64,000 bases of DNA, taken from positions 2,976,001 through 3,040,000 of the forward strand of contig NZ_RKSM01000001.1 in NCBI RefSeq assembly GCF_008729015.1, written 5' to 3'. Position numbers and translations under genes: made by a program. Under the pieces are notes generated by a model. That model saw nothing but the letters and a program-made list of their open reading frames with translations. It did no database searches and was not told the origin of the DNA. How positions within the stretch are numbered: position 1 is the stretch's first letter; every line of letters begins with the position of its first letter. The stretch is from Haloarcula sp. CBA1129 (lineage in GTDB: Archaea; Halobacteriota; Halobacteria; Halobacteriales; Haloarculaceae). Of the stretch, positions 1 through 64,000 are shown in pieces.

Positions 1-147
1 GACCGTCTCGCCGTCGTCTACGAGGGCGAGATCGTCGACATCGTCGATCCCGAGCGCGTGACTGAGGAACAGCTCGGACTGCTGATGGCCGGGCAGCAAC
101 CTGACGCCGTCCCGACCATTGCGGCGGACGGGGAGGGCCGCCAATGA
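1..147 (+). CDS. ABC transporter ATP-binding protein, C-terminal fragment
   Basis: Only the last 48 codons are visible; the frame enters from the left edge and stops at TGA 145-147. The segment LAVVYEGEIVDIVDPE followed by a short helical tail is what closes the second nucleotide-binding domain in ATPases of the sugar/nucleoside (BmpA-type) importer class. The stop overlaps the next start codon (ATGA), so it is translationally coupled to the two permeases that follow. The assignment as their ATPase rests on that context and the short tail; none of the catalytic motifs lie inside the window. Confidence 0.75.
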   Translation, partial: DRLAVVYEGEIVDIVDPERVTEEQLGLLMAGQQPDAVPTIAADGEGRQ

Positions 148-1424
148 GCGATAGTGGCCCCTCGCGGAACGGCGACAACACATCGACGCCGGACGCGGAC
201 GACCGGTGGTCACAGTACCGGCAGCGCCTCATCAGGCTCGGGCAGACCTCGGTCGGTGAACGGATTCTCATCGCTGTCTCGGCGCTGTTGCTCTCTATCG
301 TCGTCGGGACAGTCATCGTCACCGTTGCGGGACTGATGGCGACGTGTCGCTCGCCGGTACTCACGTTCGGTTCCACGACGCTGTGCTATGACCCGTTCTA
401 CGTGTTCAACCGGCTGTTCCTCGGCGCGCTGGGCGACCCCTTCGCCGGCGGCTGGTCGCCGCTGAACGCGCAGTTCGCGGCGACGCTCCGGGAGACGACC
501 ATTCTGGTATTCACTGGACTCTCGGTCGCGCTGGCGTTCCGCGCGGGCATCTTCAACATCGGGACGCAGGGCCAGCTTATCATCGGGGCTCTGGCGGCCG
601 CGCTGACGGTGCTCTGGGCCGGCTCGCTAGTCTCCGGGACGATCGCACTCGTCCTGTTTATTCCGCTCGGGCTGCTCGCCGGCGCGATTGGCGGCGGCCT
701 CTACGGTGCCATACCCGGCGCGCTAAAAGCCTACGCCGACGCGAACGAGGTAATTACCACTATCATGCTCAACTTCGTTGCCGTCCGGGTGACGCTGTAT
801 CTCGTCCGGAACCACTTCGCCGACCCGACGAGTCAGGCAACACAGACCCGGACACTGCCGGTCGAGGGACAGTTCCCCTCGATCCTGTTCGACCCGCGGA
901 CGGACTTCTCGCTGCTCGCGCTCCTGATTGCGCTCGTGTTCGTCGGCGGCGTCTACTACCTGCTCGAACACACGGCCTTCGGCTACGACTTGCGGACTGC
1001 CGGTATCCAGCCCGCGGCCGCGGAGTACGGTGGTGTCGACTCTGCCCGAACGATTCTGACCTCGCTGACGCTGTCGGGCGCACTCGGCGGCATCGGCGGG
1101 GCCGTGTTCGTGATGATGACACTCGGGAAGTTCCAGGCCGGGATCCCGAGCTACGGTTTCGACGGGATCACCGTCTCCATCCTTGCCGGCAACAACCCCA
1201 TCGGGGCCGTCTTCGCCGCACTTCTGTTCGGCGTCCTCAAGTCCGGCTCGAACGTGGTGGCTTTCGCAACCGACGCACCGCCACAGCTCGTCGGCGTTCT
1301 ACGGGGGCTTATCATCCTGTTTGTCGCGATGCCGGAGTTCTTCCGCATCATCGGCCGTCGGCTCGCGACGCGCGAGCGCGACAGACAAGCCACCGCGGCC
1401 GCGGGAGGTGGTGCTGATGACTAA
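144..1424 (+). CDS. ABC transporter permease, nucleoside/sugar (BmpA-type) class
   Basis: A 426-residue inner-membrane permease. After a polar N-terminus of about 38 residues there are roughly 8-10 hydrophobic segments, starting with one at residues 40-65. The loop FRAGIFNIGTQGQL near residue 132 is the typical signature of BPD_transp_2 permeases (the RbsC/YufP/NupB group). The ATG overlaps the ATPase stop, and the C-terminal codons overlap the next permease by 8 nt, so these three genes form one operon for uptake of a nucleoside or a related solute. The solute itself cannot be read from the sequence, and the binding lipoprotein must lie left of the window. Confidence 0.88.
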   Translation: MSDSGPSRNGDNTSTPDADDRWSQYRQRLIRLGQTSVGERILIAVSALLLSIVVGTVIVTVAGLMATCRSPVLTFGSTTLCYDPFYVFNRLFLGALGDPFAGGWSPLNAQFAATLRETTILVFTGLSVALAFRAGIFNIGTQGQLIIGALAAALTVLWAGSLVSGTIALVLFIPLGLLAGAIGGGLYGAIPGALKAYADANEVITTIMLNFVAVRVTLYLVRNHFADPTSQATQTRTLPVEGQFPSILFDPRTDFSLLALLIALVFVGGVYYLLEHTAFGYDLRTAGIQPAAAEYGGVDSARTILTSLTLSGALGGIGGAVFVMMTLGKFQAGIPSYGFDGITVSILAGNNPIGAVFAALLFGVLKSGSNVVAFATDAPPQLVGVLRGLIILFVAMPEFFRIIGRRLATRERDRQATAAAGGGADD

Positions 1425-2481
1425 CAACAGCGCTATAGAGCGACTCCGCTCGGCTTCGAGTCGAGTACTCATCGCCGCCGTGGCGTTCCTCACACTGGCC
1501 ATGCTCGCCGGCTTCGGCGTCTTCGCGCCGGCGTCGACGCCCGGCCAGATATTCTGGGTGCTGGCCTCGAAGTCGACGCTGTCATCGACGCTGCGGCTCT
1601 CGGTCCCGATTGTGCTGGCCGCGCTCGGCGGTATCTTCGCCGAGAAAAGCGGGATCATCAACATCGGGCTCGAAGGGCTGCTCATCATCTCGGCCTTCGC
1701 AGCCATCTTCGGGGCCGACGCCACCGGTTCGCTGTGGCTCGGGTTCCTCATCGGCATCGTCGCGTCGACGCTGCTCGCTGGCGTGTTCGCCGTCGTCTGT
1801 ATCGAGTTCCGCGCCGACCAGATCATCGCTGGCTTGGCCGTCTGGCTCATCGCGCTCGGCCTCGCGCCGTTCGCCTCGCAGGTGTTCTACGGCGGGCCAA
1901 ACACCAGCAGCGTCGGTACCTTCGATACAATAACCGTTCCGTCGCTGGCCGAAATCCCGTTCTTCGGCGCGCTGTTCGACGCCTCACCAGCGGTGTACAT
2001 CATGTTCCTCGCCGTGGCGGCGTCGTGGTACGTGCTGAACCGCACCACCTTCGGCCGCTGGGTTCGGGCCGCCGGCGAGAACCCGAAAGCGCTCGACACC
2101 GCCGGCGTCGATGTCTCCCGCGTCCGCTACGCTGCCGTTCTCCTCTCCGGCGTCTTCTCTGGGATGGGTGGGGCTGCGCTGGCCATCAATATCGGCCAGT
2201 TCACCGGTAACGGCCCGACGATGGTCAACGGCAAGGGGTTCATCGCTATCGTCGCCTATCTGTTTGGCAACTACAACCCGGTTGGCGCGCTGCTGTCGAC
2301 CACGCTGTTTGCCGGCCTCGACGCCGTCCAGCTGCGCCTCCAGACGGCTGATGTCATCGCCGTCCCCGATTCGCTGGTCCAGACCATTCCGTTCGTCGCC
2401 GTCATCGTCGTGCTCGCCTTGGTGGGTAAGACTCGCCTGCCAGAGGCCGCCGGCGAGCATTACGAGTCCGGCGAAGAGTAG
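1417..2481 (+). CDS. ABC transporter permease, second subunit of nucleoside-type importer
   Basis: A 354-residue permease of the same family as its upstream neighbour, with the signature FAEKSGIINIGLEGLL near residue 80. I choose ATG 1417 because a GGAGGTG ribosome-binding site sits 7 nt before it and the homologous part (MTNNSAIERLRSASS) starts there; the frame is open further upstream, but that stretch overlaps the first permease out of frame and is Ser/Arg-rich. The 8-nt overlap with the previous gene implies coupled translation. It should form the heterodimeric membrane channel with the 144-1424 product. Confidence 0.88.
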   Translation: MTNNSAIERLRSASSRVLIAAVAFLTLAMLAGFGVFAPASTPGQIFWVLASKSTLSSTLRLSVPIVLAALGGIFAEKSGIINIGLEGLLIISAFAAIFGADATGSLWLGFLIGIVASTLLAGVFAVVCIEFRADQIIAGLAVWLIALGLAPFASQVFYGGPNTSSVGTFDTITVPSLAEIPFFGALFDASPAVYIMFLAVAASWYVLNRTTFGRWVRAAGENPKALDTAGVDVSRVRYAAVLLSGVFSGMGGAALAINIGQFTGNGPTMVNGKGFIAIVAYLFGNYNPVGALLSTTLFAGLDAVQLRLQTADVIAVPDSLVQTIPFVAVIVVLALVGKTRLPEAAGEHYESGEE

Positions 2482-2732
2482 CTGTCGGGCTCGATTCGAG
2501 TCGCCGCTTCGCTGGGTTCGTCGATAGCTGGAAAGCCCCGGTGGACCACACAGTTTGCTGCGTTTTTCCCTGCGGTGCTTCCGTCGCCGATCGCACAATC
2601 TATCGCACACTTCGACCAGACCCGTTTCGGCCGGGGCTTTCTGTCTGTTGGCACTCGGGCTCGCTGAACGATGTCCCACCGACTGGCTAGCCGAACACTC
2701 ATGTGCGCGGCAGGCACAGAACGAGGTAGCAA

Positions 2733-5411
2733 ATGTCGCGCCGATATGACCACGCCCGGGTTCAAGAGTACTGGCAGCAGGCTTGGGAACGAGACGGAGT
2801 CTTCGAATGCCCCACTGATGCCGAGGACCCGACGTATGTGCTGGGGATGTTCCCCTACACCTCCGGCTCGTTGCACATGGGACACATCCGGAACTACGCC
2901 ATTACTGACGCGTACGCCCGGTATCGGCGGATGGCCGGCGACGACGTGCTTCACCCGATGGGGTGGGACGCGTTCGGCCTGCCGGCGGAGAACGCTGCCT
3001 ACGAGCGCGACACCGATCCCGAATCATGGACCCGGACGTGTATCGACCAGATGAAAGACGACCTCCGGGAGATGGGCTTTGGCTACGACTGGTCCCGGGA
3101 GATCACCACCTGTGACCCCGAATACTACCAGTGGAACCAGTGGCTGTTCACCCAATTCTACGACGAGGGGCTGGTCGACTACGGTGCGGCGACGGTGAAC
3201 TGGTGTCCGGATTGTGAGACAGTGCTGGCCGACGCACAGGTCGAGACGCCACCGGAAGCGGACGAAGGCGAGACGACCGCCGATACCGGCCACAGCCACA
3301 CCCACGGTGGCGGCGTCTGCTGGCGCTGCGGGACCGGCGTCGAGCAGCGTGACCTCGACCAGTGGTTCTTCGCTATCACCGACTACGCTGAGGAGCTGTA
3401 TCACGGGCTGGACGAGTTGGAGGGATGGCCCGATGGCGTTCGGGACAGCCAGCGTAACTGGATCGGTCGGCAGGAGGGAGCGCGCGTCGCTTTCTCCGTC
3501 GGCCACGACGACCACGACACCGTCGAGGCGTTCACGACGCGACTCGATACGGTGTACGGCGCGACGTATCTGGCGTTGTCGCCGGGTCACGACCTCGCGC
3601 GGGCGCTGGCCGACGAGGACGACGCCGTTGCCGAGTACGTGGAGTCAGTGGCGAGCACGGACGATGCCGGGATGAGCGGCATCGAGACGGCTCTCACCGC
3701 GACCCACCCCTACACCGGCGAGGAACTGCCGGTGTACGTCGCGGCCTACGTGCTTGACGACGTGGGCACGGGTGCGGTCATGGGTGTGCCGGCCCACAAC
3801 GAGCAGGACCACGCCTTCGCCGACGAGCACGATCTGCCCGTCGAGCAGGTCGTCGAACCGGTCGACGGCAGCGGGACGGACCTGCCACACGCGCCCTACA
3901 CTGACGATGGGATGCTCACCGCAAGCGGCGAGTACGACGGCCTCGCCAGCTCCGCCGCCCGCGAGCGTCTGCGCGAGCACGACGCCGCTGCGTCCGCAGT
4001 GACCTACCGTCTGCGAGACTGGCTCATTTCCCGCCAGCGCTACTGGGGGACGCCCATCCCCATCGTCCACTGCGACGAGTGCGGCCACGTCCCGGTTCCC
4101 GAAGAAGACCTGCCGGTGGAACTGCCCGACTACGTCCAGACGACCGGCAATCCGTTGGACGCGGCCGACGAGTGGAAGCAGACGACGTGTCCGGACTGCG
4201 GCGCTGCTGCGGTGCGGGAGACGGACACGATGGACACCTTCGTCGACTCGTCGTGGTACTTCCTGCGATATCTGTCACCACATTTCGAGGCCGCTCCTTT
4301 CGACCAGACGACTGCAGACGAGTGGCTCCCGGTCGACGTGTACGTCGGCGGCGAAGAGCACGCCGTCCTCCACCTGCTCTACATCCGCTTTTTCACCCGC
4401 GCCCTGTCGGACATCGGGCTGCTGGACCGTGAGGAACCGGTCGAGCGGCTCATCAATCAGGGGACGGTGCTCCACAGCGGCGAGAAGATGTCCAAGTCGA
4501 AGGGCAACGACATCGCGCCCCACGAGTACGGGGCCGAGACGACGCGGCTGTTCGTCCTCTCGGCAGCCCACCCTTCACAGGACTTCGAGTGGACTGTCAA
4601 GGACGTCTCGTCGGCATACGACTTCCAGCAGACGCTGTATCGGCTCGTTACCGAGTACACCGACCAGACCGAGACTCGGACCGAGAGCGCCGACCACGAC
4701 GCGTACCTAGAGCGGGAGATCGACCGGACAATCGCCGCTGTCACCGAGGAGTACGACCGCTTTCGCTTCCATCGAGTCATCGGCGAAATACAGCGCTTTG
4801 CACGCCTACTGGGCCGCTATGCGGGCTACGACCGCCCCTACCAGTTCGCCTACAGCCGGGGCCTGCGAGTGCTCGCCGGCTTAGTCGCCCCGATTGCGCC
4901 GTTCCTCGCCGAGGAGATGTGGCAACTGCTCGATGAAGACGGGCTTGTCGCCGAGAGCCGGTGGCCGGAACCGCTCCGTGACGTGGACGACTACCGCATC
5001 GAGCGGCAGGTCGTTCGACGGACGCTCGACGACGTGCGCGAGATCACCGAGGTCGTCGATATCGACGAACCGAACGAGATCGAACTCGTCGTCGCCGCCG
5101 ACTGGAAGTACCGGGCCTACGAGATCGCCCGCGAATCGGACCCCGACGACGCTATCGTCGGCGAGATTATGGCTGACGAGGAGATCAAACAGCACGGCGA
5201 CGCGGCCGCCGAGTTTGCCGACCGACTGGCCGACCGTGGGGCGGGACTCGAACCGATTATCGACGGCCAGCGCGAACTCGACACGCTCCAGCAGGCCGCG
5301 TGGCTGTTCGAGGACGAGTTCGGGTGTGACGTGGTTGTCCGCCGGGCCGCACCCGACGACGACCTCGCGGCCAAAGCGCGACCGAACAAGCCCGCGATTC
5401 ACATCTCTTGA
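2733..5411 (+). CDS. leuS: Leucyl-tRNA synthetase, bacterial-type
   Basis: A class I aminoacyl-tRNA synthetase of 892 residues that charges tRNA-Leu. The HIGH motif is HMGH at residues 48-51 after MFPYTSGSL, and KMSKS is at 585-589. The CP1 editing domain has the TTRLDTVYGATY segment near residue 268 and GVPAHNEQD near 351-359, where the last Asp matches the editing aspartate. CPDC and CWRC pairs near 170-205 look zinc-binding. The GWDAFGLPAENAA block is the bacterial LeuRS form, not the archaeal/eukaryotic one. A GAGGT site lies about 8 nt before the ATG. The stop directly abuts the stop of the gene on the other strand (5412), with no spacer. Confidence 0.97.
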   Translation: MSRRYDHARVQEYWQQAWERDGVFECPTDAEDPTYVLGMFPYTSGSLHMGHIRNYAITDAYARYRRMAGDDVLHPMGWDAFGLPAENAAYERDTDPESWTRTCIDQMKDDLREMGFGYDWSREITTCDPEYYQWNQWLFTQFYDEGLVDYGAATVNWCPDCETVLADAQVETPPEADEGETTADTGHSHTHGGGVCWRCGTGVEQRDLDQWFFAITDYAEELYHGLDELEGWPDGVRDSQRNWIGRQEGARVAFSVGHDDHDTVEAFTTRLDTVYGATYLALSPGHDLARALADEDDAVAEYVESVASTDDAGMSGIETALTATHPYTGEELPVYVAAYVLDDVGTGAVMGVPAHNEQDHAFADEHDLPVEQVVEPVDGSGTDLPHAPYTDDGMLTASGEYDGLASSAARERLREHDAAASAVTYRLRDWLISRQRYWGTPIPIVHCDECGHVPVPEEDLPVELPDYVQTTGNPLDAADEWKQTTCPDCGAAAVRETDTMDTFVDSSWYFLRYLSPHFEAAPFDQTTADEWLPVDVYVGGEEHAVLHLLYIRFFTRALSDIGLLDREEPVERLINQGTVLHSGEKMSKSKGNDIAPHEYGAETTRLFVLSAAHPSQDFEWTVKDVSSAYDFQQTLYRLVTEYTDQTETRTESADHDAYLEREIDRTIAAVTEEYDRFRFHRVIGEIQRFARLLGRYAGYDRPYQFAYSRGLRVLAGLVAPIAPFLAEEMWQLLDEDGLVAESRWPEPLRDVDDYRIERQVVRRTLDDVREITEVVDIDEPNEIELVVAADWKYRAYEIARESDPDDAIVGEIMADEEIKQHGDAAAEFADRLADRGAGLEPIIDGQRELDTLQQAAWLFEDEFGCDVVVRRAAPDDDLAAKARPNKPAIHIS

Positions 5412-5858
5412 CTACTCGGTCGCGGTCGCCGCTTCTTTAGCGACCTCGTGGGCGTCGGTCACCGCATCGACCAATCGCTCCCGCTGCTCGTGGTGTATCA
5501 GGTGCGAGCGACAGCCACAGTCCGAACAGCCGAAGTCGCCGACGCGGTCGAACCCGTCCGCTGTCGGCCCGTCGACCCGCTCGGCGACGGCGCATTCGAT
5601 GTCGGCCTCCGTCGTGACGACCCGGTCGATAGTCGTCGCCGCGTCGCCGAGCAGGTAGTCGATGTGCCAGTGCCGGGTGTCGTTGTCGCCAGTGGCGACC
5701 GAGCGGTGACGGTCGATACGGCCGAAACCGCCGCTTCCCAGTGCGCTCCCGGTGTAGGCGTACCAGCCCGCCGGAAACCTGATTTCACCCAGCGCGCCGA
5801 CCGAAATCGGCCCGCTGGCGTCCCGTTCGAGCACCAGCGTATAGGTTCCGCCCGCCAT
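5412..5858 (-). CDS. GIY-YIG-like (DUF123 family) protein
   Basis: A 148-residue protein resembling the DUF123 group, a GIY-YIG-type fold sometimes linked to endonuclease III. It shows GTYTLVL at the start, WYAYTGSAL near residue 31-39, GGFGRIDRH, and a HWHIDYLL segment, then a Cys cluster (CSDCGC) and HLIHH near the C-terminus that could bind a metal. The usual arrangement (Tyr, then Arg and His, then the HWHID block) is kept. The role is presumably in nucleic-acid processing, but for this branch it is not established. It converges on leuS with zero spacing between the stop codons. Confidence 0.82.
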   Translation of the reverse strand: MAGGTYTLVLERDASGPISVGALGEIRFPAGWYAYTGSALGSGGFGRIDRHRSVATGDNDTRHWHIDYLLGDAATTIDRVVTTEADIECAVAERVDGPTADGFDRVGDFGCSDCGCRSHLIHHEQRERLVDAVTDAHEVAKEAATATE

Positions 5859-5864
5859 CCCCGC

Positions 5865-6155
5865 TCAGGTCCCGATGTCGGGGTCAGCGGCGAGTTCGCC
5901 GAACCCGTCGATGCGGAACTCTCGGGAGTCGGTGCAGTCCTCGTTCTCGGCGGCGAGTTCGCCGACAATCCAGTTGAACTGGCGGCCAAAGTCGTCGTAC
6001 GGCGCGTCGGCGAGCAGGTCCGTGACGCGTTCGCTCGTCAGGTCCTCGTCGTACTCCTCGGCGAAGTCGGCGATGTTCTCGGCAGCTGTCTGTGCGATCT
6101 CGTTGTCGGTCTCGTCGGCGAACGCCGTGGCGAGCGTCTCGCTCAGGTCGGACAT
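5865..6155 (-). CDS. Small acidic haloarchaeal protein, unknown function
   Basis: A 96-residue, strongly acidic, probably alpha-helical soluble protein starting MSDLSETLATAF and ending ADPDIGT. I recognise no catalytic motif; a segment with DDFGRQFNWIVGEL around residues 54-67 could be a small helical interaction domain. I chose ATG 6155 because upstream codons are Arg/Thr-rich and uncharacteristic, while from here the composition is typical for the genome. It ends 6 nt before the start of the DUF123-type gene on the same strand, so the two are likely cotranscribed. Confidence 0.7.
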   Translation of the reverse strand: MSDLSETLATAFADETDNEIAQTAAENIADFAEEYDEDLTSERVTDLLADAPYDDFGRQFNWIVGELAAENEDCTDSREFRIDGFGELAADPDIGT

Positions 6156-6246
6156 ACGCAATACGTGGTGCTGACGCCACGTATGCGTTCTGAAACGGGG
6201 TGGCTGTCCGAGCGTTTCTTGTGTCGAGGGCGACAAAATCGGCACA

Positions 6247-6879
6247 ATGAAGCCGTTGCGACAAAGCCCAACCGTGGTCACGCTGGCCGTCATCGTTGCT
6301 GTGTTCCTCACACAGCAGGCTGTCGGCGTGGTGACCGCCCCGCGGAGCCTGTTCGCCCTCTCACCCCCGCTGCTCGCTCGCCCGTGGACGCTCGTCACCA
6401 GTGTGTATGCACATACCGGCCTATCACATCTCCTCGCAAACGCCGCCGGGCTGGCGCTCGCTGGCGTCGTCCTCGAACGCCGGACGACACCGCTCCGATT
6501 TCACGGCTTCTTCATATCAACCGGCGCGCTCGCCGGCGTCTCGCAGGTCTCGATTACCAGTCTCATCGGCCCGCTCGTCCCCGGGATGGTCAGCCACGTC
6601 TCCGTCCTCGGGGCCAGCGGCGCGGTGTTTGCCCTCTTCGGGTACCTGCTCGCCGCCAACCGCCTGACCGACACCGTCATCGGTGGGTTCGAACTCACGC
6701 CGCGGGTCCAGTTGGCACTGGCCGGCGTCGTCGCCGCCGCCATCACGCTGGCCACCGCGAACCCCGGCGTCGCGCTTATCGCACACTTCACCGGCCTTTT
6801 ATTAGGGTTCCTTGCCGGACGCGTTCACCTGCTGCGGCCGACGGAGTCGCCGCACACGCCCGAGACTGCGAACTACTGA
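6247..6879 (+). CDS. Rhomboid family intramembrane serine protease
   Basis: A 210-residue membrane protein with about six hydrophobic segments. The catalytic serine lies in the GASGAVFAL motif (Ser124) and the partner histidine in IAHFTGLLLGF (His180), the Ser-His dyad of rhomboid proteases. A loop with HTGLSHLLANAAGL (residues 56-69) matches the conserved His/Asn region before the active-site helix. Rhomboids cut transmembrane segments of other proteins; the substrate here is unknown. It diverges from the small gene at 6155, with 91 nt between them. Confidence 0.9.
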   Translation: MKPLRQSPTVVTLAVIVAVFLTQQAVGVVTAPRSLFALSPPLLARPWTLVTSVYAHTGLSHLLANAAGLALAGVVLERRTTPLRFHGFFISTGALAGVSQVSITSLIGPLVPGMVSHVSVLGASGAVFALFGYLLAANRLTDTVIGGFELTPRVQLALAGVVAAAITLATANPGVALIAHFTGLLLGFLAGRVHLLRPTESPHTPETANY

Positions 6880-6965
6880 ACAGTGTGCTGCCGTTTCGAG
6901 AACGCCCGCTCCGCTCGCCCGTCACTGATACAACCGCTTGCACACTCCGTAGGAGCCCGGTAACA

Positions 6966-7160
6966 ATGTGTATTGAGTGCGTAGTCCAGTGTATGCGGGA
7001 AAGTGACATAGTAACGGCCGAACCCCCGCTCGGGACGTGTCCAGCTTGTGATGTGACGATCCCCACAGCGAATCTCGTCATCGCGTACGACACGGCTGGC
7101 GACTGGCCACGGATGCTCGCCGAGTGTCCGGACTGTGGTGACGCCGTGACTCCACGCTGA
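6966..7160 (+). CDS. Small CxxC zinc-ribbon-type protein
   Basis: A 64-residue protein beginning MCIECVVQC and carrying CPAC near residue 28 and CPDC near residue 57, so it very likely binds one zinc ion between the two knuckles. I chose ATG 6966, which has a GGAG about 10 nt upstream; in the extended frame the upstream codons are shadow-like. Such mini-proteins are common in haloarchaea and often act as regulators or adaptors, but no role can be assigned here. A perfect 8-bp hairpin begins at the base after its stop codon (7161). Confidence 0.72.
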   Translation: MCIECVVQCMRESDIVTAEPPLGTCPACDVTIPTANLVIAYDTAGDWPRMLAECPDCGDAVTPR

Positions 7161-7182
7161 GTCCTGTCGGAATAGACAGGAC
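7161..7182. terminator. Perfect 8-bp hairpin abutting a stop codon
   Basis: GTCCTGTC at 7161-7168 pairs exactly with GACAGGAC at 7175-7182 around a 6-nt loop (GGAATA). It starts directly after the TGA of the small zinc protein. There is no T-run after it, so it may be an mRNA 3' end stabiliser or protein-binding site rather than a classical archaeal terminator. Confidence 0.55.
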
Positions 7183-7200
7183 AGCAGTCTGGAACGTGGA

Positions 7201-7238
7201 TACACATAGATACGCCAGCACGGTCGCCTATATGTGTA
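7201..7238. repeat. Spaced inverted repeat TACACATA / TATGTGTA
   Basis: TACACATA at 7201-7208 and its exact reverse complement at 7231-7238 are separated by 22 nt, followed by a CCACC-gatta-GGTGG hairpin at 7243-7257. The cluster lies upstream of the membrane-protein gene at 7310 and could hold a two-site operator. No known regulator is assigned. Confidence 0.35.
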
Positions 7239-7309
7239 GTAACCACCGATTAGGTGGGGTATACTGTTGTTTCGACCGATGATACCGAGACCAGACAGGG
7301 GGAGTACCG

Positions 7310-7609
7310 GTGGGCTCATCGAGCAGCGATAGCCCGCCGTTATCCCACGACACCGACAGACTGCGACCGACGGACCTCAGCCGATTCCTCGACACGCTCG
7401 CGTTTGCAGTCCGCGGAGTCTGGACCGTGACGCTCGGCGGTATCCGACCGTTTGCGTTCTGGGGAGCCGTCGTATTGCCGCTGCTGTATCTTCCGTCACT
7501 CTACGGTGTCGGAACCGGACAAGACACGTCGCTGTTCATCGAACTCATCGCTTGGCACGTGGCTTCTATCGTCCTCGGGCACGGGCATACCCCCGTCTGG
7601 AGTCGGTAG
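7310..7609 (+). CDS. Small membrane protein, unknown function
   Basis: A 99-residue protein from GTG 7310, with a GGGGGAG purine tract ending a few nt upstream. The first 35 residues are polar; then FWGAVVLPLLYLPSLYGV and IELIAWHVASIVLGHGH form two hydrophobic segments. Third-codon positions are G/C biased as in neighbouring genes, which supports this strand over the antisense reading. I do not recognise the family. The C-terminus after GHGH is short and may be truncated relative to related proteins, as about 90 nt of non-coding sequence follow before the next gene. Confidence 0.55.
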   Translation: MGSSSSDSPPLSHDTDRLRPTDLSRFLDTLAFAVRGVWTVTLGGIRPFAFWGAVVLPLLYLPSLYGVGTGQDTSLFIELIAWHVASIVLGHGHTPVWSR

Positions 7610-7703
7610 TCCGGTAATAGTCTCTACCACCGCACGGACGTCAGCTACTGACTCCCCTCCACCTGAAACAATGGGGGTGTGGTGACTGTTCTCGCTCTCG
7701 GTA

Positions 7704-8441
7704 TCAGCCAACGAAGATTTGCTCGTCAAGCCGCTCTGTCGCGGTCTCGGCCAACTTCTTGAGGTTTACCGTGTCCTCACGGTTGTACGACACCAGCGTT
7801 TCGAGTGCACCGTCGTGGCCCTGCTCGTGTTCCCGCCACAGTCGTACTGCGTCCCGGCCCGAGATGTCCGGCCGGTCCCGCTCGATACCGATGTCCTGCT
7901 CGACCTGTTTGAGACCGCCGGAGAGCCCGATTTTCTTGCAGGTGTACATCAGGTCCAGATGCGGGCGGTCGAGGTCGACATCGAAGTTCGCTTCGAGGAA
8001 CGGCACGTCGAAGCGCTTGCCGTTGAACGTCACCAGCAGGTCCGCGCCGTCGAACGCGGCCCGGAGGGTCTCGGCGGTCAGGTCGTCGCCGGCGATGAGC
8101 GTCTGTGTCTCGCCGTCCTGATGGAGGCTTACCGTCGTCACTTGATTCTGGTCCTGATCCAGTCCAGTTGTCTCGATATCGAAGAAACAGGCCCGTTCGT
8201 GGAAGGTTTCGTACAGTCGCCAGCGCTCACTGTTGGGGAACGCATGGTCGAAGTAGGACACGTCGGTCTCGGCGACCCGCTCGCGCCCCTCGTCGATGAA
8301 CTGTTGGATGCGGTCGCCGCGCTGCCCGCCGACGACGGACGGTTCGAACTCGTCCCAGTGGGTGACGCCCTGCTCCCAGATGGACCGCTCGGTCTTCTCC
8401 CCGACGCCGTCGGTACCGATGAAGCTGTTCTCGACGCGCAC
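7704..8441 (-). CDS. RNase H-like exonuclease domain protein (YprB type)
   Basis: A 245-residue protein of the RNase H-like DEDD superfamily. FFDIETTGL contains the first Asp and Glu of the active site, TFNGKRFDVPFL holds the second Asp, and YNREDTVNL supplies the last Asp; the HLDLMYTCKK segment is typical of the YprB group. I chose GTG 8441 (VRVENSFIGTDGVGEKTE) with GGAG 5-8 nt upstream, since residues encoded further upstream are Arg/Pro-rich. The N-terminal 40 residues resemble a helix-hairpin-like entry (GVGEKTERSIWEQGVT). Its substrate is not defined; likely DNA or RNA ends. Confidence 0.85.
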   Translation of the reverse strand: MRVENSFIGTDGVGEKTERSIWEQGVTHWDEFEPSVVGGQRGDRIQQFIDEGRERVAETDVSYFDHAFPNSERWRLYETFHERACFFDIETTGLDQDQNQVTTVSLHQDGETQTLIAGDDLTAETLRAAFDGADLLVTFNGKRFDVPFLEANFDVDLDRPHLDLMYTCKKIGLSGGLKQVEQDIGIERDRPDISGRDAVRLWREHEQGHDGALETLVSYNREDTVNLKKLAETATERLDEQIFVG

Positions 8442-8527
8442 GCTCTCCGGTACAGGTTGGGCTGTATGTAAGCCCGTCGGTGCGGGTGAGGTTGCAGGAG
8501 CGACCCTGTGTCGCGCTCGGAGGGGGC

Positions 8528-8692
8528 CTACCTCCCGCACATCGGGAGGATATCCTCGTACGCTACCCGGTCCTCCAGCGGAACGACAACGGTGCTACCG
8601 CAACTCACACACGCCGACTCCGGCCGGTCAAACGTCCGCTCGCAGAACGGACAGACGAACAGCGACGCACCGACGGGGTGAGTAGTGGACAT
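8528..8692 (-). CDS. Small zinc-ribbon protein (54 aa)
   Basis: A 54-residue protein with CPFC at residues 14-17 and CVSC at 28-31, spaced as in a single zinc ribbon, followed by a short acidic tail ending PMCGR. The ATG at 8692 is the only sensible start; the frame continues upstream but through unrelated sequence. It lies 86 nt upstream of the YprB-type nuclease gene on the same strand. No function can be assigned beyond probable zinc binding. Confidence 0.7.
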   Translation of the reverse strand: MSTTHPVGASLFVCPFCERTFDRPESACVSCGSTVVVPLEDRVAYEDILPMCGR

Positions 8693-8837
8693 ACCTAGTA
8701 CAGTGGCGTCGTGACTGAGTATTCGTCCGCTATGGGTATGCAACAGCAGTGAACTCGCGACTATGTGTATAGTGCCTGTCAGCCACCCGTCGATGACGAG
8801 CGAAAGCACGAAGCCGAGCGGGACCCACGGTAGCACA

Positions 8838-9212
8838 ATGACGACGTGTCTGCTCGCCACCAGTTCCGTCCACGTCACCGCGGCCGCCGCTGACTACTTG
8901 CAGGACCGCTTCGACCCGGCAGATGAGGACGATATCGTCGTGGTCGCCGTCCGCGACTCCGATGCTCCATCGCGTGACGCTGGTGACGCCGTCAACGTCG
9001 CCCGCTCGCGGCTCGCGTCGTTCATGCCCGCGACGGAGACACGAGAGGGAGCGCCCGTGACGGAGATACTGGCAGCTATCGACAAGCACGATCCGGACGA
9101 ACTCCTCATCGGTCCACATCGCGGAACCGACGACAGCAACGGTGTCGGGTCGACCGCTCAGGAACTCCTTGCCCGCGTTGACCGCCCCGTCATCGTCGTG
9201 CCAGCTCCTTAG
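8838..9212 (+). CDS. UspA-like universal stress domain protein
   Basis: A 124-residue protein with the alpha/beta pattern of a universal stress protein: a first strand TTCLLATSSVHV, a middle strand DIVVVAVRDSD and a C-terminal IGPHRGTDDSNGVGST followed by ELLARVDRPVIVVPAP. The last block resembles the G-x2-G-x9-G-S nucleotide-binding motif of ATP-binding Usp proteins. ATG 8838 is chosen because residues before it are a polar stretch unlike the family. The stop overlaps the convergent ParA-like gene by 4 nt. Confidence 0.8.
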   Translation: MTTCLLATSSVHVTAAAADYLQDRFDPADEDDIVVVAVRDSDAPSRDAGDAVNVARSRLASFMPATETREGAPVTEILAAIDKHDPDELLIGPHRGTDDSNGVGSTAQELLARVDRPVIVVPAP

Positions 9213-9937
9213 CGAGAGAACAGGCCGTCGTCCTCGAAGGCCAGATCGAGGTCGACATCGAGCAGGTCCTCCGCCATCGCTCCGACAGTCGGTGCGACAT
9301 CCGCATCGGGGTCCGTCGCGAGCGGTCTGGATGCGTCCGGTCCGATGTGTGGAACGGTATGTGCCGCGTCCTCGATAGCGTCGCCGTCTTCGCCGCGCAC
9401 GCTGGTCGCCACGACGGCTGTGGCCGGCGCGCCGATGTCCCGGAGGCGGCCCCGCTGTCGCGGAAGCAGGTCGCTGCCTCGCTGGCTGGCCGGCACCACG
9501 AGTGCCCGCCGCTGTGCGGTCGTGGCGGCGGCGACGGCCTGATTCGCTGCGACCGGCGGCACGTCGAGCAGCACGTGGTCGAACCGTTCGGCCGCCGCTT
9601 CGATGGCCCGTTCCAGCGCCTGTGCGCTCTCGGCGGTCTTTGCGCGAGCGAGGCGCTCGAACGGCGCGTGGGCCGGACAAATTTCGACCCGCCCGTCTGC
9701 ATCGATGTCCCACTCGAACAGCGCGTCGTCAACCGTCGCGTCGCCGACAGCTACCGCGGTCGCGTCGGCATCGAGCCGTCCGTCGATATACGTTGCCAGC
9801 CCCTGCGTGCCGAAGGCCGCGTCGACGACGGCGACGGACCGCCCACCACGGGCCAGCGTCGCCGCCGTCTCGACTGTCAGTCTGGTCGTTCCAGCCCCAC
9901 CGGTACACCCGACGAACGCGAGCGTCGAAACCCCCAT
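9209..9937 (-). CDS. ParA/MinD-like protein with degenerate P-loop
   Basis: A 242-residue protein with the overall MinD/ParA layout: an N-terminal strand and loop, VAVVDAAFGTQGLATYI (switch-like) at about 34-50, and HVLLDVPPVAANQ (Walker B-like DxPP) near 120. The deviant Walker A loop reads GCTGGAGTTR at residues 10-19, so both lysines of the canonical KGGxGKT are threonine (positions 12 and 17). ATP hydrolysis is therefore doubtful. Related haloarchaeal proteins are usually called ParA-family proteins. A 9-bp inverted repeat overlaps the expected promoter (9951-9974). Confidence 0.8.
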   Translation of the reverse strand: MGVSTLAFVGCTGGAGTTRLTVETAATLARGGRSVAVVDAAFGTQGLATYIDGRLDADATAVAVGDATVDDALFEWDIDADGRVEICPAHAPFERLARAKTAESAQALERAIEAAAERFDHVLLDVPPVAANQAVAAATTAQRRALVVPASQRGSDLLPRQRGRLRDIGAPATAVVATSVRGEDGDAIEDAAHTVPHIGPDASRPLATDPDADVAPTVGAMAEDLLDVDLDLAFEDDGLFSR

Positions 9938-9950
9938 GCGTCGCTGTTGG

Positions 9951-9974
9951 CGTATCTTTCGGTAAAAAGATACG
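9951..9974. promoter_or_regulatory. 9-bp perfect inverted repeat between HIT and ParA-like genes
   Basis: CGTATCTTT at 9951-9959 pairs with AAAGATACG at 9966-9974 around a 6-nt loop. On the minus strand it lies 5 nt after the HIT stop codon and 14-37 nt before the ParA-like ATG, where the TATA element (CTTTTTACC) would be expected. It may be a terminator for the HIT/UDG operon, an operator over the ParA-like promoter, or both. Confidence 0.55.
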
Positions 9975-9979
9975 GAATT

Positions 9980-10408
9980 TTACGCCTGCTCGGCGACGAT
10001 GTCGCTCTCGATGGCGTCCAGTTCGTCGTCGGAGAGGTCGGGCCGGTCGGTGACCAGCGTGTGAATCGGCCGGCCGCCGTCGTCCTCGAACCGCGGGACG
10101 ATGTGGCCGTGGACGTGGGGCACCTCTTGACCGGCCGCTTCGCCGTTGTTGAACGCGACCGTGCTGGCGGGGGCGTCGACGGCTGCCTCGACCGCAGGGA
10201 CGAGTTCGTGCAGGGTCGACAGCACCTCGCCTGCCACGTCAGCCGGCGTGTCGTTCAGCCGCTCGTGGTGGGTCTTCGGGATGACGAGTGTGTGGCCCGG
10301 TGACAGGGGGTTAGCGTCCAGAAACGCCAGTACGGTGTCGTCCTCGTAGACGGTTCGACCGGGGATCTCACCGGCGACAATGCTACAGAAGATGCAGTCC
10401 TCGCTCAT
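9980..10408 (-). CDS. HIT family nucleotide hydrolase
   Basis: A 142-residue histidine-triad protein. The triad is VPHVHGHIVPR with His98, His100 and His102, where the middle-to-last His is the nucleophile for nucleoside phosphoramidates or dinucleotides. CIFC (Cys5, Cys8), His47 and His98 form the structural zinc site found in many HIT proteins. The length is normal for the family. It follows the uracil-DNA glycosylase gene by 34 nt on the same strand, and the pair is likely cotranscribed. Confidence 0.93.
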   Translation of the reverse strand: MSEDCIFCSIVAGEIPGRTVYEDDTVLAFLDANPLSPGHTLVIPKTHHERLNDTPADVAGEVLSTLHELVPAVEAAVDAPASTVAFNNGEAAGQEVPHVHGHIVPRFEDDGGRPIHTLVTDRPDLSDDELDAIESDIVAEQA

Positions 10409-10442
10409 AGTCGTCCCTGCGCCCGGCGGTCACAAGAAGGTT

Positions 10443-11093
10443 CTAGGTGTCGCCGACACCGGCAACCGTCTCGGCGATGGCCGCCGTGTACTCGCCGTAA
10501 CTGTATCCCAGCCGTGAGAGCCACACTTCCTGATACGAGGGGTGGAGCAGCGGAACCACGGGCACGCCAAGCGCCTCGCTCCACCGTGGATCGAGTACGC
10601 TGTCGAGGAAGCCGTCGAGGGCCTCGTCATCGAGCGCTAGCACCGTCTTCGTCGCGTGCTTGCCAGTGGGAAGCACCGCTACCGGGTCGACCGTCTCGAC
10701 TTCCTCAACGAGGTAAGAGCGGCAGTTCGCCAGCTCCGCGTCGGTCGGGTCGCGGTTCCCCGGTGGGTGGCACTTCACTGAGTTCGTGTAGTAGCACGCG
10801 TCGTGGCCGAATCCGGCATCGGCGAGCACCTGCCGGATCTTCCGGCCGGAGCGCCGCGAGGTGTAGGCCATCCCGGTCAGGTTGCCGCCCTGCCAGTGCT
10901 CGGCATCCGGGTCCCCGCCGGCCGGGGCCTCGCCGACCACCACGAGGTCGGCTGACAGCGGTCCGTTACCCCACGAAATACAGCTTCGACTCTCGGCGAG
11001 TTTGGGGCAGCGCTGACAGTCGTCGGTGAGGGCGTTTCGCTCCGCTCTATTCGGGACCGTTGGCACATACGAGGGCAGGGGCGTGGCCGGCAA
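10443..11093 (-). CDS. Uracil-DNA glycosylase, family 4-like (Fe-S)
   Basis: A 216-residue protein of the uracil-DNA glycosylase superfamily that removes uracil from DNA. Motif A is GEAPAGGDPD from residue 54, motif B is LLHPSY near residue 188. Cys26, Cys29, the Cys in SVKCHPPGNR and the Cys in ANCRSYL form the four-cysteine [4Fe-4S] site of family 4 enzymes. GEAPA instead of the common GEAPG is a small deviation, so a nearby subfamily is possible. Base excision repair context is consistent with the HIT partner downstream, though that link is inference. Confidence 0.88.
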   Translation of the reverse strand: MPATPLPSYVPTVPNRAERNALTDDCQRCPKLAESRSCISWGNGPLSADLVVVGEAPAGGDPDAEHWQGGNLTGMAYTSRRSGRKIRQVLADAGFGHDACYYTNSVKCHPPGNRDPTDAELANCRSYLVEEVETVDPVAVLPTGKHATKTVLALDDEALDGFLDSVLDPRWSEALGVPVVPLLHPSYQEVWLSRLGYSYGEYTAAIAETVAGVGDT

Positions 11094-11170
11094 ATCGATG
11101 GCGGTCAGCGAACGCTCCGGCCGCCGCGTAGCCCAAAACCTTTGCTGGTGGCAGCTATCACGACGCCTGT

Positions 11171-11341
11171 ATGCCCTCCTACGAATACAAGACCCTCGAT
11201 GTCGACACCGGGATGTTTGGCAGCAGTAGTGTTCCTACCGACAAACTGAACGAACTCGGCGCTGACGGGTGGGAAGTCGTCGCACCGATCACGGAAAACA
11301 GCGGGCAGACAGCCGGGTTGCTCCTCCAGCGCGAGCGCTGA
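11171..11341 (+). CDS. DUF4177-type small protein (56 aa)
   Basis: A 56-residue protein with the pattern of DUF4177: MPSYEYKTL at the start, then LNELGADGWEVV around residues 26-37 and a closing strand GLLLQRER. It is too short for most gene finders but the family match is clear. It diverges from the UDG gene (start 11093) with 77 nt between them. Function unknown; DUF4177 proteins are short beta-alpha-beta units. Confidence 0.8.
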   Translation: MPSYEYKTLDVDTGMFGSSSVPTDKLNELGADGWEVVAPITENSGQTAGLLLQRER

Positions 11342-11395
11342 CCGACGCACTGGGCTTTGCCGTGCTGTCTGCAGGGAACGCATACAACCGATTGT

Positions 11396-11405
11396 CCTTT
11401 ATTGG
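11396..11405 (+). promoter_or_regulatory. TATA element of ileS
   Basis: CCTTTATTGG is centred about 25 nt before the ileS ATG at 11425, the spacing of a leaderless haloarchaeal transcript. It supports that start. Confidence 0.5.
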
Positions 11406-11424
11406 AGGCGGCGAATGTGCCGGT

Positions 11425-14400
11425 ATGGAACGTTTCGCCGCTGTCGACGACCAGTACGACCCCGACGCCGTCGAGGACGGCGTCTTCGAGTACTGGGACG
11501 ACGTCGACGCCTACGAGCAGACGAAGGCCCACCGGGCCGACGGCGAGGACTACTTCTTCGTTGACGGGCCGCCCTACACTTCCGGCGCGGCCCACATGGG
11601 AACGACGTGGAACAAGACCCTGAAGGACTGTTACATCCGCTATCTGCGGATGCAGGGCTACGACGTCACCGACCGGCCGGGCTACGATATGCACGGCCTC
11701 CCAATCGAGACGAAAGTCGAGGAGCGACTCGACTTCGAGAACAAGAAGGACATCGAGCGATTCGGCGAGGAGAACTTCATCGAGGAGTGTAAGGACTTCG
11801 CCGAGGAGCAACTCGAAGGCCTCCAGAGCGACTTCCAAGACTTCGGCGTCTGGATGGACTGGGACGACCCGTATAAAACGGTGAACCCCGAGTACATGGA
11901 AGCCGCTTGGTGGGGCTTCCAGCAGGCCCACGAGCGCGGTCTGGTCGAGCAGGGCCAGCGCTCCATCAATCAGTGCCCCCGCTGTGAGACCGGTATCGCC
12001 AACAACGAGGTCGAGTATCACGATGTCGGCAAGCCGTCCATCTACGTGAAGTTCGACCGCAAAAATGACGACGGCAGTCTGGTCATCTGGACGACGACGC
12101 CGTGGACTATCGTCGCCAACACCTTCGTCGCTGTCGATGGCGACCTCGACTACGTAGGCGTCGACGCGGAGAAAGACGGCGACACCGAACGGCTCTACGT
12201 CGCCGAGGCCTGCGTCGAGGACGTGCTGAAGGCCGGCCGCTACGACGACTACGAGGTCGTCGAGGAGCTCACTGGGGAAGAAATGGTCGGCTGGGAGTAC
12301 GACCACCCGCTGGCCGACGAAGTGCCAGACCACGCGCAGGGCGAGGGCTCCGGCCAAGTCTATACTGCTGACTATGTCGAGGCCGACCGCACCGGACTCG
12401 TCCACTCCGCGCCCGGCCACGGTGAGGAGGACTTCGAGCGCGGGCAGGAACTCGACCTCGAAATCTTCTGTCCGGTCGGCTCCGACGGCGTCTACACCGA
12501 CGCGGCAGGGAAGTACGCGGGCACGTTCGTCCGCGACGCCAACGACGAGGTCATCGACGACCTCGACGATAACGGACATCTCCTCTCCAGTGAGGAGGGC
12601 CACACTGTCCGCGAGGGGCAGTGCTGGCGCTGTGACACCGACATCGTCCGCATCGTCACCGACCAGTGGTTCATCACAGTCACCGACATCAAGGACGAAC
12701 TGCTGGCCAACATCGAAGATAGCGAGTGGTACCCGCAGTGGGCGCGGGACAACCGCTTCCGGGACTTCGTCGAGGACGCCCCGGACTGGAACGTCTCACG
12801 GCAGCGCTACTGGGGTATCCCGATTCCGATCTGGCTGCCTGAAGACTGGAGCGGCGACATGGACGACGCCATCGTCGTCGGCGACCGCGAGGAACTCGCC
12901 GAACGGGTCGACCAAGATATCGACCCCGAAACCGTCGACATCCACAAGGGCACGGTCGACGACCTCACCATCACCGAGGACGGCACGACCTACACCCGCG
13001 TCGGCGACGTATTCGACGTGTGGCTCGACTCCTCCGTGGCGACGTGGGGCACCGTCGACTACCCCGAACAGACTGAGGACTTCGAGGAGCTGTGGCCCGC
13101 AGATCTCATCATGGAGGCCCACGACCAGACCCGCGGCTGGTTCTGGTCGCAACTGGGCATGAGCACCGCCGCGACGGGCGAGATTCCGTACAAGCAGGTG
13201 CTGATGCACGGCTACGCCAACATGCCGGATGGCCGCGGGATGTCCAAATCGAAGGGCGTGCTCATCGACCCCCACGAGGTCATCGAGAAACACGGCCGCG
13301 ACCCGATGCGGCTGTTCCTGCTGTCGGTGACCGCTCAGGGCGAGGATATGAACTTCTCGTGGGAGGAGACCGCCGAGATGCAGCGCCGTCTCAACATCCT
13401 CTGGAACGTCGCCCGGTTCCCGCTGCCGTACATGCGGGCTGACGACTTCGACCCCGAGGAAACGACGGTCGAGGACGTCCGGGACGACCTCGAACTCGTC
13501 GACGAGTGGGTCCTCTCGCGGCTCCAGAGCGTCACCGAGGCGATGACCGACTCGATGGAGGACTTCGAGAACGACAAGGCGGTCGACGAACTGCTCGAGT
13601 TCGTCGTCGAGGACGTCTCCCGCTTCTACATTCAGGTCGTCCGCGAGCGAATGTGGGAGGAGGAAGACAGCGCCTCGAAACAGGCCGCCTACGCCACCCT
13701 CTACCGCGTGCTCGAATCCGTGGCGGCGCTGTTTGCCCCGTTCACGCCGTTCGTCGCCGAGCAGGTGTACGGCGCGCTCACCGGCGATGCCGGCCACCCG
13801 ACGGTCCATATGTGCGACTGGCCTGAGGCCGACGACGACCTGCACGACCCCGCGCTCGAACGCGAGATCGAGGTCGTCCGCGAGGTCGAGGAAGCGGGCT
13901 CGAACGCTCGCCAGCAGGCCGAGCGCAAACTCCGCTGGCCCGTCACGCGTGTCGTCGTCGACGTCGACAGCGACGACGTGGCCGACGCGGTCCGTGCACA
14001 GGAAGCAATCATCGCCGACCGCCTGAACGCTCGTACCGTCGAGGTTGTCGGTGCCGACGCCGAGTGGGGCGAACTCCAGTACTCTGCCGAGGCCGATATG
14101 AGCGAACTCGGCCCCGCCTTCGGCGACGACGCCGGTCGCGTGATGAACGCGCTCAACGAGGCCCGCGTCGCCGAGCAGTCACTCGATACCCTCGAAGGAA
14201 CAGTGCGCGATGCGCTCGATGAAGATGTCGACCTCACCGAGGAGATGGTCGCGTTCCGCCGGGAGACGCCCGAGGGCGTCACCGGGACGGAGTTCACCGC
14301 GCTGGACGGCGGCGGCGTCGTCTACGTCGACACGGCGCTCACCGAGGACATCGAGAGCGAGGGGTACGCCCGCGAGGTCATCCGTCGGGTGCAAGAGATG

Positions 14401-14649
14401 CGAAAGGACCTCGAATTGGACATCGAGGCACGCATCGTCGTGGACCTCGCCATCGACGACGAGCGCGTGGACTCGCTCGTCCGAGAACACGAGGGACTCA
14501 TCAAAGAGGAAGTCCGGGCCGACGAACTCGGTGCGGTTGAGGACGGCCACCGCAAGACGTGGGACGTCGAAGGAACCGAGATGGAGATCGCGATAGTGCC
14601 GTGCGAGGCCGACCAGCGGGAGGCCTCGGAACAGGCGAGCGGCGACTAA
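11425..14649 (+). CDS. ileS: Isoleucyl-tRNA synthetase
   Basis: A class I synthetase of 1074 residues that charges tRNA-Ile. The HIGH-equivalent is HMGT at residues 57-60 (FVDGPPYTSGAAHMGT); GYDMHGLPIE follows. The second signature is GMSKSKG at 605-611, with Gly in place of the first Lys of KMSKS. The CP1 editing region with WTTTPWTI lies near residue 223, and WLDSSVATWGT near 533. The C-terminal half has the anticodon-binding helical domain. ATG 11425 is chosen because a TATA element lies about 25 nt before it and the protein aligns from MERFAAVDDQYDP. A hairpin follows the stop at 14654. Confidence 0.97.
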   Translation: MERFAAVDDQYDPDAVEDGVFEYWDDVDAYEQTKAHRADGEDYFFVDGPPYTSGAAHMGTTWNKTLKDCYIRYLRMQGYDVTDRPGYDMHGLPIETKVEERLDFENKKDIERFGEENFIEECKDFAEEQLEGLQSDFQDFGVWMDWDDPYKTVNPEYMEAAWWGFQQAHERGLVEQGQRSINQCPRCETGIANNEVEYHDVGKPSIYVKFDRKNDDGSLVIWTTTPWTIVANTFVAVDGDLDYVGVDAEKDGDTERLYVAEACVEDVLKAGRYDDYEVVEELTGEEMVGWEYDHPLADEVPDHAQGEGSGQVYTADYVEADRTGLVHSAPGHGEEDFERGQELDLEIFCPVGSDGVYTDAAGKYAGTFVRDANDEVIDDLDDNGHLLSSEEGHTVREGQCWRCDTDIVRIVTDQWFITVTDIKDELLANIEDSEWYPQWARDNRFRDFVEDAPDWNVSRQRYWGIPIPIWLPEDWSGDMDDAIVVGDREELAERVDQDIDPETVDIHKGTVDDLTITEDGTTYTRVGDVFDVWLDSSVATWGTVDYPEQTEDFEELWPADLIMEAHDQTRGWFWSQLGMSTAATGEIPYKQVLMHGYANMPDGRGMSKSKGVLIDPHEVIEKHGRDPMRLFLLSVTAQGEDMNFSWEETAEMQRRLNILWNVARFPLPYMRADDFDPEETTVEDVRDDLELVDEWVLSRLQSVTEAMTDSMEDFENDKAVDELLEFVVEDVSRFYIQVVRERMWEEEDSASKQAAYATLYRVLESVAALFAPFTPFVAEQVYGALTGDAGHPTVHMCDWPEADDDLHDPALEREIEVVREVEEAGSNARQQAERKLRWPVTRVVVDVDSDDVADAVRAQEAIIADRLNARTVEVVGADAEWGELQYSAEADMSELGPAFGDDAGRVMNALNEARVAEQSLDTLEGTVRDALDEDVDLTEEMVAFRRETPEGVTGTEFTALDGGGVVYVDTALTEDIESEGYAREVIRRVQEMRKDLELDIEARIVVDLAIDDERVDSLVREHEGLIKEEVRADELGAVEDGHRKTWDVEGTEMEIAIVPCEADQREASEQASGD

Positions 14650-14653
14650 GAGA

Positions 14654-14676
14654 AGCCGCGAGCCGTCGCTGCGGCT
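14654..14676. terminator. Hairpin between convergent ileS and prs
   Basis: AGCCGC at 14654-14659 pairs with GCGGCT at 14671-14676 around an 11-nt loop, 5 nt after the ileS stop. A T-run (GATTTTTCGG) lies further on near 14720. It may end ileS transcription. Confidence 0.4.
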
Positions 14677-14751
14677 GAAGCGTCGGATTAAGCGGCACGC
14701 AGTCGCGTTACAACGAGCGAGATTTTTCGGCCTCGTGTTTCAGACGGGTGT

Positions 14752-15606
14752 CTACAGCTCTTCGGAAACGATGGGCGCGGCGCTGACCTCGCTGACGGCG
14801 CGTTCGAGCGTATCGGTTCCGTAGACGGCCTCGACGCCGGCGCTGTTCAGTTTTGTCAGGGCGTTACTGGCGAGCATCGGATGGACGCAGGTGACAAAGA
14901 TTCGCCGGGCGTCGCGGTCGTCGAGGACACCAACGGACTCGCTCATCGTCGAGCCCGTGGCGATGATATCGTCGACCAGCACGACGTCCCGGCCCTCGAC
15001 CGGCGCGTCGCTGGGGCTGATTTCGATGTCACCGGTGTCGTAGTCCCGGTCCTTCTCGAAGAAATCCGTCTCGCCGTCGCCGTATGCCTCTCGGACCGTC
15101 TCGGCGAGATCGATTGCGCCCTCGTCGGGTGAGAGAAAGAGCGGGTCCGTCAGGTCCGCAGGCAGCGGGTCGGCGAGAACGCTCGCTGCGTCGACGTTGC
15201 TGGCTGGCACCTCGAAGAAGTCACAGACGGCCGGCTCGTGGGGGTTCACGGTCAGCACGCGGTCGGTGCCCGTCGAGATAGCACGGGCTATCGCTCGCGA
15301 GGACACCGGCTCACCGGGCTTGAACGCCTCGTCCTGACGGGCGTAGCCCATGTACGGGATGACGGTGACGACCTCGCTGGCCCCGCTCTCGCGGGCCGCG
15401 TCTTGCAACTGGAGCACCTGTACGTGCGCGTCGCTGTCGACGGTGGAAGCGACGACGACGGCACGCTCACCGGAGACCGTTTCGGGCACCCGGACGACGT
15501 GCTCACCGTCAGGGAACCGCTCGTACTCGACCCGTCCCAGCCGCTCGCCGGTCGCCTCGGCGAGGGTCGCCGCGAACGCCTGCGTGTCCGCCCCGGGGAT
15601 AATCAT
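14752..15606 (-). CDS. prs: Ribose-phosphate pyrophosphokinase
   Basis: A 284-residue enzyme that makes PRPP from ribose 5-phosphate and ATP for nucleotide, His and Trp synthesis. It has GYARQDEAFKPGEPVSSRAIA (flexible catalytic region, near residues 87-107), TVNPHEPAV (catalytic His) and the PRPP loop VDDIIATGSTM near residues 208-218. ATG 15606 (MIIPGADTQAF) is chosen because that is where the family begins; the open frame extends 24 codons further in unrelated sequence. The haloarchaeal enzyme is shorter than the bacterial one (about 315). Confidence 0.95.
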   Translation of the reverse strand: MIIPGADTQAFAATLAEATGERLGRVEYERFPDGEHVVRVPETVSGERAVVVASTVDSDAHVQVLQLQDAARESGASEVVTVIPYMGYARQDEAFKPGEPVSSRAIARAISTGTDRVLTVNPHEPAVCDFFEVPASNVDAASVLADPLPADLTDPLFLSPDEGAIDLAETVREAYGDGETDFFEKDRDYDTGDIEISPSDAPVEGRDVVLVDDIIATGSTMSESVGVLDDRDARRIFVTCVHPMLASNALTKLNSAGVEAVYGTDTLERAVSEVSAAPIVSEEL

Positions 15607-15714
15607 GTGCGGTGGGTGGCTGTCCGGGCTAAACCTCTTTTCGATTCCGTGAGCGGGTGTGTTCCGTGAAACAGGCACGCAGTCACTCGCCGCAGGTGGC
15701 GTGGGCGCCTCTGG

Positions 15715-16533
15715 TCAGGCCACAGCAACGCCGACGACATCCGGGACGCCAAGCGAGCGCTGTCGCCAGCCGCCCTGTCCGTCGGCGGTCGCCTCGGCAG
15801 CGGTCGCAACAAGGAAGGTTCCGTTCTCTGTGATGGCGTAGGTGTCGTCGCCGTAGGTCACGTCGACGACGCGCTCGGTCGCCGGCAACGCACAGGGCTC
15901 CCACGCGCCGTCTGTCAGTTCGTACAGGCCGTCCATCGCAGCGGCGTGGACCCGCTCGCCATCGCTTGCAACCGCGAGATGGCGGCCCGACCGGACCTCG
16001 GTCCACTCGTCGTCGCTGTCGGTCTCCGTGCCTTCGTAGCGGTACAGCCCGCTCTCGGTCGCGGCGTAGTCGCCGGCCACGTCGGCCACGTCCAGCAGGC
16101 CGAGTCGGTCGAGGTCGGGCAGGGCGTACACGCCATCGGCCGCAGCGAGACGGTCGCCATCGATGGCGCGAACGTCGTCGACGGTTCCGAGCTCGGTCCA
16201 GTCGCCGTCGGCGTAGCGGGCGACGCGACCGTCTCCAGCCGCGAGCAGTCCGTCGCTGTCGTAGCCGACGGCAGTGGCTGGCCCGAACCCGGTCGAGACG
16301 AAGCCGTCGTCGGTCAACACGAGCACGGCCTCGTCGGTTGCGACCGCGACTTCGCCGCTCGCGCTGGCCACGTCACGGGCGTTGCACCGCTTGCTCAGGC
16401 TGAACCGCCCGATCTGGCCGCCGGCCGTCTCGACGCGGGTGACGCCCAGTCCCGACGCGACGTACGCGTGGGTCTCCGGGCGTTTCTCGCCGTACATCCG
16501 CTTCTCCGAAAGGGCGATGTCGTCGTCGCTCAC
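15715..16533 (-). CDS. hemL-linked beta-propeller-like protein (HVO_0234-type)
   Basis: A 272-residue soluble protein built of repeated short strands with the theme DGLLAAGDGRVARYADGDW, ending each blade with G-D-G or A-D-G turns, as in a beta-propeller. It resembles the haloarchaeal family named after HVO_0234 (from memory; not searched). The GTG at 16533 (VSDDDIALSEKRMYGEKR) starts 1 nt after the hemL stop, with GAGG about 12 nt before it, so it is a partner of hemL by operon. A hydrophobic signal peptide is absent, so it is probably cytoplasmic. Role unknown, possibly linked to tetrapyrrole synthesis. Confidence 0.75.
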   Translation of the reverse strand: MSDDDIALSEKRMYGEKRPETHAYVASGLGVTRVETAGGQIGRFSLSKRCNARDVASASGEVAVATDEAVLVLTDDGFVSTGFGPATAVGYDSDGLLAAGDGRVARYADGDWTELGTVDDVRAIDGDRLAAADGVYALPDLDRLGLLDVADVAGDYAATESGLYRYEGTETDSDDEWTEVRSGRHLAVASDGERVHAAAMDGLYELTDGAWEPCALPATERVVDVTYGDDTYAITENGTFLVATAAEATADGQGGWRQRSLGVPDVVGVAVA

Positions 16534-16534
16534 T

Positions 16535-17872
16535 TCATATCGCCTCTTTGTACGCTTCGAGTGCATTCTCTATGTCCTCACCTGTGTGGGCATCACAGAT
16601 GAACTGTGACTCGAACTGGTTCGCCGTGAGGAACACGCCCTGTTCCTTCATCGCGGGCCAGAACAGTCGCTCCCACCGCTCGGTCTCGGCCTGTGTCACG
16701 TCGCCCCCGGTCTTCGGACAGTAGTCGAACCGCGGGCAGGATTCCCGCTGTCGGCAGCCGGATTCGCAATGACCTTCGAAGGAATCTGGACCGTCACGGG
16801 TGAAAATGACCTTGAACATCGAGTCCCGGCCAACGACGGTGTACTCGGGGGCCTGATCTCGGAGGATGTCCTGCAGGCCTGACCGGAGTCGTTCGCCGAG
16901 GTCGTTGACGTGGTCGTATACGTCGTGTTCAGCTGCATACCGTAGCGTCTCCAGCCCGGCGGCCATCGTCACGGGGTGGCCCGAGAACGTCCCGGACTGG
17001 AACACGTCGCCGGCGGGGGTGAACTGCTCGATGATCTCGCTTTTGCCGCCGATAGCGCCGACCGGGAAGCCGCCGCCGACGATCTTCCCGAAGGTGGTGA
17101 TGTCGGGGTCGATGTCGAAGGCACCCTGCGCGCACTGGAGGCCGCCGACCCGGAAGCCGGTGATGACCTCGTCGAAGACCAGCAGGGAGCCGTGGTCGTC
17201 ACACAGCTCTCGGAGCGTGTCGTGGTAGCCCTCGACCGGGTGGACGATGCCGTAGTTCCCGAGGATGGGTTCGGTGAGGACGGCCGCGATGTCGTCGCCG
17301 TGTTCCTCGAACACCTCGTGGGCGGCCTCCTCGTCGTTGAACGGAACGGTCAGCGTGTGTTCGGCGAAGCTCTCGGGGATGCCGGGGCTGGACGGGGCCG
17401 TGTGGTCGCCCTCGCCCTCGACCAGCGTGGACTCCTGTGCGCCGTGGTAGCCGCTCTGCATCACGACGATTTTGTCACGCCCCGTGTAGCCACGAGCCAG
17501 TCGGACCGCCGAGACGGTCGCTTCGGTCCCGCTGTTGACGAACCGCAGCATCTCGACGCTCGGGACGTGCCGGGTGACGAACTCGGCCAGTTCGACCTCG
17601 ACCTCGGTGGGTGCGCCGTACATCGGCCCCTCGGCGGCGTGTTGCTGGATGGCCGACTGGACCTGTTCGGGCAGGCTGTGGCCCAGTAGTAGCGGCCCGT
17701 AGCCCATGACGAAATCGATGTAGCGGTTGCCGTCGGCGTCGATGACATGCCCGCCGTCCCCCTTCTCGACGAAGAACGGGTAGGGCCGCGTCGCTCGCAC
17801 GGAGGAGTTGACGCCGCCCGACAGCACCGACAGGGCGCGGTCGTACAGCGCTCGTGACTGCTCGTGGTTCAT
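16535..17872 (-). CDS. hemL: Glutamate-1-semialdehyde 2,1-aminomutase
   Basis: A 445-residue PLP enzyme that turns glutamate-1-semialdehyde into 5-aminolevulinate, the first step of the C5 tetrapyrrole route. The PLP lysine is Lys263 in [25 protein letters not shown] holds the aspartate that binds the cofactor ring. The N-terminus [13 protein letters not shown] is typical. Between residues 369 and 385 there is an unusual insertion with four cysteines (C-x3-C-x5-C-x5-C) that could bind zinc or an Fe-S cluster. The hemB gene, next in the pathway, lies at 35303. Confidence 0.96.
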
Positions 17873-17958
17873 ACGCTGCCGTTTGACCGCTGTCAGAAAG
17901 AAACTGTTGTTACCCGGCGGTGCTACCGATCTAGTGGACGGATGTCACATACTCTCGG

Positions 17959-17992
17959 GTGAAATAAGTATTTCGTAAAGAGTCACTGTTAT
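17959..17992 (+). promoter_or_regulatory. Putative nitrogen-regulator site and promoter of nasA
   Basis: GTAAAGAGTCACTGTTAT at 17975-17992 recurs before narK (20334-20351) with 16 of 18 identical bases, and both copies are preceded 15-16 nt upstream by GTGAA followed by A/T-rich sequence. It sits directly before the nasA start region. A regulator-binding site for nitrate or nitrogen control is the simplest reading. Confidence 0.6.
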
Positions 17993-18049
17993 ACGGTGTG
18001 TATTCATCTATGTACGTACGACAATGGCATCCGAACGTACTGTAATCTT

Positions 18050-20155
18050 ATGCCAAACTGGACGAATGGGCGTCGTCACGGCGCGTGGACGGCTGTGAGC
18101 GACTGGGTCCCGACGACGTGTATGCGGTGTGCCGTCGGCTGTGGACACATGCACCAGGGGGCTGACGAGGGGTACGGCATCGACGCCGCCCGCGGCGATG
18201 CCGCCCATCCGGTCAGTCAGGGACTGGCATGCGCTCGCGGGCTCCGGGAGAGCAAGGCCCCCGACGGGGAGTGGCTCACGCGGCCGATGGTCCGCAGCGA
18301 TGGTGAACTCCGCCAGACCCAGTGGGACGTGGCGCTGGCCCGTGCCGTCGAGGGACTGCAGGCCGTCCACGAACGGGACCCCGACTCCGTTGCCGTGCTG
18401 GGGAGCGGCCAGCAGACAAACGAGGCGGCCTACGCGCTGGGAAAGGTCGCCCGCGGCGGCTTCGGCACGCGGAACTACGACGCCAACACGACGCTGTGCA
18501 TGGCGAGTGCCGTCACCGCCTACTATCAGGCCTTCGGCAGCGACGCGCCGCCGTGTACCTACGCCGACATCAGCGACGCTGACCGCCACGTCGTCTGGGG
18601 GGCGAACCCGGCGGTCGCCCATCCCGTGATGTTCCGCTGGATTCAACAATCCGCCGACGAGGAGGGCGTCGAAATCATCGTCGTCGATCCTGTCCGCTCG
18701 GAGACCGCGGAGAACTCCGAGCACCACGTCGCACCTGACCCCGGGAAGGACCTCGTACTGGCCCGAGCCGTACTGGCCCGCATCGTCGAGACGGGGCGAG
18801 TCGACCGCGAGTTCGTCGACGAGGCGACCGACGGGTTTGAGGACCTGCTTGCCTCGCTCCCGGACGCCGACGACGCGGCCGCTGCGGCCGGTGTCGAGCT
18901 GGCCGACGTGGACCTGCTGGCCGACGCGATGGACCAGCAGGCGCTCATCTACTGGGGCATGGGCATCAATCAGCACGTTCAGGGGACCGAGACCGCCCGG
19001 GCGCTTATCGACCTGACGCTGGCGACGGGGAACCTCCGGCCCGGCGGCGGCCCGTTCTCGCTGACCGGTCAGGCCAACTCGATGGGGACCCGAATCTGCT
19101 CCTCGAAGGGGTCTTGGCCCGGTCAGCGGGCCTTCGAGGACCCGGACCACCGTCGACTCGTCGCGGACCACTGGGATATTCCGGTCGACCGCTTGCCCGA
19201 CGACACCGGTCCCGGTCCGGTCGGGATGCTCGAAGAGGGCCCCGAGGCCGTCTGGGCCGTCGCCACAAATCCCGTCGCCGGGATGCCTGAGGCCGATTCG
19301 GTCCGCGAGACGCTCGAAGACGCCTTCGTCGTCGTGCAAGACGCCTTCCACACCGAAACGACGGAAATCGCCGACGTGGTCCTGCCCGCCGCGACGTGGG
19401 GGGAGAGCGACGGGACGACGACGAACATGGAGCGGACCATCTCCCGGGTCCGGTCGGCGACCGACGTGCCAAGCGGCGTCAGGCAGGACATCGACATTAT
19501 CGCCACCATCGGCTCGCGGCTGTTCCCCGGCCTGTTCGAGAGCACGTCCCCGGACCCGTCGGACGTGTTCGATGAGTTCACCACCCTCACCGAAGGGACG
19601 GTCGCCGACTGTTCGGGCATCACCTACGAGCGCCTTGACGACAGCCACGCCGTCAGGTGGCCCGCGCCCGACGAGGAGAGCGCTGGCGGCTACCGATACT
19701 ACGACGACGAATCGTGGTCGTTCCCCACTGCCTCCGGCCGCGCGCAGTTCTCGACCGGCCGTCAGGGGTCGCTTCCGGAACCGACCGACGACGACTACCC
19801 GCTGACGCTGACCACCGCCCGCGAGGCTGACGGGTACAACACCGGCGTCCGGTCCCGCGGCGGCGAGGCCGGGACGCTGGTAGCCCGCATCCACCCCAAG
19901 ACGATTGCGGAACACAGCGGGCTCGTCACCGACGAGCAGCTGACCGTCGAGACCCGCCGCGGCTCCGCGATAGCCGAAATCGACCGCGACGAGGGTGTCC
20001 CCCACGGGATGGTCTGGCTGCCGATTCACCATCCGGCGACGAACCGACTGACGCTTTCGGACCGAGACCCCCAGTCCGACGAGCCGAACTTCAAGCAGTG
20101 TGCCGCCCGCCTCGTCGCCGCAGAGGCCGAACTGCCGCCGGCGACGGCTGACTGA
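18050..20155 (+). CDS. nasA: Assimilatory nitrate reductase, molybdopterin subunit
   Basis: A 701-residue Mo-bis-MGD oxidoreductase that reduces nitrate to nitrite in the cytoplasm. An N-terminal [4Fe-4S] site is formed by Cys24, Cys27, Cys31 and Cys61 (CMRCAVGC ... CARG). Other family blocks are YDANTTLCMASAV, NPAVAHPVMFRW, YWGMGINQHVQGT and ATNPVAGMPEADSV, and the C-terminal molybdopterin-guanine-dinucleotide-binding barrel includes GYNTGVRSRGGEAG. No signal peptide is seen, as expected for the assimilatory form. Alternatives to ATG 18050 are GTG 17996 and GTG 18095; all keep the cofactor sites. narK and nirA follow. Confidence 0.9.
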   Translation: MPNWTNGRRHGAWTAVSDWVPTTCMRCAVGCGHMHQGADEGYGIDAARGDAAHPVSQGLACARGLRESKAPDGEWLTRPMVRSDGELRQTQWDVALARAVEGLQAVHERDPDSVAVLGSGQQTNEAAYALGKVARGGFGTRNYDANTTLCMASAVTAYYQAFGSDAPPCTYADISDADRHVVWGANPAVAHPVMFRWIQQSADEEGVEIIVVDPVRSETAENSEHHVAPDPGKDLVLARAVLARIVETGRVDREFVDEATDGFEDLLASLPDADDAAAAAGVELADVDLLADAMDQQALIYWGMGINQHVQGTETARALIDLTLATGNLRPGGGPFSLTGQANSMGTRICSSKGSWPGQRAFEDPDHRRLVADHWDIPVDRLPDDTGPGPVGMLEEGPEAVWAVATNPVAGMPEADSVRETLEDAFVVVQDAFHTETTEIADVVLPAATWGESDGTTTNMERTISRVRSATDVPSGVRQDIDIIATIGSRLFPGLFESTSPDPSDVFDEFTTLTEGTVADCSGITYERLDDSHAVRWPAPDEESAGGYRYYDDESWSFPTASGRAQFSTGRQGSLPEPTDDDYPLTLTTAREADGYNTGVRSRGGEAGTLVARIHPKTIAEHSGLVTDEQLTVETRRGSAIAEIDRDEGVPHGMVWLPIHHPATNRLTLSDRDPQSDEPNFKQCAARLVAAEAELPPATAD

Positions 20156-20318
20156 GCCACCATCGGACGCAGCCTCGATGGCTCGCCGACACACACTTCT
20201 CCAGCGCTGTTCGACGTAATCTGAATATGTCCAATTATTCCCTCGTCCACTGGGCGTTCAATGTCCTTAAAGAGGGGATATCCGATGATATATTTGCCAC
20301 CTATCCACTTAGCAGGAA
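20156..20318. other. Intergenic region nasA-narK, left part
   Basis: The spacer between nasA and narK is 320 nt (20156-20475). Its left part is G/C-rich then turns A/T-rich (ATATTCC..., TTAAAGAGG, GATGATATATTTG near 20216-20295). It contains one copy of a 13-nt repeat at 20290-20302. No coding sequence with genome-like codon use is visible. Confidence 0.5.
20290..20302 (+). repeat. 13-nt repeat copy 1 (ATATTTGCCACCT)
   Basis: ATATTTGCCACCT here is identical to 21824-21836, downstream of narK. One copy precedes narK, the other precedes nirA by about 480 nt. Confidence 0.5.
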
Positions 20319-20351
20319 GTGAATAGCCGTTATGTAAAGGGTTACTGTTAT
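20319..20351 (+). promoter_or_regulatory. Putative nitrogen-regulator site upstream of narK
   Basis: GTAAAGGGTTACTGTTAT at 20334-20351 matches the nasA element at 17975-17992 in 16 of 18 positions; GTGAA at 20319 precedes it at nearly the same distance. It lies 125 nt before the narK ATG, and further A/T-rich sequence (TTAAATGG, AAAATAAACG) follows, so narK seems to have its own promoter. Confidence 0.55.
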
Positions 20352-20475
20352 TAAATGGTGGGACTTTCGGACTTCATGTACTGATGTGGGCACACATCCA
20401 AAATAAACGCGTATTGGTGGACAATATCTCGTTATCGAACGCGAGCACTGCTCAGTCTGTAACCGGGGTGTCGCC

Positions 20476-21798
20476 ATGGGACTGATCAAGATGACGAAAT
20501 ATCGGACGCTGCTGCTGGCGACTATCGGGTTCAATTTCTCGTTTCTCATCTGGTTCTCCTTTGCGCCCTTTACCGGCCCGATGGCCGAGGAGTTCCAACT
20601 CTCGACCGCTGAGATCGGTATCCTCGCCAGTTCGGCCATCTGGATGGCCCCGTTCGGCCGGATGCTCACCGGCTGGCTCTCCGATAAGTTCGGTGCGCCG
20701 GCTATCTTCGCTATCGTGTTGGCGTACGTCGGCGTGTTCTCGATAGCGAGCGCCTTCGCACAGAACTACTCCGTGTTCTTCGTACTGCGGCTTATCGTGG
20801 CGACGGCCGGCATCACGTTCGTCATCGGCATCCAACACGTCGCTGAGTGGTTCGAAGAGGAGAACCTCGGCTTGGCGGAGGGCATCTACGCCGGCGTCGG
20901 GAACGCCGGGGCCGCCGGCGGCGCGCTCATCCTCCCTCGCGTGTTCGGGAGTGGCTGGAACGGGCCGCTGTTCTCGACCAACTGGCGAGCCGCGTTCTTC
21001 TACACCGGCATCGTTTCCATTCTCCTCGCTATCGCCTACTACACGCTCGGCGAGGCCGCAAAGAGCGAGGCAAAACGCCAAGCGACCAAGGAAAACACCA
21101 CCTTCAAGGGCTGGCTACACACGGCTACCCGATACGGCACCGTCGTCCTCGCCGCCGCGTACATCATGTCGTTCGGCCTCGAACTGTCGATGAACGGGTG
21201 GCTCGCCACCTACTACCGCGAAGCGTTCAATCAGGACAACCTCGTCATCGCGAGCACCTTCGCGGCGACGTTCTCGATTGCTGCAGGATTGCTCCGGCCG
21301 TTTGGCGGCTACGGCAGCGACCTGCTGGCCCGCAAAGAGAAGAACATCCTGCCGTTCTTCAAGGGGCAGTACCGCGAACAGTGGACGTTCCTCGGACTCT
21401 GTTTCATCGTGGTGATGATGTTCGCCATGACGCTGGCCGGCCTCTCCGGTGTCCTGCTGAACGCTGTCGTCATCGGCTTCCTTGTTGGCACGGGCTGTGC
21501 TTGGGCCGAGGGCGCTATCTTCGCGCAGGTGCCCGCGATGTTCCCGAACGACTCGGGCTCGGTTGCGGGCGTCGTCGGCGGTGTCGGAACCGTCGGCGGC
21601 ATCGTCTACCCGCTGTTTTACTCCGCGCCGTGGCTGGCGAACCTCCACATCGGATACTCCGTGACCGCCCTCACGATGCTCCCCATCGTCGCCCTGTCAG
21701 CGTGGGTGTTCCAGCCCGAGATCGCGAAAATCGCTAACACGGCCGGGTTCGTCGGAAGCACGCAGGAAGGCACCACCGTCGCCTCCGGCGACGACTGA
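20476..21798 (+). CDS. narK: Nitrate/nitrite transporter (MFS, NarK type)
   Basis: A 440-residue major facilitator with about 12 membrane segments. Segment 1 ([24 protein letters not shown]) and the loop [18 protein letters not shown] are typical of NarK transporters, as are [16 protein letters not shown] and the paired [17 protein letters not shown] glycine-rich block (nitrate signature) near residue 360. It should import nitrate for NasA or exchange nitrite. The start [14 protein letters not shown] may in fact be the inner ATG five codons later. It lies between nasA and nirA. Confidence 0.93.
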
Positions 21799-22270
21799 TA
21801 CTGTTTGCTGTACCTATTCTACGATATTTGCCACCTCGCGTGGCGACATTCGTTATAGACGGACAGCCAACAGTATGACGCCTCTAGACTTCGACCGGCG
21901 CTTCTCTCTTTCGTGCAGACGCCCAGACTCGACCAGTGTCCGACTGTTGTGCTGCCTGTCGCGTCCTCCTTCGGTTCAGCTCGCGCGCGGCTGACACCCC
22001 AGTTTGACGGGATCACAGTCTGGTCGGACGAATCGTGCTCGGGAGCGTCCCCAGCGTACAGTTTCAGATCTCGACCGGCCAATCGGTTGCCGTCCTGCGG
22101 TTTTACTCATGTCTCCGATGCGGTGTATAACCTGTTTAAACACCTCTCAGATGGTATAGTTCTGGACGGCTGTTTTCGAACACCCTATCGATATTTATTT
22201 CTTTAACGATTAGGGTTATAGGGAATCAAACTGAGTTATTAGACGTGAATTAGCGGACGTTCAAATAACT
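21799..22270. other. Intergenic region narK-nirA
   Basis: About 470 nt without a convincing gene; short frames on both strands have shadow-like composition. It holds a 13-nt repeat copy (21824-21836), the palindrome TGTTTAAACA at 22133-22142 nested in GGTGT/ACACC arms (22122-22126 and 22140-22144), and an A/T-rich stretch (CGATATTTATTTCTTTAACG, 22189-22208, then GGGTTATAGGG) that is likely the nirA promoter area. Confidence 0.5.
21824..21836 (+). repeat. 13-nt repeat copy 2 (ATATTTGCCACCT)
   Basis: Exact copy of 20290-20302, located 26 nt after the narK stop. May be a regulatory site shared by the nitrate genes. Confidence 0.5.
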
Positions 22271-22327
22271 ATGAGTGAGAAAACAGCACATCTATCAAGA
22301 ATCGTGGGGGCTGAAAATGGCACATAA
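22271..22327 (+). CDS. Possible 18-aa leader peptide overlapping the nirA start
   Basis: ATG 22271 opens a frame encoding MSEKTAHLSRIVGAENGT and ending at TAA 22325-22327, 8 nt inside nirA. Its stop overlaps the nirA start region by 11 nt in total, which would suit translational coupling or attenuation. It may equally be chance, since the frame is very short; there is no clear ribosome-binding site before it. Confidence 0.3.
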   Translation: MSEKTAHLSRIVGAENGT

Positions 22328-24083
22328 GAAAGAAGAGTACAAGGAGGAGCTGTACGGCGATGAGGTACGAGAGAAGTTAGAGGAGTTTGCCGAGAAAGGC
22401 TGGGAGTCCATTCCCGAGGACGAACGCGAGAAGTGGTTCTCGCGGTTCAAGTTCTGGGGCGTGTTCCACCACCGCGGCGGGCAGGAGTCGTATTTCATGA
22501 TGCGGCTGACCAACTGCGGCGGCATCTTGGAACCGGACCAGCTCCGAGCCATCGGCGAGGTCGCACGCGACTACGCGAAGGGACCGGCCGAGAACCCCGA
22601 GTTCGGGAACGGCTGGATCGACCTCACGACGCGGCAGTCCATCCAACTCCATTGGCTCAAGCTCGAGGACATCCCCGAGATATGGGAGAAACTCGAAGCC
22701 GTCGGCGTCTCCTCGCGCTCGGCGGGCGGGGATACGATGCGCAACATCTCCGGCTGTCCGGTCGCCGGCAAGGCCGAGGAGTTCGTCGAGTCCCGGCCGA
22801 TTCTGGACGAGATTCAGGAGACCATCCGCGACGACAACGAACTGGCCAATATGCCCCGGAAGTTCAACATCTCGGTGACGGGGTGCAAGCAGGGGTGTGC
22901 CCAAGACAGCATCAACGACATCGGGCTGGAGCCAGCCCACAAATTTATTGACGGCGAGGAAATCGAGGGGTTCAACGTCCGCGTCGGCGGCGGCCTCGGC
23001 GGCCGCGAGCCGCGCGAAGCCCGTCCACTCGACCTGTTCATCCGGCCCGAACACGCCGTCGAGACGGTCCGGGCCTTCGTCGAGTACTACCACGAGGCGG
23101 GCAACCGGACGAACCGCTCGAAAAACCGCGCTCGGTTCTTCGTCGACGAGCACGGCACCGACGCCATCCGCGAGGAACTCGACAAGCGTCTTGATTTCGA
23201 GCTGGAAACCGCCGGCACCGATTTCCGTGGGGAGTACACGTACAACGCCGGCAAGCGCACAGAGTATGGTGCCCACGACCACGTCGGCGTCTACGACCAG
23301 AAAGACGACAAGAACTACGTCGGGCTCTCGGTGCCCGTGGGCCGACTTTCCGCTGAGGATACCATCGAACTGGCTGACCTCGCCGACGCCTACGGCTCCG
23401 GCGAGGTGCGCCTGACCCGTCGACAGAACCCGATCATCATGGGCGTCTCCGACGGAAACCTCTCGCACCTGCTCAACGAGCCGCTGCTGGAGAAGCACTC
23501 GCCGGAGCCGAACCCGTTCGTTCAGGGTGCGATGGCCTGCACCGGGACGGAGTTCTGCTCGCTGGCGCTCACCGAGACCAAGGCCCGGATGGCCCGGCTG
23601 CTGCGCTGGCTCGGTGACAACGTCGACGTGCCCGACGACGTGGACCGCATCAAGATGCACTTCTCGGGCTGTACGGCCGACTGCGGGCAGGCGATGACGG
23701 CCGACATCGGCCTGCAGGGGATGCGAGCCCGAAAGGACGGCCAGATGGTCGAAGCCGTCGACGTGGGCGTCGGCGGCGGCATCGGCGAGGACCCGTCGTT
23801 CATCGAGTGGGTCCGCCAGCGTGTCCCCGCCGACGAAGCGCCCGGCATGATAAAGAACATCGTCGAGGCCTACGCGGCGCTCCGCTCGGAGGGCCAGACG
23901 TTCCGGGAATGGGTCGACGCCACTGGCCACGAGACCATCGTCGAACTGGCCGAGCCCCACGAGGTCGAGGGGTACACCGACCCCTGTCTGGCAGACGGCA
24001 AGCAGTCGTGGTATCCCTTCGACGACGGTGACAGCCCGGCCCCGACCGACGCCGAAGGCCAGCCGATTTCGGCGGACGACTGA
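22317..24083 (+). CDS. nirA: Ferredoxin-nitrite reductase (siroheme, Fe-S)
   Basis: A 588-residue nitrite/sulfite reductase family enzyme that reduces nitrite to ammonium with ferredoxin. Two ferredoxin-like half domains are seen (GGQESYFMMRLTNCGGIL and YVGLSVPVGRL). The siroheme/[4Fe-4S] ligands are Cys408, Cys414, Cys452 and Cys456 (CTGTEFC ... CTADC). NMPRKFNISVTGCKQGC matches the substrate-binding block. ATG 22317 has a G-rich tract (GTGGGGG) before it. The gene is called nasD in some haloarchaea. With nasA and narK it completes nitrate assimilation. Confidence 0.95.
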   Translation: MAHKKEEYKEELYGDEVREKLEEFAEKGWESIPEDEREKWFSRFKFWGVFHHRGGQESYFMMRLTNCGGILEPDQLRAIGEVARDYAKGPAENPEFGNGWIDLTTRQSIQLHWLKLEDIPEIWEKLEAVGVSSRSAGGDTMRNISGCPVAGKAEEFVESRPILDEIQETIRDDNELANMPRKFNISVTGCKQGCAQDSINDIGLEPAHKFIDGEEIEGFNVRVGGGLGGREPREARPLDLFIRPEHAVETVRAFVEYYHEAGNRTNRSKNRARFFVDEHGTDAIREELDKRLDFELETAGTDFRGEYTYNAGKRTEYGAHDHVGVYDQKDDKNYVGLSVPVGRLSAEDTIELADLADAYGSGEVRLTRRQNPIIMGVSDGNLSHLLNEPLLEKHSPEPNPFVQGAMACTGTEFCSLALTETKARMARLLRWLGDNVDVPDDVDRIKMHFSGCTADCGQAMTADIGLQGMRARKDGQMVEAVDVGVGGGIGEDPSFIEWVRQRVPADEAPGMIKNIVEAYAALRSEGQTFREWVDATGHETIVELAEPHEVEGYTDPCLADGKQSWYPFDDGDSPAPTDAEGQPISADD

Positions 24084-24085
24084 CC

Positions 24086-24184
24086 ATGACAGACAGCACA
24101 ACTGACCACGACGGAGCGTCCGACCCGCCGGAATCCGCGGTCAAGGGGGTGGCATACGACGCGGCACCGGAGCTACTGGAGTAA
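24086..24184 (+). CDS. 32-aa peptide downstream of nirA
   Basis: ATG 24086 starts 2 nt after the nirA stop and encodes a 32-residue acidic peptide (MTDSTTDHDGASD... ending AYDAAPELLE) with genome-like codon use. The tight spacing suggests it is translated with nirA. No motif is recognised. It is followed by two hairpins and the convergent lipoprotein gene. Whether it is conserved cannot be judged here. Confidence 0.45.
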   Translation: MTDSTTDHDGASDPPESAVKGVAYDAAPELLE

Positions 24185-24191
24185 CGCGGCC

Positions 24192-24242
24192 CCGGCTCCG
24201 AACAGCCGGCCCCAGCGACGTGATACGCCCGTCTCAGGGCGT
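24192..24242. terminator. Tandem hairpins between nirA and the convergent lipoprotein gene
   Basis: CCGGCT/AGCCGG (24192-24197 and 24204-24209) and ACGCCC/GGGCGT (24225-24230 and 24237-24242), each with a 6-nt loop; a weaker CCGTC/GACGG pair follows near 24246-24266. Placed between two convergent genes, they probably mark transcript ends on both sides. Confidence 0.5.
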
Positions 24243-24345
24243 GTCCGTCCGCCTCTGACAGACGGGGACTGCTCGTGTCCATCTCCCCGTCCGGTTCTTT
24301 CGCTGCCGTATTTTCCCGTTGCGCAGCGGTCGTCGAGTCACAACC

Positions 24346-25701
24346 CTACTCGCCGTACCCTCCGAGGTCACACTCTGTGGCTGGCCCCCCGTCACAGTCG
24401 TAGCCGACCGCTTTCGTGACGCCGAGTAGGTCATAGAACCGACCGAGGGACTGCTCGGACTCCGACAGCCCTTCGACCACCGGCACGCCACGCTGGGCCT
24501 GATGGTCACAGCGCCGCATCGTCTGGCTGCCCAACCCGACCGAGTAGTCGTGGTCTTCTAGTTCCCGGATAACTGCCGGCGGATAGAAGGTGCCGGCTCG
24601 CTCGACGGCCGCAGCGTACTGGAGCGTCTGTGCGTAGGCCAGATGGGCCACGCCGGAGGGCCGCTGTGCGTTCCCGTATTCGGCGGTGAAGGCGTTCTTG
24701 AACTCGTTCGAGAGGCCCGACGAGACGCTGGTGTCCCACGCCACTGTCCCGACGACGCCGTCGAGCGCCTTCGCGGCGTTCTGTGCCACGATGCGGTTGT
24801 ACAGCGGCACCACAATCCCCACCTCGTCCGGGAGGATTTCCTGAGCCGTTGTCAGCGAGTTCGCCGCGTCGAGTCCGTAGTGGTCGAGGAAGACGACCTC
24901 CGCACCGGCGTCCCGGGCCTGTTTCAGCGGCTCCTCGTAGTCCGTCGTCCCGAGACGCGTCGGGATGCTCGTGAGTTCGACCCAGCCACTCGATGTGAAG
25001 AAGTCGCGGATCGACGACTCCATCGTCTTGCCCCAGTTGTAGTCCGCGTAGATCTGGACGTACTGGGCTTCCCGGCCGAACCGTTCCTTGAGCACCGGAA
25101 GCAGAGCCTGTGCGGTCATGTACGCGTTGAACATCTCCCGGAAGCTGTAGCGGACACAGTCAGTCCCCGTCGTGTCGTTCGAGTGGGTCAGACAGCACAT
25201 GTACGGGACCTTCTGGGCCTGTGCGACTTCCTGCTGGGCGATGGCGACGGAACTGGACGAGCCGCCGGAGAACATGACGACGTCGTCCTGCTCGATCATC
25301 TGCTCGGCGTTAGCCGTCGCAACCTCCGGTTTCGTCTCCGTGTCCCCGGTGACGTACTCGACGGTCTTTCCGAGGACGCCATCGCCGCTGAGTACGTCAA
25401 AGGAGCGCTGTCCGACCCAGCCGCCGCCTTCATTGAGGTGCGTGACAGCGAGCTCATACCCCCGGAGTTCGTCGCGCCCTTCGGCGGCGTAGGTCCCGGA
25501 CTGTGGCACGTTGAAGCCGAGCGTGACCGCATCGCCGTCGACTGGATAGTTCCCGAGCGGTGGATGCTCTGGCGTGTTTTCGGCCGTCGAACCTCCGTCT
25601 TGGCATCCTGCCAGCCCGGCGAGCCCCGCGGTACCGACCCCACCGGCAATCCGTAGCAAGGACCGCCTGTTAACTGCCTCTCCCCCTCTTTCCAATCGCA
25701 T
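24346..25701 (-). CDS. ABC transporter substrate-binding lipoprotein (urea/amino-acid type)
   Basis: A 451-residue periplasmic-binding protein of type I fold (Peripla_BP_5/6, the urea, short-chain amide and branched amino-acid class). The N-terminus has a Tat motif (NRRSLLRIAGG) and lipobox LAGC, so it is exported folded and lipid-anchored. VTLGFNVPQSGTYA opens the ligand domain; YVQIYADYNWGKTMESS is typical. I chose ATG 25701 because a TATA element on this strand (25724-25735) lies about 27 nt before it. No permease or ATPase genes are nearby, so its transporter is elsewhere. The context suggests a nitrogen compound. Confidence 0.88.
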   Translation of the reverse strand: MRLERGGEAVNRRSLLRIAGGVGTAGLAGLAGCQDGGSTAENTPEHPPLGNYPVDGDAVTLGFNVPQSGTYAAEGRDELRGYELAVTHLNEGGGWVGQRSFDVLSGDGVLGKTVEYVTGDTETKPEVATANAEQMIEQDDVVMFSGGSSSSVAIAQQEVAQAQKVPYMCCLTHSNDTTGTDCVRYSFREMFNAYMTAQALLPVLKERFGREAQYVQIYADYNWGKTMESSIRDFFTSSGWVELTSIPTRLGTTDYEEPLKQARDAGAEVVFLDHYGLDAANSLTTAQEILPDEVGIVVPLYNRIVAQNAAKALDGVVGTVAWDTSVSSGLSNEFKNAFTAEYGNAQRPSGVAHLAYAQTLQYAAAVERAGTFYPPAVIRELEDHDYSVGLGSQTMRRCDHQAQRGVPVVEGLSESEQSLGRFYDLLGVTKAVGYDCDGGPATECDLGGYGE

Positions 25702-25723
25702 AACAGCTTTTTTGATTGTAGAC

Positions 25724-25735
25724 ATATATAATACT
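25724..25735 (-). promoter_or_regulatory. TATA element of the substrate-binding lipoprotein
   Basis: On the minus strand the run AGTATTATATATG lies 23-34 nt before ATG 25701, the distance for a leaderless transcript. An upstream in-frame ATG at 25725 lies inside this element and is therefore unlikely to be used. Confidence 0.55.
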
Positions 25736-25873
25736 TTTTTCAATAGAAATGGGTGAACAATTAGCATAGGCTGTGCTGGGATCATGCATTAACGGACCTC
25801 CGACTGCGTTCTCGGCGATTACACCAACTCAGGCCGCGCGATGAAACCGCGTAGGAGAGACAGTGTGACGATA

Positions 25874-26518
25874 TCAGTCAAGAATGTCGCTGGCTTCGGT
25901 GTCGACCGCCACGTCCGTGTCGAGGTCGATATCCTGAATAAGCGCAACGAGGTCCTCCAGTTCGGGGAACGTGTACACGGTCATTCCGAGGTCGCCGTCG
26001 TCGACGGTGATCTGCGAGTCGACGACGAACACCAGATCCGAGTCCGGCCAGCCCCCCATCTTGTCGATGATGCCGTCGGCCGGGCCGAACACGAAGTTCG
26101 GCGTCCCCATGTCGATGGTCGTATTGAGGACGTTGGCCCAGCCGTCGATGAACGCAGAGGTCATGATGTTGCCGATCTCCTGCATCGCCGACCGTTCCAT
26201 ATCGGAGAACCCCTCGCCCTCGCTTGGCTCACCCATTCCACCCATCATTGCGCTGGCCATCTGCTTGCTGTCGGCCGGTTCGAGCAGAAACAGGACGTAG
26301 CCATACGGGGGTTCGTTCAGTTCGACGTAGATGCCGACGCTCTTGTCGTCGCCGATGTGTGTTTTGACGTCCGCAATGTCGAGAAAATTGATCTGTGAGG
26401 TCCGAACTGTCGCGTCGAGCCCGGTCAACTGACCGAGGTTCTCCGCGACCGTCCCAGACCCCTCCTTTGCCATCTGATTGAAAAGGTCCAGCTTCCGCAC
26501 GTCCACTTTCAGGCCCAT
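25874..26518 (-). CDS. CheC-like phosphatase-family protein
   Basis: A 214-residue protein of the CheC/CheX/FliY superfamily, which dephosphorylates CheY-P in archaeal and bacterial taxis. The segment DMERSAMQEIGNIMTSAFIDGW (about residues 106-127) carries the Glu-x2-Asn active pair in QEIGN, followed by a Pro in GTPNFVF. The first half keeps the fold (TVAENLGQLTG) with only a partial second site. There is no other che gene nearby; the neighbours are nitrogen genes, so it may act on a different receiver protein. It lies downstream of lrp on the same strand, with a 135-nt gap. Confidence 0.85.
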   Translation of the reverse strand: MGLKVDVRKLDLFNQMAKEGSGTVAENLGQLTGLDATVRTSQINFLDIADVKTHIGDDKSVGIYVELNEPPYGYVLFLLEPADSKQMASAMMGGMGEPSEGEGFSDMERSAMQEIGNIMTSAFIDGWANVLNTTIDMGTPNFVFGPADGIIDKMGGWPDSDLVFVVDSQITVDDGDLGMTVYTFPELEDLVALIQDIDLDTDVAVDTEASDILD

Positions 26519-26653
26519 ACCTACCGGAACGTCGCAAGCGGCTTAACGCCACCGCTGGGAGCCACCCTCGTCACGTAGTTACTACAGACCGTCCCGTTGC
26601 ACTGTCGGCGTCTCACCGTTTCGGATCACCGACAAAAACAGCACCGCAGGCGT

Positions 26654-27112
26654 TCAGGCGTCAGTCCCGTCGACCGGGAACTGCTCGTGTTCGCACACCG
26701 TATTCAGTACGACCGACGTCGAGGCAGATCGGATATCCTCGTCGGTCAGCAGCGTCTTTATCCGCTCGTTCATCGACTGCGTGTCGGTGAATTTCCCGAC
26801 GGCCACGATGTCGTGGTCGCCAGTCACCTCATAGACTGCGACCATCTCGCGTCGATCCCGTAACTGGTCCACCACCCGTCCGAGCCCGTCGCCCTCGACG
26901 GAGAGCTGGAACACGGCGGTCACGTCGTATCCCAGCGCCCCGTAGTCGATGTCGACGGTGTATTCGTCGATCACACCGGTCGCCTCCAGATCGTCCATTC
27001 GGCGCGACACCGTAGTCGCCGCGATGCCGGTCGCGGCGGCGACGTCACGGGCGCTCGCTCGGCCGTCCTGGAGCAGTGCGTTCACTACCTGTCTGTCGGT
27101 ATCATCGACCAT
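26654..27112 (-). CDS. Lrp/AsnC family transcriptional regulator
   Basis: A 152-residue regulator: an N-terminal winged helix (DRQVVNALLQDGRASARDVAAATGIAATTVSRRMDDLE, residues 5-42) and a C-terminal RAM ligand domain with YEVTGDHDIVAVGKF. It starts 9 nt after the glnK stop, so it is encoded in the amt-glnK operon and is likely to respond to an amino acid or glutamine signal and to control nitrogen genes; that target is inferred. Length and domain order are normal. Confidence 0.92.
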   Translation of the reverse strand: MVDDTDRQVVNALLQDGRASARDVAAATGIAATTVSRRMDDLEATGVIDEYTVDIDYGALGYDVTAVFQLSVEGDGLGRVVDQLRDRREMVAVYEVTGDHDIVAVGKFTDTQSMNERIKTLLTDEDIRSASTSVVLNTVCEHEQFPVDGTDA

Positions 27113-27121
27113 CTCGTCCGC

Positions 27122-27487
27122 TCAGACTGCCTCTGGGCCTTCTTTGCCGGTTCGGACCTGATAGGCGTTGTCCACGGGGAGGACGAATATCTTGCCGTCG
27201 CCTTTCTCACCGGTGTGGGCCCCGTCGGCGATGGCGTCGACGACATCCTCTGCGGGGATGTCCGCGACCACCGTCTCGACTTTGACCTTCTGGTGCAGGT
27301 CGACGACGTACTCCTCGCCGCGCCACTGCCCCTTCTTGGCGGGCTGTGAGCCGCGGCCGGAGACGTTCGTCACTGTCAGCGAGGGTGCGCCGACCTCAGC
27401 GAGCGCTTTCTTCACGTCGCCGAGTTTGTCCGGTCGAACCATTGCGACTACCATCTTGATTTCAGAGTCGTCGGTTTCGTCAGTCAT
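27122..27487 (-). CDS. glnK: PII nitrogen regulatory protein (GlnK type)
   Basis: A 121-residue PII signal protein, which binds ATP/ADP and 2-oxoglutarate and blocks the ammonium channel when nitrogen is plentiful. [20 protein letters not shown] is the first strand and helix. The T-loop contains [17 protein letters not shown] with Tyr60 at the place of the uridylylated Tyr51 of bacterial [22 protein letters not shown] is the B-loop/C-loop signature. ATG 27487 overlaps the amt stop by 8 nt, so translation is coupled to its membrane partner. Confidence 0.95.
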
Positions 27488-28808
27488 CTTTGGAACCTCC
27501 ATCAGTACGCATGCTCGGACTCACTTTACCACCATCGGCGACAACGCTTTCGCCACCACCGAACTCGGGGTAGGTCTCGACGCCGTGTTCGCTGACGTCC
27601 AGCCCTTCCTGCTCGTGTTCGGGCGTGACCCGAGCCTGTCCGGCTGCCTTGAGCGCGTACCAGACAACCCCGGTCGCGACAATCGTCCAGCCCGCGATGG
27701 CCACGACGCCGATCAGCTGTGCGATGAAGGCGTTAACGACTGACCCAACCGTGCCGGACGTGGCGACGAACGGGAACAGCAGCGTGCCGAGCACGCCGGC
27801 GCTTCCGTGGACCGGGAAGACGGCACAGACGTCGTCGATTTTCATCCGGTTCTCGATGAAGCTGAACACGATAGGTAGCTGACCGCCTGCGAGGCCGCCG
27901 ACGACGATTGCGCCCCACCACGTCGTGGTGTCGGGGATCGCCGTGATGCCGACCAGCCCGGCGAGCAGCCCGTTTGCCACGTACAGGGTGTCGACCTTCC
28001 CGGTTTTCAGCCACGCGACCAGTCCGGCACCCATCGCACCGCAGGCCATCGCAATGGTCGTCGTCATCGCGACACGACCGACCGTCGCGAACGCACCGAG
28101 GGCGAGCGACCCGTCCTCGACGACGAAGACAGTCGCCGCCGTCCCGACGTTGAAGCCGTACCAGCCGAACGCGAGGATGAGCGTTCCCAGCACGGCGAAG
28201 GTCAGCGAGTGGCCCGGAATGACGTTTGCGGAGCCGTCCTCGTTGTACCGGCCCATGCGTGGACCGAGGACGTATGCTGCCGTGAGGCCCGCGATGCCGC
28301 CCATGCCGTGGACGATCATCCCGCCGGCGAAGTCGTGGAAGGCTTCACCGCCGAAGCTGATGTACGCGCCGGCCCACGTGATTCCGGTGACAACGGGATA
28401 GATGACCGCTGCCAGCAGGAAGGTGTACGTGATGTACGCGCGGAGCTTGGCCCGACCGGCGACCGCGCCGGAAACAATGGTCGCTGCCGTCATCGCGAAG
28501 ACGGCACCGAACAGCCAGCCGACGTAGTCGTTTGCGGCCCCTGCGCCGAACGCGGGCGAGAAGCCACTTCCGCCGACTAGAGCACTGATCCCCGACCCGA
28601 TCAGGAAGAACACCGTTACGCCGACCGACCAAGTCAGGAGGTTCTTCGTCAGCTGGTTCGCGACGTTCTTCGAACGCACCTGACCCGCCTCAAGCATGGC
28701 GAAGCCTGCGTGCATGAAGAAGATCAGGAACGATACCACCAGTACCCACAGCAAGTTAACCCCCTCTGCGAGTACGCTCGGATCTACCTGTAGTGCAGTG
28801 TAGCTCAT
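27480..28808 (-). CDS. amt: Ammonium transporter
   Basis: A 442-residue Amt/Mep/Rh channel with 11 predicted membrane segments. The pore histidines are in [16 protein letters not shown] and [28 protein letters not shown] near the start is the family signature. It has an AGGTGA ribosome-binding site about 8 nt before the ATG (28816-28821) and therefore a leadered mRNA; a possible TATA element (CTTATGTAG, minus strand) lies near 28926. The C-terminal tail of about 45 residues is the PII contact region. First gene of the amt-glnK-lrp operon. Confidence 0.96.
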
Positions 28809-29130
28809 TTCTAGTTCACCTGTTTCGTTTTGTTATCGACTGCCGTCTGAATGTCCAACTTTCCCCCGTTCTGGCTCAACTTCTTCAACTCTTTCACGAG
28901 AAAGGCTCTGGTAACAACACTACATAAGGTTTGCCTTTATGAATACGGAAATTGGAGGGGATATGGTAGACGACCGTCCAGATTACAGTATGATATTATG
29001 GATATAAGGTTGTTCTCCGTCAAGAAAGTCCGTATATGCACACTGAAATTTTGGACGTTTGTCGACCCCAGTTTCGGCCGCAAGGGCCCAAATAGGCCGT
29101 TTTTGCTTGCGCGCGCTCCTGTCTGGCGGG
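28809..29130. other. Divergent intergenic region amt / transducer-like gene
   Basis: 464 nt separate the two divergent operons (28809-29272). Short frames here have shadow-like or mixed composition. A/T-rich patches at 28920-28945 and 28983-29045 could hold promoters for both sides. A 7-bp inverted repeat and TATA element for the right-hand operon are listed separately. Confidence 0.5.
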
Positions 29131-29189
29131 TGTTGCCAGCGGCAACAGGGTTATGCCTCGCGAACACAGATTCGAATTCAGTATAAATG
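29131..29189 (+). promoter_or_regulatory. Operator-like inverted repeat and TATA of the transducer/kinase operon
   Basis: TGTTGCC at 29131-29137 and GGCAACA at 29141-29147 form a perfect 7-3-7 inverted repeat. It is followed 33 nt later by a TATA-like GTATAAATG (29181-29189). The next gene starts at 29273 with a GGAGG site (29254-29258), so its mRNA would have a leader of about 60 nt. Confidence 0.45.
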
Positions 29190-29272
29190 TCCGGAGAACA
29201 GTGGGGAGACGTGGCACAATGTCTCGATAAACTGTACAAATCGAACCTATATTGGAGGGTTCATAGCTGATT

Positions 29273-30883
29273 ATGGCTTCGGATCACTATCCCTCCGTTC
29301 CGGACCAGTCGACGGCCGTAACAGAAGAGCGGGCAGTCGCAAACGCACAGGGCGCACTGGATGTTGTGCAGGCGGCGTCGGAAACCGTCGGCGAGCAACT
29401 CGCGGCGATTGACGACCGCGCGGCGGCACAGGCGACTGACGCACAGCAGATCGCCGACGATGTCTCGTCGCTTTCGGCCACAATCGAGGAGATCGCTGCG
29501 ACCGCGACCGAGGTCAGCGAGCAGAGCCAGCGGGCAACGGACGCGGCAAACGACGGGCGCGAGGCCGCATCCGATGCTATCGAGTCGATGGACGAGGTCC
29601 GCGAACTGGGGCAGGCGGTCGCCGCGGAGGTGGCCGACCTGCAGGACCGGGTCGACCGCATCGCTGATGCACTGGCCGGCATCGACCGCATCGCCGACCA
29701 GACGAATATGCTCGCGCTGAACGCCTCGATAGAGGCGGCGCGAGCGAGCGACACCACCGACACGGACGGGTTCGCTGTCGTTGCAGATGAAATAAAGGGG
29801 CTCGCAGAGGAGTCCCAGCAGCAGGCTGAGGAAATCGAAACGACGCTGGCTGCGGTTCGAGACGCCACAGACGACACCGTCGCACAGCTCAACGAGGCCA
29901 TCGACGGCATCGACACCGGGGCCGAGCAGGTCACCACGGCGATGGCTCGGCTCGATGACGTGGCAGACACCGTCGCGGAGACGGCCGAGGGTATCGCGTC
30001 CGTCTCGGCGGCGACCGACGAGCAGGCGACGACGAGCGAAGCGGTCGCCCAGCGGTGTGAGACGGTTTCGGACCGCGCCGCCGCCATCGAAGACGACCTC
30101 TCGGAGATACGTGCCGCCCGCTCCGAGCAGACCGCGATGCTGGACGAGATTGACGACGTACTTGCCGCTGCCGAGACCGACCGGCAGGACCGACTGGCGG
30201 ACGCCCCGACAGTCTCTACCGGAATCGATGGCCTCGACGACCTCTGTGGCGGCGGGCTTGTCATGGGCGGTCAGGCCGTCTTCCGGTACACTGACGGGAC
30301 GCAGATCGATGGGGCCGTGGCGCAACTGTGCGCGACGGCTGTCGCCGCCGGCCGGGCGGTCTCGCTGACGCCGCCTCCCTCACTGGACCGGTCGACGCTG
30401 GCCGCCGCGTTCGCGGCGACCGACCGCTCGCTAGATGATGCACTCGACGGCGATGCCCTGTTCATCCTCGACCCGTTCGGGCACTGGGACGCCCGGTACA
30501 ACGTGTTCGACCTCGAACGGACCTCGCTCGCTGCCGCCAACGAGACGACGGCTACCAGACGGGACGCCCCGCTGGTCATCGTCGGGAACATTCAGGGCGA
30601 AATACGGATGATGGGCGAACAGGAAGCCAGAGAAGCCCGATACGAAAACGACGACGGCGTCTTCGAGCCCCACGACACGGTGGTCAACGTCATCAACGAC
30701 GACGCGGTCCCGGAAACGCTCGGGGCCTTTTACTCGGGCGCTGCCGATCAGGAACTCACGCTGACACGGATCGACGGCCGCGAGCACCTGACGCTCACGG
30801 CCTCGCCGCGTGGCACCGTCGGCGAGAAACAGCCGGTATCACATCTGTCGAGCCCACCCTTCCTCCGGATCCGAGACAACTGA
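29273..30883 (+). CDS. Soluble transducer-like protein fused to KaiC-like domain
   Basis: A 536-residue protein without membrane segments. Residues 30-300 form a long coiled coil of the methyl-accepting chemotaxis type; the hairpin tip IADQTNMLALNASIEAARA lies at about 139-157, followed by GFAVVADEIKGLAEES. From about residue 312 comes a RecA/KaiC-like domain (STGIDGLDDLCGGGL) whose P-loop is lost: the position of GxGKT reads TDGTQID. Such proteins are called HTR-like in haloarchaea. ATG 29273 has GGAGG 14 nt before it. The stop overlaps the next start by one base (TGATG), so it is coupled to the histidine kinase. Confidence 0.85.
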   Translation: MASDHYPSVPDQSTAVTEERAVANAQGALDVVQAASETVGEQLAAIDDRAAAQATDAQQIADDVSSLSATIEEIAATATEVSEQSQRATDAANDGREAASDAIESMDEVRELGQAVAAEVADLQDRVDRIADALAGIDRIADQTNMLALNASIEAARASDTTDTDGFAVVADEIKGLAEESQQQAEEIETTLAAVRDATDDTVAQLNEAIDGIDTGAEQVTTAMARLDDVADTVAETAEGIASVSAATDEQATTSEAVAQRCETVSDRAAAIEDDLSEIRAARSEQTAMLDEIDDVLAAAETDRQDRLADAPTVSTGIDGLDDLCGGGLVMGGQAVFRYTDGTQIDGAVAQLCATAVAAGRAVSLTPPPSLDRSTLAAAFAATDRSLDDALDGDALFILDPFGHWDARYNVFDLERTSLAAANETTATRRDAPLVIVGNIQGEIRMMGEQEAREARYENDDGVFEPHDTVVNVINDDAVPETLGAFYSGAADQELTLTRIDGREHLTLTASPRGTVGEKQPVSHLSSPPFLRIRDN

Positions 30884-32226
30884 TGTTCGGCATCGACGAC
30901 GCTGGTCGGTTCACGTTCGCGACAGAGGAGTTCGCCGCAGTGCTCGACCGGACGCCTGCCGAACTTGTCGGGACGCCAGTCGAGGTGGTGGTGGCGGCTG
31001 AGGACCGCGAGACGCTGGCTACGGCGAGACAGGCCGTCAGCAGCGCGTCGGACCGGACCGAGAGCTGTCAGGTGAGGTTCCCGCAAAGCGACCTCGCCGG
31101 TCCGGTGACGGTCGAACTCACGACGGCAACTGACGAGTCCATCGTCGGCTCGCTCTGCCGAGCGACCGAGGTGTCCGACCCGTTCCAGTACCTGTTCGAT
31201 CTCATTCAGGACGCGGTCGTCGGCTTCGAAATCGTCAACTTCGTTCCAATCGTCCGAACGGTCAATCCCGCGTTCGTCGAAACCTTCGGCTACGACCGGG
31301 AGGAGATTGTCGGCGAACCGCTCAACGACTACATCGTCCCCGGCGACCGCGTCGAAGAAGCGGTCGACTACGACCAGCGGACGGCCTCGGGCGAAGTCAA
31401 CTACGCTGTTGTCTCCCGGAAGACGGCTGACGGCTGCCGCGAGTTCATCTACCGCGGCGTCCCGTACGACACGACCGACGGCCGTCGTTGCGGGTTCGCG
31501 ATGTACACGGATGTGACGGACAGCCGGCGGCAAAAGCGGCGACTCCGGGTTCTCCACCGGGTCCTGCGGCACAATCTCCGGAACGAGCTCTCCGTTGTAT
31601 TCGGCATGTCGGAATACGTCCGTGCCCACGCAGCCGACTCGTCCGTCTCGCTGGCGGCGTCTCGCGCCCTCGACGCGGCTGACCGTCTCGCCGCCGTCAG
31701 CGAAAAGGCCCGCAACGTCGAAACCGCGCTCGATGGAGAAGCCGACCAGTCGGTCGACGCGGCGGCGCTGGCTCGGTCCGTCGCCGACAGTTACCGCCCC
31801 GACACACCGGTCGAAACGGCGCTTCCAAGACAACTCCCCGTCTCCGGCGGGACGGCGGTCTACGACGCGCTCGACAACCTCGTCGAGAACGCGGTCAGAC
31901 ACACACCTGATGGTACGACCGTCCGAATCACGGCCGAGCGGGCCGGCGGAGACGCGTTTGTCCGCGTTCTCGACGACGGCCCCGGCATCCCGGCCGTCGA
32001 ACGGACCGTCGTGTTCGACGACGAAGACATCACCAACCTCCAGCACGGTAGCGGCCTCGGCATCTGGCTCGCACGGTGGGTTGCCGAGGCGGCCGGCGGC
32101 GGCATCGAGTACGACCGCGCCGACGGGTGGACGACCGTCTCAGTCAGGCTTCCGCTCACTGATGCAGATGACGTACTCACGCTAGCCGACACCGCGGAAT
32201 CCGAGTCTGAACCGACGCCAAAGTGA
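30883..32226 (+). CDS. PAS-domain sensor histidine kinase
   Basis: A 447-residue soluble kinase. Residues 1-90 and 100-215 look like two PAS-type sensor domains (the second has NPAFVETFGYDREEIVGEPL). The phosphoacceptor is His230 in HRVLRHNLRNEL, a form common in haloarchaeal kinases. The ATPase domain has the N box LDNLVENAVRHTPDG, the G1 box DDGPGIP and the G2 box GSGLGIWLARW. No receiver domain is attached and no response regulator is adjacent. It is translated with the transducer-like protein (1-nt overlap), implying a joint signalling unit. Confidence 0.92.
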   Translation: MFGIDDAGRFTFATEEFAAVLDRTPAELVGTPVEVVVAAEDRETLATARQAVSSASDRTESCQVRFPQSDLAGPVTVELTTATDESIVGSLCRATEVSDPFQYLFDLIQDAVVGFEIVNFVPIVRTVNPAFVETFGYDREEIVGEPLNDYIVPGDRVEEAVDYDQRTASGEVNYAVVSRKTADGCREFIYRGVPYDTTDGRRCGFAMYTDVTDSRRQKRRLRVLHRVLRHNLRNELSVVFGMSEYVRAHAADSSVSLAASRALDAADRLAAVSEKARNVETALDGEADQSVDAAALARSVADSYRPDTPVETALPRQLPVSGGTAVYDALDNLVENAVRHTPDGTTVRITAERAGGDAFVRVLDDGPGIPAVERTVVFDDEDITNLQHGSGLGIWLARWVAEAAGGGIEYDRADGWTTVSVRLPLTDADDVLTLADTAESESEPTPK

Positions 32227-32237
32227 CCACTTACCGA

Positions 32238-32720
32238 CTATCGCCTGAGCGCCGCGGTCAGCGCGATTGCGCCAAGCACGACGCTTGCCAGCGCCAGCGG
32301 CGACAGCGCCGGGACGTTCAGCTGAAATAGCAGGGTCGTCACCACGACGCTCCCGCCGACCAGCCCCGTCGTCCCCGCGACGTGCGTGAACTCGACGGGC
32401 GTCCCCGGTGCGGTCCCGAGGTCCGCGTAGAGGTCGATGGCCGCATGGGCGAACGTCCAAGCCAGTACCGTCGCGCCGCCAGCGACAAGCACTGTCGTCG
32501 TCGTCGCTCCTTGGAGGGCGGCGACCAGTAGTGCCAGAAACAGCAACGCGCTGGCGAAGTCGACCAGTCGGCCGGACTGGATCAGTTGCCCGCCGGCAAG
32601 CAGCACCACGCCGACGAGAGCGGCGGCGGTCGAGACCGTGCTGCTGCCGGCGGTAAACAACGTCGTGACGCCCGCTATGAGGGCCGCGCCGCCACAGACG
32701 ACGCCGGTTCGCGTCGTCAT
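32238..32720 (-). CDS. Membrane protein of the DUF58 operon (DUF7519-like)
   Basis: A 160-residue protein made almost entirely of hydrophobic stretches, about five or six membrane segments (GVVCGGAALIAGVTTLF, ALVGVVLLAGGQLI, ASALLFLALLVAAL and others). ATG 32720 overlaps the DUF58 gene stop as ATGA, which fixes the start over the in-frame ATG five codons upstream. Always the last gene of this block in the arrangement here; the family name is from memory. Function unknown. Confidence 0.75.
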   Translation of the reverse strand: MTTRTGVVCGGAALIAGVTTLFTAGSSTVSTAAALVGVVLLAGGQLIQSGRLVDFASALLFLALLVAALQGATTTTVLVAGGATVLAWTFAHAAIDLYADLGTAPGTPVEFTHVAGTTGLVGGSVVVTTLLFQLNVPALSPLALASVVLGAIALTAALRR

Positions 32721-33973
32721 CGGCCACCTCGCCATGCCCGCTCAGTGACCTGTGCCAGCGGTTCGCCTGCGGGCCAGTCGTGGACCGAAATTCCGGCCGC
32801 TCGCAACCGTCGGAGCCGTTCGCGGCGTTCGAGCCGCGCTAGCCGGTGGCCCGCCGTGTCCGTCGCGGTCGGATCGGGACTCAGAACCGTCACCGGGTGG
32901 CCGCTGGCGGCGAGTCGGCGGACCAGCGCCTCGCTGTCGTCGTCACACAGCGGGCCGAGGAAGACGACGTTCGCCGCCGTCGGCAACTGTGCAATGAGCC
33001 TGCTCGTGTCCGGCTCCCGGGTGACCGCCGTCGCGGTGAAGGCGCGGTCGGTCCTGAGCAGGTCACGGGCCTGCCGCTGGTGGGCAGCGCTCGTGCCGGG
33101 CGCGAGCCACGCCCCCTCCGGCGAGTACGCCGCGACGCCGACTTCGTGGCCGTCCTCCGGGAGCCCCTCAACGAGGGCGACGGCGGCCATCGTCGACCGC
33201 TCGATTGCCGTCTCGGCGTCCGGACGCGGCGCGAGGGCGGCGGCCGCTCTGGCGTCGACGACGACCACGACCGTCGCGGACTGCTCGCGGCGGAACTCGA
33301 CGGTCCGAAGGTCGCCGGTGCGGGCGTACTGGTTCCAGTCGACGCGCGAGAGCGGGTCGTTCGAGCGGTGTTCCCTGACCGCGTAGAACGAGACCCCTTC
33401 GCCGCCCTCGTCGACGGGGACCGTCCCGGGCCGACGGGCCACTGCCGGGACCAGCGGCAACAGTGCCGAACTGGCTGGCTGCTCCCAAGTGACGGTGTCG
33501 GGCTCAGCCGTGACGTTCGTTCGTCGGGCGACGACACCGACCACGTCCCTGACGATCACCGTCGCCGGGTCGAACACGCAGCGGTCGGTCCCGCCGGTAA
33601 TCTCGTAGGTAATCGTCGTCGATGCGCCGGGTCGAAGCGCTGTCCCGAACGACGCTGACCCTTCGACTACCCGAACTGAGTCGGGCACGCCGTCGGCGAG
33701 CCGGAGGTCCGGAATCGTCCGCGAGCCGTCATTGCGGACCGTCAGCGCGACCGTCACCCGCTCTCCCAGCGCCGGCTCTTTTGGCGTGATCGAGCGCTGT
33801 ATCGACACGTTCGCGGCCGGCGGGACGGCCACCCGGTCGTACGCGCTCAGTGTGACGCCCAGCCCGCCAAGCAACACGAGCGCGGGAACCTGCCCGACTA
33901 GCCCGACGCCGACGGCGACCAGTGCGGCCCCAGCCAGCCCGAACCAGCGGCCGGTACGGTGGGTCTCGCTCAT
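32717..33973 (-). CDS. DUF58 domain membrane protein
   Basis: A 418-residue protein with two N-terminal membrane segments (WFGLAGAALVAVGVGLVGQVPALVLLGG region), a beta-rich part with PKEPALGERVTVALTVRN, and then the DUF58 hallmark SNDPLSRVDWNQYARTGDL before a von Willebrand A-like fold starting VVVVVDARAAA. DUF58 proteins usually work with a MoxR AAA ATPase in complex assembly; none is seen in the window. ATG 33973 overlaps the stop of the gene before it (ATGA). Confidence 0.88.
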   Translation of the reverse strand: MSETHRTGRWFGLAGAALVAVGVGLVGQVPALVLLGGLGVTLSAYDRVAVPPAANVSIQRSITPKEPALGERVTVALTVRNDGSRTIPDLRLADGVPDSVRVVEGSASFGTALRPGASTTITYEITGGTDRCVFDPATVIVRDVVGVVARRTNVTAEPDTVTWEQPASSALLPLVPAVARRPGTVPVDEGGEGVSFYAVREHRSNDPLSRVDWNQYARTGDLRTVEFRREQSATVVVVVDARAAAALAPRPDAETAIERSTMAAVALVEGLPEDGHEVGVAAYSPEGAWLAPGTSAAHQRQARDLLRTDRAFTATAVTREPDTSRLIAQLPTAANVVFLGPLCDDDSEALVRRLAASGHPVTVLSPDPTATDTAGHRLARLERRERLRRLRAAGISVHDWPAGEPLAQVTERAWRGGR

Positions 33974-34497
33974 CGCTCCTCGTCGCGCCGCCGGAGTTCG
34001 GCCGTTGCGTGCGCGACACGCCGCTGGAACGGATGGACGCCCGAGAGCCACCCGGACAGCCGCGCTCGAAGCGATATCGGCGTCCCGTCGAACAGCTCCC
34101 GTGCCGGCTCCCGATCCGTCCACGCGCCGGACCTGAGCGCATCCGTTGCCTCGTCGGGAGAGAGGCCGTCCCGCTGGAGCACGGTGACTGCGACCCCTTC
34201 AACGCGCCGCCGGATGGCTTCCTGTCCGGCCCCGGATGCGAGTGCTTCGTCGATGTCGTCACCGGGGACCGTGACGTACTGGCTGTCAGTGTCCGGGAGC
34301 GCCACGCCGCGCTCGCTGTCGAGGGAGCGAACGAGCAATGCGAGGAGTGCGACACCGCCAGCGAAGACGGCCACGGCGAGTATCGGGAGGTCCGAGACAG
34401 CGCCCGAGGGCAACAGTGGCGCGCCGAGAGCGGCGAGTCCGACGCCGATCGCTGTCGCGACGAGGCCGAGGGCCAGCGGGACCCGGCGCAGCGTCAC
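33970..34497 (-). CDS. Membrane protein of the DUF58 operon (DUF7269-like)
   Basis: A 175-residue protein with two membrane segments in the first 60 residues and a polar C-terminal half rich in Arg and Glu (RRRVEGVAVTVLQRDGLSPDEA), which suggests a cytoplasmic regulatory tail. Start and stop both overlap neighbours through ATGA junctions. Family name from memory; function unknown. The tight coupling to the DUF58 and DUF4129 proteins implies a membrane complex. Confidence 0.75.
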   Translation of the reverse strand: MTLRRVPLALGLVATAIGVGLAALGAPLLPSGAVSDLPILAVAVFAGGVALLALLVRSLDSERGVALPDTDSQYVTVPGDDIDEALASGAGQEAIRRRVEGVAVTVLQRDGLSPDEATDALRSGAWTDREPARELFDGTPISLRARLSGWLSGVHPFQRRVAHATAELRRRDEER

Positions 34498-35198
34498 GGC
34501 TCGGCCTCCCCGCTGTCCGCTTCGGTCTCTGCGGCCACGTCGTCGGGACTCGTCGCGATGGCGTCCGCATCGTCGGCGGCCCGTTCCAGTGCTTCACGAG
34601 CCTGAGTCTCTAGGTCGGCGTCTGGCCGCTCCCGGCCGTAGCGAACCCGCTCGAACACCGACCTGAGCGAGGCGACGGCCTCGGGGTCGGCACCGGCCGC
34701 TGTTGCGTCCGCCTCGATATCCTGTGGCGTCGACGAACTGTTTTCCGGGGTCACCGCGTCTTCGAGGGCAGCCCACGCGCGGTACACGTCGTTGGTGAGC
34801 GGGACCTCGATTTCAGCCGCGCTATGTGCGGGGCTTCTCGCGGACTCCGGCGTTGTGACGGCTGGCGTCTCGCCGCCCGCCTCATCAATTGTCCGGCTCT
34901 GGCCGGCCAGTCGCCACAGGACCACGAGCCCGACCGCGAGGCCGACGGCCAGCGCGCCGACTGCCGGGGCGGGGACGCTCGGCAGCAGCGCGCGGGCACC
35001 GCCGTCGCTTTCGGGCGGGTCGATGCTACCCGGTGGGTCGCTGAGGCCCTGTCCGTCGGGGTTGTCGATTTCGCTGTCGTCCCGGCTCATCTCCGCTCGG
35101 TCGGAGCCGGTGGCGGCGTCGATGCTCGCGGCACCGACGCTGAACGACAGCAGCGCAATCGCGGCGACAACCGCCACGAGGAGGGACTGTCGCTGCAT
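34494..35198 (-). CDS. DUF4129-type membrane protein
   Basis: A 234-residue protein: signal-anchor segment at residues 5-24 (LLVAVVAAIALLSFSVG), an extracellular acidic Ser/Pro/Asp stretch, a second membrane segment near 85-105 (VGALAVGLAVGLVVLWRL), and a cytoplasmic part with DVYRAWAALEDAV typical of DUF4129. ATG 35198 is chosen with GGAG 7-10 nt upstream; an ATG eight codons earlier is possible. First gene of the four-gene block, which lies 104 nt after hemB on the same strand. Confidence 0.82.
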   Translation of the reverse strand: MQRQSLLVAVVAAIALLSFSVGAASIDAATGSDRAEMSRDDSEIDNPDGQGLSDPPGSIDPPESDGGARALLPSVPAPAVGALAVGLAVGLVVLWRLAGQSRTIDEAGGETPAVTTPESARSPAHSAAEIEVPLTNDVYRAWAALEDAVTPENSSSTPQDIEADATAAGADPEAVASLRSVFERVRYGRERPDADLETQAREALERAADDADAIATSPDDVAAETEADSGEAEP

Positions 35199-35302
35199 AC
35201 AGCAACTCCGCTCCTGTCGCATGAATAGGTTGGGGACCTGTCGCTCGCCGGGACTCTCCACCGGAACGACTCGAACGGGTACCGCACGGAGCGCGACCCC
35301 GC

Positions 35303-36283
35303 TCAGAGCTGGTCCGCGAGGTCCTCGGCGAAGTAGGTGAGAATCAGGTCCGCGCCGGCACGTTTGATAGACAGCAGCGACTCGTAGGCGACCGCTTCGA
35401 GGTCGAGCCACCCCTTCTCGGCGGCGGCGTGCAACATCGCGTACTCGCCGGAGACGTTGTAGGCGGCGACGGGATGGTCGTAGGAGTCTCGGACCTCCTT
35501 GACGATGTCCAGATACGGCAGCGCGGGCTTGACCATCAGCACGTCCGCGCCCTGCTCGACGTCGAGGTCGACCTCGCGCCGGGCCTCGCGTGCGTTCGCG
35601 GGGTCCATCTGGTAGTGCCGCCGGTCGCCGAAGGCCGGGGCACCGTCGGCGGCGTCCCGGAACGGGCCGTAGAAGGCCGACTCGTACTTCGCGGCGTAGC
35701 TCATGATTGGTACGTCGGTGTCGCCCTGGGCGTCCAGCGCCTCCCGGATTGCGCCCACCATACCGTCTATCATGCCCGACGGCGCGACCATGTCGGCCCC
35801 GGCCGCGGCGTGGCTCGCGGCGATTTTCCCAAGCAGGTCAAGCGTCTCGTCGTTGCGCACCGTCAGCCGGGGGTCCTCGGCGGCGGCGTCTTCGAGGACG
35901 CCGCAGTGGCCGTGGTCGGTGTACTCACAGAGACAGACGTCCGTGATGACGTAGGCGTCCGTCTCGCTTGTAATCTGGCGGGTCGCCTCCTGCACGACGC
36001 CGTCCTCGGCCCAAGCGCGGCTCCCGCGCTCGTCTTTTGACTCCGGGACGCCGAACAGCATGACGGCTTCGACGCCGGTCTCGCGGACCTCCTCGACACG
36101 CTCGACCGCGTCATCGATAGGGACCCGTTCGTGGCCCGGCATCGTCTCGATAGGGACCCGTTCGTCAGTCGTCGCGTCGACGAACACCGGTGCGATGAGG
36201 TCAGATGCCGAAAGGTCAGTTTCGCGCACCAGCGGTCGGACGCCGTCGGTCCGCAGGCGGCGCGGGCGCTGTGTCAGGTTCAT
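35303..36283 (-). CDS. hemB: Delta-aminolevulinic acid dehydratase
   Basis: A 326-residue enzyme that joins two 5-aminolevulinate molecules to porphobilinogen. DVCLCEYTDHGHCGVL contains the Cys-rich zinc site; MSYAAKYESAFYGPFRDAA and LMVKPALPYLDIV hold the two active-site lysines. ATG 36283 (MNLTQRPRRLRTD) is the family start; the frame remains open for 73 further codons upstream without similarity. Neighbour on the other strand begins at 36424. It belongs to the same pathway as hemL at 16535. Confidence 0.96.
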   Translation of the reverse strand: MNLTQRPRRLRTDGVRPLVRETDLSASDLIAPVFVDATTDERVPIETMPGHERVPIDDAVERVEEVRETGVEAVMLFGVPESKDERGSRAWAEDGVVQEATRQITSETDAYVITDVCLCEYTDHGHCGVLEDAAAEDPRLTVRNDETLDLLGKIAASHAAAGADMVAPSGMIDGMVGAIREALDAQGDTDVPIMSYAAKYESAFYGPFRDAADGAPAFGDRRHYQMDPANAREARREVDLDVEQGADVLMVKPALPYLDIVKEVRDSYDHPVAAYNVSGEYAMLHAAAEKGWLDLEAVAYESLLSIKRAGADLILTYFAEDLADQL

Positions 36284-36423
36284 ACCGACTGTTCCGGCCG
36301 TCCGCGGCATGAACCCACCGCTTGCGGCGGCGACTGCGCCCTCGGCGACGGGACGCGGGGGCCGTGTGACACGCTCCCGCCCGGACACGAGATTTATGCC
36401 GACGCCGCCGTCACACCTGACCG

Positions 36424-37113
36424 ATGCCCTCTGAGGACAGTGACTCGCTGACCGAACAGATGCACGACTTCCTCGACGGCCTCGGATTCGCGGACCTGAC
36501 ACCAGACTACCGCGAGGAGCGCGAGGCCGCCAACGACGCCATCGACGCCGCCTTCGACCCGCTGCCCGAGGAACTCGCTGAGGACCCGGACCTCGCCGAG
36601 ATAAACAAGGTCAACGTCCACGACGACGGCGACGACATCCTCGTCCCCGTGGTTACCTTCCTCTTCGAGGACGTCGGCGAACCGGACCGCGACGCCGTCT
36701 GGTCGTTTGTCGGCCGGGCGCTGGAGGCGGTGCGGGAGCCGTTCGCCGACTGCCACGTCCGCCACTACGACCTCCAGTTCGCGTACGCCCACGAAGAGGA
36801 GGACGCGGTCATCTACTGCCGAATCGCCGTCAATCCACCGCTCGTAGAGCGATACCTGACCGAACCGGGTTTCGACGTCGGGTCGCTCCGGGAGGCCGTC
36901 GCCGAGGGGGATAACGGCGACGACGAGATTCCACCGGTCGACTGGAAGCCCTTCGACGCCGAGTCGATGGGCACGGGCGCGTACAGCGGCGGGCAGGCGG
37001 CCATCGCGGCTCACTGCGCCGGAGCGACCGCGGGCGCGGCCGCCGCGTGCGCAGGGACCGCAGCGGGAGCCGGCGGGGCCGCGGGCTGTGGCGGTGCGGG
37101 CGGCGGGATGTGA
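36424..37113 (+). CDS. Acidic protein with a Gly/Ala/Cys-rich tail, unknown function
   Basis: A 229-residue protein. Residues 1-180 form an acidic domain with several strands (VNVHDDGDDILVPVVTFLFE, AVIYCRIAVN) and no known motif. From about residue 188 the chain becomes a low-complexity tail of Gly and Ala with Cys198, Cys209 and Cys222 and a final GGGM. The tail is coded with the normal G/C bias, not a frameshift, since the frame stays open and ends cleanly. A TATA-like GATTTATGC lies about 28 nt before the ATG, supporting a leaderless start. I do not recognise the family. Confidence 0.75.
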   Translation: MPSEDSDSLTEQMHDFLDGLGFADLTPDYREEREAANDAIDAAFDPLPEELAEDPDLAEINKVNVHDDGDDILVPVVTFLFEDVGEPDRDAVWSFVGRALEAVREPFADCHVRHYDLQFAYAHEEEDAVIYCRIAVNPPLVERYLTEPGFDVGSLREAVAEGDNGDDEIPPVDWKPFDAESMGTGAYSGGQAAIAAHCAGATAGAAAACAGTAAGAGGAAGCGGAGGGM

Positions 37114-37114
37114 G

Positions 37115-37855
37115 TCACTCGCCGTCGGCCGTCTCGATCCGCTCACGGAGCCACGCCGCCGCGTCGGCGACGGCCGCCGGGTCATCACCCGTGACTTTCA
37201 CCCGTCCCGGCGCGTCGTCTTTGCGCGGATAGCTCCCGACGGCCACGTCGAACTGTTCGCGGGCTTCGGTAACACGGCCGACCAGCGCGCCCTCGGGCGC
37301 GGGCGTGTGAATCGTCTCCGTCGTCCGGTCACCGTCGAACTCGTCGGCGACGGTCTCGTACATCGCTTGCAGTTCCTCGGGGATGCCCGGGAACACGTAC
37401 ACGCGGTCAATGACACAGCCGGCGGCGAAGCTCTCGTCCGTCAGCAGCGCCTGCCCGCCCTCGGGGACCGACGCCCACGCATCGAGGTCGAGGTCCATAT
37501 CGTAGCGGTCCACCATCTCGGGGTTGTCATCAGCGAACCGCTCGGCCTTCGCTTCGAGGTGCGCCCGCACGTCGTCGGGGACGACAAGCTCCCTGCCGAA
37601 GGCCTGCGCCACGGCGGCCTTCGTCACGTCGTCGGGCGTCCCGCCGATACCGCCGGTGACGATGACCGCGTCGAAGGCGTCATGGAACCGCGCCACGGCG
37701 TCGGCGATGACTGCCTCGTCGTCGGGCACGGTCAGGACGCGAGTGACGCTCGCCCCGGCGGCCGTGAGCTGACGACCCAGCCACGACGCGTTCGTGTTCT
37801 CCGTGTCGCCAGCCAGCAGTTCGTCACCGACAGTGAGCAGTGCGACCTCCATCAT
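37115..37855 (-). CDS. CinA-type molybdopterin-binding domain protein
   Basis: A 246-residue protein matching the N-terminal domain of CinA: VALLTVGDELLAGDTENTNASWLGRQL at the start, then VIVTGGIGGTPDDVTKAAVAQAF and VYVFPGIPEELQAMYE. The nicotinamide-nucleotide amidase domain of full CinA is missing, so this form may act only as the pyrophosphatase-like or cofactor-binding part. The stop lies 1 nt from the convergent stop of the Gly/Ala/Cys protein. ATG 37852, one codon later, is equally possible. Confidence 0.88.
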   Translation of the reverse strand: MMEVALLTVGDELLAGDTENTNASWLGRQLTAAGASVTRVLTVPDDEAVIADAVARFHDAFDAVIVTGGIGGTPDDVTKAAVAQAFGRELVVPDDVRAHLEAKAERFADDNPEMVDRYDMDLDLDAWASVPEGGQALLTDESFAAGCVIDRVYVFPGIPEELQAMYETVADEFDGDRTTETIHTPAPEGALVGRVTEAREQFDVAVGSYPRKDDAPGRVKVTGDDPAAVADAAAWLRERIETADGE

Positions 37856-38028
37856 CTCGCTGTGAGTGTCTGGCGGCGTTAAGGGTTTGGCTGGACGCAG
37901 GTGGACACAGGCTCCGATGGTGGTGGCCTGCTGGGGGACGAAGGCATATATATGGTGTATAATGCCATTATATCTGGTCTAGCCATATTTCGGTAACATA
38001 CATATACTGGGTCCGGCAATCCAGAAGC
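37856..38028. other. A/T-rich control region
   Basis: Within the 509-nt gap 37856-38364, the part 37940-38010 is strikingly A/T-rich for this genome. It carries the perfect 15-bp palindrome TATAATGCCATTATA at 37958-37972 and a TATA-like ACATACATATACT at 37996-38008, about 26 nt before ATG 38029. The remainder of the gap after 38163 shows no gene. Confidence 0.55.
37958..37972. promoter_or_regulatory. 15-bp palindrome TATAATG-C-CATTATA
   Basis: Perfect 7-1-7 palindrome about 30 nt upstream of the TATA element for the possible gene at 38029, and 100 nt upstream of the divergent CinA-type gene. Operator-like. Confidence 0.5.
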
Positions 38029-38163
38029 ATGGTACTTGTCACCAATTGTGCCGATTGTGTCAAACGGGTGTACCCGAATCGAAGTCGTGTGCCGAGCACG
38101 GGCCGCGACACCGCTGCACCAGTCGACGAAGCGCCCACAACACGCTCCGGAACGCCGGACTAA
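38029..38163 (+). CDS. Possible 44-aa CxxC peptide
   Basis: ATG 38029 encodes a 44-residue basic peptide that starts MVLVTNCADCVKRVYPNRSR; it has one CxxC and a Ser/Thr/Pro-rich tail. The promoter spacing (TATA centre 26 nt upstream) suits a leaderless gene, but codon bias is weaker than in neighbours. The A/T-rich promoter may serve a non-coding RNA instead. Confidence 0.35.
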   Translation: MVLVTNCADCVKRVYPNRSRVPSTGRDTAAPVDEAPTTRSGTPD

Positions 38164-38364
38164 CGCTGCCGGCGGCGCACTGCGCCAATCCACCACTTGG
38201 ACCGGTAGCACCCGTCGTGGTGTGTCGTAAGGGCACCCCTCAGTAGAGAGCGACAGTAACGGAACACAGCAACAGCACAGGGTCGGACCGATCACCGCTC
38301 CGTTGGCCTTCCAGACCGGTTCTGAAGTTCGTCAGACTGGTCGCCGCTGGTGTGCTCGGCGTCG

Positions 38365-38565
38365 TTACTCCTCGGATAGCTCGGCTTCGAGTGTCTCGAC
38401 CTTGCGTTCGAGTTCGGAAATACGCTTTTCGTAGCCGCGTTTCCCGTCGAGAAAGTTGTAGATGAGTATCATGCCGGCGGCTGGGAGTCCGACGTACAGT
38501 GCTAGCACCATACCCATGACAAGAAGTTCCGTTGCGCCGGGTAATCCCGGGAGCAGGAGGGCCAT
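38365..38565 (-). CDS. Small membrane protein with coiled-coil tail
   Basis: A 66-residue protein with one long hydrophobic segment (ATELLVMGMVLALYVGLPAAGMILIYNFL) and a charged C-terminal coiled coil (ISELERKVETLEAELSEE). It resembles a TatA-like or envelope scaffolding mini-protein in layout only. ATG 38565 has GGAGG just upstream in the minus strand reading (CAGGAGGGCC reversed gives no clear site), so the in-frame ATG at 38589 remains possible. Its function is unknown; it follows the Fe-S oxidoreductase gene on the same strand. Confidence 0.7.
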   Translation of the reverse strand: MALLLPGLPGATELLVMGMVLALYVGLPAAGMILIYNFLDGKRGYEKRISELERKVETLEAELSEE

Positions 38566-38611
38566 AGTGGCCCTTTTCGGTTCAGCCACTTGAAGATTTA
38601 CGCCCGAGCGG

Positions 38612-40699
38612 TCAGACTTCCGCTTCCCCGACCGCCTCTGCCAGCAGCTCCGTCACGCCGACGATTTCGAGGTCGTCCTCGTAGCCGCCGGTTTTGCGCC
38701 CGTCCTCGTACATCGTCATGCACATCGGGCAGGCGACAACGAATTTCTCGACGGCCGCGCCTGCCTCGGTGTCTTCGAGGGCCTCTCGCAGGCGTTCCTC
38801 GCTCGGTTTCGTCTCCTCTTCGAGGTCCATCCAGAGGCCGCCACCGCCACCGCCACAGCAGAAGGAGTCGTCCCTGTTGCGCGGCATCTCGTGGAGGTCC
38901 GCGCCAGTCGCGCGGATGAGGTCACGCGGAGCTTCGAACTCGCCGTTGTACCGGCCGAGGTGACAAGGGTCGTGGTAGGTGACGGTGTAGTCCAGTTCCG
39001 ATCCGGAGAGGCCGAGCGCGCCCGAACTGGCGAGGTCGGCGACGACCTGCGTGTAGTGGAACACGTCGCCCTCGCCCCACTCGCAGGCCTCGAACTCGGG
39101 GTACTCGTTCATGAACGTGTTGTAGGCGTGGGGGTCCGTCGTGACGATGGACTGGAACTCACAGTCCAGTATCGCCTCGGTGTTGTCCTCGACGAGCATC
39201 TCGTAGAGCCCCTCCTCACCGACGCGGCGAACGTCGTTGCCGTCGGTCTGTTCGGCCTCGTAGAGGATGCCGTAGTCCACGTCGGCGGCCTCAAAAACCC
39301 GGGCCAGCGCGCGTGCGATCTCCTGATTGCGCTCGTCGTAGCTCGGGTAATCGCCGACGTACCAGAGGAACTCGACGGGTTCGTCGCGGGCGTCGGGCAC
39401 CTCGAAGTCGAGGTCCTCGGTCCAGTCCGGCCGGGCGCGTTCGGGGTCGCCGAAGGTGTTGCCGTGCTGGAACACGTTCATCATCGCGTCCTGCACGTGT
39501 TCGTCCATCTCGCCGGCTTCGGTGAGCCGGCGGTTCATCTCGGTGAACTGCGTGACGTGCTCGATATCGACTGGGCAGGCGTCCATGCAGGCCATACAGG
39601 ACATGCAGGACTCCATCGTGTGGGCGTCGATAACCGACGTACCGCCGTCGGCGACGATGGGCACGTCCTCGCCGCCGGCGTCGCGCTCCTCGCGGTAGCG
39701 TTTCAGGTCGAGAATGACGTTGCGCGGGTCAAGCGGCCGCCCGGACGCTTTCGCTGGGCAGACTGACGAGCACCGGCCGCACTTGGTGCAGGCGTCGTGG
39801 TCGAGCAGTTGTTTCCAAGAGAAGTCATCAATTCCACTCGGGCCGATATCGTCGGGATCAGCATCAGCCGGGACGCCCGGCAGTCGCACTCCGGCTTTCT
39901 CGTCGCGGGCGACGAGGTTGGCAAACGAGGAGAGCATGTGGAACGGCTTCGCGTAGGGAATCCAAGCGACAAACCACAGCGCGACGAGCGAGTGGCTCCA
40001 CCAGACAAAGGGGTACGCACCCGCTGCCAGCTCCGGCGTCATTCCGGCCATGACGAGCGCTTCTTTGACCGACCAGCCGACGAAACTCACCGTCTCGAAG
40101 GAGACATCCCGGACCGTCGAAGTACCGAGAATCCGGATGCCCTCGGTGAGATACCCGCCGACGCCAAGCACGAACAGCGCGCCGAGAAACAGGTCGTCCT
40201 CGCGGGACGTGTGGCGGTCGTGGAGGCGGTCAAGCTTGCGACCGTAACGCCGCCACAGCGCGACACCGACGCCGACGACGAACAGCAGCCCCATCGCGTC
40301 CATGACGAACGAATAAGAGAGGTAGAAGCGACCGACAAAAAAGGACTCGCCAGTCAGCGGCCGGTAGAAGTCGATGTCGATGCCCAGTATCGTCGTCCCG
40401 ATGAGCAGCGTCAGAAACCCCCAGACGATGAAGGCGTGCATCACGCCGGCGACAGTGTCACGGTCTAACTGCTTCCGGTTTGACAGCGCCAACTTCGCCG
40501 CTGCGACCGTCCGCTGTGGCAGCTCGTCCAGTCGCTCGAAAGCGTCCTCGCTGCCCCGGGTATAGCGGGTGACACGGTTGTACACACCGTACAGAAAGAC
40601 GATGACAGCGAGCGCTGCGAGATAGTAGAACAACACTTTCCCCACGTCGCCGATGCGCCAGAACGTCGGGCGTGTGGTCGTCTGGAGTATAGATGACAT
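38612..40699 (-). CDS. Membrane Fe-S oxidoreductase, HdrD/GlpC-like with NarI-type N-terminus
   Basis: A 695-residue protein. The first 260 residues hold about six membrane segments like the gamma subunit of nitrate or heterodisulfide reductases. Two [4Fe-4S] motifs follow (CTKCGRCSSVCP near 304, CMSCMACMDACP near 365), then two CCG domains (YHDPCHLGRYN ... FCCGGGGGG near 612, and VACPMC). This layout moves electrons between quinones and a thiol or other soluble donor. ATG 40699 has a TATA element about 27 nt upstream, so the transcript is leaderless. The substrate cannot be named. Confidence 0.9.
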   Translation of the reverse strand: MSSILQTTTRPTFWRIGDVGKVLFYYLAALAVIVFLYGVYNRVTRYTRGSEDAFERLDELPQRTVAAAKLALSNRKQLDRDTVAGVMHAFIVWGFLTLLIGTTILGIDIDFYRPLTGESFFVGRFYLSYSFVMDAMGLLFVVGVGVALWRRYGRKLDRLHDRHTSREDDLFLGALFVLGVGGYLTEGIRILGTSTVRDVSFETVSFVGWSVKEALVMAGMTPELAAGAYPFVWWSHSLVALWFVAWIPYAKPFHMLSSFANLVARDEKAGVRLPGVPADADPDDIGPSGIDDFSWKQLLDHDACTKCGRCSSVCPAKASGRPLDPRNVILDLKRYREERDAGGEDVPIVADGGTSVIDAHTMESCMSCMACMDACPVDIEHVTQFTEMNRRLTEAGEMDEHVQDAMMNVFQHGNTFGDPERARPDWTEDLDFEVPDARDEPVEFLWYVGDYPSYDERNQEIARALARVFEAADVDYGILYEAEQTDGNDVRRVGEEGLYEMLVEDNTEAILDCEFQSIVTTDPHAYNTFMNEYPEFEACEWGEGDVFHYTQVVADLASSGALGLSGSELDYTVTYHDPCHLGRYNGEFEAPRDLIRATGADLHEMPRNRDDSFCCGGGGGGLWMDLEEETKPSEERLREALEDTEAGAAVEKFVVACPMCMTMYEDGRKTGGYEDDLEIVGVTELLAEAVGEAEV

Positions 40700-40723
40700 A
40701 CGGTAACACGCGATTTGTGTCCG

Positions 40724-40732
40724 CTTAAATCT
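40724..40732 (-). promoter_or_regulatory. TATA element of the Fe-S oxidoreductase
   Basis: Minus-strand AGATTTAAG lies about 25-33 nt before ATG 40699. It fits a leaderless haloarchaeal promoter and supports that start over upstream codons. Confidence 0.5.
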
Positions 40733-40843
40733 TGCCACGACCCCGTCGCAGTCCTGCGAGAATTAGGTCGCTGTTGAAAGTTTCCGCGTGTTACGTTGCC
40801 CATCCGACAGATATATGACTCCTGAGGAGGAGTTTCATGTTCG

Positions 40844-41464
40844 ATGGACGAGAAGACCGAAGAACTCCGTGACATCTTCATGGATGTCTCCGACGAGGAG
40901 GCTGTGACGGAGTCTCAGGAGGCGTCGAGAGGGTCCCTCGCCGATACTGACGAGGCCGGTGTCCCGGACCGACTCGGTGATGTCATCGCGCGGATGCGCG
41001 AGCGGTACGAGTTCCAAACTGAACTCGCCGACGAGGCCCTTGTGACAGTAGTCCGACTGTTCTACGAGGGGAGCGATGACGCGACCATCGCGGCCGACAT
41101 CGGCGTAGACGCATCCGCCGTGGTCGAGGCGCGACTGGACCTGCATCTCCTCCGCGACGAGGACACAGAGGCATCGTTTGATCTGGCCGAGTTCCGCCGT
41201 CGCGTCGCCGACGATGCCCCGTCTGTCGCCGAGCTCGCGGCCGAGTTCGACATCGACGAGTCCTGTGCCGCCCACTACCGCCGCGTCGTCGCCGCACAGG
41301 ACGCCACGCGCCGCGTCTCCCACCGCTTCCAGAGCGAGTTCGAGGACGTGCTCACCGACGCCGGACTGTCGACACAGCACGCCGCCACCCTCCGCGAGGA
41401 CGGCCTCGACGAAGCCACCGAGGACATCGATTCGCTGGACTCCGGCGCTGACGTGTCGATGTGA
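40844..41464 (+). CDS. Conditioned-medium-induced-protein-4-like (Cmi4) protein
   Basis: A 206-residue acidic protein beginning MDEKTEELRDIFMDVSDEEAVTESQEASRGSL, which I recognise as the haloarchaeal family named conditioned medium-induced protein 4. The middle looks like two small helix-turn-helix-like units (LFYEGSDDATIAADIGVDASAVVEARLDL and PSVAELAAEFDIDESCAAHYRRVV), so it may bind DNA. GAGGAGG lies about 14 nt before the ATG. Its exact role is not established; in related species expression rises in dense culture. Confidence 0.85.
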   Translation: MDEKTEELRDIFMDVSDEEAVTESQEASRGSLADTDEAGVPDRLGDVIARMRERYEFQTELADEALVTVVRLFYEGSDDATIAADIGVDASAVVEARLDLHLLRDEDTEASFDLAEFRRRVADDAPSVAELAAEFDIDESCAAHYRRVVAAQDATRRVSHRFQSEFEDVLTDAGLSTQHAATLREDGLDEATEDIDSLDSGADVSM

Positions 41465-41583
41465 GTCTCGGCTAGTCTTCACAGCGTTGTCTCGCCGAGA
41501 TGGGGTCGGCCCTGCTATCTGACTGAATGTCGCCGACACGCCCCGCCGAACTTTCTTGTAGGAGAACACGACCATGCAGGGCC

Positions 41584-42246
41584 ATGCCGACCCACACGTT
41601 CAGGGAACTGGAAACGGCCGCCTACTGCCCGCGGAAGCTCTACTACCGCCGCCGCGACGGCGCGAGCGAGATTCCAGACGAAATCGAGTCGGTTCGCCAG
41701 TTGGCCCTCGACTACGAGCGGCTGTTGACCGACGACGCTACCCTGCTGGCCGCCCCCATCGAAGTGGAACCCGACGAGTATCGCGACCGGCTCAGAGGGC
41801 TTCGAGAGTGTCTGGCTGACTGGGATGCGTTGGTCGCCCCGACAGCGGCCGATGCGTATCTCGAAGGGAAGGACGCTCGGGGAATCGCACACAAGATCGT
41901 CGCCGGACAGGACGGTCCAGTGCCGTCGCTCGTGTTCGCCGGGCGGCCGCCCGAAGACGGTGTCTGGGAGCCCCAGACCGTGCGGCTGGTCGCCGCCGCA
42001 CAGGCGCTTTCTTGGGAGCGCGAGCGCGACATCGACGCCGCCTACGCGGAGTACCCGGCGTACGGCGTGATACGACACATCGAGGTGAACGCGCGGCGGG
42101 CCGGCGTCTACCGTCGGGCGGTCAGAACTGCCGAGAGCATCGATGGGCCGCCGGGTCGGGTACGTAACGATGCGAAGTGTACACCCTGTGAATTCAGCGA
42201 CGACTGCGGAGTGAAAACGCAGTCGCTACGGTCGATGTTACGCTGA
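41584..42246 (+). CDS. Cas4-like Fe-S protein, catalytic residues missing
   Basis: A 220-residue protein of the Cas4/Dna2 RecB-like group. The four cluster cysteines are kept: Cys15 in AAYCPRKLYYRRR and Cys199, Cys202, Cys208 in CTPCEFSDDC. The PD-(D/E)xK nuclease motifs seem absent: the place of the Asp reads GIAHKIV and the place of E-x-K reads VFAGRPP. AQALSWERERDIDAAYAEYPAYGVIR replaces the usual Q-x3-Y helix. ATG 41584 is chosen because the family begins MPTHTFRELETAAYCPRK. There is no CRISPR array or other cas gene in the window. Confidence 0.82.
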   Translation: MPTHTFRELETAAYCPRKLYYRRRDGASEIPDEIESVRQLALDYERLLTDDATLLAAPIEVEPDEYRDRLRGLRECLADWDALVAPTAADAYLEGKDARGIAHKIVAGQDGPVPSLVFAGRPPEDGVWEPQTVRLVAAAQALSWERERDIDAAYAEYPAYGVIRHIEVNARRAGVYRRAVRTAESIDGPPGRVRNDAKCTPCEFSDDCGVKTQSLRSMLR

Positions 42247-42277
42247 GCCGTCGGGACTCGTACGGGTGGCCGGCGTG

Positions 42278-42862
42278 TCAGTCCCGAGCCGCTAGCCACG
42301 ATTCGACGGCGTCGGCTCGCGCGCCACGGCGATGTATCGTCCCGCTGTCGACATCGACGACCGTCGAGCCGGTCCCGCCGTCAGTTTCGCCGTCGTCGAC
42401 GACCGCCGCGACGCGCTCGCGGATCGCGTCGAGGTCGTCAACGGTGCGGGCGCTCGGGTTTCCGGAGATGTTGGCGCTCGTGGCGGTGAGCGGCCCAGTC
42501 TCTGCAAGCAACTCCAGCGCTGTGTCGTGGTCGGGAATGCGAATACCGACGCGGTCCCGGCCGGCCACCAGCACGTCTGGGACCGCGTCCCGGCGCTCGG
42601 TGACGACGGTGACCGGCCCGGGAAGGAACTCGCGCATGAACGCCAGTTCGCGCTCGTTCACACGCGTGTACTGGCGAGCGGTCTCGACATCGGGAACGGC
42701 CATTGAGATCGGCTTGTCACGGTCACGGCCCTTCGCCTCGAACACGCGCTCGACCGCCTCAGCATCGAGCGCGTCCGCGCCGAGACCGTACACCGTCTCT
42801 GTCGGATAGACGACCAGCCCTCCGTCGCGGACTGCTGCCGCGGCGTCGTCGACTGTCGCCAT
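42278..42862 (-). CDS. Threonylcarbamoyl-AMP synthase (Sua5/YciO/YrdC)
   Basis: A 194-residue YrdC-fold enzyme, which makes threonylcarbamoyl-AMP for the t6A base of tRNA. The signature block is VYPTETVYGLGADALDAEAVERVFEAKGRDRDKPISM, followed by FLPGPVTVV and SANISGNPSART. It lacks the extra C-terminal domain of full Sua5, as in short YrdC forms. ATG 42862 starts 2 nt after the stop of the peroxiredoxin-like gene, in one operon. Confidence 0.93.
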   Translation of the reverse strand: MATVDDAAAAVRDGGLVVYPTETVYGLGADALDAEAVERVFEAKGRDRDKPISMAVPDVETARQYTRVNERELAFMREFLPGPVTVVTERRDAVPDVLVAGRDRVGIRIPDHDTALELLAETGPLTATSANISGNPSARTVDDLDAIRERVAAVVDDGETDGGTGSTVVDVDSGTIHRRGARADAVESWLAARD

Positions 42863-42864
42863 CG

Positions 42865-43374
42865 TCAGAGCTGGGCTTCGACCGCGTCGTAGTCCGGGAA
42901 GTCGGGCCATTCCTCCGCGACCCACGCGTATTCGATAGTCCGGTCGCTATCGAGGACGAACACGGCCGGCCGCGGCTCCTCGATACCGGCCATCCCGTCG
43001 AGGGCCATGTCGATGTCGTACTGCTGTGCGACGCCGTTTGCCGGGTCCGAGAACAGTCGGTGGTTCCCCTCGATCTCCCGCTCTTCGAGCAGTTGCTTGT
43101 GCTCGTAGGGCGTCGAGATAGAGACGCCGACGACGGTTGCCTGCTCGTGCCACGCGCGGTCGCGGATCTCGTTCCAGATGTAGGTCGCCGGGAACGCCCC
43201 GTCCATCGCGTGGAACACGAGAACGACTTGCTCGCTGTCGGCACACAGCGACGCCAGCGACTCGTCCTCCCAGAACTCGTCGTTGACGAGCGGGCGCGTG
43301 AAATCCGGGGCGGTGTCGCCTTCCTCGGGGTGGTCGACCGGGTCGAGATCGACGACGTCGAAGTCGAGTTCCAT
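42865..43374 (-). CDS. Peroxiredoxin-like protein without peroxidatic cysteine
   Basis: A 169-residue protein with thioredoxin-fold peroxiredoxin features: GDTAPDFTRPLVN, VVLVFHAMDGAF, VVGVSISTPYEHKQLLE and LFSDPANGVAQQYDI. The active-site position that should read V-C-P-T reads F-P-A-T (61-64), and the only Cys in the protein is Cys44. So it cannot work as a normal peroxidase; a chaperone, sensor or redox-partner role is possible. The ATG overlaps the stop of the glutaredoxin-like gene by 1 nt, indicating tight coupling. Confidence 0.85.
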   Translation of the reverse strand: MELDFDVVDLDPVDHPEEGDTAPDFTRPLVNDEFWEDESLASLCADSEQVVLVFHAMDGAFPATYIWNEIRDRAWHEQATVVGVSISTPYEHKQLLEEREIEGNHRLFSDPANGVAQQYDIDMALDGMAGIEEPRPAVFVLDSDRTIEYAWVAEEWPDFPDYDAVEAQL

Positions 43375-43652
43375 CAGGCCACACCTCCCTCTGTCGCCTC
43401 GCCCTCGCCGTAGGTTCGCTCCAGATACGCGACGATGTTCGCGCTCTCGGACATCGTGACGCCGGTGTTTTCGTCGACGATAGCTGGCACGGTCCGCTTG
43501 CCGGACAGTCGCTTGACCACGTCGCGGTCGGAGTGCATCGGCTCGACGAACCGCGACTGGTAGTCGAGGTCGTGGGCATCCAGCTTCCGGACGACGCGCT
43601 CACAGAACGGACACGCCTGCAGCCGGTACAGCGTGATGTCTGGCTCGCTCAT
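43374..43652 (-). CDS. Glutaredoxin / GST N-terminal-like protein
   Basis: A 92-residue thioredoxin-fold protein with CPFC at residues 14-17 (LYRLQACPFCERVVRKL), TVPAIVDENTG with the conserved cis-Pro, and ESANIVAYLERTYG. It resembles glutaredoxins and the N-terminal domain of glutathione transferases. Haloarchaea use gamma-glutamylcysteine rather than glutathione, so that thiol is the likely partner (known biology, applied here by inference). It is the first gene of the operon with the Prx-like protein and Sua5. Confidence 0.9.
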   Translation of the reverse strand: MSEPDITLYRLQACPFCERVVRKLDAHDLDYQSRFVEPMHSDRDVVKRLSGKRTVPAIVDENTGVTMSESANIVAYLERTYGEGEATEGGVA

Positions 43653-43750
43653 ACTCTGAGCGGCGATACGCGCGAAAGCCGGGTAAGGGCTTCGCTGGCG
43701 TCCCCTTCATGACAAGCCTTAATCCGCGTCCATTACAACTCCGACCGTTG

Positions 43751-45136
43751 ATGGCCATGGACCTACCTGTGCCGTTTGAGCTGTCTACAGCGACGTTGCA
43801 GGCTATCGAATACGCCGGCGTCGTGATACCCGAAAGCGTGGTGCTGGTCGGTGGTGTCGCCACTATCACCCTCCTCATCATTCTCTCGGCGTTTTTCTCG
43901 TCTTCGGAGATCGCAATGTTCTCACTGCCCGCACATCGGACGGAGTCACTCGTCGAGGACGGCGTGCCGGGTGCGAAGACGCTCAAGCGACTCAAGGCGG
44001 ACCCCCATCGCCTGCTCGTGACCATTCTCGTCGGGAACAACCTCGTCAACATCGCGATGTCGTCTATCGCGACGGGACTACTGGCGATGTATCTCTCTCA
44101 GGGACAGGCTGTCGCCGTCGCGACGTTTGGTATCACCGCTATCGTGCTGCTGTTCGGCGAGAGCGCGCCCAAGAGCTACGCAGTGGAGAACACCGAATCG
44201 TGGGCGCTGCGTATCTCCAAGCCGCTCAAGTTTGCCGAGAAGGTGCTGCTCCCACTCATCCTGCTGTTCGACTACCTCACTCGCGTCGTCAACAAGATCA
44301 CCGGCGGCCGCTCCGCTATCGAGACCTCCTATGTCACCCGCGAGGAGATACAGGACATCATCGAGACGGGCGAGCGCGAGGGCGTCCTCGACGAGGACGA
44401 ACGGGAGATGCTCCAGCGCACCCTCCGATTCAACGACACCATCGCCAAGGAAGTGATGACCCCGCGGCTGGACATGACCGCGGTCGCAAAGGAGGCTTCC
44501 GCGGAGGAAGCCTTGGAGACGTGTATCCATAGCGGCCACGCCCGGATTCCGGTCTATGAGGGAAGTCTGGACAACGTCATCGGCGTCATCCACATCCGCG
44601 ACCTCGTGCGGGACCTCAACTACGGCGAGGCGCTGGCAAAGGACATGGACTTGGAGGACCTCATCGAGCCGACCCTGCACGTCCCAGAGTCGAAGAACGT
44701 CGACGACCTGCTGACCGAGATGCGGGCCGAACGCCTGCACATGGTCATCGTCATCGACGAATTTGGAACCACAGAGGGACTGGTGACGATGGAAGACCTG
44801 ACCGAGGAGATCGTCGGCGAGATACTCGAAGGCGAGGAAGAGGAACCCATCGAGTACGTCGACGACGACACGGTCACGGTCAAAGGCGAGGTCAATATCG
44901 AGGAGGTCAACGAGGCGCTGGATCTGGACCTGCCTGAAGGCGAGGAGTTCGAGACCATCGCCGGGTTCATCTTCAACCGGGCGGGTCGACTGGTCGAGGA
45001 AGGCGAGACCATCACCTACGACGGCGTCGAGATCCGCGTCGAACAGGTCGAAAACACGCGCATCATGAAGGCTCGCGTCGTCCGTCTCGAAGCCGACGAG
45101 ACGGAGTCGGTCGACGCGGAAGAGGCCACTGACTGA
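43751..45136 (+). CDS. CNNM/CorC-type membrane protein with CBS pair
   Basis: A 461-residue protein of the hemolysin C/CNNM group. The DUF21 membrane domain (about four segments) has FSSSEIAMFSLPAHR near residue 55 and ILVGNNLVNIAMSSIATGLL. Two CBS domains follow (VMTPRLDMTAV ... ; LIEPTLHVPESKNVDDLL), with VIVIDEFGTTEGLVTMEDLTEEIVGEI, and then the CorC_HlyC domain. CNNM proteins handle Mg2+ transport or its regulation. ATG 43751 suits a TATA element (GCCTTAATCC) about 28 nt upstream; two codons later (43757) is also possible. Confidence 0.93.
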   Translation: MAMDLPVPFELSTATLQAIEYAGVVIPESVVLVGGVATITLLIILSAFFSSSEIAMFSLPAHRTESLVEDGVPGAKTLKRLKADPHRLLVTILVGNNLVNIAMSSIATGLLAMYLSQGQAVAVATFGITAIVLLFGESAPKSYAVENTESWALRISKPLKFAEKVLLPLILLFDYLTRVVNKITGGRSAIETSYVTREEIQDIIETGEREGVLDEDEREMLQRTLRFNDTIAKEVMTPRLDMTAVAKEASAEEALETCIHSGHARIPVYEGSLDNVIGVIHIRDLVRDLNYGEALAKDMDLEDLIEPTLHVPESKNVDDLLTEMRAERLHMVIVIDEFGTTEGLVTMEDLTEEIVGEILEGEEEEPIEYVDDDTVTVKGEVNIEEVNEALDLDLPEGEEFETIAGFIFNRAGRLVEEGETITYDGVEIRVEQVENTRIMKARVVRLEADETESVDAEEATD

Positions 45137-45185
45137 GTAGCTCGGCAGCAGTCGTTTTACCTCGGTCGCCGTCGATAGCAATGGT

Positions 45186-45557
45186 ATGGGCTATCACCAC
45201 CTCGCAGTCGACGACATCGAACCGACACCGGACCGGCCCAGCGTCCAGCGCTCCATCAGCGACGCCGTCGGCCTCGAAAACGCGGCCGTGAACGTCTACG
45301 AGGTCGCCCCCGGCGAGGACATCCCGCTCGCGTATCACTACCACGACGATCAGGAAGAACTGTTCTACGTCCTCTCGGGGCTGTTGGCCGTCGAAACGCC
45401 GGAAGGAACCTACGAAGTCGACGAAGACGAGGCGTTCGTCGTCGAACCGGACAGCCCCCAGCGGGCGCACAACCCCGAATCAGCGACCGAACCGGTGCGG
45501 ACGCTCGTCGTCGGCGCGCCAGCAGTGGACGACGTACACCCCTACGACCCCGAGTAA
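45186..45557 (+). CDS. Cupin-domain protein
   Basis: A 123-residue single-domain cupin. Motif 1 is PLAYHYHDDQEELFYVLSGLLAVE with the metal-binding His, His and Glu; motif 2 has VVEPDSPQRAHNPE. It likely binds a metal and a small molecule; no specific reaction can be assigned. It follows the CorC-type gene by 49 nt with its own TATA-like CGTTTTACC about 30 nt upstream. Confidence 0.88.
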   Translation: MGYHHLAVDDIEPTPDRPSVQRSISDAVGLENAAVNVYEVAPGEDIPLAYHYHDDQEELFYVLSGLLAVETPEGTYEVDEDEAFVVEPDSPQRAHNPESATEPVRTLVVGAPAVDDVHPYDPE

Positions 45558-45587
45558 GCCGAGCGTCGCGGTCGCTTCACTGGACCG

Positions 45588-45800
45588 CTACTGGAGCGTG
45601 ATGGCGTAGGTCAGCGCGAACAGCAGTATCGCGCCGGTCGCGACGTTGATCGCGGTGAGCTCTGCCATCCCGATGACGCTCAGCCCCCAGACGATAGTGG
45701 CCGCGAAGACCGTCGAGAGCACCACGTTCATCGCGATAAGTACCCGAGGGTCGCCCTGTGACCCGCTTGCCCCCTCCTCGAACCCGTTCGCGTCGCTCAT
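45588..45800 (-). CDS. Small two-segment membrane protein
   Basis: A 70-residue protein with an acidic N-terminus (MSDANGFEEGASGSQGD) and two hydrophobic segments (VLIAMNVVLSTVFAATIVWGL and INVATGAILLFALTYAIT). The start at ATG 45800 is preferred over ATG 45812 because it gives MSDAN, the commonest haloarchaeal beginning. Function unknown. It lies convergent to the cupin gene and divergent from the next membrane protein. Confidence 0.72.
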   Translation of the reverse strand: MSDANGFEEGASGSQGDPRVLIAMNVVLSTVFAATIVWGLSVIGMAELTAINVATGAILLFALTYAITLQ

Positions 45801-45859
45801 GCCCACGAACACGGACGGGACGCCCCTTAGCTCTTTGGCAGGCGGGCCTAACGTGACGT

Positions 45860-46174
45860 ATGCACGTTCAAAACCGTGACGGGGACCCGGTCGACCCGGT
45901 CCCGTTTCTCGTCTGCACTGCGATGGCGGTGATGTTACTGTTCTCTCTCGGCCCGCTGTACGGCCTCGCCTACGGGCTTCCGGTGTGGGCCGGTCTGGCC
46001 GTTGCGACAGTCGGGACCATCGCTGTCGCCGCCGTTTCGTACCACCGACTGATCTGGATGGCCCCGCCGCCCTCGGTACACATCGCCCCGGAGCTTCGCT
46101 TTCAGCGCCTCATCTACATCGGTGTCGGCTTCGCTGTTTTGCTGGTCGCTGTCTCGGCTCCGCTGGCCCTGTGA
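45860..46174 (+). CDS. Small membrane protein, unknown function
   Basis: A 104-residue protein with three hydrophobic segments (FLVCTAMAVMLLFSLGPLYGL, GLAVATVGTIAVAAVSY, LIYIGVGFAVLLVAVSAPL). A polar loop with MAPPPSVHIAPELRFQRL separates segments two and three. No family is recognised. The following SRPBCC-like gene starts 30 nt downstream on the same strand and may be cotranscribed. Confidence 0.72.
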   Translation: MHVQNRDGDPVDPVPFLVCTAMAVMLLFSLGPLYGLAYGLPVWAGLAVATVGTIAVAAVSYHRLIWMAPPPSVHIAPELRFQRLIYIGVGFAVLLVAVSAPLAL

Positions 46175-46204
46175 TTTACCACCCCGGTACGCATGTGGAC
46201 TGGT

Positions 46205-46618
46205 ATGCGCGAGGTCGAACGCTCTCGGTTCGTGATGGCGCGGCCACCGGCTGTCCACCGGACTCTCTCGCCGGAGGCAGTCGTCGCGGCGGAGGGGACG
46301 TTCACGGTGACGGCTGTCGAGGAGACTGAGACGGGCACGCTGGTCACTGCCGCCGGCCCGGGAATGTCGGTGCCGCTCCGCTTCGAGTCGCGGGACGACG
46401 GGCTCAGGTACACCGCCGAGGGTGAGGTCGGTCCGTTCGACCGCTTAGAGACACAGATTACCGTTACGCCGGAGGAAAACGGGTCCCGCATCACGATACG
46501 GTCGACCGTCTCGCTGAACCTACCGCTGCCCTTCGCCGACCGCATCGCCGCTTGGAAGCGCGGCAACGAACTCGAACGGGCCATCGAGGAACTGGCGGCG
46601 GACGTGCCAGGAGCGTGA
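46205..46618 (+). CDS. SRPBCC (START-like) fold protein
   Basis: A 137-residue protein with the helix-grip pattern: VERSRFVMARPPAVHRTL at the start, alternating strands (GTFTVTAVEETETGTLVTAA, GLRYTAEGEVGPFDRLETQITV, SRITIRSTVSLNLPL) and a long C-terminal helix (AAWKRGNELERAIEELAAD). Such proteins bind lipids or other hydrophobic ligands. ATG 46205 is preferred over the in-frame ATG at 46193 as it gives the typical start MREVERSR. Confidence 0.8.
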   Translation: MREVERSRFVMARPPAVHRTLSPEAVVAAEGTFTVTAVEETETGTLVTAAGPGMSVPLRFESRDDGLRYTAEGEVGPFDRLETQITVTPEENGSRITIRSTVSLNLPLPFADRIAAWKRGNELERAIEELAADVPGA

Positions 46619-46738
46619 GACGGCTGGTCGGGGCACTGGAAGTGAATGCGTGGCACTGAGCAACGGCGCTGCCGCTGGTTGTGAGACGGTTGCACACAAC
46701 CACGGTACGTTTAGTAGCCGTAATCTCAATATACGACC

Positions 46739-46945
46739 ATGAGCATTCTCGACAGCGTCAAAGCGGCGCTCACGTCACAGCCGGACGCGAAGTCCCGTCC
46801 CGACGACGGGTCGAAGGGCGCGTACTGGTGTGACGACTGCGGTGTTCGCATCCGGGATGTCGAACTGGAGGGCGAGCCGGTCTGTCCGGACTGCGGGGAT
46901 GAGATGCGCTTCGAGCGCGCGGCCGGTCGTGACTGCGCCTGCTAG
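46739..46945 (+). CDS. Small zinc-ribbon protein (68 aa)
   Basis: A 68-residue protein with CDDC at residues 31-34 and CPDC at 49-52, a typical zinc ribbon, and two more Cys at the C-terminus (CAC). A TATA-like GTTTAGTAG lies about 27 nt before the ATG, so it has its own leaderless promoter. The stop overlaps the convergent CobW-type stop by 4 nt; with the metal-handling GTPase next door a role in metal sensing is tempting but unproven. Confidence 0.78.
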   Translation: MSILDSVKAALTSQPDAKSRPDDGSKGAYWCDDCGVRIRDVELEGEPVCPDCGDEMRFERAAGRDCAC

Positions 46946-48195
46946 GGGCTCCGAATCACCGTCTCCTCGCCCTGTTCTGCCGGGAACGGACCCGTGAGTG
47001 TCTCGCTGTCCGTCCATTCTGTGTCAGTCACCAGCGCGTCGTCGAGCGCCGTCCGAAGGGCGTCTTCGTCGTACTCCGTCCCGATGAACACCAGTTCAGT
47101 CCGGCGGTCACCGTGCTCGTCGTGCCAGTCGAGCTCCGGCCGGTTCGAGCGGTACATGTCCCGCTCGACTTCGGGGAGGCTGGCGATCCATGGGCCCTGT
47201 GCCTCGGCCCGTACCGAGGGGCCGGCCTGTCCGACGACGACGTGGCAGTCGTTGCCCGCCAGCCAGACAGTTCCCTTCGACCGGACGACGCCCTGCGGAA
47301 GGTCGCGCAACACGTCGGCCAGCCGTCCGGGGTGGAACGGCCGGCGGCGACGGTAGGTGAAGGAGGTGACGCCGTACACGTCCTCGGGGTGGTGGTGGTC
47401 GTGTTCGTGGTCGCTGTCGCTCTCATGGGCACCGGTTCCGCTGTCGCCGCCGTGTCCGGCCCCGGACAGCGCGCGCTTCCAGCCCGGCAGGTCGTTGATT
47501 TCGTCCGGGTCGAACAGTTCTCGGTCGAACAGCCGGTCGGGGGCGACCTGTGAGAAGGTCGTTCGGACGGTCTCGGCGTCGGGCTGGAGCGCCCGCACCA
47601 GTTCTTCGGCCTCGTCGAGTTCCGCGTCCGTACAGAGATCCGTCTTGTTCAGGAGGACGATGTTCGAGAGTTCGACCTGTTCGACCATCAAATCCGAGAG
47701 TGGGCGGTCGGCGTCGTCGGTGTCTCCGTCGGCGTTCGCTCCACCAGTACCACGGCGCTCGGGCGTCTCGCCGGCGAAGGCGTCGAGAAACAGTCTGGTG
47801 TCGAGCACCGTCACGAGCGTGTCCACGCGATAGAGCGCCGCGACTCGTGACTCAGTGGTGAACAGCCGTGCGACAGGGGCCGGCTCGGAGATGCCCGAGG
47901 ACTCGACGACCAGCGCGTCGAAGTCACGGTCGTTCGCCAGCCGGACGACCGCCGTTTCGAGGTCGTCCTGCAGCTCACAGCAGATACAGCCGTTCGATAG
48001 CTCCGCGACGCCGTCGTCGACATCGAGCTCGGACCCTTCCGCGATGAGGTCGGCGTCGACGTTGACCGTCCCCATGTCGTTGACGAGAACGGCGATGTCT
48101 CGGTCGCCGGCCTCGGTCAGCAGGTGGTTCAGCAGCGTCGTCTTCCCGGCCCCGAGACTCCCGGAGAGAATCGTGACGGGAATGGTGTCGCGCAT
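46942..48195 (-). CDS. CobW/P47K-type metal chaperone GTPase
   Basis: A 417-residue G3E GTPase. The P-loop is GSLGAGKTT at residues 12-20, the metal motif CxCC is Cys70-Cys73 (GCICCEL), Walker B-type ESSGISEP follows, and NKTDL is the guanine-specificity motif. A His-rich stretch (HESDSDHEHDHHH) near residue 280 suggests zinc or nickel/cobalt binding. The C-terminal CobW domain has SKGTVWLAG. ATG 48195 is the start of the family; the open frame upstream is Arg/His-rich shadow sequence. The exact metal is not readable. Confidence 0.93.
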   Translation of the reverse strand: MRDTIPVTILSGSLGAGKTTLLNHLLTEAGDRDIAVLVNDMGTVNVDADLIAEGSELDVDDGVAELSNGCICCELQDDLETAVVRLANDRDFDALVVESSGISEPAPVARLFTTESRVAALYRVDTLVTVLDTRLFLDAFAGETPERRGTGGANADGDTDDADRPLSDLMVEQVELSNIVLLNKTDLCTDAELDEAEELVRALQPDAETVRTTFSQVAPDRLFDRELFDPDEINDLPGWKRALSGAGHGGDSGTGAHESDSDHEHDHHHPEDVYGVTSFTYRRRRPFHPGRLADVLRDLPQGVVRSKGTVWLAGNDCHVVVGQAGPSVRAEAQGPWIASLPEVERDMYRSNRPELDWHDEHGDRRTELVFIGTEYDEDALRTALDDALVTDTEWTDSETLTGPFPAEQGEETVIRSP

Positions 48196-48336
48196 ACCGT
48201 CCGTTGTGGGCCGGCTCCCTTCAAATCGTGCCTCGTCTCCGGGAGCCGAACACGACCGTCCACCACAGCGGATGGGCACTATCGACGGGTAACTGCGACA
48301 GCTTTTACTCCGTGCCTCTCGCACACACGACCCACG

Positions 48337-48633
48337 ATGGAACTGGCCGACCGAATCGAGCGCTTTCGCCGGACGCTGCGGGAGTGGGCCCTCGGGCTGT
48401 ACCACGGCATGATAACGCACCCGGCCTACGAGAAAATCGAGAAGGAGGCCGAGGACATCGAGGACGCGTTCATGCTGGCCTGTTTCCCCGACGCCTTCGG
48501 CATCCCGTCGCCGGTGTCGTACTACACCGCCGAACTGCTGCCCTATCTCGAAGACACCTTCGAGGCCTGGGAGCGGCGGCTGTGGGACCGCGGGTCGTAC
48601 ATCGAACGCAAGGGCCAGCAGTACCACTTCTGA
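48337..48633 (+). CDS. Small partner protein coupled to the ArsA-type ATPase
   Basis: A 98-residue, probably all-helical soluble protein (MELADRIERFRRTLREW ... ending ERKGQQYHF) with a conserved-looking FMLACFPDAFGIPSPVSYY block around residues 45-63 and many Glu, Arg and Tyr. I do not recognise the family. Its stop shares bases with the next ATG (TGATG), so both proteins are made together. By context it would be an adaptor, substrate or membrane-targeting partner of the ATPase. A TATA-like GCTTTTACT lies about 32 nt before the ATG. Confidence 0.75.
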   Translation: MELADRIERFRRTLREWALGLYHGMITHPAYEKIEKEAEDIEDAFMLACFPDAFGIPSPVSYYTAELLPYLEDTFEAWERRLWDRGSYIERKGQQYHF

Positions 48634-49607
48634 TGGAGCCGTTCGTCTTCTTCGGCGGCAAGGGCGGGGTCGGCAAGACCACCGTCTCCTGTGCCTACGG
48701 TGTGAAATCCGCACGGGCGGGACTGGAAACGCTCGTCGTCTCAACGGACCCGGCCCACTCCGTCACGGACGTGTTCGACCAGCAGTTCAGCGACGACCCG
48801 GAATCCGTCGAGGGCATCGACGGGCTCGACGCGATGGAAATCGACCCCGAGACTGAGGCCCAGCGCCACCTCGACGGCATCCGAAACGACCTCTCAGAGC
48901 AGGTGTCGGCGGCGATGGTCAACGAGATAAACCAGCAGCTAGAGATGGCCCACCAGACGCCGGGGGCCTACGAGTCAGCCCTGTTCGACCGCTTCGTCGA
49001 CGTGATGCGCAACGCCGGCCCGTACGACCGGGTCGTCTTCGACACCTCGCCGACCGGCAGCACGCTCCGCCTGCTCGGTCTCCCGGAGTTCCTCGAAGGG
49101 TGGATCGACCGGCTGATGCACAAACGCGAGAAGAGCATCGACCTCTTCGAGAAGGCCGCAATCGGCAACAACGAGCCCCGGCGCGTGATGGACGGTGACC
49201 CGGTACTCGCGCGCCTGCAGGACCGCAAGGAGTTCTTCGAGTTCGCCGGCGGCGCGCTTCAGGCCGACGCCGCCTTCTTCCTCGTACTCAATCCCGACCA
49301 GCTCTCGGTCAACGAGACCCGCCGCGCCATCGAGGAAATGCGAGAGCGCGACCTCTCGGTTCGGGGCCTCGTCGCGAACAAGCTCACGCCAGAACCCGAG
49401 GCCGACGAGGACGGCCGCGGGGCCCGCTATCTCCGGGACCGCGTCGCGACCGAGAACGAACGGCTCCGGGAAGTCCGCGAGACGCTCGACCCGCCGCTGG
49501 TCGCGGAAATCACGACCCGCACGGCGGAGGTGAAAGGTGACCTGCTCGATGACGTCGCCGCCGAACTCGATGTCGCCACGAACGCCGAGGCGCCGACGTT
49601 CGTCTGA
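48633..49607 (+). CDS. ArsA/Get3-family ATPase
   Basis: A 324-residue ATPase of the ArsA/Get3 group. The deviant Walker A loop is GGKGGVGKTT (residues 8-17), the switch I region has STDPAHSVTDVFDQQF and switch II is FDTSPTGSTLRLL; LVLNPDQLSVNETRRAIEEM is the A-loop-like block. The metal-binding cysteines of ArsA and the CxxC of Get3 are absent, so arsenite export is unlikely; delivery of tail-anchored or other membrane proteins is more probable. There are no ars genes around. It forms a coupled pair with the 98-residue protein. Confidence 0.92.
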   Translation: MEPFVFFGGKGGVGKTTVSCAYGVKSARAGLETLVVSTDPAHSVTDVFDQQFSDDPESVEGIDGLDAMEIDPETEAQRHLDGIRNDLSEQVSAAMVNEINQQLEMAHQTPGAYESALFDRFVDVMRNAGPYDRVVFDTSPTGSTLRLLGLPEFLEGWIDRLMHKREKSIDLFEKAAIGNNEPRRVMDGDPVLARLQDRKEFFEFAGGALQADAAFFLVLNPDQLSVNETRRAIEEMRERDLSVRGLVANKLTPEPEADEDGRGARYLRDRVATENERLREVRETLDPPLVAEITTRTAEVKGDLLDDVAAELDVATNAEAPTFV

Positions 49608-49610
49608 GAT

Positions 49611-49683
49611 GGATTGTTGTCGGATTTACCGGTGTGCCCCGACTCCGGGATCGGCACTATCCGGAACTAATCGACAACAATCC
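49611..49683. repeat. 12-bp perfect inverted repeat with inner hairpin
   Basis: GGATTGTTGTCG at 49611-49622 and CGACAACAATCC at 49672-49683 are perfect reverse complements. The 49-nt interior holds a nested pairing (CCGG...GTGCC against GGCAC...CCGG). It begins 3 nt after the ArsA-type stop and precedes the A/T-rich cstA promoter. Candidate terminator or structured RNA. Confidence 0.5.
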
Positions 49684-49794
49684 GTATGAGCTACCGACCG
49701 CCGCTCGTGTACGGGCCGCGCATGACCGATAAGTAATCAGATATTGGATTTTCGTTGATAGTCGAAGCTGTGTGACCGAGCGGATTCTGACGGA

Positions 49795-49833
49795 CTTGAG
49801 AAGTATAAGAAATATATAATAACTATTAATAGC
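49795..49833 (+). promoter_or_regulatory. A/T-rich promoter region of cstA
   Basis: A run of TATA-like sequence (AAGTATAAGAAATATATAATAAC and TATTAATAG) lies 30-68 nt before ATG 49863, in contrast with the G/C-rich surroundings. More than one start point is possible. Confidence 0.5.
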
Positions 49834-49862
49834 TTGATGTTGGTTACCATTCATGCACATAC

Positions 49863-51728
49863 ATGACACAGGTAATCTGGATCGTTCTGGCAGTACTGGT
49901 GACGTTCAGCGTCGGCTATCTCGGGTATTCGAAGTACCTTGCGCGGTTCCTCGAACTCGACGCTGACAGCGAGACACCGGCACACAAATATGAGGACGGG
50001 CAGGAATACGTCCCGTCGAAGAAACCGGTGCTGCTGGGACATCACTTCTCAAGTATCGCGGGTGGGGCACCGATTGTCGGTCCGATTACCGCAGGCGTAA
50101 TCTGGGGATGGGTTCCCGCGCTCCTGTGGATTGCTATCGGCAACCCGCTGATGGGAAGTGTCCACGACTTCGTCTCGTTGTCGAGTTCGCTTCGACACGA
50201 GGGGAAGTCAATCGGCTACATCATCGGCGAGTACGTCGGTGAGGGTGGGAAGAACATGCTGCTCTGGTTTGCCTTCCTTACCATCATCCTCGTCGTCGCG
50301 GTGTTCGCACTCGTCGTCGGAATTGTGTTCAACTCCTACCCCGAGGTAGTGACGGCGTCGCTGGTCTACATCGCCCTCGCGCTGGCGTTTGGTGTGTACC
50401 TCTACCAGTTGAACGGCCCGTTCCTGCCGGGGACGGTCCTGTTCGTTGCTGGTGTCTTCGCCGGTGTCTGGGTGGGTATCCAGTATCCCATTGCACTGTT
50501 TGAGCCAACGGCAGGACGGACTGCGGACATGGCGGTCACAGTGCTGATCGGCGGCAGCGGGTCGTGGGTTCCCGGTGCGTCCGCCCTCGGCGGAAACACC
50601 GCCGCGTGGATCCCGGTGATTATGCTCTACGCAGCGGTCGCGAGTGCCCTTCCCGTGTGGGTACTCCTCCAGCCGCGTGACTACCTCTCGTCGTTCCTGC
50701 TGTACGCCGGTGTCGGTGGCGCACTGATTGCCATCATCGCTGGCACCCTGCTTGGCTCGGCCAGTCAGCCCCTCGTCGTCGATAGCTCCATCGGGACGTT
50801 CAATGGCTTCTGGGGCGCTGAAAGCGCGGGCCTGTTCCCGCTGTTCCCGCTGTTGTTCATCACAATCGCCTGTGGGACAATCAGTGGATTCCACTCGCTC
50901 GTCTCTTCGGGGACGACCGCGAAGCAGTTGGACAAAGAGACCGACGCCCGACTCATCGGCTATGGTGGCATGCTCGGTGAGGGGCTGCTCGCGTCCGTTG
51001 CACTCGCGACCCTCGCCGTGGCTGGCCTCCCGGAGGCGTCCGGTGGTATCGGCGCTGCACTGCCGACCTTTGCTGGCGGCGGCGGGATCGTCCTGACCAG
51101 TCTCGGCATCCCAGCCTCGTTCGGGGCACCGTTCATGGCGCTGGTGCTCGTGAGCTTCCTGCTGACCTCGACTGACACGGCTGTCCGACTCGGTCGGTAC
51201 ATGATGGAAGAGATTGTCGGCCTTCCGGCCGGCCAGACCACCAGCGGATTCAACGTCGGTGGTGGCCTTCGCTCGACGCTTGGCGAACTCGGTCGCGGAC
51301 GGTACACCAACCCGATGATCCAGTGTGGCTTCGCGTACATTATGGTCATCTCGGGTCAGTGGGCCGTCCTGTGGGGCCTGTTCGGCGGTGCGAACCAGCT
51401 ACTGGCTGCCCTTGCACTGCTTGCAGGGACCGTCTGGCTGGCCAACTGGAGCGACGACAAGCAACTCTACTCGACCGGTGTCCCGATGGCCATCATGGTC
51501 ACAATCACGATTCTCGGACTCGCGTGGCTGGCGTTCTTCCAGAACATCTACCAGACTATCATCGTCGGCGGCGCGTCGGGGGTCCAGTTGTTCGCAACAG
51601 TGATACAGAGCCTCTTGGCATTCGTTCTCATCGCCCTCGCGCTGGCGCTAGTCAAGAAAGGCTACGACAACATCAGTACGGTCCGTGACCGTGGTCCCGC
51701 CGGCGCGGTCGAGCCGGGTGACGACTGA
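49863..51728 (+). CDS. cstA: Carbon starvation protein CstA family peptide/pyruvate transporter
   Basis: A 621-residue membrane protein with about 16 hydrophobic segments. Family blocks are PVLLGHHFSSIAGGAPIVGPI near residues 55-75, GNPLMGSVHDFVSLSSSLRHEGKSIGYI, TIACGTISGFHSLVSSGTTAKQL and FLLTSTDTAVRLGRYMMEEI. Bacterial relatives import peptides or pyruvate during starvation. It is shorter than E. coli CstA (701) but normal for the archaeal branch. A pyrimidine tract follows the stop. Confidence 0.92.
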   Translation: MTQVIWIVLAVLVTFSVGYLGYSKYLARFLELDADSETPAHKYEDGQEYVPSKKPVLLGHHFSSIAGGAPIVGPITAGVIWGWVPALLWIAIGNPLMGSVHDFVSLSSSLRHEGKSIGYIIGEYVGEGGKNMLLWFAFLTIILVVAVFALVVGIVFNSYPEVVTASLVYIALALAFGVYLYQLNGPFLPGTVLFVAGVFAGVWVGIQYPIALFEPTAGRTADMAVTVLIGGSGSWVPGASALGGNTAAWIPVIMLYAAVASALPVWVLLQPRDYLSSFLLYAGVGGALIAIIAGTLLGSASQPLVVDSSIGTFNGFWGAESAGLFPLFPLLFITIACGTISGFHSLVSSGTTAKQLDKETDARLIGYGGMLGEGLLASVALATLAVAGLPEASGGIGAALPTFAGGGGIVLTSLGIPASFGAPFMALVLVSFLLTSTDTAVRLGRYMMEEIVGLPAGQTTSGFNVGGGLRSTLGELGRGRYTNPMIQCGFAYIMVISGQWAVLWGLFGGANQLLAALALLAGTVWLANWSDDKQLYSTGVPMAIMVTITILGLAWLAFFQNIYQTIIVGGASGVQLFATVIQSLLAFVLIALALALVKKGYDNISTVRDRGPAGAVEPGDD

Positions 51729-51735
51729 GACACGG

Positions 51736-51754
51736 TTCCTTCTTCTTCTTATTT
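51736..51754 (+). terminator. Pyrimidine/T-rich tract after cstA
   Basis: TTCCTTCTTCTTCTTATTT begins 8 nt after the cstA stop, the kind of T-rich stretch that ends archaeal transcription. Confidence 0.45.
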
Positions 51755-51770
51755 GCGCTGGCAGCGACAG

Positions 51771-52134
51771 CTACGTCCCCCGCATGACCTCGCCGAACGG
51801 TGGCGCAGCGTCGTCCGGGTCGGTCGCTACCGCCGTCACCGAGTCTTCGCCGGCACGAACGCGAACGTGAGCGAGGGCCTGTTCGCTGCCGCTGAGCGTC
51901 GCCGTTGCTGCCATCTGTGTCGTCTCGGTTCCGAGAAGGATTGCCGACCCGTCCGCAGACCACTCCGAGAGGGCCCCGACATCGGTATCGGTCGCGAGCG
52001 CGACGACCCGGGAAGCACCGCCGGCGCGGTCGCACTGGCCTCGATAGGCTCGCTCTCCTCGGGCAGGACACACTACAGCCGGCCAGCGCGGCCGTGCAAG
52101 CGACGACAAAACTGCGCCGGCTCGGCGGCGTCAT
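51771..52134 (-). pseudogene. Frameshifted lipoprotein gene
   Basis: ATG 52134 overlaps the stop of the upstream gene (ATGA) and opens MTPPSRRSFVVACTAALAGC, a Tat-type signal with a lipobox. Soon after, that frame becomes Arg/Pro-rich. A second frame continues with a typical acidic linker (VLPEESEPIEASATAPAVLPG), and a third frame from about 52010 down to the stop at 51771 carries ALATDTDVGALSEWSADG and further normal sequence. Two frame changes (one near the GTGTGT run at about 52070) are needed to join them. So the gene is either inactivated or the assembly has small indel errors. Product unknown. Confidence 0.6.
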
Positions 52135-52814
52135 TTCCAGAACCGCTTGGCGAGCCGCGAAAGGACCCCCTCGCTTGGCGTCGTCACGTCTTCCCAGAGG
52201 ACGAACGCCTCGACTACGTCGGCGGCCTCGCCGGCGACGGCCTCCTGCTCGTCGGGAGCGATGACGCCCAGATTGACCTCGTAATGGCCGTAGTAGCCGT
52301 ACTTCAAGAGCGTGCGCTCGCGCTGGCCCTCGACGAACGACCGGACCTCCTCGGGCAGTTCGTCGGCGATGAGGACAAATGTGAAGTCGGTTCGGTAGTG
52401 TTCCTCGTTGGCGGTCACGCGCTCGTCGGCCAGGTCGTGGCCCAGTTCGACCAGTCGCTTCAGTTCGCCGACCGTCGGCCGGTCGACGCGGCGGGCGTAA
52501 AGGTACTCCTCGGACTCGTGGTCGCCGTAAGACAGCGCCGGGTGGAAGAACTGCTTCTGATTGAGGACCCGCATCTCGCCGTAGAGGTCCCAGCGCTCGC
52601 CCCGGAGCCGGTGGTCCCGCTCCAGCGTGTAGTTGTACATCAGGCGGTCGCTCACCCGGTCGAAGTACGGGTCGTCCGTCCAGTGTGGGACTTTCTCGAC
52701 GATCTCCTCGGGCAGTTCCGATTTCGGGACCGCACCGGTGACCGGGTCCTCCCAGTCGTCCGCACCGTACTCCGGTGATTCCTCGACCGACCCGGACTCT
52801 GATTCCTCGCTCAT
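52131..52814 (-). CDS. Acidic haloarchaeal protein, unknown function
   Basis: A 227-residue soluble acidic protein. It begins with an acidic disordered stretch (MSEESESGSVEESPEYG), then blocks such as ELPEEIVEKVPHWTDDPYFDRVSDRLMYNYTLERDHRL, and ends VLSRLAKRFWK. I recognise no motif. Several Tyr/His-rich segments (KYGYYGHYEVNLG) suggest a compact alpha/beta domain. The stop overlaps the following lipoprotein start (ATGA), which shows the pair was once a functional operon. Confidence 0.75.
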   Translation of the reverse strand: MSEESESGSVEESPEYGADDWEDPVTGAVPKSELPEEIVEKVPHWTDDPYFDRVSDRLMYNYTLERDHRLRGERWDLYGEMRVLNQKQFFHPALSYGDHESEEYLYARRVDRPTVGELKRLVELGHDLADERVTANEEHYRTDFTFVLIADELPEEVRSFVEGQRERTLLKYGYYGHYEVNLGVIAPDEQEAVAGEAADVVEAFVLWEDVTTPSEGVLSRLAKRFWK

Positions 52815-52990
52815 CGTATCGAGTCGCGTGGGCGTTCAGTTCGGACCGGACCCATGCCGCGGTAGCTCATACCATGCCGATACCGTGTCGGAGTCTTAAG
52901 CGCGTCGGTCAGCCGACGGTCGGTCACGGGCTGTACACGACCGCCGCGGCAGGTTTTTGATGCTGGCCCAGCAATTAGTCACCAACAATC

Positions 52991-53206
52991 ATGGCGAAAG
53001 ACACCGAGGCCTGCGGCCGCTGCTCGATGACCGTCGTCGTCGACGCAATCGACGAAACAGAGGGCGAACAGCCTCACGACCCCTTCGGCGACGACCGAAT
53101 CGAAGTCGACCGGCGGGACATCGAGCGCATCTCGCCCGAGGCTTGGATGGGGCGGCTCTCGGCCCGCGTGAACGAGGTCGTGAACAACTACGTCTGGGGT
53201 CGCTAA
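52991..53206 (+). CDS. Small protein with one CxxC
   Basis: A 71-residue acidic protein with CGRC at residues 8-11 and a C-terminal helical half (PEAWMGRLSARVNEVVNNYVWGR). Only one CxxC is present, so zinc would need a second chain or His/Asp ligands. An A/T patch (GCAATTAGTC) precedes it. Its stop lies 4 nt from the convergent stop of the phosphate transporter gene. Function unknown. Confidence 0.72.
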   Translation: MAKDTEACGRCSMTVVVDAIDETEGEQPHDPFGDDRIEVDRRDIERISPEAWMGRLSARVNEVVNNYVWGR

Positions 53207-53210
53207 CTGG

Positions 53211-54410
53211 CTACAGCGCCGCGTCGATAATCCAAAAGAGACCGTAGCTCAGTCCAAACGCCAGCGCGAGCGAGCCAACCCATGCGAGCACCGTTTTGCC
53301 CATCTTCTCCCGACTGACCTCGCCGCCACCGGCCGCCGCGCCGGAGCCGACGATAGCGGAGACGATAATCTCGTTGAACGACACTGGAATGCCGAAGAAG
53401 ACGGCCGCCTGCGCGATGATGAAACTCGGAATCAACGCGCCGATGGACCGCCGCGGGCCGAGCGAGGAGTAGTCCTGTGCCAGCGCCTTTATCATCCGCG
53501 GTGCGCCGGTCCACGAGCCGATAAGGAGGCCGAGGCCGCCGAACAGCAGGACCCCGGTGATGGGGATGGCGGCCGTCGGTCCCTCACCGAGCAGGGGCAC
53601 GAGCGGCCCCAGCGCTAGGCCGACCTGACTCCCGCCGGCGGAGAACGCCACGAGCCCCCCCATCACCAGCAGGAAGTGGCGCTGTCCGGCGGCTGCATCT
53701 GCTCTCATGTCTAGGTACAGCAGGCCCGACGCGACCGCTCCGATCAGTAGCGTGACGACGACCATCGACGGGAGTATCGGCGTGTCGGCCGCACGTGCGA
53801 CGGCCCGAGCCACCGATACCTGTTCGCTGCCCGGCGCGAGCAGGACGAACTCGATGTTCGCCAGAATCATCCCGACCAGCCCGCCCAGCAGCGGCACGAG
53901 CCGCTCTTCGGTTGTCGCCTCGTGCCGGAGCGACCACGCCGTCCCGAAGGCGATGCCGCCGCCGACGAAGGGGGTCAGCACCCACAGCGAGACGATTTCG
54001 ATGTATTTTGCCGTCGCCGGCTGGCCGCCCATCGCCAGTCCGACACCGACGACTGCACCGGTGACGGTAAACGCCGTCGCGATGGGATAGCCGGTGAAGA
54101 TCCCGACAGCGACCAGCACCGCCGCCGTCAGCAACGCGACGATGGCGGCGATGGCCGACAGGCTCCCCCCGTCCGGAAACACGACGAGTTCGCTGCCGAC
54201 GGCCTCCGTGACGTTGGCCCCTTGGAGCACTGCGCCCGACAGCCCGAGGAGGCCGACGAAGAACCCGGCCCGCATCACCGAAATCGCGTTCGCACCGACG
54301 GCCGGCGCGAACGGTGTGGACCCGGACGACCCGGCACCGATAGCCCAGGCCATGAACAGACTCGCGGCTGACGCGACAACAAGCGTCGCAATCGTACTCG
54401 TCGCGACCAT
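53211..54410 (-). CDS. Inorganic phosphate transporter, PiT family
   Basis: A 399-residue membrane transporter with about 10-12 segments. The family repeat appears twice: ASLFMAWAIGAGSSGSTPFAPAVGANAIS at the N-terminus and a related block near the C-terminus (SFNEIIVSAIVGSGAAAGGGEVSREKMGKTVLAW). The conserved GAN motif and the PSFIIAQAAVFFGIPVS segment support PiT. These are low-affinity phosphate/cation symporters. No pho-regulated ABC genes are adjacent. Start at ATG 54410; no upstream alternative is needed. Confidence 0.92.
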   Translation of the reverse strand: MVATSTIATLVVASAASLFMAWAIGAGSSGSTPFAPAVGANAISVMRAGFFVGLLGLSGAVLQGANVTEAVGSELVVFPDGGSLSAIAAIVALLTAAVLVAVGIFTGYPIATAFTVTGAVVGVGLAMGGQPATAKYIEIVSLWVLTPFVGGGIAFGTAWSLRHEATTEERLVPLLGGLVGMILANIEFVLLAPGSEQVSVARAVARAADTPILPSMVVVTLLIGAVASGLLYLDMRADAAAGQRHFLLVMGGLVAFSAGGSQVGLALGPLVPLLGEGPTAAIPITGVLLFGGLGLLIGSWTGAPRMIKALAQDYSSLGPRRSIGALIPSFIIAQAAVFFGIPVSFNEIIVSAIVGSGAAAGGGEVSREKMGKTVLAWVGSLALAFGLSYGLFWIIDAAL

Positions 54411-54531
54411 CTGTCACGGCGTTTGCCCCGGCCTGCAATGAGCCTACCGTTCGCGCGCCCTCGCGAGACCGACTGCCGACATCCGACAGCACGGCCAAAC
54501 GTTCAGGTGGCCGCGCGTGGTTCGGTTCCGT

Positions 54532-54813
54532 ATGTCCGCCACTGAAGAGACTGTCCGTGTCTGGCTGGTCGAACGGACCTACTCCGACGACGAACAGAAC
54601 CTCATCATCCTCACGTACGCGACACCCGACGGCGACCAGTACTTCCGCAAAGAGCGCGCGCTGACCTCGTTTTCCGACGTGCGGGAGACGACAGCCGCCG
54701 TCGATGCGGACCCGGCTAACCTCGGGTCAGTCGACGACCCGGACCTCAAGGCGCAGTATGCGGCCGAAGCGACGCGGATGGCCGAGGCCCACGACCCCGA
54801 CGACGCTATCTAG
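54532..54813 (+). CDS. Small haloarchaeal protein, unknown function
   Basis: A 93-residue acidic protein: TVRVWLVERTYSDDEQNLIILTYATPDGDQYFRKERALTSF forms a beta-sheet-like first half with a hydrophobic core, then a helical tail (DLKAQYAAEATRMAEAH). ATG 54532 gives MSATEETVRV; the in-frame start 15 nt upstream adds only five residues. No family recognised. Confidence 0.72.
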   Translation: MSATEETVRVWLVERTYSDDEQNLIILTYATPDGDQYFRKERALTSFSDVRETTAAVDADPANLGSVDDPDLKAQYAAEATRMAEAHDPDDAI

Positions 54814-54893
54814 CGACCAGCGCGGCCGAATCAGCGCTTAGTTCGTCTTCGCTTCTCGGACGCAAAATCAATGCCGGCGGCACGGAGGCCGCC

Positions 54894-55592
54894 TTAGTTC
54901 GTTTTTGCGTCCGTCTCGTCCCCTGTCTCGACCGCATCAACACCCTCAGCGGCCTCAACAGCCTCGGTTACCTTTTCGGTGTCGACGTGCCAGCGGTCGA
55001 CGGCCTGTTCGAAGTCAGCGAGCTTGTTCGAGACGCGCATCTTCAGGTCGTCGTCGTTGACGTTGACCTCGAAGACGTACTCGGGGCGGTCACCGTCGCC
55101 GACGCGGCGGAGGTTCGCGCTGATGAGGTCGTTGTCGAAGTAGTAGGGCGCGATCTGTGTCATCACGTTGCGATAGACGGTGTCCTCGACCTTCCGGAGC
55201 GCCTTTCGGCTGGCGGAGTCGGCCGCGCGGGCCACGTAGTCGACGGATTCGCTCCAGCGCTCCATCGCCTCGTCGGGCTCGTCGAGGTTCTCGTAGGACT
55301 CGCTGAGCTTTTCGCCGGCGGTCTGGAGGTCTTCGTCCGGCCCCTTGCCGGCCTGTTCCCCCTTGCCCTCGTCGACGCTCGCCTGGTCGGCGGTTTTCTC
55401 GTTGACGTCCTCGTCCAGCCGTTCGTGGCTTTTGGGCCGCCACTCGTCGAACTCACTGAGGGCGTCCTCGTCGACAGCTTCGCCCGACGCGATGTCTTTC
55501 AGCGCCTGCGTGATCCGCTCGCCGTGCTCGACGATGTCGACCCAGCCGCCCTTCGTCTTGAATCCTGAAACGCTCTCTTCGATGTCTGCCAT
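54894..55592 (-). CDS. DUF5828-like haloarchaeal protein
   Basis: A 232-residue protein starting MADIEESVSGFKTKGGWVDIVEHGERITQALKD, which I take to be the haloarchaeal DUF5828 family (from memory). A middle section of charged linker residues is followed by AMERWSESVDYVARAADSASRKALRKVEDTVYRNVMTQIAPYYFDNDL, long helices, and a C-terminal beta part (YVFEVNVNDDDLKMRVSNKLADF). Function unknown; predicted soluble. A TATA-like CTATTATACC lies very near the ATG, too close for a leaderless start from it, so the real promoter may be further away. Confidence 0.75.
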   Translation of the reverse strand: MADIEESVSGFKTKGGWVDIVEHGERITQALKDIASGEAVDEDALSEFDEWRPKSHERLDEDVNEKTADQASVDEGKGEQAGKGPDEDLQTAGEKLSESYENLDEPDEAMERWSESVDYVARAADSASRKALRKVEDTVYRNVMTQIAPYYFDNDLISANLRRVGDGDRPEYVFEVNVNDDDLKMRVSNKLADFEQAVDRWHVDTEKVTEAVEAAEGVDAVETGDETDAKTN

Positions 55593-55763
55593 GGTATAAT
55601 AGATCGGTCTATGACAGCCGCGTGACCTGCGCTAGTGGGCTGTCCATCTGTACACAGCGGATTGCTGCTCAGTGGGGTTAAACGTTTCCGCCGTGCCGAT
55701 AGATCTGATATGCTCGCGCTGACTCGTCCCAAACTGTCGATATCGACACGTAGACGGCGTGGT

Positions 55764-55779
55764 GTCACTGTACAGTGAC
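55764..55779. promoter_or_regulatory. 16-bp perfect palindrome GTCACTGTACAGTGAC
   Basis: An uninterrupted 16-bp palindrome that ends 40 nt before the TATA element of the DJ-1/PfpI gene. Its size and place fit an operator for a dimeric regulator acting as an upstream site. Confidence 0.6.
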
Positions 55780-55818
55780 CTACCCGCCCGTTCTGCTTCG
55801 CTCAACACCGAACGGCCG

Positions 55819-55827
55819 CTTATAAGG
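55819..55827 (+). promoter_or_regulatory. TATA element of the DJ-1/PfpI gene
   Basis: CTTATAAGG is centred 27 nt before ATG 55850, the distance for a leaderless transcript. Confidence 0.6.
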
Positions 55828-55849
55828 ATTGCACGCGAATAGTAGTTTG

Positions 55850-56542
55850 ATGTCATCCGCACTATTCGTCGTAAGCGAACACGGGTACTGGGGCGAAGAA
55901 TGTATCGAGCCGCTGACGACGCTCTCAGATGCTGGTCTGGATATCACGGTGGCGACACCGACCGGCGAACCGCCGGTGCTTGACGAGCGCTCTGTCGACC
56001 CCGAAGAAGTCGGCGAAGAACTCTCCGAACACGTTCGGGAGGTCCACGAGACCGACGACCGCCTGAACAACCCGATTCCGCTGGCACAGGCCGACGCCGA
56101 GGACTACGACACCGTCGTGTTCCCCGGCGGCCACGGCGCGGAGTGGGATATCACGCAGGATGTCCACGCCCGGAAACTGCTACGCGAGAGCGTCGCCGGC
56201 GACGACGGCAAGGCGCTTGTCGTCTGTCACACGGTCGGGATTCTGGCGTTCGCCAGAGACGCTGACGGCGAGTTCCTCGTCGACGGCCGCTCTGTCACCG
56301 GCTTCCCGAACGCTTGGGAGGAAGGCATCGTCGACGAGAACGACCTGCTCCCCGACGGCCGCAAGCTTCCGTACTGGGTCGAAGACGAAGTGAAGGCGGC
56401 CGGCGCGGACTGGGACGCCGAACTCGACGCTGACACCAGCGTCACTGTCGACGGTGACCTCATCACGGCTCGCGGCCCGCCGTCGTCGGCTGCGGCCGCC
56501 CGGACGCTCCTCGATGAGTTCGGTATCGAGACGTCCGCGTAA
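55850..56542 (+). CDS. DJ-1/PfpI family protein
   Basis: A 230-residue protein of the class I glutamine amidotransferase-like fold. The nucleophile elbow is VVCHTVGIL with Cys126 and His127; VVFPGGHGAEWDI is the oxyanion-region block and EEVGEELSEH carries the conserved acidic residue. This pattern fits the Hsp31/glyoxalase III-like subgroup, which handles reactive aldehydes or damaged proteins. ATG 55850 is supported by a TATA element at the right distance. A 16-bp palindrome upstream suggests control by a dimeric repressor or activator. Confidence 0.92.
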   Translation: MSSALFVVSEHGYWGEECIEPLTTLSDAGLDITVATPTGEPPVLDERSVDPEEVGEELSEHVREVHETDDRLNNPIPLAQADAEDYDTVVFPGGHGAEWDITQDVHARKLLRESVAGDDGKALVVCHTVGILAFARDADGEFLVDGRSVTGFPNAWEEGIVDENDLLPDGRKLPYWVEDEVKAAGADWDAELDADTSVTVDGDLITARGPPSSAAAARTLLDEFGIETSA

Positions 56543-56741
56543 CGGGGTCCGGTACGCCAGCTACCGCCACACATCAACACAGCTGAATTTCTCGAAACAG
56601 AAGACATCTCCTCCGGTCGAGCGCTTCCGTGCGGTCGCCGTCCCCGAGAATACGGTGTCATACGGTATCGCACAATATAGTCAAATAACGACTGTGTACT
56701 AGCTAACCTTCTTGAAGGCCCCGTGCAACGTAGACATACGT

Positions 56742-57761
56742 ATGACTAACAACTCCACGCGCAGGCGGTTCCTCAAGACAGCAGGCGTTGCAGGTGTCGC
56801 GGCACTCGCTGGCTGTGGCGGCGACGGTGGCGACGGCGGATCGACTGAAGGCGACGGTGGCACGACCGAGGGCGACGACATGACCGAAGGCGACGGCGGC
56901 GATGTCGACACTCGTCTCTCGTGGCACGCCGGTGGCACCGGTGGCACCTACTTCCCGCTCTCGAACGAGTTCAAGACGGTCGTAGAGGACAACACGGACT
57001 TCACGCTGAACGTCCAGTCGACCGGCGCGAGCGTCGAGAACGTCGGCAGTCTCGCCAGCGACGACGCCGACTTCGCGCTCATCCAGAACGACATCGCCTC
57101 GTTCGCGAAGAACGGCACCGGCATCGACGCGTTCAAGGACAACGCCGTCGAGAACCTCCGCGGCGTTGCGACCCTGTACCCGGAGACCATTACGCTCGTT
57201 ACCCTCGCGGACACAGGAATCACGCAGCTCTCCGACCTCGAAGGCGCGACGATCAACACCGGCGACCTCGGTAGCGGGACCCAGGTCAATGCGCTCCAGA
57301 TTCTGGAGTCGGTCGGTATCTCTGAGTTCACCGAGCAGAACGCCTCGTTCTCACAGGCCGCCGACCAGCTCCGAAACGGCGACATCGACGCCGCGTTCGT
57401 CGTCGGCGGCTGGCCGGTCGGCGCTATCGAGGACCTCGCGAACACCAACGACCTCGTCATTGTCCCGATTTCCGGCGACAACCGCGACGCAGCAAAGGAG
57501 GACGCCTCTTGGTTCGCTGACGACACCATCCCCGGCGGCACCTACTCCGGTGTCGATGAGGACGTCGAAACAGTCGCCGTTCAAGCGATGATCGCGACGA
57601 ACGCCGAACAGCCCGAATCGACGGTCGAAGGCGTCACCGCGGCAATCTTCGACAACGTCGACGACCTCTCTATCAAGACGGACTTCATCAGCAAGGAGTC
57701 CGCACAGGACGGGATGTCCATCGAACTCCACCCCGGCGCGGCGACCTACTTCGACGCGTAA
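56742..57761 (+). CDS. TAXI-type TRAP transporter solute receptor (lipoprotein)
   Basis: A 339-residue exported receptor. It has a Tat motif (STRRRFLKTAG) and lipobox LAGC, then a Gly/Asp/Thr-rich linker (residues 26-55) before the TAXI domain: SWHAGGTGGTYFPLSNEF, TGASVENVGSLASDDADFALIQNDIASFA and GATINTGDLGSGTQVNALQIL. TAXI receptors bind organic acids such as glutamate or 2-oxoglutarate; the ligand here is not defined. The next two genes supply the DUF1850 protein and the fused permease. ATG 56742 (MTNNSTRRRFL) is the natural start. Confidence 0.93.
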   Translation: MTNNSTRRRFLKTAGVAGVAALAGCGGDGGDGGSTEGDGGTTEGDDMTEGDGGDVDTRLSWHAGGTGGTYFPLSNEFKTVVEDNTDFTLNVQSTGASVENVGSLASDDADFALIQNDIASFAKNGTGIDAFKDNAVENLRGVATLYPETITLVTLADTGITQLSDLEGATINTGDLGSGTQVNALQILESVGISEFTEQNASFSQAADQLRNGDIDAAFVVGGWPVGAIEDLANTNDLVIVPISGDNRDAAKEDASWFADDTIPGGTYSGVDEDVETVAVQAMIATNAEQPESTVEGVTAAIFDNVDDLSIKTDFISKESAQDGMSIELHPGAATYFDA

Positions 57762-57821
57762 CGCCGCCGACTGACGACATCCGTATCGTTCACTAACTGT
57801 CTTCTATTACCCAGCAATCGA

Positions 57822-58310
57822 ATGAGACGACGATACGTTGCTATCGGACTGCTCGCTGCCCTCCTCCTTATTGGGAGCGGAGCGGCGCTACCCGGCGGCC
57901 GTGCACTGGTCGTTGCGGACGCCGAGACCGGTGAACAGTATCTGACGGTCCCGGTCGAGGACGGAACGACCGTCGCGCTGGAGTACATGCACAGCGTCGA
58001 AAAAACCCGTGTCTACGATGAGTACACGGTCCGAGGTGACCACCTCGAAATGACCCGCATGGAGTTTGAATCGTTCGGCTGGGGACTCCCGAGTGGGGCC
58101 AACGTCACGTGGGAAGACGGGATGTACGTCTTCGATCCGCCGGGGAACTACACGCGCGTGACAGTCTCTCCCGGTGATGTCGCAGGACATAAACTTCACG
58201 TCGGAGCCGAAACCTACGACTTGGTAGCTCGCACCAACGGCCGCTCGGTCGACCTCTACGTGACCCAGCGTTCGGCGTTCGGTGCCGCAACAGACCAGCT
58301 CAACACATGA
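57822..58310 (+). CDS. DUF1850 family protein of the TRAP cluster
   Basis: A 162-residue protein with one N-terminal membrane segment or signal (YVAIGLLAALLLIGSGAALPGG), then a beta-rich outer domain with VALEYMHSVEKTRVYDEYTV, the hallmark of DUF1850, and a second half (MYVFDPPGNYTRVTVSPGDVAGHKLHVG). DUF1850 proteins are found beside TAXI-TRAP genes and may help dock the receptor. The stop overlaps the permease start (ATGA). Confidence 0.9.
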   Translation: MRRRYVAIGLLAALLLIGSGAALPGGRALVVADAETGEQYLTVPVEDGTTVALEYMHSVEKTRVYDEYTVRGDHLEMTRMEFESFGWGLPSGANVTWEDGMYVFDPPGNYTRVTVSPGDVAGHKLHVGAETYDLVARTNGRSVDLYVTQRSAFGAATDQLNT

Positions 58311-61108
58311 CTGACGACACACGACCTGACGACGACGGGGAGGCCGTATCGGACGAGGAAGTCGACGAAGTACTGCAGGAGATTGAGCGAAAACGCTCCC
58401 TCAGGGGCTGGGCGGTTGTCCTCGTCGCGCTCATCGGCATTTCGTTTTCGGTGTTTCAGATGTGGCTCGCGGCGAAGGGGTTCGTCCTCTCGCTCTCGCT
58501 CCCGGGTGTCGGTGATGTCGTGTTCGCGTCGCTACAACTGCTCCAGATCAACGCTGTCCACGTCTCTTTCGGCCTTATTCTGACGTTCCTGCTGTATCCG
58601 GGTAGCACCGGCGACGGCCCGCTCTCCCGGCGCTGTATCGCGCTTGGGTCGCTGGTCGACGAGAAATTCGGCGCGGAGCATCCGGTGTCTCGTGCCGTTC
58701 ACGCCGTTGGCGGCGTGCTCGCTTGGGCGTTTCTGGACGCCGAGATGGACCGCGTGACACCATCGGATTTCGTCTTCATCGGCCTGTCGGTGCTGTCGGC
58801 CGCGTATTTCATCACTGACTTCGACGAGATCCAGCGGATGCGCGCACTGGGACTCGAACGCGGCCGCCCCATTCAGGACGTGTTCACTTACTTGGAGCCG
58901 ATAGCGGGCCTGCTCGGGCCACTCGCCGACACCTCCTATGCGTTCGTGCTGGGCGTTGTCGGCGTCATACTTGTCCTCGAAGCGACCCGCCGGGCGATCA
59001 GCCTCTGGCTGATGGTCATCGTCGCGGCGTTCGTCGTCTACGCCCGCTTCGGTGTCCTCATTCCACAGGATGCGGCCTACGTCGGTGTCCTCTCTATCCC
59101 GGAACTGTCTTGGCCATCTATCATCCAGAACCTCTGGTACAACACCGAAAACGGGGTGTTCGGGATTCCGGTCACCGTCTCCGTGCAGTTCATCTACATC
59201 TTCATCCTCTTTGGCGCGTTCCTCGAAATGTCCGGCGCGGGACAGTGGTTCATCGACCTTGCGTACGGCGCGACGGGGACGCGGAAGGGCGGCCCGGCGA
59301 AGGCGTCTATCCTCGCCAGCGGCTTCATGGGAACCATCTCCGGCTCGTCCATCGCCAACACGGTCACGACCGGTGCGTTCACCATTCCGTTGATGAAGCG
59401 GTCGGGCTACTCGCCGGAGTTCTCCGGCGGCGTCGAGGCCTCGGCCTCCTCGGGCGGTCAGATTCTCCCCCCGGTAATGGGAGCCGCCGCGTTCCTCATC
59501 GTCCAGTACACGGCGACGCCGTTCGCTGACGTCATCGTCGTCGCGACAATCCCCGCCATCGTCTTCTTCTTCGGCGTCTGGGTGATGGTCCACTTCGAGG
59601 CGGTCAAGGAAGACATCGGCGGGCTCGACTCTTCTGAGCTGGTGAACATCCGCAGCCACCTCCGGAGCGGATGGTTCTACCTCGTCCCGCTCGTTCTTTT
59701 GCTGTACTACCTCATCATCGAGCGGCTGTCAGTCGCCCGGTCGGCGTGGTTCACGCTTATCGCAATCGGCGCGCTCATCGCGCTTGTCGCGGCCTACAGC
59801 GACGAGACGCGAACTCGACTCGGTATCACACTTGCGTCTCTCTTCGGGCTGACGACGCTCACGCAGTACTTCACCGGGCACGGTATCTTCGGGTACCTGT
59901 TCAATCGGTTCGTACAGGCCACTACAGCGTTTCCGGCGCTGTTTGACCGAATCGATGGCCTTGTCGCGGCAGATCTAACAGCGGAAGGTGCACTTGAGTT
60001 GGCCGGCCCACAACCGCTTGGCTCCGCGCTTTCGGCGGCGCTCGGAAACGTCGGTATGTTGATCATCCTCGCCGGTGTCCTCACGCTGATTACCCGGCCC
60101 CGACTCGACTCGCCGCTGCTTTCCTTCGACGGTGCGGTCGACGACGCCGCCGAGACGACCGCTGACGCCGTCGGTCGCCCGGATCTGGCTTCGAACGGGC
60201 TGTACAAGCTCGGCGTCTTCCTCGGGAAATCAATGGAGAGCGGAGCCAGAACCGCGGTCCCGGTCGTCATCGCCGTCGCCGCCGCCGGCATCATCCCGGG
60301 TGTCATCAGCGTCTCCGGCCTTGGCCCGAACCTCGTCTCGCTCATCACGGCCGTCGCTGGTGGCTCGCTGGTCTTATTGTTGCTCGTCACCGCGTTCTCT
60401 TCGATCATCCTCGGAATGGGGATGCCGACGACGGTGACCTACATCATTCTTGTCTCCCTGCTCGCACCGGCGCTGACCGAGTTCGGCGTTCCGCTGCTGG
60501 CGGCGCACCTGTTCATCCTCTATTTCGGCGTCATCGCCGACATCACGCCGCCAGTCGCAGTGGCCGCATACGCTGCCTCCGGCGTCGCGAAGTCTGATGC
60601 CTTCGAGACCGGTATCGAGGCGTTCTCGCTGTCGCTGAACAAGGCTATTGTGCCGTTCGCGTTCATCGTCACGCCGGGCATCATTCTGCTTCGCCGTAAC
60701 CCCGACGCCGCCAGCCTTGACATCGGGGACAAATACCGAGTCGTCGGGGTTACAGACCTCCTCGATGTCGGCTACGCAATCCCCGAGGTACTGATACCCG
60801 TGATCGGCGTCTTCCTCGGCGTTGTTGCGCTTGCGGCGACGGTCATCGGGTTCGCGTACGCGCCGGTCTCCCGGGGCGAGCGGGCGGCGTTCGCGTTCAG
60901 TTCGCTGCTCCTGATGGCCCCCGCGCTCGCTGTGTCCGGGCTGTACGACCTCCTCGGACTCGTCGGTATCGCCGGCGGCGAGATGACGGTCCTGCTCGAC
61001 GTTGTACTCCGCGGCGTCGGTCTCGCCCTGTTCCTCTTCCTCATGGCGAAGAACCGCCAGCGCGGCGGTGACCCTGTGGGACAGTCAGGCACGCCCGAGC
61101 CGACGTGA
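58307..61108 (+). CDS. TRAP transporter permease, fused DctQ-DctM (4TM/12TM)
   Basis: A 933-residue membrane protein joining the small (DctQ) and large (DctM) subunits of a TRAP transporter. The first 50 residues are cytoplasmic and acidic, followed by DctQ-like segments; the DctM part has GPAKASILASGFMGTISGSSIANTVTTGAFTIPLMKRSGYSPEF, VEASASSGGQILPPVMGAAAFLI and GMGMPTTVTYIILVSLLAPAL. It uses an ion gradient to import the TAXI ligand. It follows the DUF1850 gene with an ATGA overlap; upp lies 40 nt downstream with its own promoter. Confidence 0.95.
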   Translation: MTDDTRPDDDGEAVSDEEVDEVLQEIERKRSLRGWAVVLVALIGISFSVFQMWLAAKGFVLSLSLPGVGDVVFASLQLLQINAVHVSFGLILTFLLYPGSTGDGPLSRRCIALGSLVDEKFGAEHPVSRAVHAVGGVLAWAFLDAEMDRVTPSDFVFIGLSVLSAAYFITDFDEIQRMRALGLERGRPIQDVFTYLEPIAGLLGPLADTSYAFVLGVVGVILVLEATRRAISLWLMVIVAAFVVYARFGVLIPQDAAYVGVLSIPELSWPSIIQNLWYNTENGVFGIPVTVSVQFIYIFILFGAFLEMSGAGQWFIDLAYGATGTRKGGPAKASILASGFMGTISGSSIANTVTTGAFTIPLMKRSGYSPEFSGGVEASASSGGQILPPVMGAAAFLIVQYTATPFADVIVVATIPAIVFFFGVWVMVHFEAVKEDIGGLDSSELVNIRSHLRSGWFYLVPLVLLLYYLIIERLSVARSAWFTLIAIGALIALVAAYSDETRTRLGITLASLFGLTTLTQYFTGHGIFGYLFNRFVQATTAFPALFDRIDGLVAADLTAEGALELAGPQPLGSALSAALGNVGMLIILAGVLTLITRPRLDSPLLSFDGAVDDAAETTADAVGRPDLASNGLYKLGVFLGKSMESGARTAVPVVIAVAAAGIIPGVISVSGLGPNLVSLITAVAGGSLVLLLLVTAFSSIILGMGMPTTVTYIILVSLLAPALTEFGVPLLAAHLFILYFGVIADITPPVAVAAYAASGVAKSDAFETGIEAFSLSLNKAIVPFAFIVTPGIILLRRNPDAASLDIGDKYRVVGVTDLLDVGYAIPEVLIPVIGVFLGVVALAATVIGFAYAPVSRGERAAFAFSSLLLMAPALAVSGLYDLLGLVGIAGGEMTVLLDVVLRGVGLALFLFLMAKNRQRGGDPVGQSGTPEPT

Positions 61109-61148
61109 GTGAGAACCGTTTAACCCATCGGGGGTCAACGCCTCGGAT

Positions 61149-61826
61149 ATGCCAATCGAGCAGCGCGGCGACGCATCCGTCGTCACGCACGCGCTGGCGC
61201 GAGATGAACTGACAAAGATACGAAACGTCGAGACCGAACAGGTCGCGTTCCGGAAGGGACTGGTCCGTCTCGGTCGTATCTGCGGCTACGAAATCATCGA
61301 CGGCCGGATGGAGACCGAGTACACGGAGATCCAGACGCCGCTGACCACGACGATGGGCGAGCGGGTCAAAGGACTCGACGACGTTGTCATCGTCAACGTC
61401 CTCCGCGCTGCGACGCCGTTCGTCGAAGGACTGCTCAAAGCGTTCCCCCGCGCTAGGCAAGGTGTCATCTCCGCCAGCCGCGACGAGGACGCCGGCATGA
61501 ACGACGATGGTGAGTTCCCGATATCGGTCGAATACGTCAAACTGCCCGAAATCACCGAGGACGACACCGTCATCATCGCGGACCCGATGCTTGCGACCGG
61601 GTCGACGATGGCCACGGTACTGGACTACATCACTTCGGAAAAGACAGAGCCGGAGAACCTGCTCGTCTTGGCCGCGGTTTCCGCGCCCGAGGGCATCGTC
61701 CGCGTCTCGGAGGCCCAGCCGGAGGCAGACATAATCAGCGTCGCTATCGACGACGAACTCGACGATGACGGGTTCATTGTTCCGGGGCTCGGCGATGCCG
61801 GTGACCGGGCCTTCCGGACGACCTGA
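61149..61826 (+). CDS. upp: Uracil phosphoribosyltransferase
   Basis: A 225-residue enzyme that makes UMP from uracil and PRPP (salvage). The PRPP loop is [10 protein letters not shown] from Asp145; [19 protein letters not shown] and the C-terminal uracil-binding loop with [12 protein letters not shown] are typical. A TATA-like CGTTTAACC is centred about 27 nt before the ATG, giving a leaderless transcript. With the prs gene (14752) and the nucleoside importer (1-2481) it forms part of pyrimidine salvage, though the genes are far apart. Confidence 0.96.
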
Positions 61827-61867
61827 GCGGTCGCGGCTCGTTCGACCTGTCAGCTGAGAGACGAAAC

Positions 61868-61877
61868 GTTTTTATTT
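61868..61877 (+). terminator. T-rich tract after upp
   Basis: GTTTTTATTT lies about 42 nt after the upp stop; a simple T-run as used for archaeal termination. Confidence 0.45.
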
Positions 61878-62048
61878 GCAGCCCGAATCAGCCGATGATG
61901 TCGCGATTTTCCGTCTGTCCCTAGCCGCTGTACCCCCTTGCTTCATCTGGAAACCGACAGACGATAGCACACTACTGGTCCAGTTGAAACGAGACTGACG
62001 GCTATGAACCGCCCCGCGGCGACTGGATGTGGCTTCTCGCTGGCAGTG

Positions 62049-62528
62049 ATGGACCGGGAGGCTTTCCTACTGACGGAACGGCAACCCGGTATGGTTCGAC
62101 GCCGATACCGGGTCGCAGACACCGCCCAGCAACTCGTCGGAGGGTTCCTGCTCGCGGGACCGTTCGTCGTGACCGAGGAGGTATGGGTCCTCGCTGAGAA
62201 TATGTCTTGGTATCACGCGGTGCTCGTCGTCGGTATCGTGTTCGCTATCGGCTACGGGGCGCTGTACAAGGCTGATGCCGGCCGGGATATCGACACAGAG
62301 GCGGAAGTCGCTGGTATTCCGGTCCGCTTCGTCTCGCTGATGATCGTGGCGTTCGGTTCGGTCGCCATCCTCGCGACGGCGCTGACCGCACCGGACACGT
62401 TTCTCGTCGACGGTGGGATTCTGCCGGACCCGACGCCGATTGCCGTCGCCCTGACGACCCTGAAAGCGATCATCGTCGGTGCGATTTTCAGCGTCGTCGG
62501 GGCTGCGACGGCGGACAGCGTGTTCTGA
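62049..62528 (+). CDS. DUF2391-like membrane protein
   Basis: A 159-residue protein with four hydrophobic segments (QQLVGGFLLAGPFVVTEEVW, YHAVLVVGIVFAIGYGALY, FVSLMIVAFGSVAILATAL, TTLKAIIVGAIFSVVGAAT). It resembles the DUF2391 family of small membrane proteins found in archaea and bacteria. ATG 62049 (MDREAFLLTERQPG) is my choice; ATG 62004 and 62091 are in frame as well. Function unknown. Confidence 0.75.
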   Translation: MDREAFLLTERQPGMVRRRYRVADTAQQLVGGFLLAGPFVVTEEVWVLAENMSWYHAVLVVGIVFAIGYGALYKADAGRDIDTEAEVAGIPVRFVSLMIVAFGSVAILATALTAPDTFLVDGGILPDPTPIAVALTTLKAIIVGAIFSVVGAATADSVF

Positions 62529-62574
62529 CCGGGACCCGCACACTTAATTGGGTTCCCCACTCCTTGATGTGCAT

Positions 62575-63159
62575 ATGGAGTATACGCTGGCTATCGACAA
62601 CGCACCCGAGACCGTTCCGGGTGGCACGGGGGTACTGCTCCTGCACCCGAGTACCGGCGAGACGGACCGACTGGATACGGACTTCCTCGCGACCGACACG
62701 GACTCGATGCTCGTCATCTCGACCCGGACCACTGCCCGGGAGGTCAAGCAGAAACTGGAGTACTACGAGGTCGACGAGTCGAAGGCGACCATCCTCGACA
62801 CGCTGTCGGTCGAACGTGGCTACACTCGTCGCCAGTCCGAAAGCGTCCGATACGTCTCCGCGCCCGACGATCTCTCCGGTATTGTCTCGGAGGCCGAGAC
62901 GTTCCTACAGGACCACGACGGGAAACTCCGCGTGACCTTCGACTCGCTGACGGAACTCATCTACTACGCCGACGAGGACGGCGCACTGTCGGCTGTCGAA
63001 GATATCCTTGGCCTGCTTGCAGAGTACGACGCCGTCGGGATGTTCCACCTCGCCGACGAGGTCCACGACGAGGAGACGGTCGCGAGGTTCCGGGAACTCT
63101 TTGACGGCGTCATTGAACTGTCCGAGGACGGAACCGTTTCGAGTTCCTTCGAGGAGTAA
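62575..63159 (+). CDS. Stand-alone KaiC/RadA-like protein without P-loop
   Basis: A 194-residue protein with the RecA/KaiC alternation of strands: GTGVLLLHPSTGET, SMLVISTRTTAREVKQKLE, VRYVSAPDDLSGIVSEAE, GKLRVTFDSLTELIYYADED, AVGMFHLADEVHDEETVARFRELFDGVIEL. The Walker A lysine loop is absent (HPSTGETDR), so it is a pseudo-ATPase. It resembles the C-terminal domain of the transducer-like protein at 29273. A TATA-like ACTTAATTGG lies about 29 nt before the ATG. Related haloarchaeal proteins are annotated as regulators of unknown type. Confidence 0.78.
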   Translation: MEYTLAIDNAPETVPGGTGVLLLHPSTGETDRLDTDFLATDTDSMLVISTRTTAREVKQKLEYYEVDESKATILDTLSVERGYTRRQSESVRYVSAPDDLSGIVSEAETFLQDHDGKLRVTFDSLTELIYYADEDGALSAVEDILGLLAEYDAVGMFHLADEVHDEETVARFRELFDGVIELSEDGTVSSSFEE

Positions 63160-63343
63160 CCGGATACGAACCGCCCCGAATCTCCGACTCTTTCGGTGTG
63201 GTTGTGGCCGCCGACTGACACGATACTGTCCGTTGTGTCCTCCGATGGCGTTTCCCTCTCTCGAACGAAACGGTGTTTTCCCCCGGCAGCGACGCCAACA
63301 CCCCGTATGAGAACTCTTACCAGACCAACAACAATTAAGAGGG

Positions 63344-63366
63344 TATAACCCACATACAGGGTTGTA
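63344..63366. promoter_or_regulatory. Imperfect inverted repeat over a start codon
   Basis: TATAACCC (63344-63351) pairs with GGGTTGTA (63359-63366) with one G-T pair and a 7-nt loop; the right arm ends on the A of the ATG at 63366. A TATA-like AATTAAGAG (63333-63341) precedes it. It may be an operator at the transcription start. Confidence 0.35.
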
Positions 63367-63524
63367 TGCCGGAATGCCAGAACTGCGGTAATTTTGTAAC
63401 GGCTGACTACGCGCGTGTGTTCACGCCGAACGGGGTCGAAAAGCCCAGGGTCTGTCCGCAGTGCGAGGACAAGATTCGTGACGGGGCAGACGTCCGTGAG
63501 GCCCGGTCCACACGCCGTGGATAG
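63366..63524 (+). CDS. DUF7563-like zinc-finger mini-protein (52 aa)
   Basis: A 52-residue protein with CQNC at residues 4-7 and CPQC at 30-33 around VTADYARVFTPNGVEKPRV, followed by a basic tail (REARSTRRG). It is highly similar in pattern to the haloarchaeal DUF7563 family of small zinc proteins (name from memory). TATA-like sequence (AATTAAGAG) about 28 nt upstream supports a leaderless start. It is below the usual length cut-off and easily overlooked. Confidence 0.8.
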   Translation: MPECQNCGNFVTADYARVFTPNGVEKPRVCPQCEDKIRDGADVREARSTRRG

Positions 63525-63630
63525 AACCGATCAGGAACTGCCGCCCTGTGACCTGACGGTTGCGGGGACGTTTTCCTCGCCGGCTGAACTCGCTCCCACT
63601 CGCTGTTTCACCGCACAAGCGTTTCAGTGT

Positions 63631-64000
63631 CTATACTAGCGCGTCTGTCAGGCGTGTCCGTGCCTCTTCAAACACCGCGTCAGCACGGTCTGTATCACGG
63701 GCTTCGGCGGTAATCCGAACGAGCGGCTGGGTCCCGCTGGCCCGCAGGAGGAACCACGCATCGCCGAGATCGACACGGACACCGTCGAGCGTCGTCACGT
63801 CGTCGTAAGCGCCGGTCACCGTCTCACGGACGCGGTCCATCACGGTCTCCTTCCGGTCAGTTTCGACGCTATCCCGGCGGATGGGATACTCCGGGACGTC
63901 GGCGGCGCGGTCGCCCAGCGGACGCTCGCTGTCCAGCGCCGCGGCAGTACAGGCCGCCAGCGGACCGTCCGGACACAGCGTTCGCTCGGGCCAGATCCAC
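63631..64000 (-). CDS. Phosphohexomutase (phosphomannomutase/phosphoglucomutase), C-terminal part
   Basis: The last 122 residues of a protein whose start lies beyond the right edge. WIWPERTLCPDGPLAACTAAALDS and then WFLLRASGTQPLVRITAEARDTDRADAVFEEAR are the substrate-binding domain 3 end and the domain 4 phosphate-binding loop (RASGTQP) of the alpha-D-phosphohexomutase family. The family interconverts hexose 1- and 6-phosphates; which sugar cannot be decided without the catalytic serine and metal loops. Stop TAG at 63633-63631. Confidence 0.92.
   Translation of the reverse strand, partial: WIWPERTLCPDGPLAACTAAALDSERPLGDRAADVPEYPIRRDSVETDRKETVMDRVRETVTGAYDDVTTLDGVRVDLGDAWFLLRASGTQPLVRITAEARDTDRADAVFEEARTRLTDALV

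Follow-up and report, generated by a model that had tools for sequence, protein, structure and literature searches.

A large family of haloarchaeal proteins of the ParA/MinD type lacks both lysines of the P-loop but retains a highly conserved pocket, a predicted MinD fold, a linkage to a HIT-domain gene, and a phyletic profile closely matching that of DUF7858. As far as our searches show, the archaeal lysine-less family, the companions of its altered P-loop (T18-R19, E23, and T44-Q45-G46-L47) and its coupling to DUF7858 are new; no published lysine-less haloarchaeal ParA was recognized in a literature search judged mostly by titles and the starts of abstracts. The function of ParA/MinD proteins is attributed to an ATP-driven switch for which both lysines are required. 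A lysine-less family with a kept pocket and one partner raises the question of what this fold does without a hydrolysis cycle.

The altered P-loop and its conservation

The window, that is, the entire 64,000-nucleotide stretch of the Haloarcula sp. CBA1129 genome analyzed here, contains on the minus strand an ORF (9209..9937; ATG at 9937, stop at 9209) encoding a 242-aa protein (P0002) that was characterized by its translation, a match to AAA_31 (33 bits against a cut-off of 27), its relatives and its predicted fold. The neighbors of this gene in the window encode HIT, UDG, Usp and RNase H-like proteins; the universal stress protein gene (8763-9212, plus strand) is convergent with the ParA-like gene and overlaps its 3' end by 4 bases. 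Where ParA/MinD proteins contain xKGGxGK[ST]T, the ParA-like protein contains GCTGGAGTTR, so that the P-loop reads T12-G-G-A-G-T17-T18-R19 (9881..9904, minus strand) in place of KGGxGK[ST]T. In the alignment of the family profile to 1hyq, the MinD of A. fulgidus, T12 corresponds to the signature Lys and T17 to the catalytic Lys of KGGTGKTT, which, together with the codons at 9904-9881, bears out the claim of the earlier note that Thr occupies both lysine positions. The switch-like Asp and the Asp-x-Pro-Pro that had been described as retained were both found as well, namely, D39 in the switch I region D39-A-A41-F-G-T44-Q-G46-L47 (9797..9823, minus strand), and D125-x-P-P in the Walker B/switch II region D125-V-P-P-V-A-A-N132 (9542..9565, minus strand). 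At position 41, the window protein has Ala where the profile alignment shows the second Asp of the 1hyq DAD; the usual loss of this Asp and the near-invariance of R19 had been missed.

For the residue tally, 172 loci were reduced to 139 distinct trimmed proteins, and the P-loops were read in these 139, compared with 241 matching genomes. Lys is found at neither the signature nor the catalytic position in any of the 139 distinct orthologs, and close orthologs with GKT, which the earlier note had named as the refuting finding, do not exist among them. A sequencing error, local mutation or decaying pseudogene, for which the unusual motif itself and nothing else speaks, is refuted by open-frame orthologs from many families that have lost the lysines too and has a negligible probability; the copies in pieces in two genomes (G338:C1:2053275-2053859 and G397:C3:135036-135457), both of which still contain DUF7858, are exceptions. 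Threonine is less strictly kept than the absence of Lys: position 12 is Thr in 88 orthologs, Ala in 31, Val in 19 and Cys in one, and position 17 is Thr in 122, Ala in 14, Val in two and Ser in one, so that 16 orthologs have Ala or Val there. Because Thr is not strictly conserved at either position, it is not a one-for-one catalytic replacement. The question whether Thr is conserved across Halobacteria thus has a split answer, with Lys absent from all orthologs read and Ala, Val, Cys and Ser admitted beside Thr; by sequence alone, either of the earlier suggestions, a nucleotide-binding pseudoenzyme or a family using a different residue, fits. Judging from these sequences, the conserved trait is the absence of Lys combined with an Arg at position 19, which is present in 136 of the 139 orthologs. 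The only three without R19 (L031 and L032 with Thr, L079 with Trp) offer ready-made tests of what this residue does.

The rest of the pocket is conserved to a much greater extent than the protein as a whole. G13, G14, G16, T18, E23, D39, T44, G46, D125 and N132 are present in 139 of 139 orthologs, whereas the majority fraction averages 0.63 across 235 positions, which argues for strong selection on the pocket and against decay. The DxD of switch I has a second Asp with a catalytic role, which is missing in 133 of the 139, position 41 being Ala in 126, Asp in six, Asn in four and Ser in three. The family alignment (A1) consists of 58 rows chosen from 88, four duplicate loci (L039, L040, L091, L092) having been dropped before the 88-row view. 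The named loci, taken as the best 80 among 202 relatives, were partly found with P-loop-derived patterns, so that their rows are biased towards the motif, whereas the rows from protein searches are unbiased. Within the CBA1129 genome, the other ParA/MinD-type loci whose P-loop was read contain GK[TS], two of them with Ala at the signature position. Two ParA-family loci of this genome (L101, G000:C1:919058-919561, and L102, G000:C2:3414-3917) have equal scores and the same P-loop stretch but are located on different contigs.

Relatives of the ParA-like protein were detected at E <= 1e-15 in 241 of the 391 class genomes searched. Among the matches listed (E <= 1e-12) in a profile search of the phylum (294 genomes), members of the family scored 246-338 bits and all others 56 bits or less; the sole listed match outside the order, from a genome of the same phylum (G445), scored 49 bits and so falls into the lower-scoring group. 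All named records, the best 80 of 202 relatives, are haloarchaeal by title and come from Haloarcula, Halomicrobium, Halorientalis, Halorussus, Haloferax, Halorubrum, Halobacterium, Haladaptatus and other genera. On this sequence evidence, the family appears to be confined to Halobacteria. A plasmid or viral gene was rejected, given that the plasmid collection yielded zero family matches at E 1e-5 and that none of the 42 pattern-candidate stretches in viral contigs encodes a relative; a defense protein was rejected as well, PADLOC having produced no match.

In a tree of 20 family rows (out of the 58 in A1) and 30 canonical haloarchaeal rows (out of the 34 listed), the family forms a single clade (100/100), separate from the MinD1-like one, and its stem measures 2.2 changes per site. 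On these grounds, an origin by recent duplication of the neighboring MinD1 was rejected. The AlphaFold2 model built from the 58-row alignment (pLDDT 94.0, pTM 0.92) has Soj, ParA and MinD as its best PDB matches in Foldseek and the MinD 1g3q as its top match in VIA-align (Z 27.1, 221 residues, rmsd 2.5); according to this model, the ParA-like protein is of the MinD (SIMIBI) fold. The C-terminus of MinD is an amphipathic, basic membrane-targeting helix. The last 20 residues of the ParA-like proteins, of which the net charge alone was examined, are acidic (mean -3.5, positive in 8 of 139).

Gene neighborhood and co-occurrence with DUF7858

The gene for the HIT-domain protein (9980..10408, minus strand; 99.5 bits to Pfam HIT) is located 42 bp upstream of the ParA-like gene, a spacing from which co-transcription of the two is probable. 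Of the named loci, the 76 that exceed 8 kb were counted, leaving out four shorter ones (L149, L174, L177 and L191): 66 have an upstream HIT gene in the same orientation, which is within 400 bp in 53, and in 10 no HIT gene was found. In one Halobacterium locus, a 7TM histidine kinase gene (L204:4278-5957), and in one Haloferax locus, a gene for a DUF7847 protein (L202:5078-5920), is situated between HIT and the ParA-like gene. The 13 genomes tested all contain a HIT gene, including 12 without a family-level ParA-like match, indicating that HIT is independent of the ParA-like gene; HIT as an obligate partner is therefore unsupported.

The other flank is, in many relatives, occupied by DUF7858 followed by TFB. 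DUF7858 was found in 49 of the 80 named loci (the best 80 of 202 relatives), on the opposite strand in 48. Past TFB, a composite of three loci (L150, L175 and L204) includes a short canonical MinD1-like ATPase, DUF7857, DUF7855, DUF7504, DUF7854 and MCM. The block MCM-DUF7854-DUF7504-DUF7855-DUF7857-MinD1-like-TFB-DUF7858, itself a composite of several loci, thus places five uncharacterized families close to the replicative helicase; the MCM of L204 carries an intein. In the neighborhood counts, DUF7858 and TFB matched 48-49 other loci, compared with about 34 for the MinD1-like ORF and 27 for that of MCM, so that the distal part of the block is reached in fewer loci. The label MinD1-like is derived from sequence and gene place, and the gene order suggests that this protein may correspond to Haloferax HVO_0225. 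A literature search found no paper naming DUF7854, DUF7855, DUF7857 or DUF7858. In CBA1129, the ParA-like gene is separated by about 121 kb from DUF7858 and by about 119 kb from the MinD1-like gene, with a TFB-like ORF recognized by eye between the latter two.

The ParA-like protein and DUF7858 occurred together in 231 genomes in the two class searches, and after direct inspection, in 236 of the 245 genomes having either, including at least two genomes with a partial DUF7858 match (G140 and G266). Ten genomes that appeared to contain the ParA-like gene only were re-inspected: DUF7858 is present in five and missing from four, and the tenth (G101) retains a remnant that, at 22.7 bits, falls short of the cut-off. 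The class searches differed in their draws (391 against 382 genomes), that for DUF7858 being smaller than that for the ParA-like protein. Of the four genomes with DUF7858 only, G338 and G397 contain the ParA-like gene in pieces, and G100 and G218 have no family-level match. The final count is five genomes with the ParA-like gene only, one of them with the DUF7858 remnant, and four with DUF7858 only. In the three genomes with partial DUF7858 matches (G101, at G101:C1:2683702-2683809, G140 and G266), the ParA-like match contains no internal stops. The 20 genomes listed as having no match in each class search are an identical set. Two genomes (G312 and G066) lack both genes, which are carried by other members of their genera; around the HIT gene of these two genomes, HIT is in place, and tblastn (E 1e-3) detected no remnant of either gene. 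Because DUF7858 is near the ParA-like gene in so many of the named loci, a single deletion could take out the two together and exaggerate the agreement of their profiles, and physical adjacency can account for part of the co-loss. Better evidence of coupling comes from lineages that keep both genes unlinked, such as the CBA1129 genome.

The DUF7858 protein was modeled from an alignment of 38 of the 49 proteins (A2) as a helical structure with pLDDT 82.4 (94-98 per ten-residue block over residues 31-140). HTH_28 was matched weakly by nine of the 38 members (E <= 0.1, best 0.0008), and the unrelated Bag6_BAGS by 10 of the 38. Foldseek returned nothing below E 0.001, with the DNA-binding domains of ParB/Spo0J and KorB among the top non-significant rows; in VIA, the best Z was 4.7, with the RecQ C-terminal domain and DUX4 homeodomains followed by LuxR-type and other HTH rows. 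Sequence searches of PDB and NCBIfam yielded nothing useful. DUF7858 is a small protein, helical in the model, that plausibly binds DNA.

Candidate functions of the lysine-less protein

We tentatively favor, at somewhat less than an even chance, a nucleotide-holding, poorly or non-hydrolyzing ParA-type platform that works with DUF7858. The family would be a haloarchaea-specific, single-domain branch of SIMIBI proteins in which the P-loop has turned into GGxG[T/A]TR. A nucleotide, probably ATP, would most likely still be held, by analogy with E. coli BcsQ, hydrolysis would be poor or nil, and the protein would serve as a stable platform, probably a dimer, in place of a cycling ATPase, with DUF7858 as its probable client. 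Nucleotide binding, slow hydrolysis, dimerization, contact with DUF7858, and a role near DNA or replication genes are inferred. A true pseudo-ATPase, with the pocket empty of nucleotide and the conserved residues keeping the loop geometry of a scaffold fold, is possible but rather doubtful: the loss of both lysines throughout the 139 orthologs and the near-universal absence of the second Asp from switch I fit such a protein, as does the tolerance of Ala and Val at positions 12 and 17, but the invariance of the phosphate-loop glycines, T18, D39 and D125 goes beyond the needs of a scaffold, and BcsQ, as described in the available text of PMC11470070, binds ATP with a similar loop. The nucleotide-holding platform is favored over the empty pseudoenzyme.

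An active NTPase in which the lysine is replaced by R19, by R95/R98/K100 of the FERLARAK motif, or by R164 appears unlikely. These residues are indeed widely conserved (R98 in 128, K100 in 125 and R95 in 125 of the 139 orthologs, R164 in 99%), but R19 gives way to Thr or Trp in three orthologs, and the second switch I Asp is usually gone too. It is still more improbable that the protein is the regulatory half of a heterodimer, offering a dead partner face to the canonical MinD1-like protein with its GKGGVGKST loop. Such a protein is encoded near the ParA-like gene, beyond DUF7858 and TFB, in some relatives, and in the CBA1129 genome as well, but its profile (E 1e-35) agrees more poorly, with 211 genomes shared, 59 having MinD1 only, and 30 the ParA-like gene only, some of which may fall outside the smaller MinD1 draw, and the two clades are widely separated on the tree. 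Canonical MinDs, which the earlier note had suggested looking for as a partner, are thus present in the genome, but by phyletic profile, the strongest genetic partner found is DUF7858 and not a MinD. Extending the platform reading, a hydrolysis-independent relative of ParA/ParB can be envisaged, albeit as an improbable scenario, in which an ATP-locked, lysine-free dimer would position or clamp a DNA-binding DUF7858 near the replication-linked MCM and MinD1 genes, with HIT tuning the nucleotide pool or a ligand.

Comparison with known systems

Loss of both lysines is already known in the SIMIBI fold and is compatible with ATP binding, on the precedent of BcsQ in the available portions of the sources cited here. 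Table 1 of PMC9178275, in the part available, gives the P-loops of BcsQ and McdA as RGGVGTT and SGGQGKT, respectively; the E. coli K-12 record of bcsQ, annotated as a pseudogene, reads GVRGGVGTTTI and VVDAC. In the available text of PMC11470070, BcsQ is said to form a nucleotide-driven sandwich dimer with ATP bound, and BcsRQ is termed an 'ATPase complex', so that BcsQ may not be inert; the PDB title of 6ybb specifies a BcsE-BcsR-BcsQ complex with ATP bound. BcsQ, as far as these sources go, shares with the haloarchaeal family the ParA/MinD fold, the lack of Lys at both positions with Thr at the catalytic one, and, by its record, also a switch I motif without its second Asp (DAC in place of DxD), but it is a bacterial protein involved in cellulose secretion together with BcsR and BcsE, has Arg at the signature position, and contains TTT where the family contains TTR. 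The ParA-like gene lies outside any bcs cellulose operon, bcs families being absent among the neighbor proteins searched. Against the family profile, BcsQ scores 18.7 bits compared with 44.6 for the archaeal MinD 1hyq, which makes it at most a distant relative and a precedent by analogy. With the BcsQ models, the scores were 27.4 against a cut-off of 21.3 for PF06564 (MipZ is also just above its own) and 19.8 against 157.85 for TIGR03371. Cyanobacterial McdA is likewise a ParA-type protein without the signature Lys and matches the predicted fold (6nop, Z 21.8) but, according to the same part of PMC9178275, retains the catalytic Lys.

The best structural matches are archaeal MinD proteins (1g3q, 1ion and 1hyq with Z 27.1, 26.5 and 22.2), from which the family differs by the absence of both lysines, the usual absence of the second switch I Asp, and the acidic C-terminal tail. 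The ParA-like protein scores 43.2 bits with the MinD model TIGR01969, for which the cut-off is 201.75, a value also missed by the canonical MinD1-like paralog (117.1) and by the other matches from the same genome (best 198.5). The SegA/SegB and ParA/ParB systems resemble the haloarchaeal pair in the genetic coupling of a ParA-type protein to a small, possibly DNA-binding partner, but the P-loop of ParA is canonical, as is that of SegA, and DUF7858 has no significant fold or sequence match. Finally, the family bears on reports, in the available part of PMC11621097, that the oscillation of Haloferax MinD4 is independent of its Walker motifs and that the effect of MinD2 on motility is largely K16-independent.

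Follow-up and report, generated by a model that had tools for sequence, protein, structure and literature searches.

A predicted cytosolic chemoreceptor with an inactive KaiC-type domain, paired with a histidine kinase in Haloarcula

The window analysed here is a stretch of 64,000 nucleotides from the main replicon of a Haloarcula genome (positions 2976001-3040000). It contains a nitrogen-assimilation island with the gene order nasA-narK-nirA-SBP-cheC-lrp-glnK-amt, and at the end of this island lies a locus encoding an MCP-type protein and a histidine kinase. The genes and features considered are the following (window coordinates):

18095-20155, NasA, extension of the nitrogen island
20476-21798, NarK, extension of the nitrogen island
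22317-24083, NirA, extension of the nitrogen island
25874-26518, minus strand, CheC-like phosphatase (Pfam CheC), context
26654-27112, minus strand, Lrp regulator of the AsnC/Lrp type (haloarchaeal NCBIfam equivalog NF041396, 194 bits, cut-off 190), context
27122-27502, minus strand, GlnK/PII (Pfam P-II), context
27480-28808, minus strand, ammonium channel Amt (Pfam), context that the receptor-kinase unit can do without
28966-29066, no strand assigned, conserved intergenic block with inverted TGGACGNNYGTY (28966-28980 and 29052-29066) around TATTATGGATATAAGG (28994-29009)
29273-30883, plus strand, soluble chemoreceptor-iKaiC fusion of 536 aa (MCP signalling hairpin and predicted inactive KaiC domain)
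29309-30196, plus strand, antiparallel coiled-coil hairpin, residues 13-308 (full-length AF2 model; Pfam MCPsignal at residues 83-266)
29693-29782, plus strand, hairpin tip, residues 141-170, the CheA/CheW-contact region with a two-residue turn insertion (tip alignment)
30206-30880, plus strand, iKaiC domain, residues 312-536 (KaiC/RecA fold from which Walker A, catalytic Glu and Walker B are missing)
30883-32226, plus strand, PAS-PAS histidine kinase (Pfam; H box and N and G boxes kept; start overlapping the stop of the MCP gene)

All genes named in a first-pass annotation of this DNA were found where it had placed them, and Pfam identified Amt, P-II, AsnC/Lrp and CheC among them.

The Pfam scan of the MCP-type protein returned MCPsignal alone (PF00015, 119 bits, E 2.5e-34) and no recognised sensor domain. 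The protein is soluble, without a transmembrane segment. In the full-length AF2 model, the hairpin consists of two helices (13-158 and 165-308), each about 145 residues long, and the iKaiC domain starts directly after the tip-distal base of this bundle. The tip (QTNMLALNASIEAAR...GFAVVADEIK) is the same as in the other Htrs of its own genome apart from the turn insertion, which adds two residues in the window protein's near relatives. Its CheA/CheW-contact residues were invariant in an alignment of 14 sequences, in which the pair E72-E73, at a methylation-like position, was nearly invariant as well. Some Natrialbaceae members have an altered tip (SIQAAQA).

The C-terminal domain has no Pfam or NCBIfam name; Pfam KaiC, MEDS and DUF835 all stayed below their cut-offs, and MEDS (PF14417) gave weak matches, none of them confident, in three of 26 members (best E 0.008), so that it may be a distant relative. 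The AF2 model of the domain (pLDDT 91.9) superposes on proteins of the RecA/KaiC superfamily, with a best Z of 21.1 (2dr3; 210 residues, 2.9 A) and a Z of about 20 for KaiC structures, and its top Foldseek match is a chain of the KaiC CI-SasA complex. A profile of 26 homologues also matches KaiC sequences in the PDB (E 9.7e-6). Aligned to the active first domains of haloarchaeal KaiC proteins, the domain has RYTDGTQ in place of the P-loop GGPGTGKST, TPPP in place of the catalytic TEQ, and VGN in place of the Walker B motif FDS. The Walker A, catalytic-Glu and Walker B positions were lost in every aligned homologue. Hence, the earlier reading of a RecA/KaiC domain without GxGKT and of an intact CheA/CheW-contact tip holds, and the loss extends to the catalytic glutamate and Walker B. 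The C-terminal domain is, as judged from model and alignment, an inactive KaiC (iKaiC), that is, a domain of KaiC fold that belongs to a signalling protein and has an inactivated ATPase site. As to the energy-state input that had been suggested, the missing nucleotide site argues against plain binding of ATP in the canonical pocket. Nevertheless, 29 columns of the domain are invariant among 26 sequences, which implies that it is under selection despite being catalytically dead by sequence, and conserved polar residues are densely packed at the strand that formerly carried Walker B and in its surroundings.

In total, 82 of the 391 genomes of the class contained matches to the iKaiC domain. The MCP-iKaiC fusion occurs in 45 of the 391 genomes, from 14 genera, all of them haloarchaeal, and 345 genomes sampled across the phylum gave no relatives beyond haloarchaea. 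A second group of matches consists of tandem KaiC-like proteins of about 500 aa, present without the fusion in 37 genomes. Their first half is Pfam KaiC, and their second half alone matches iKaiC. As to other architectures, the matches inspected were tandem KaiC proteins, copies that seem to be truncated or decayed, and weak matches of the KaiC type. The iKaiC profile scored 110-134 bits against the second halves of the tandem proteins but at most 14 bits against their intact first halves; the reciprocal search was concordant, and the homology spans the full length of the domain. This contrast implies that the domain in the fusion is related to the dead half of tandem KaiC-like ATPases; it clearly derives from that degenerate second half.

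The stop codon of the receptor gene overlaps the start codon of the kinase gene (TGATG at 30883). This overlap recurs in several relatives and bears out the proposal that the two are translated together. The kinase matches PAS and HATPase_c in Pfam, with no KaiB/SasA-type domain among its Pfam matches. It has the H-box histidine and the N and G boxes that mark an active histidine kinase in sequence, with H230, N336, D364/G366 and G391/G393 conserved in at least 90% of 23 sequences, and is predicted to be active. A kinase of one sequence cluster was present at 22 of the 34 receptor loci; in Haloarcula, Halosimplex, Halovenus, Halorientalis, Halorhabdus and Haloferax it lies directly downstream on the same strand, and the kinase at the locus is often its genome's best match to the window kinase. 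At the remaining 12 loci, comprising a divergent receptor subfamily and some others, this kinase is absent. Three Haloarcula genomes (G055, G083 and G336) have lost both receptor and kinase, and in a fourth (G367) the kinase persists next to an in-frame receptor remnant of 109 aa. The receptors of two Halobacteriaceae fall within the Haloarcula clade of the tree, but the accompanying kinase is divergently oriented and comes from another branch of the kinase tree. The pairing therefore seems to have more than one origin and does not reflect a single, simple inheritance.

CheA (PF02895) was found in all 45 carriers of the fusion versus 314 of the 391 genomes overall (hypergeometric 2.6e-5), a co-occurrence that is phylogenetically clumped and has a P of 0.07 at the genus level. 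Genomes with only the tandem protein serve as a control for the domain itself: by a tally made by hand, 29 of these 37 genomes had CheA and eight did not (Fisher P 0.001 versus carriers). The presence of CheA in all carriers and its absence from some tandem-only genomes is the pattern expected of a CheA-dependent receptor. Together with the intact tip, this makes it plausible that the protein feeds into the taxis array, as had been suggested.

We consider it somewhat more probable than not that 29273-30883 encodes a cytosolic chemotaxis transducer with an iKaiC sensor or docking module, which feeds CheA and is partnered by the kinase. A haloarchaeal tandem KaiC-like ATPase would have supplied the module through capture of its dead second half, and the module would occupy the tip-distal base of the hairpin, where other receptors have HAMP and the membrane. 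A signal from the cell interior, either a small molecule or a partner protein, may be bound by the iKaiC domain; the hairpin would change as a result, and with it the activity of the CheA that docks at its tip. The PAS kinase, translated along with the receptor, would be a dedicated partner; it may read out this complex in the way that SasA reads out KaiC, or provide a second, transcriptional output.

Several observations count against the transducer reading: the kinase is missing at 12 of 34 loci and kept beside the decayed receptor in G367, tips are altered in some Natrialbaceae, the genus-level P for CheA is 0.07, and the Halobacteriaceae kinase belongs to another branch.

Alternatively, the soluble hairpin might regulate the adjacent histidine kinase and thereby a transcriptional two-component output, independently of the archaellum. 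The recurrent pairing with its stop-start overlap would fit such a scaffold, as would the different kinase branch with which the receptor seems to have become associated anew in Halobacteriaceae and in genus g3. However, a role outside taxis sits poorly with the presence of CheA in every carrier and its frequent absence from tandem-only genomes, with the invariance of the CheA/CheW-contact residues and near-invariance of E72/E73, and with the divergent subfamily, which keeps the hairpin without the kinase. We therefore regard this explanation as unlikely.

A second alternative takes the gene neighbourhood as a guide. The receptor would belong to a nitrogen-taxis branch of the amt-glnK-lrp-cheC island, sensing cytosolic nitrogen (e.g. 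through GlnK or 2-oxoglutarate) and steering the cell by ammonium or nitrate sufficiency. Amt-GlnK adjoined the receptor at 13 of the 34 loci, which belong to three genera of one family (Haloarcula, Halosimplex and Halovenus) and include each of the ten further Haloarcula loci that were examined; the neighbour in two Halosimplex-type genomes is a second Amt copy. The predicted conservation of gene order thus stood for these three genera, but failed for about ten other receptor-bearing genera, in which this adjacency was not found; most other genera lack nitrogen neighbours. In Halorhabdus, Halorientalis salina, two Natrialbaceae of one genus and Salinadaptatus, glnA-lrp lies 5-10 kb from the receptor. 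This proximity is suggestive; it was noticed after the fact, its P of about 3e-4 for three of 14 genera is post hoc, and the intervening genes differ.

The intergenic region between amt and the divergent receptor gene was also considered. TGGACGNNYGTY occurs here twice, inverted, and once upstream of nirA, so that the region shares a motif with the nirA promoter, and it is conserved in Haloarcula. The pattern, which was built from these same sites, has 26 matches genome-wide, of which three or four are intergenic and three of these lie in the window. The motif also precedes amt in genera without a nearby MCP gene. Moreover, two of the Haloarcula genomes without receptor and kinase (G055 and G083) keep amt-glnK-lrp-cheC and the whole intergenic block almost unchanged, which implies that its conserved elements are not specific to the receptor. 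The block is best assigned to amt, and we rejected a shared nitrogen operator as proof of co-regulation of the MCP gene.

The cheC gene, whose product appears by eye to keep its E-x2-N phosphatase site, accompanies amt-glnK-lrp in genus g4 and in Haloarcula without the MCP gene. It travels with amt-glnK-lrp even where the MCP is absent, so we rejected it as part of the receptor unit.

The receptor-nitrogen link is a weak one, drawn from position, and the adjacency looks like an inherited location rather than a demonstrated function. Comparison with relatives gave the link no support beyond position: besides the island retained in two receptor-less Haloarcula, the Haloarcula-type receptor of Halobacteriaceae is not close to Amt. 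Nitrogen taxis consequently seems quite unlikely.

Finally, a ligand-free iKaiC ring or dimer whose only role is to tie receptor dimers into an array without a membrane would suit the dead nucleotide site, the position of the domain directly after the bundle base and the matching number of six chains in KaiC-type hexamers and in chemoreceptor trimers of dimers, but the polar residues so densely conserved at and near the old Walker B strand suggest that a binding surface has been kept, and such a cap seems very doubtful.

A bolder version of the transducer reading would use the same arithmetic. The six iKaiC chains of a trimer of dimers might assemble, where the soluble receptor bundle has its base, into a hexameric ring like that of KaiC, through which the archaeal KaiC network and the partner kinase set CheA activity, such that swimming follows the internal state of the cell. 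We consider this quite improbable. If true, the iKaiC ring would be a direct physical junction between KaiC-based and Che-based archaeal signalling.

A survey of archaeal chemoreceptors describes cytoplasmic receptors with a potential C-terminal sensor domain, some of them unknown; it names Cache, 4HB, PAS, protoglobin and unknown domains, and KaiC is absent from its text (PMC9680633). The iKaiC domain would put a name to one of these sensor domains. In a literature search at the level of titles and abstracts we found no published KaiC-fused chemoreceptor; an earlier mention in Makarova 2017 is possible, which leaves priority uncertain. KaiC-like proteins have been proposed as archaeal signalling hubs (Makarova 2017, as relayed in PMC5847659 and PMC13286277). 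A chemoreceptor with an inactive KaiC sensor would tie this network, whose inputs and outputs are mostly obscure, to the easily measured output of swimming reversals, and genetics for studying such a tie exists in Haloarcula hispanica and Haloferax.

The protein resembles the cytoplasmic (class V) archaeal chemoreceptors of the soluble Htr/Car type in having no transmembrane segment, an MCP hairpin and an Htr-type tip. Unlike in these, the sensor here would be an iKaiC domain. The locus is also reminiscent of the KaiC-SasA clock output pair, in which a KaiC-fold domain is partnered by a histidine kinase. Here, however, the kinase has PAS rather than a KaiB-like thioredoxin-fold sensor, the KaiC domain is dead and the partnership is predicted. 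Haloarchaeal tandem KaiC-like ATPases share the degenerate second domain, but have an active first domain where the receptor has its MCP hairpin, and their genomes do not always encode CheA. The term iKaiC denotes inactivated KaiC-like ATPases, described in archaeal response regulators as iKaiC-REC, REC-DUF835 and MEDS-REC (PMC5847659, in its account of Makarova 2017). Such signalling domains, including MEDS and DUF835, likewise have a KaiC fold that has lost its ATPase residues, and serve in signalling proteins of archaea. In contrast to the known ones, which are found on REC, the domain described here sits on an MCP hairpin and is closest to the second domains of tandem KaiC proteins.

The MCP-iKaiC proteins (soluble chemoreceptors with an inactive KaiC domain) of two Halobacteriaceae loci (L049, L050; family f2, genus g18) fall inside the Haloarcula clade, a strongly supported placement which indicates that the gene moved by horizontal transfer and left its amt-glnK neighbours behind. 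In one Natrialbaceae branch of the MCP-iKaiC family (L063, L067, L072), the CheA/CheW-contact tip reads SIQAAQA or SIQAAKA instead of SIEAARA; control of CheA may differ there.

Some other copies are decayed or interrupted. At L191 (genome G367, contig C1, about 1787.9 kb), an in-frame internal deletion has reduced the gene to a 109-aa remnant, adjoined by an intact kinase gene; elsewhere, G367 encodes a protein from the other MCP-iKaiC subfamily, the one that lacks the kinase. In Halovenus carboxidivorans (L056/L090), an in-frame TAG inside the iKaiC domain breaks the reading frame, reflecting either a pseudogene or a sequencing error.

In the window, the nitrogen island next to the MCP-iKaiC gene contains the following features (window coordinates):
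24346-25725, orphan Tat-lipoprotein amide/urea-type substrate-binding protein (PF13458)
22163-22177 (+), TGGACGNNYGTY, upstream of nirA
28966-28980 (-), TGGACGNNYGTY, upstream of amt
29052-29066 (+), TGGACGNNYGTY, amt upstream region

No ABC permease was seen among the gene calls adjoining the substrate-binding protein; some relatives (L040, L041) have a second copy of this protein. A CheC-like phosphatase gene accompanies lrp-glnK-amt (25874-28808, including cheC), as it does in genus g4, where the MCP is absent (L152, L154, L158), hinting at a role for CheC near PII and ammonium transport.

The TGGACGNNYGTY sites before amt and nirA are kept across Haloarcula, and one resembling them precedes nasA (17935). 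In other genera of the family, amt upstream regions also bear the motif, frequently as TGGACGNTCGTCTAC. We regard TGGACGNNYGTY as a candidate operator of a haloarchaeal nitrogen regulon.
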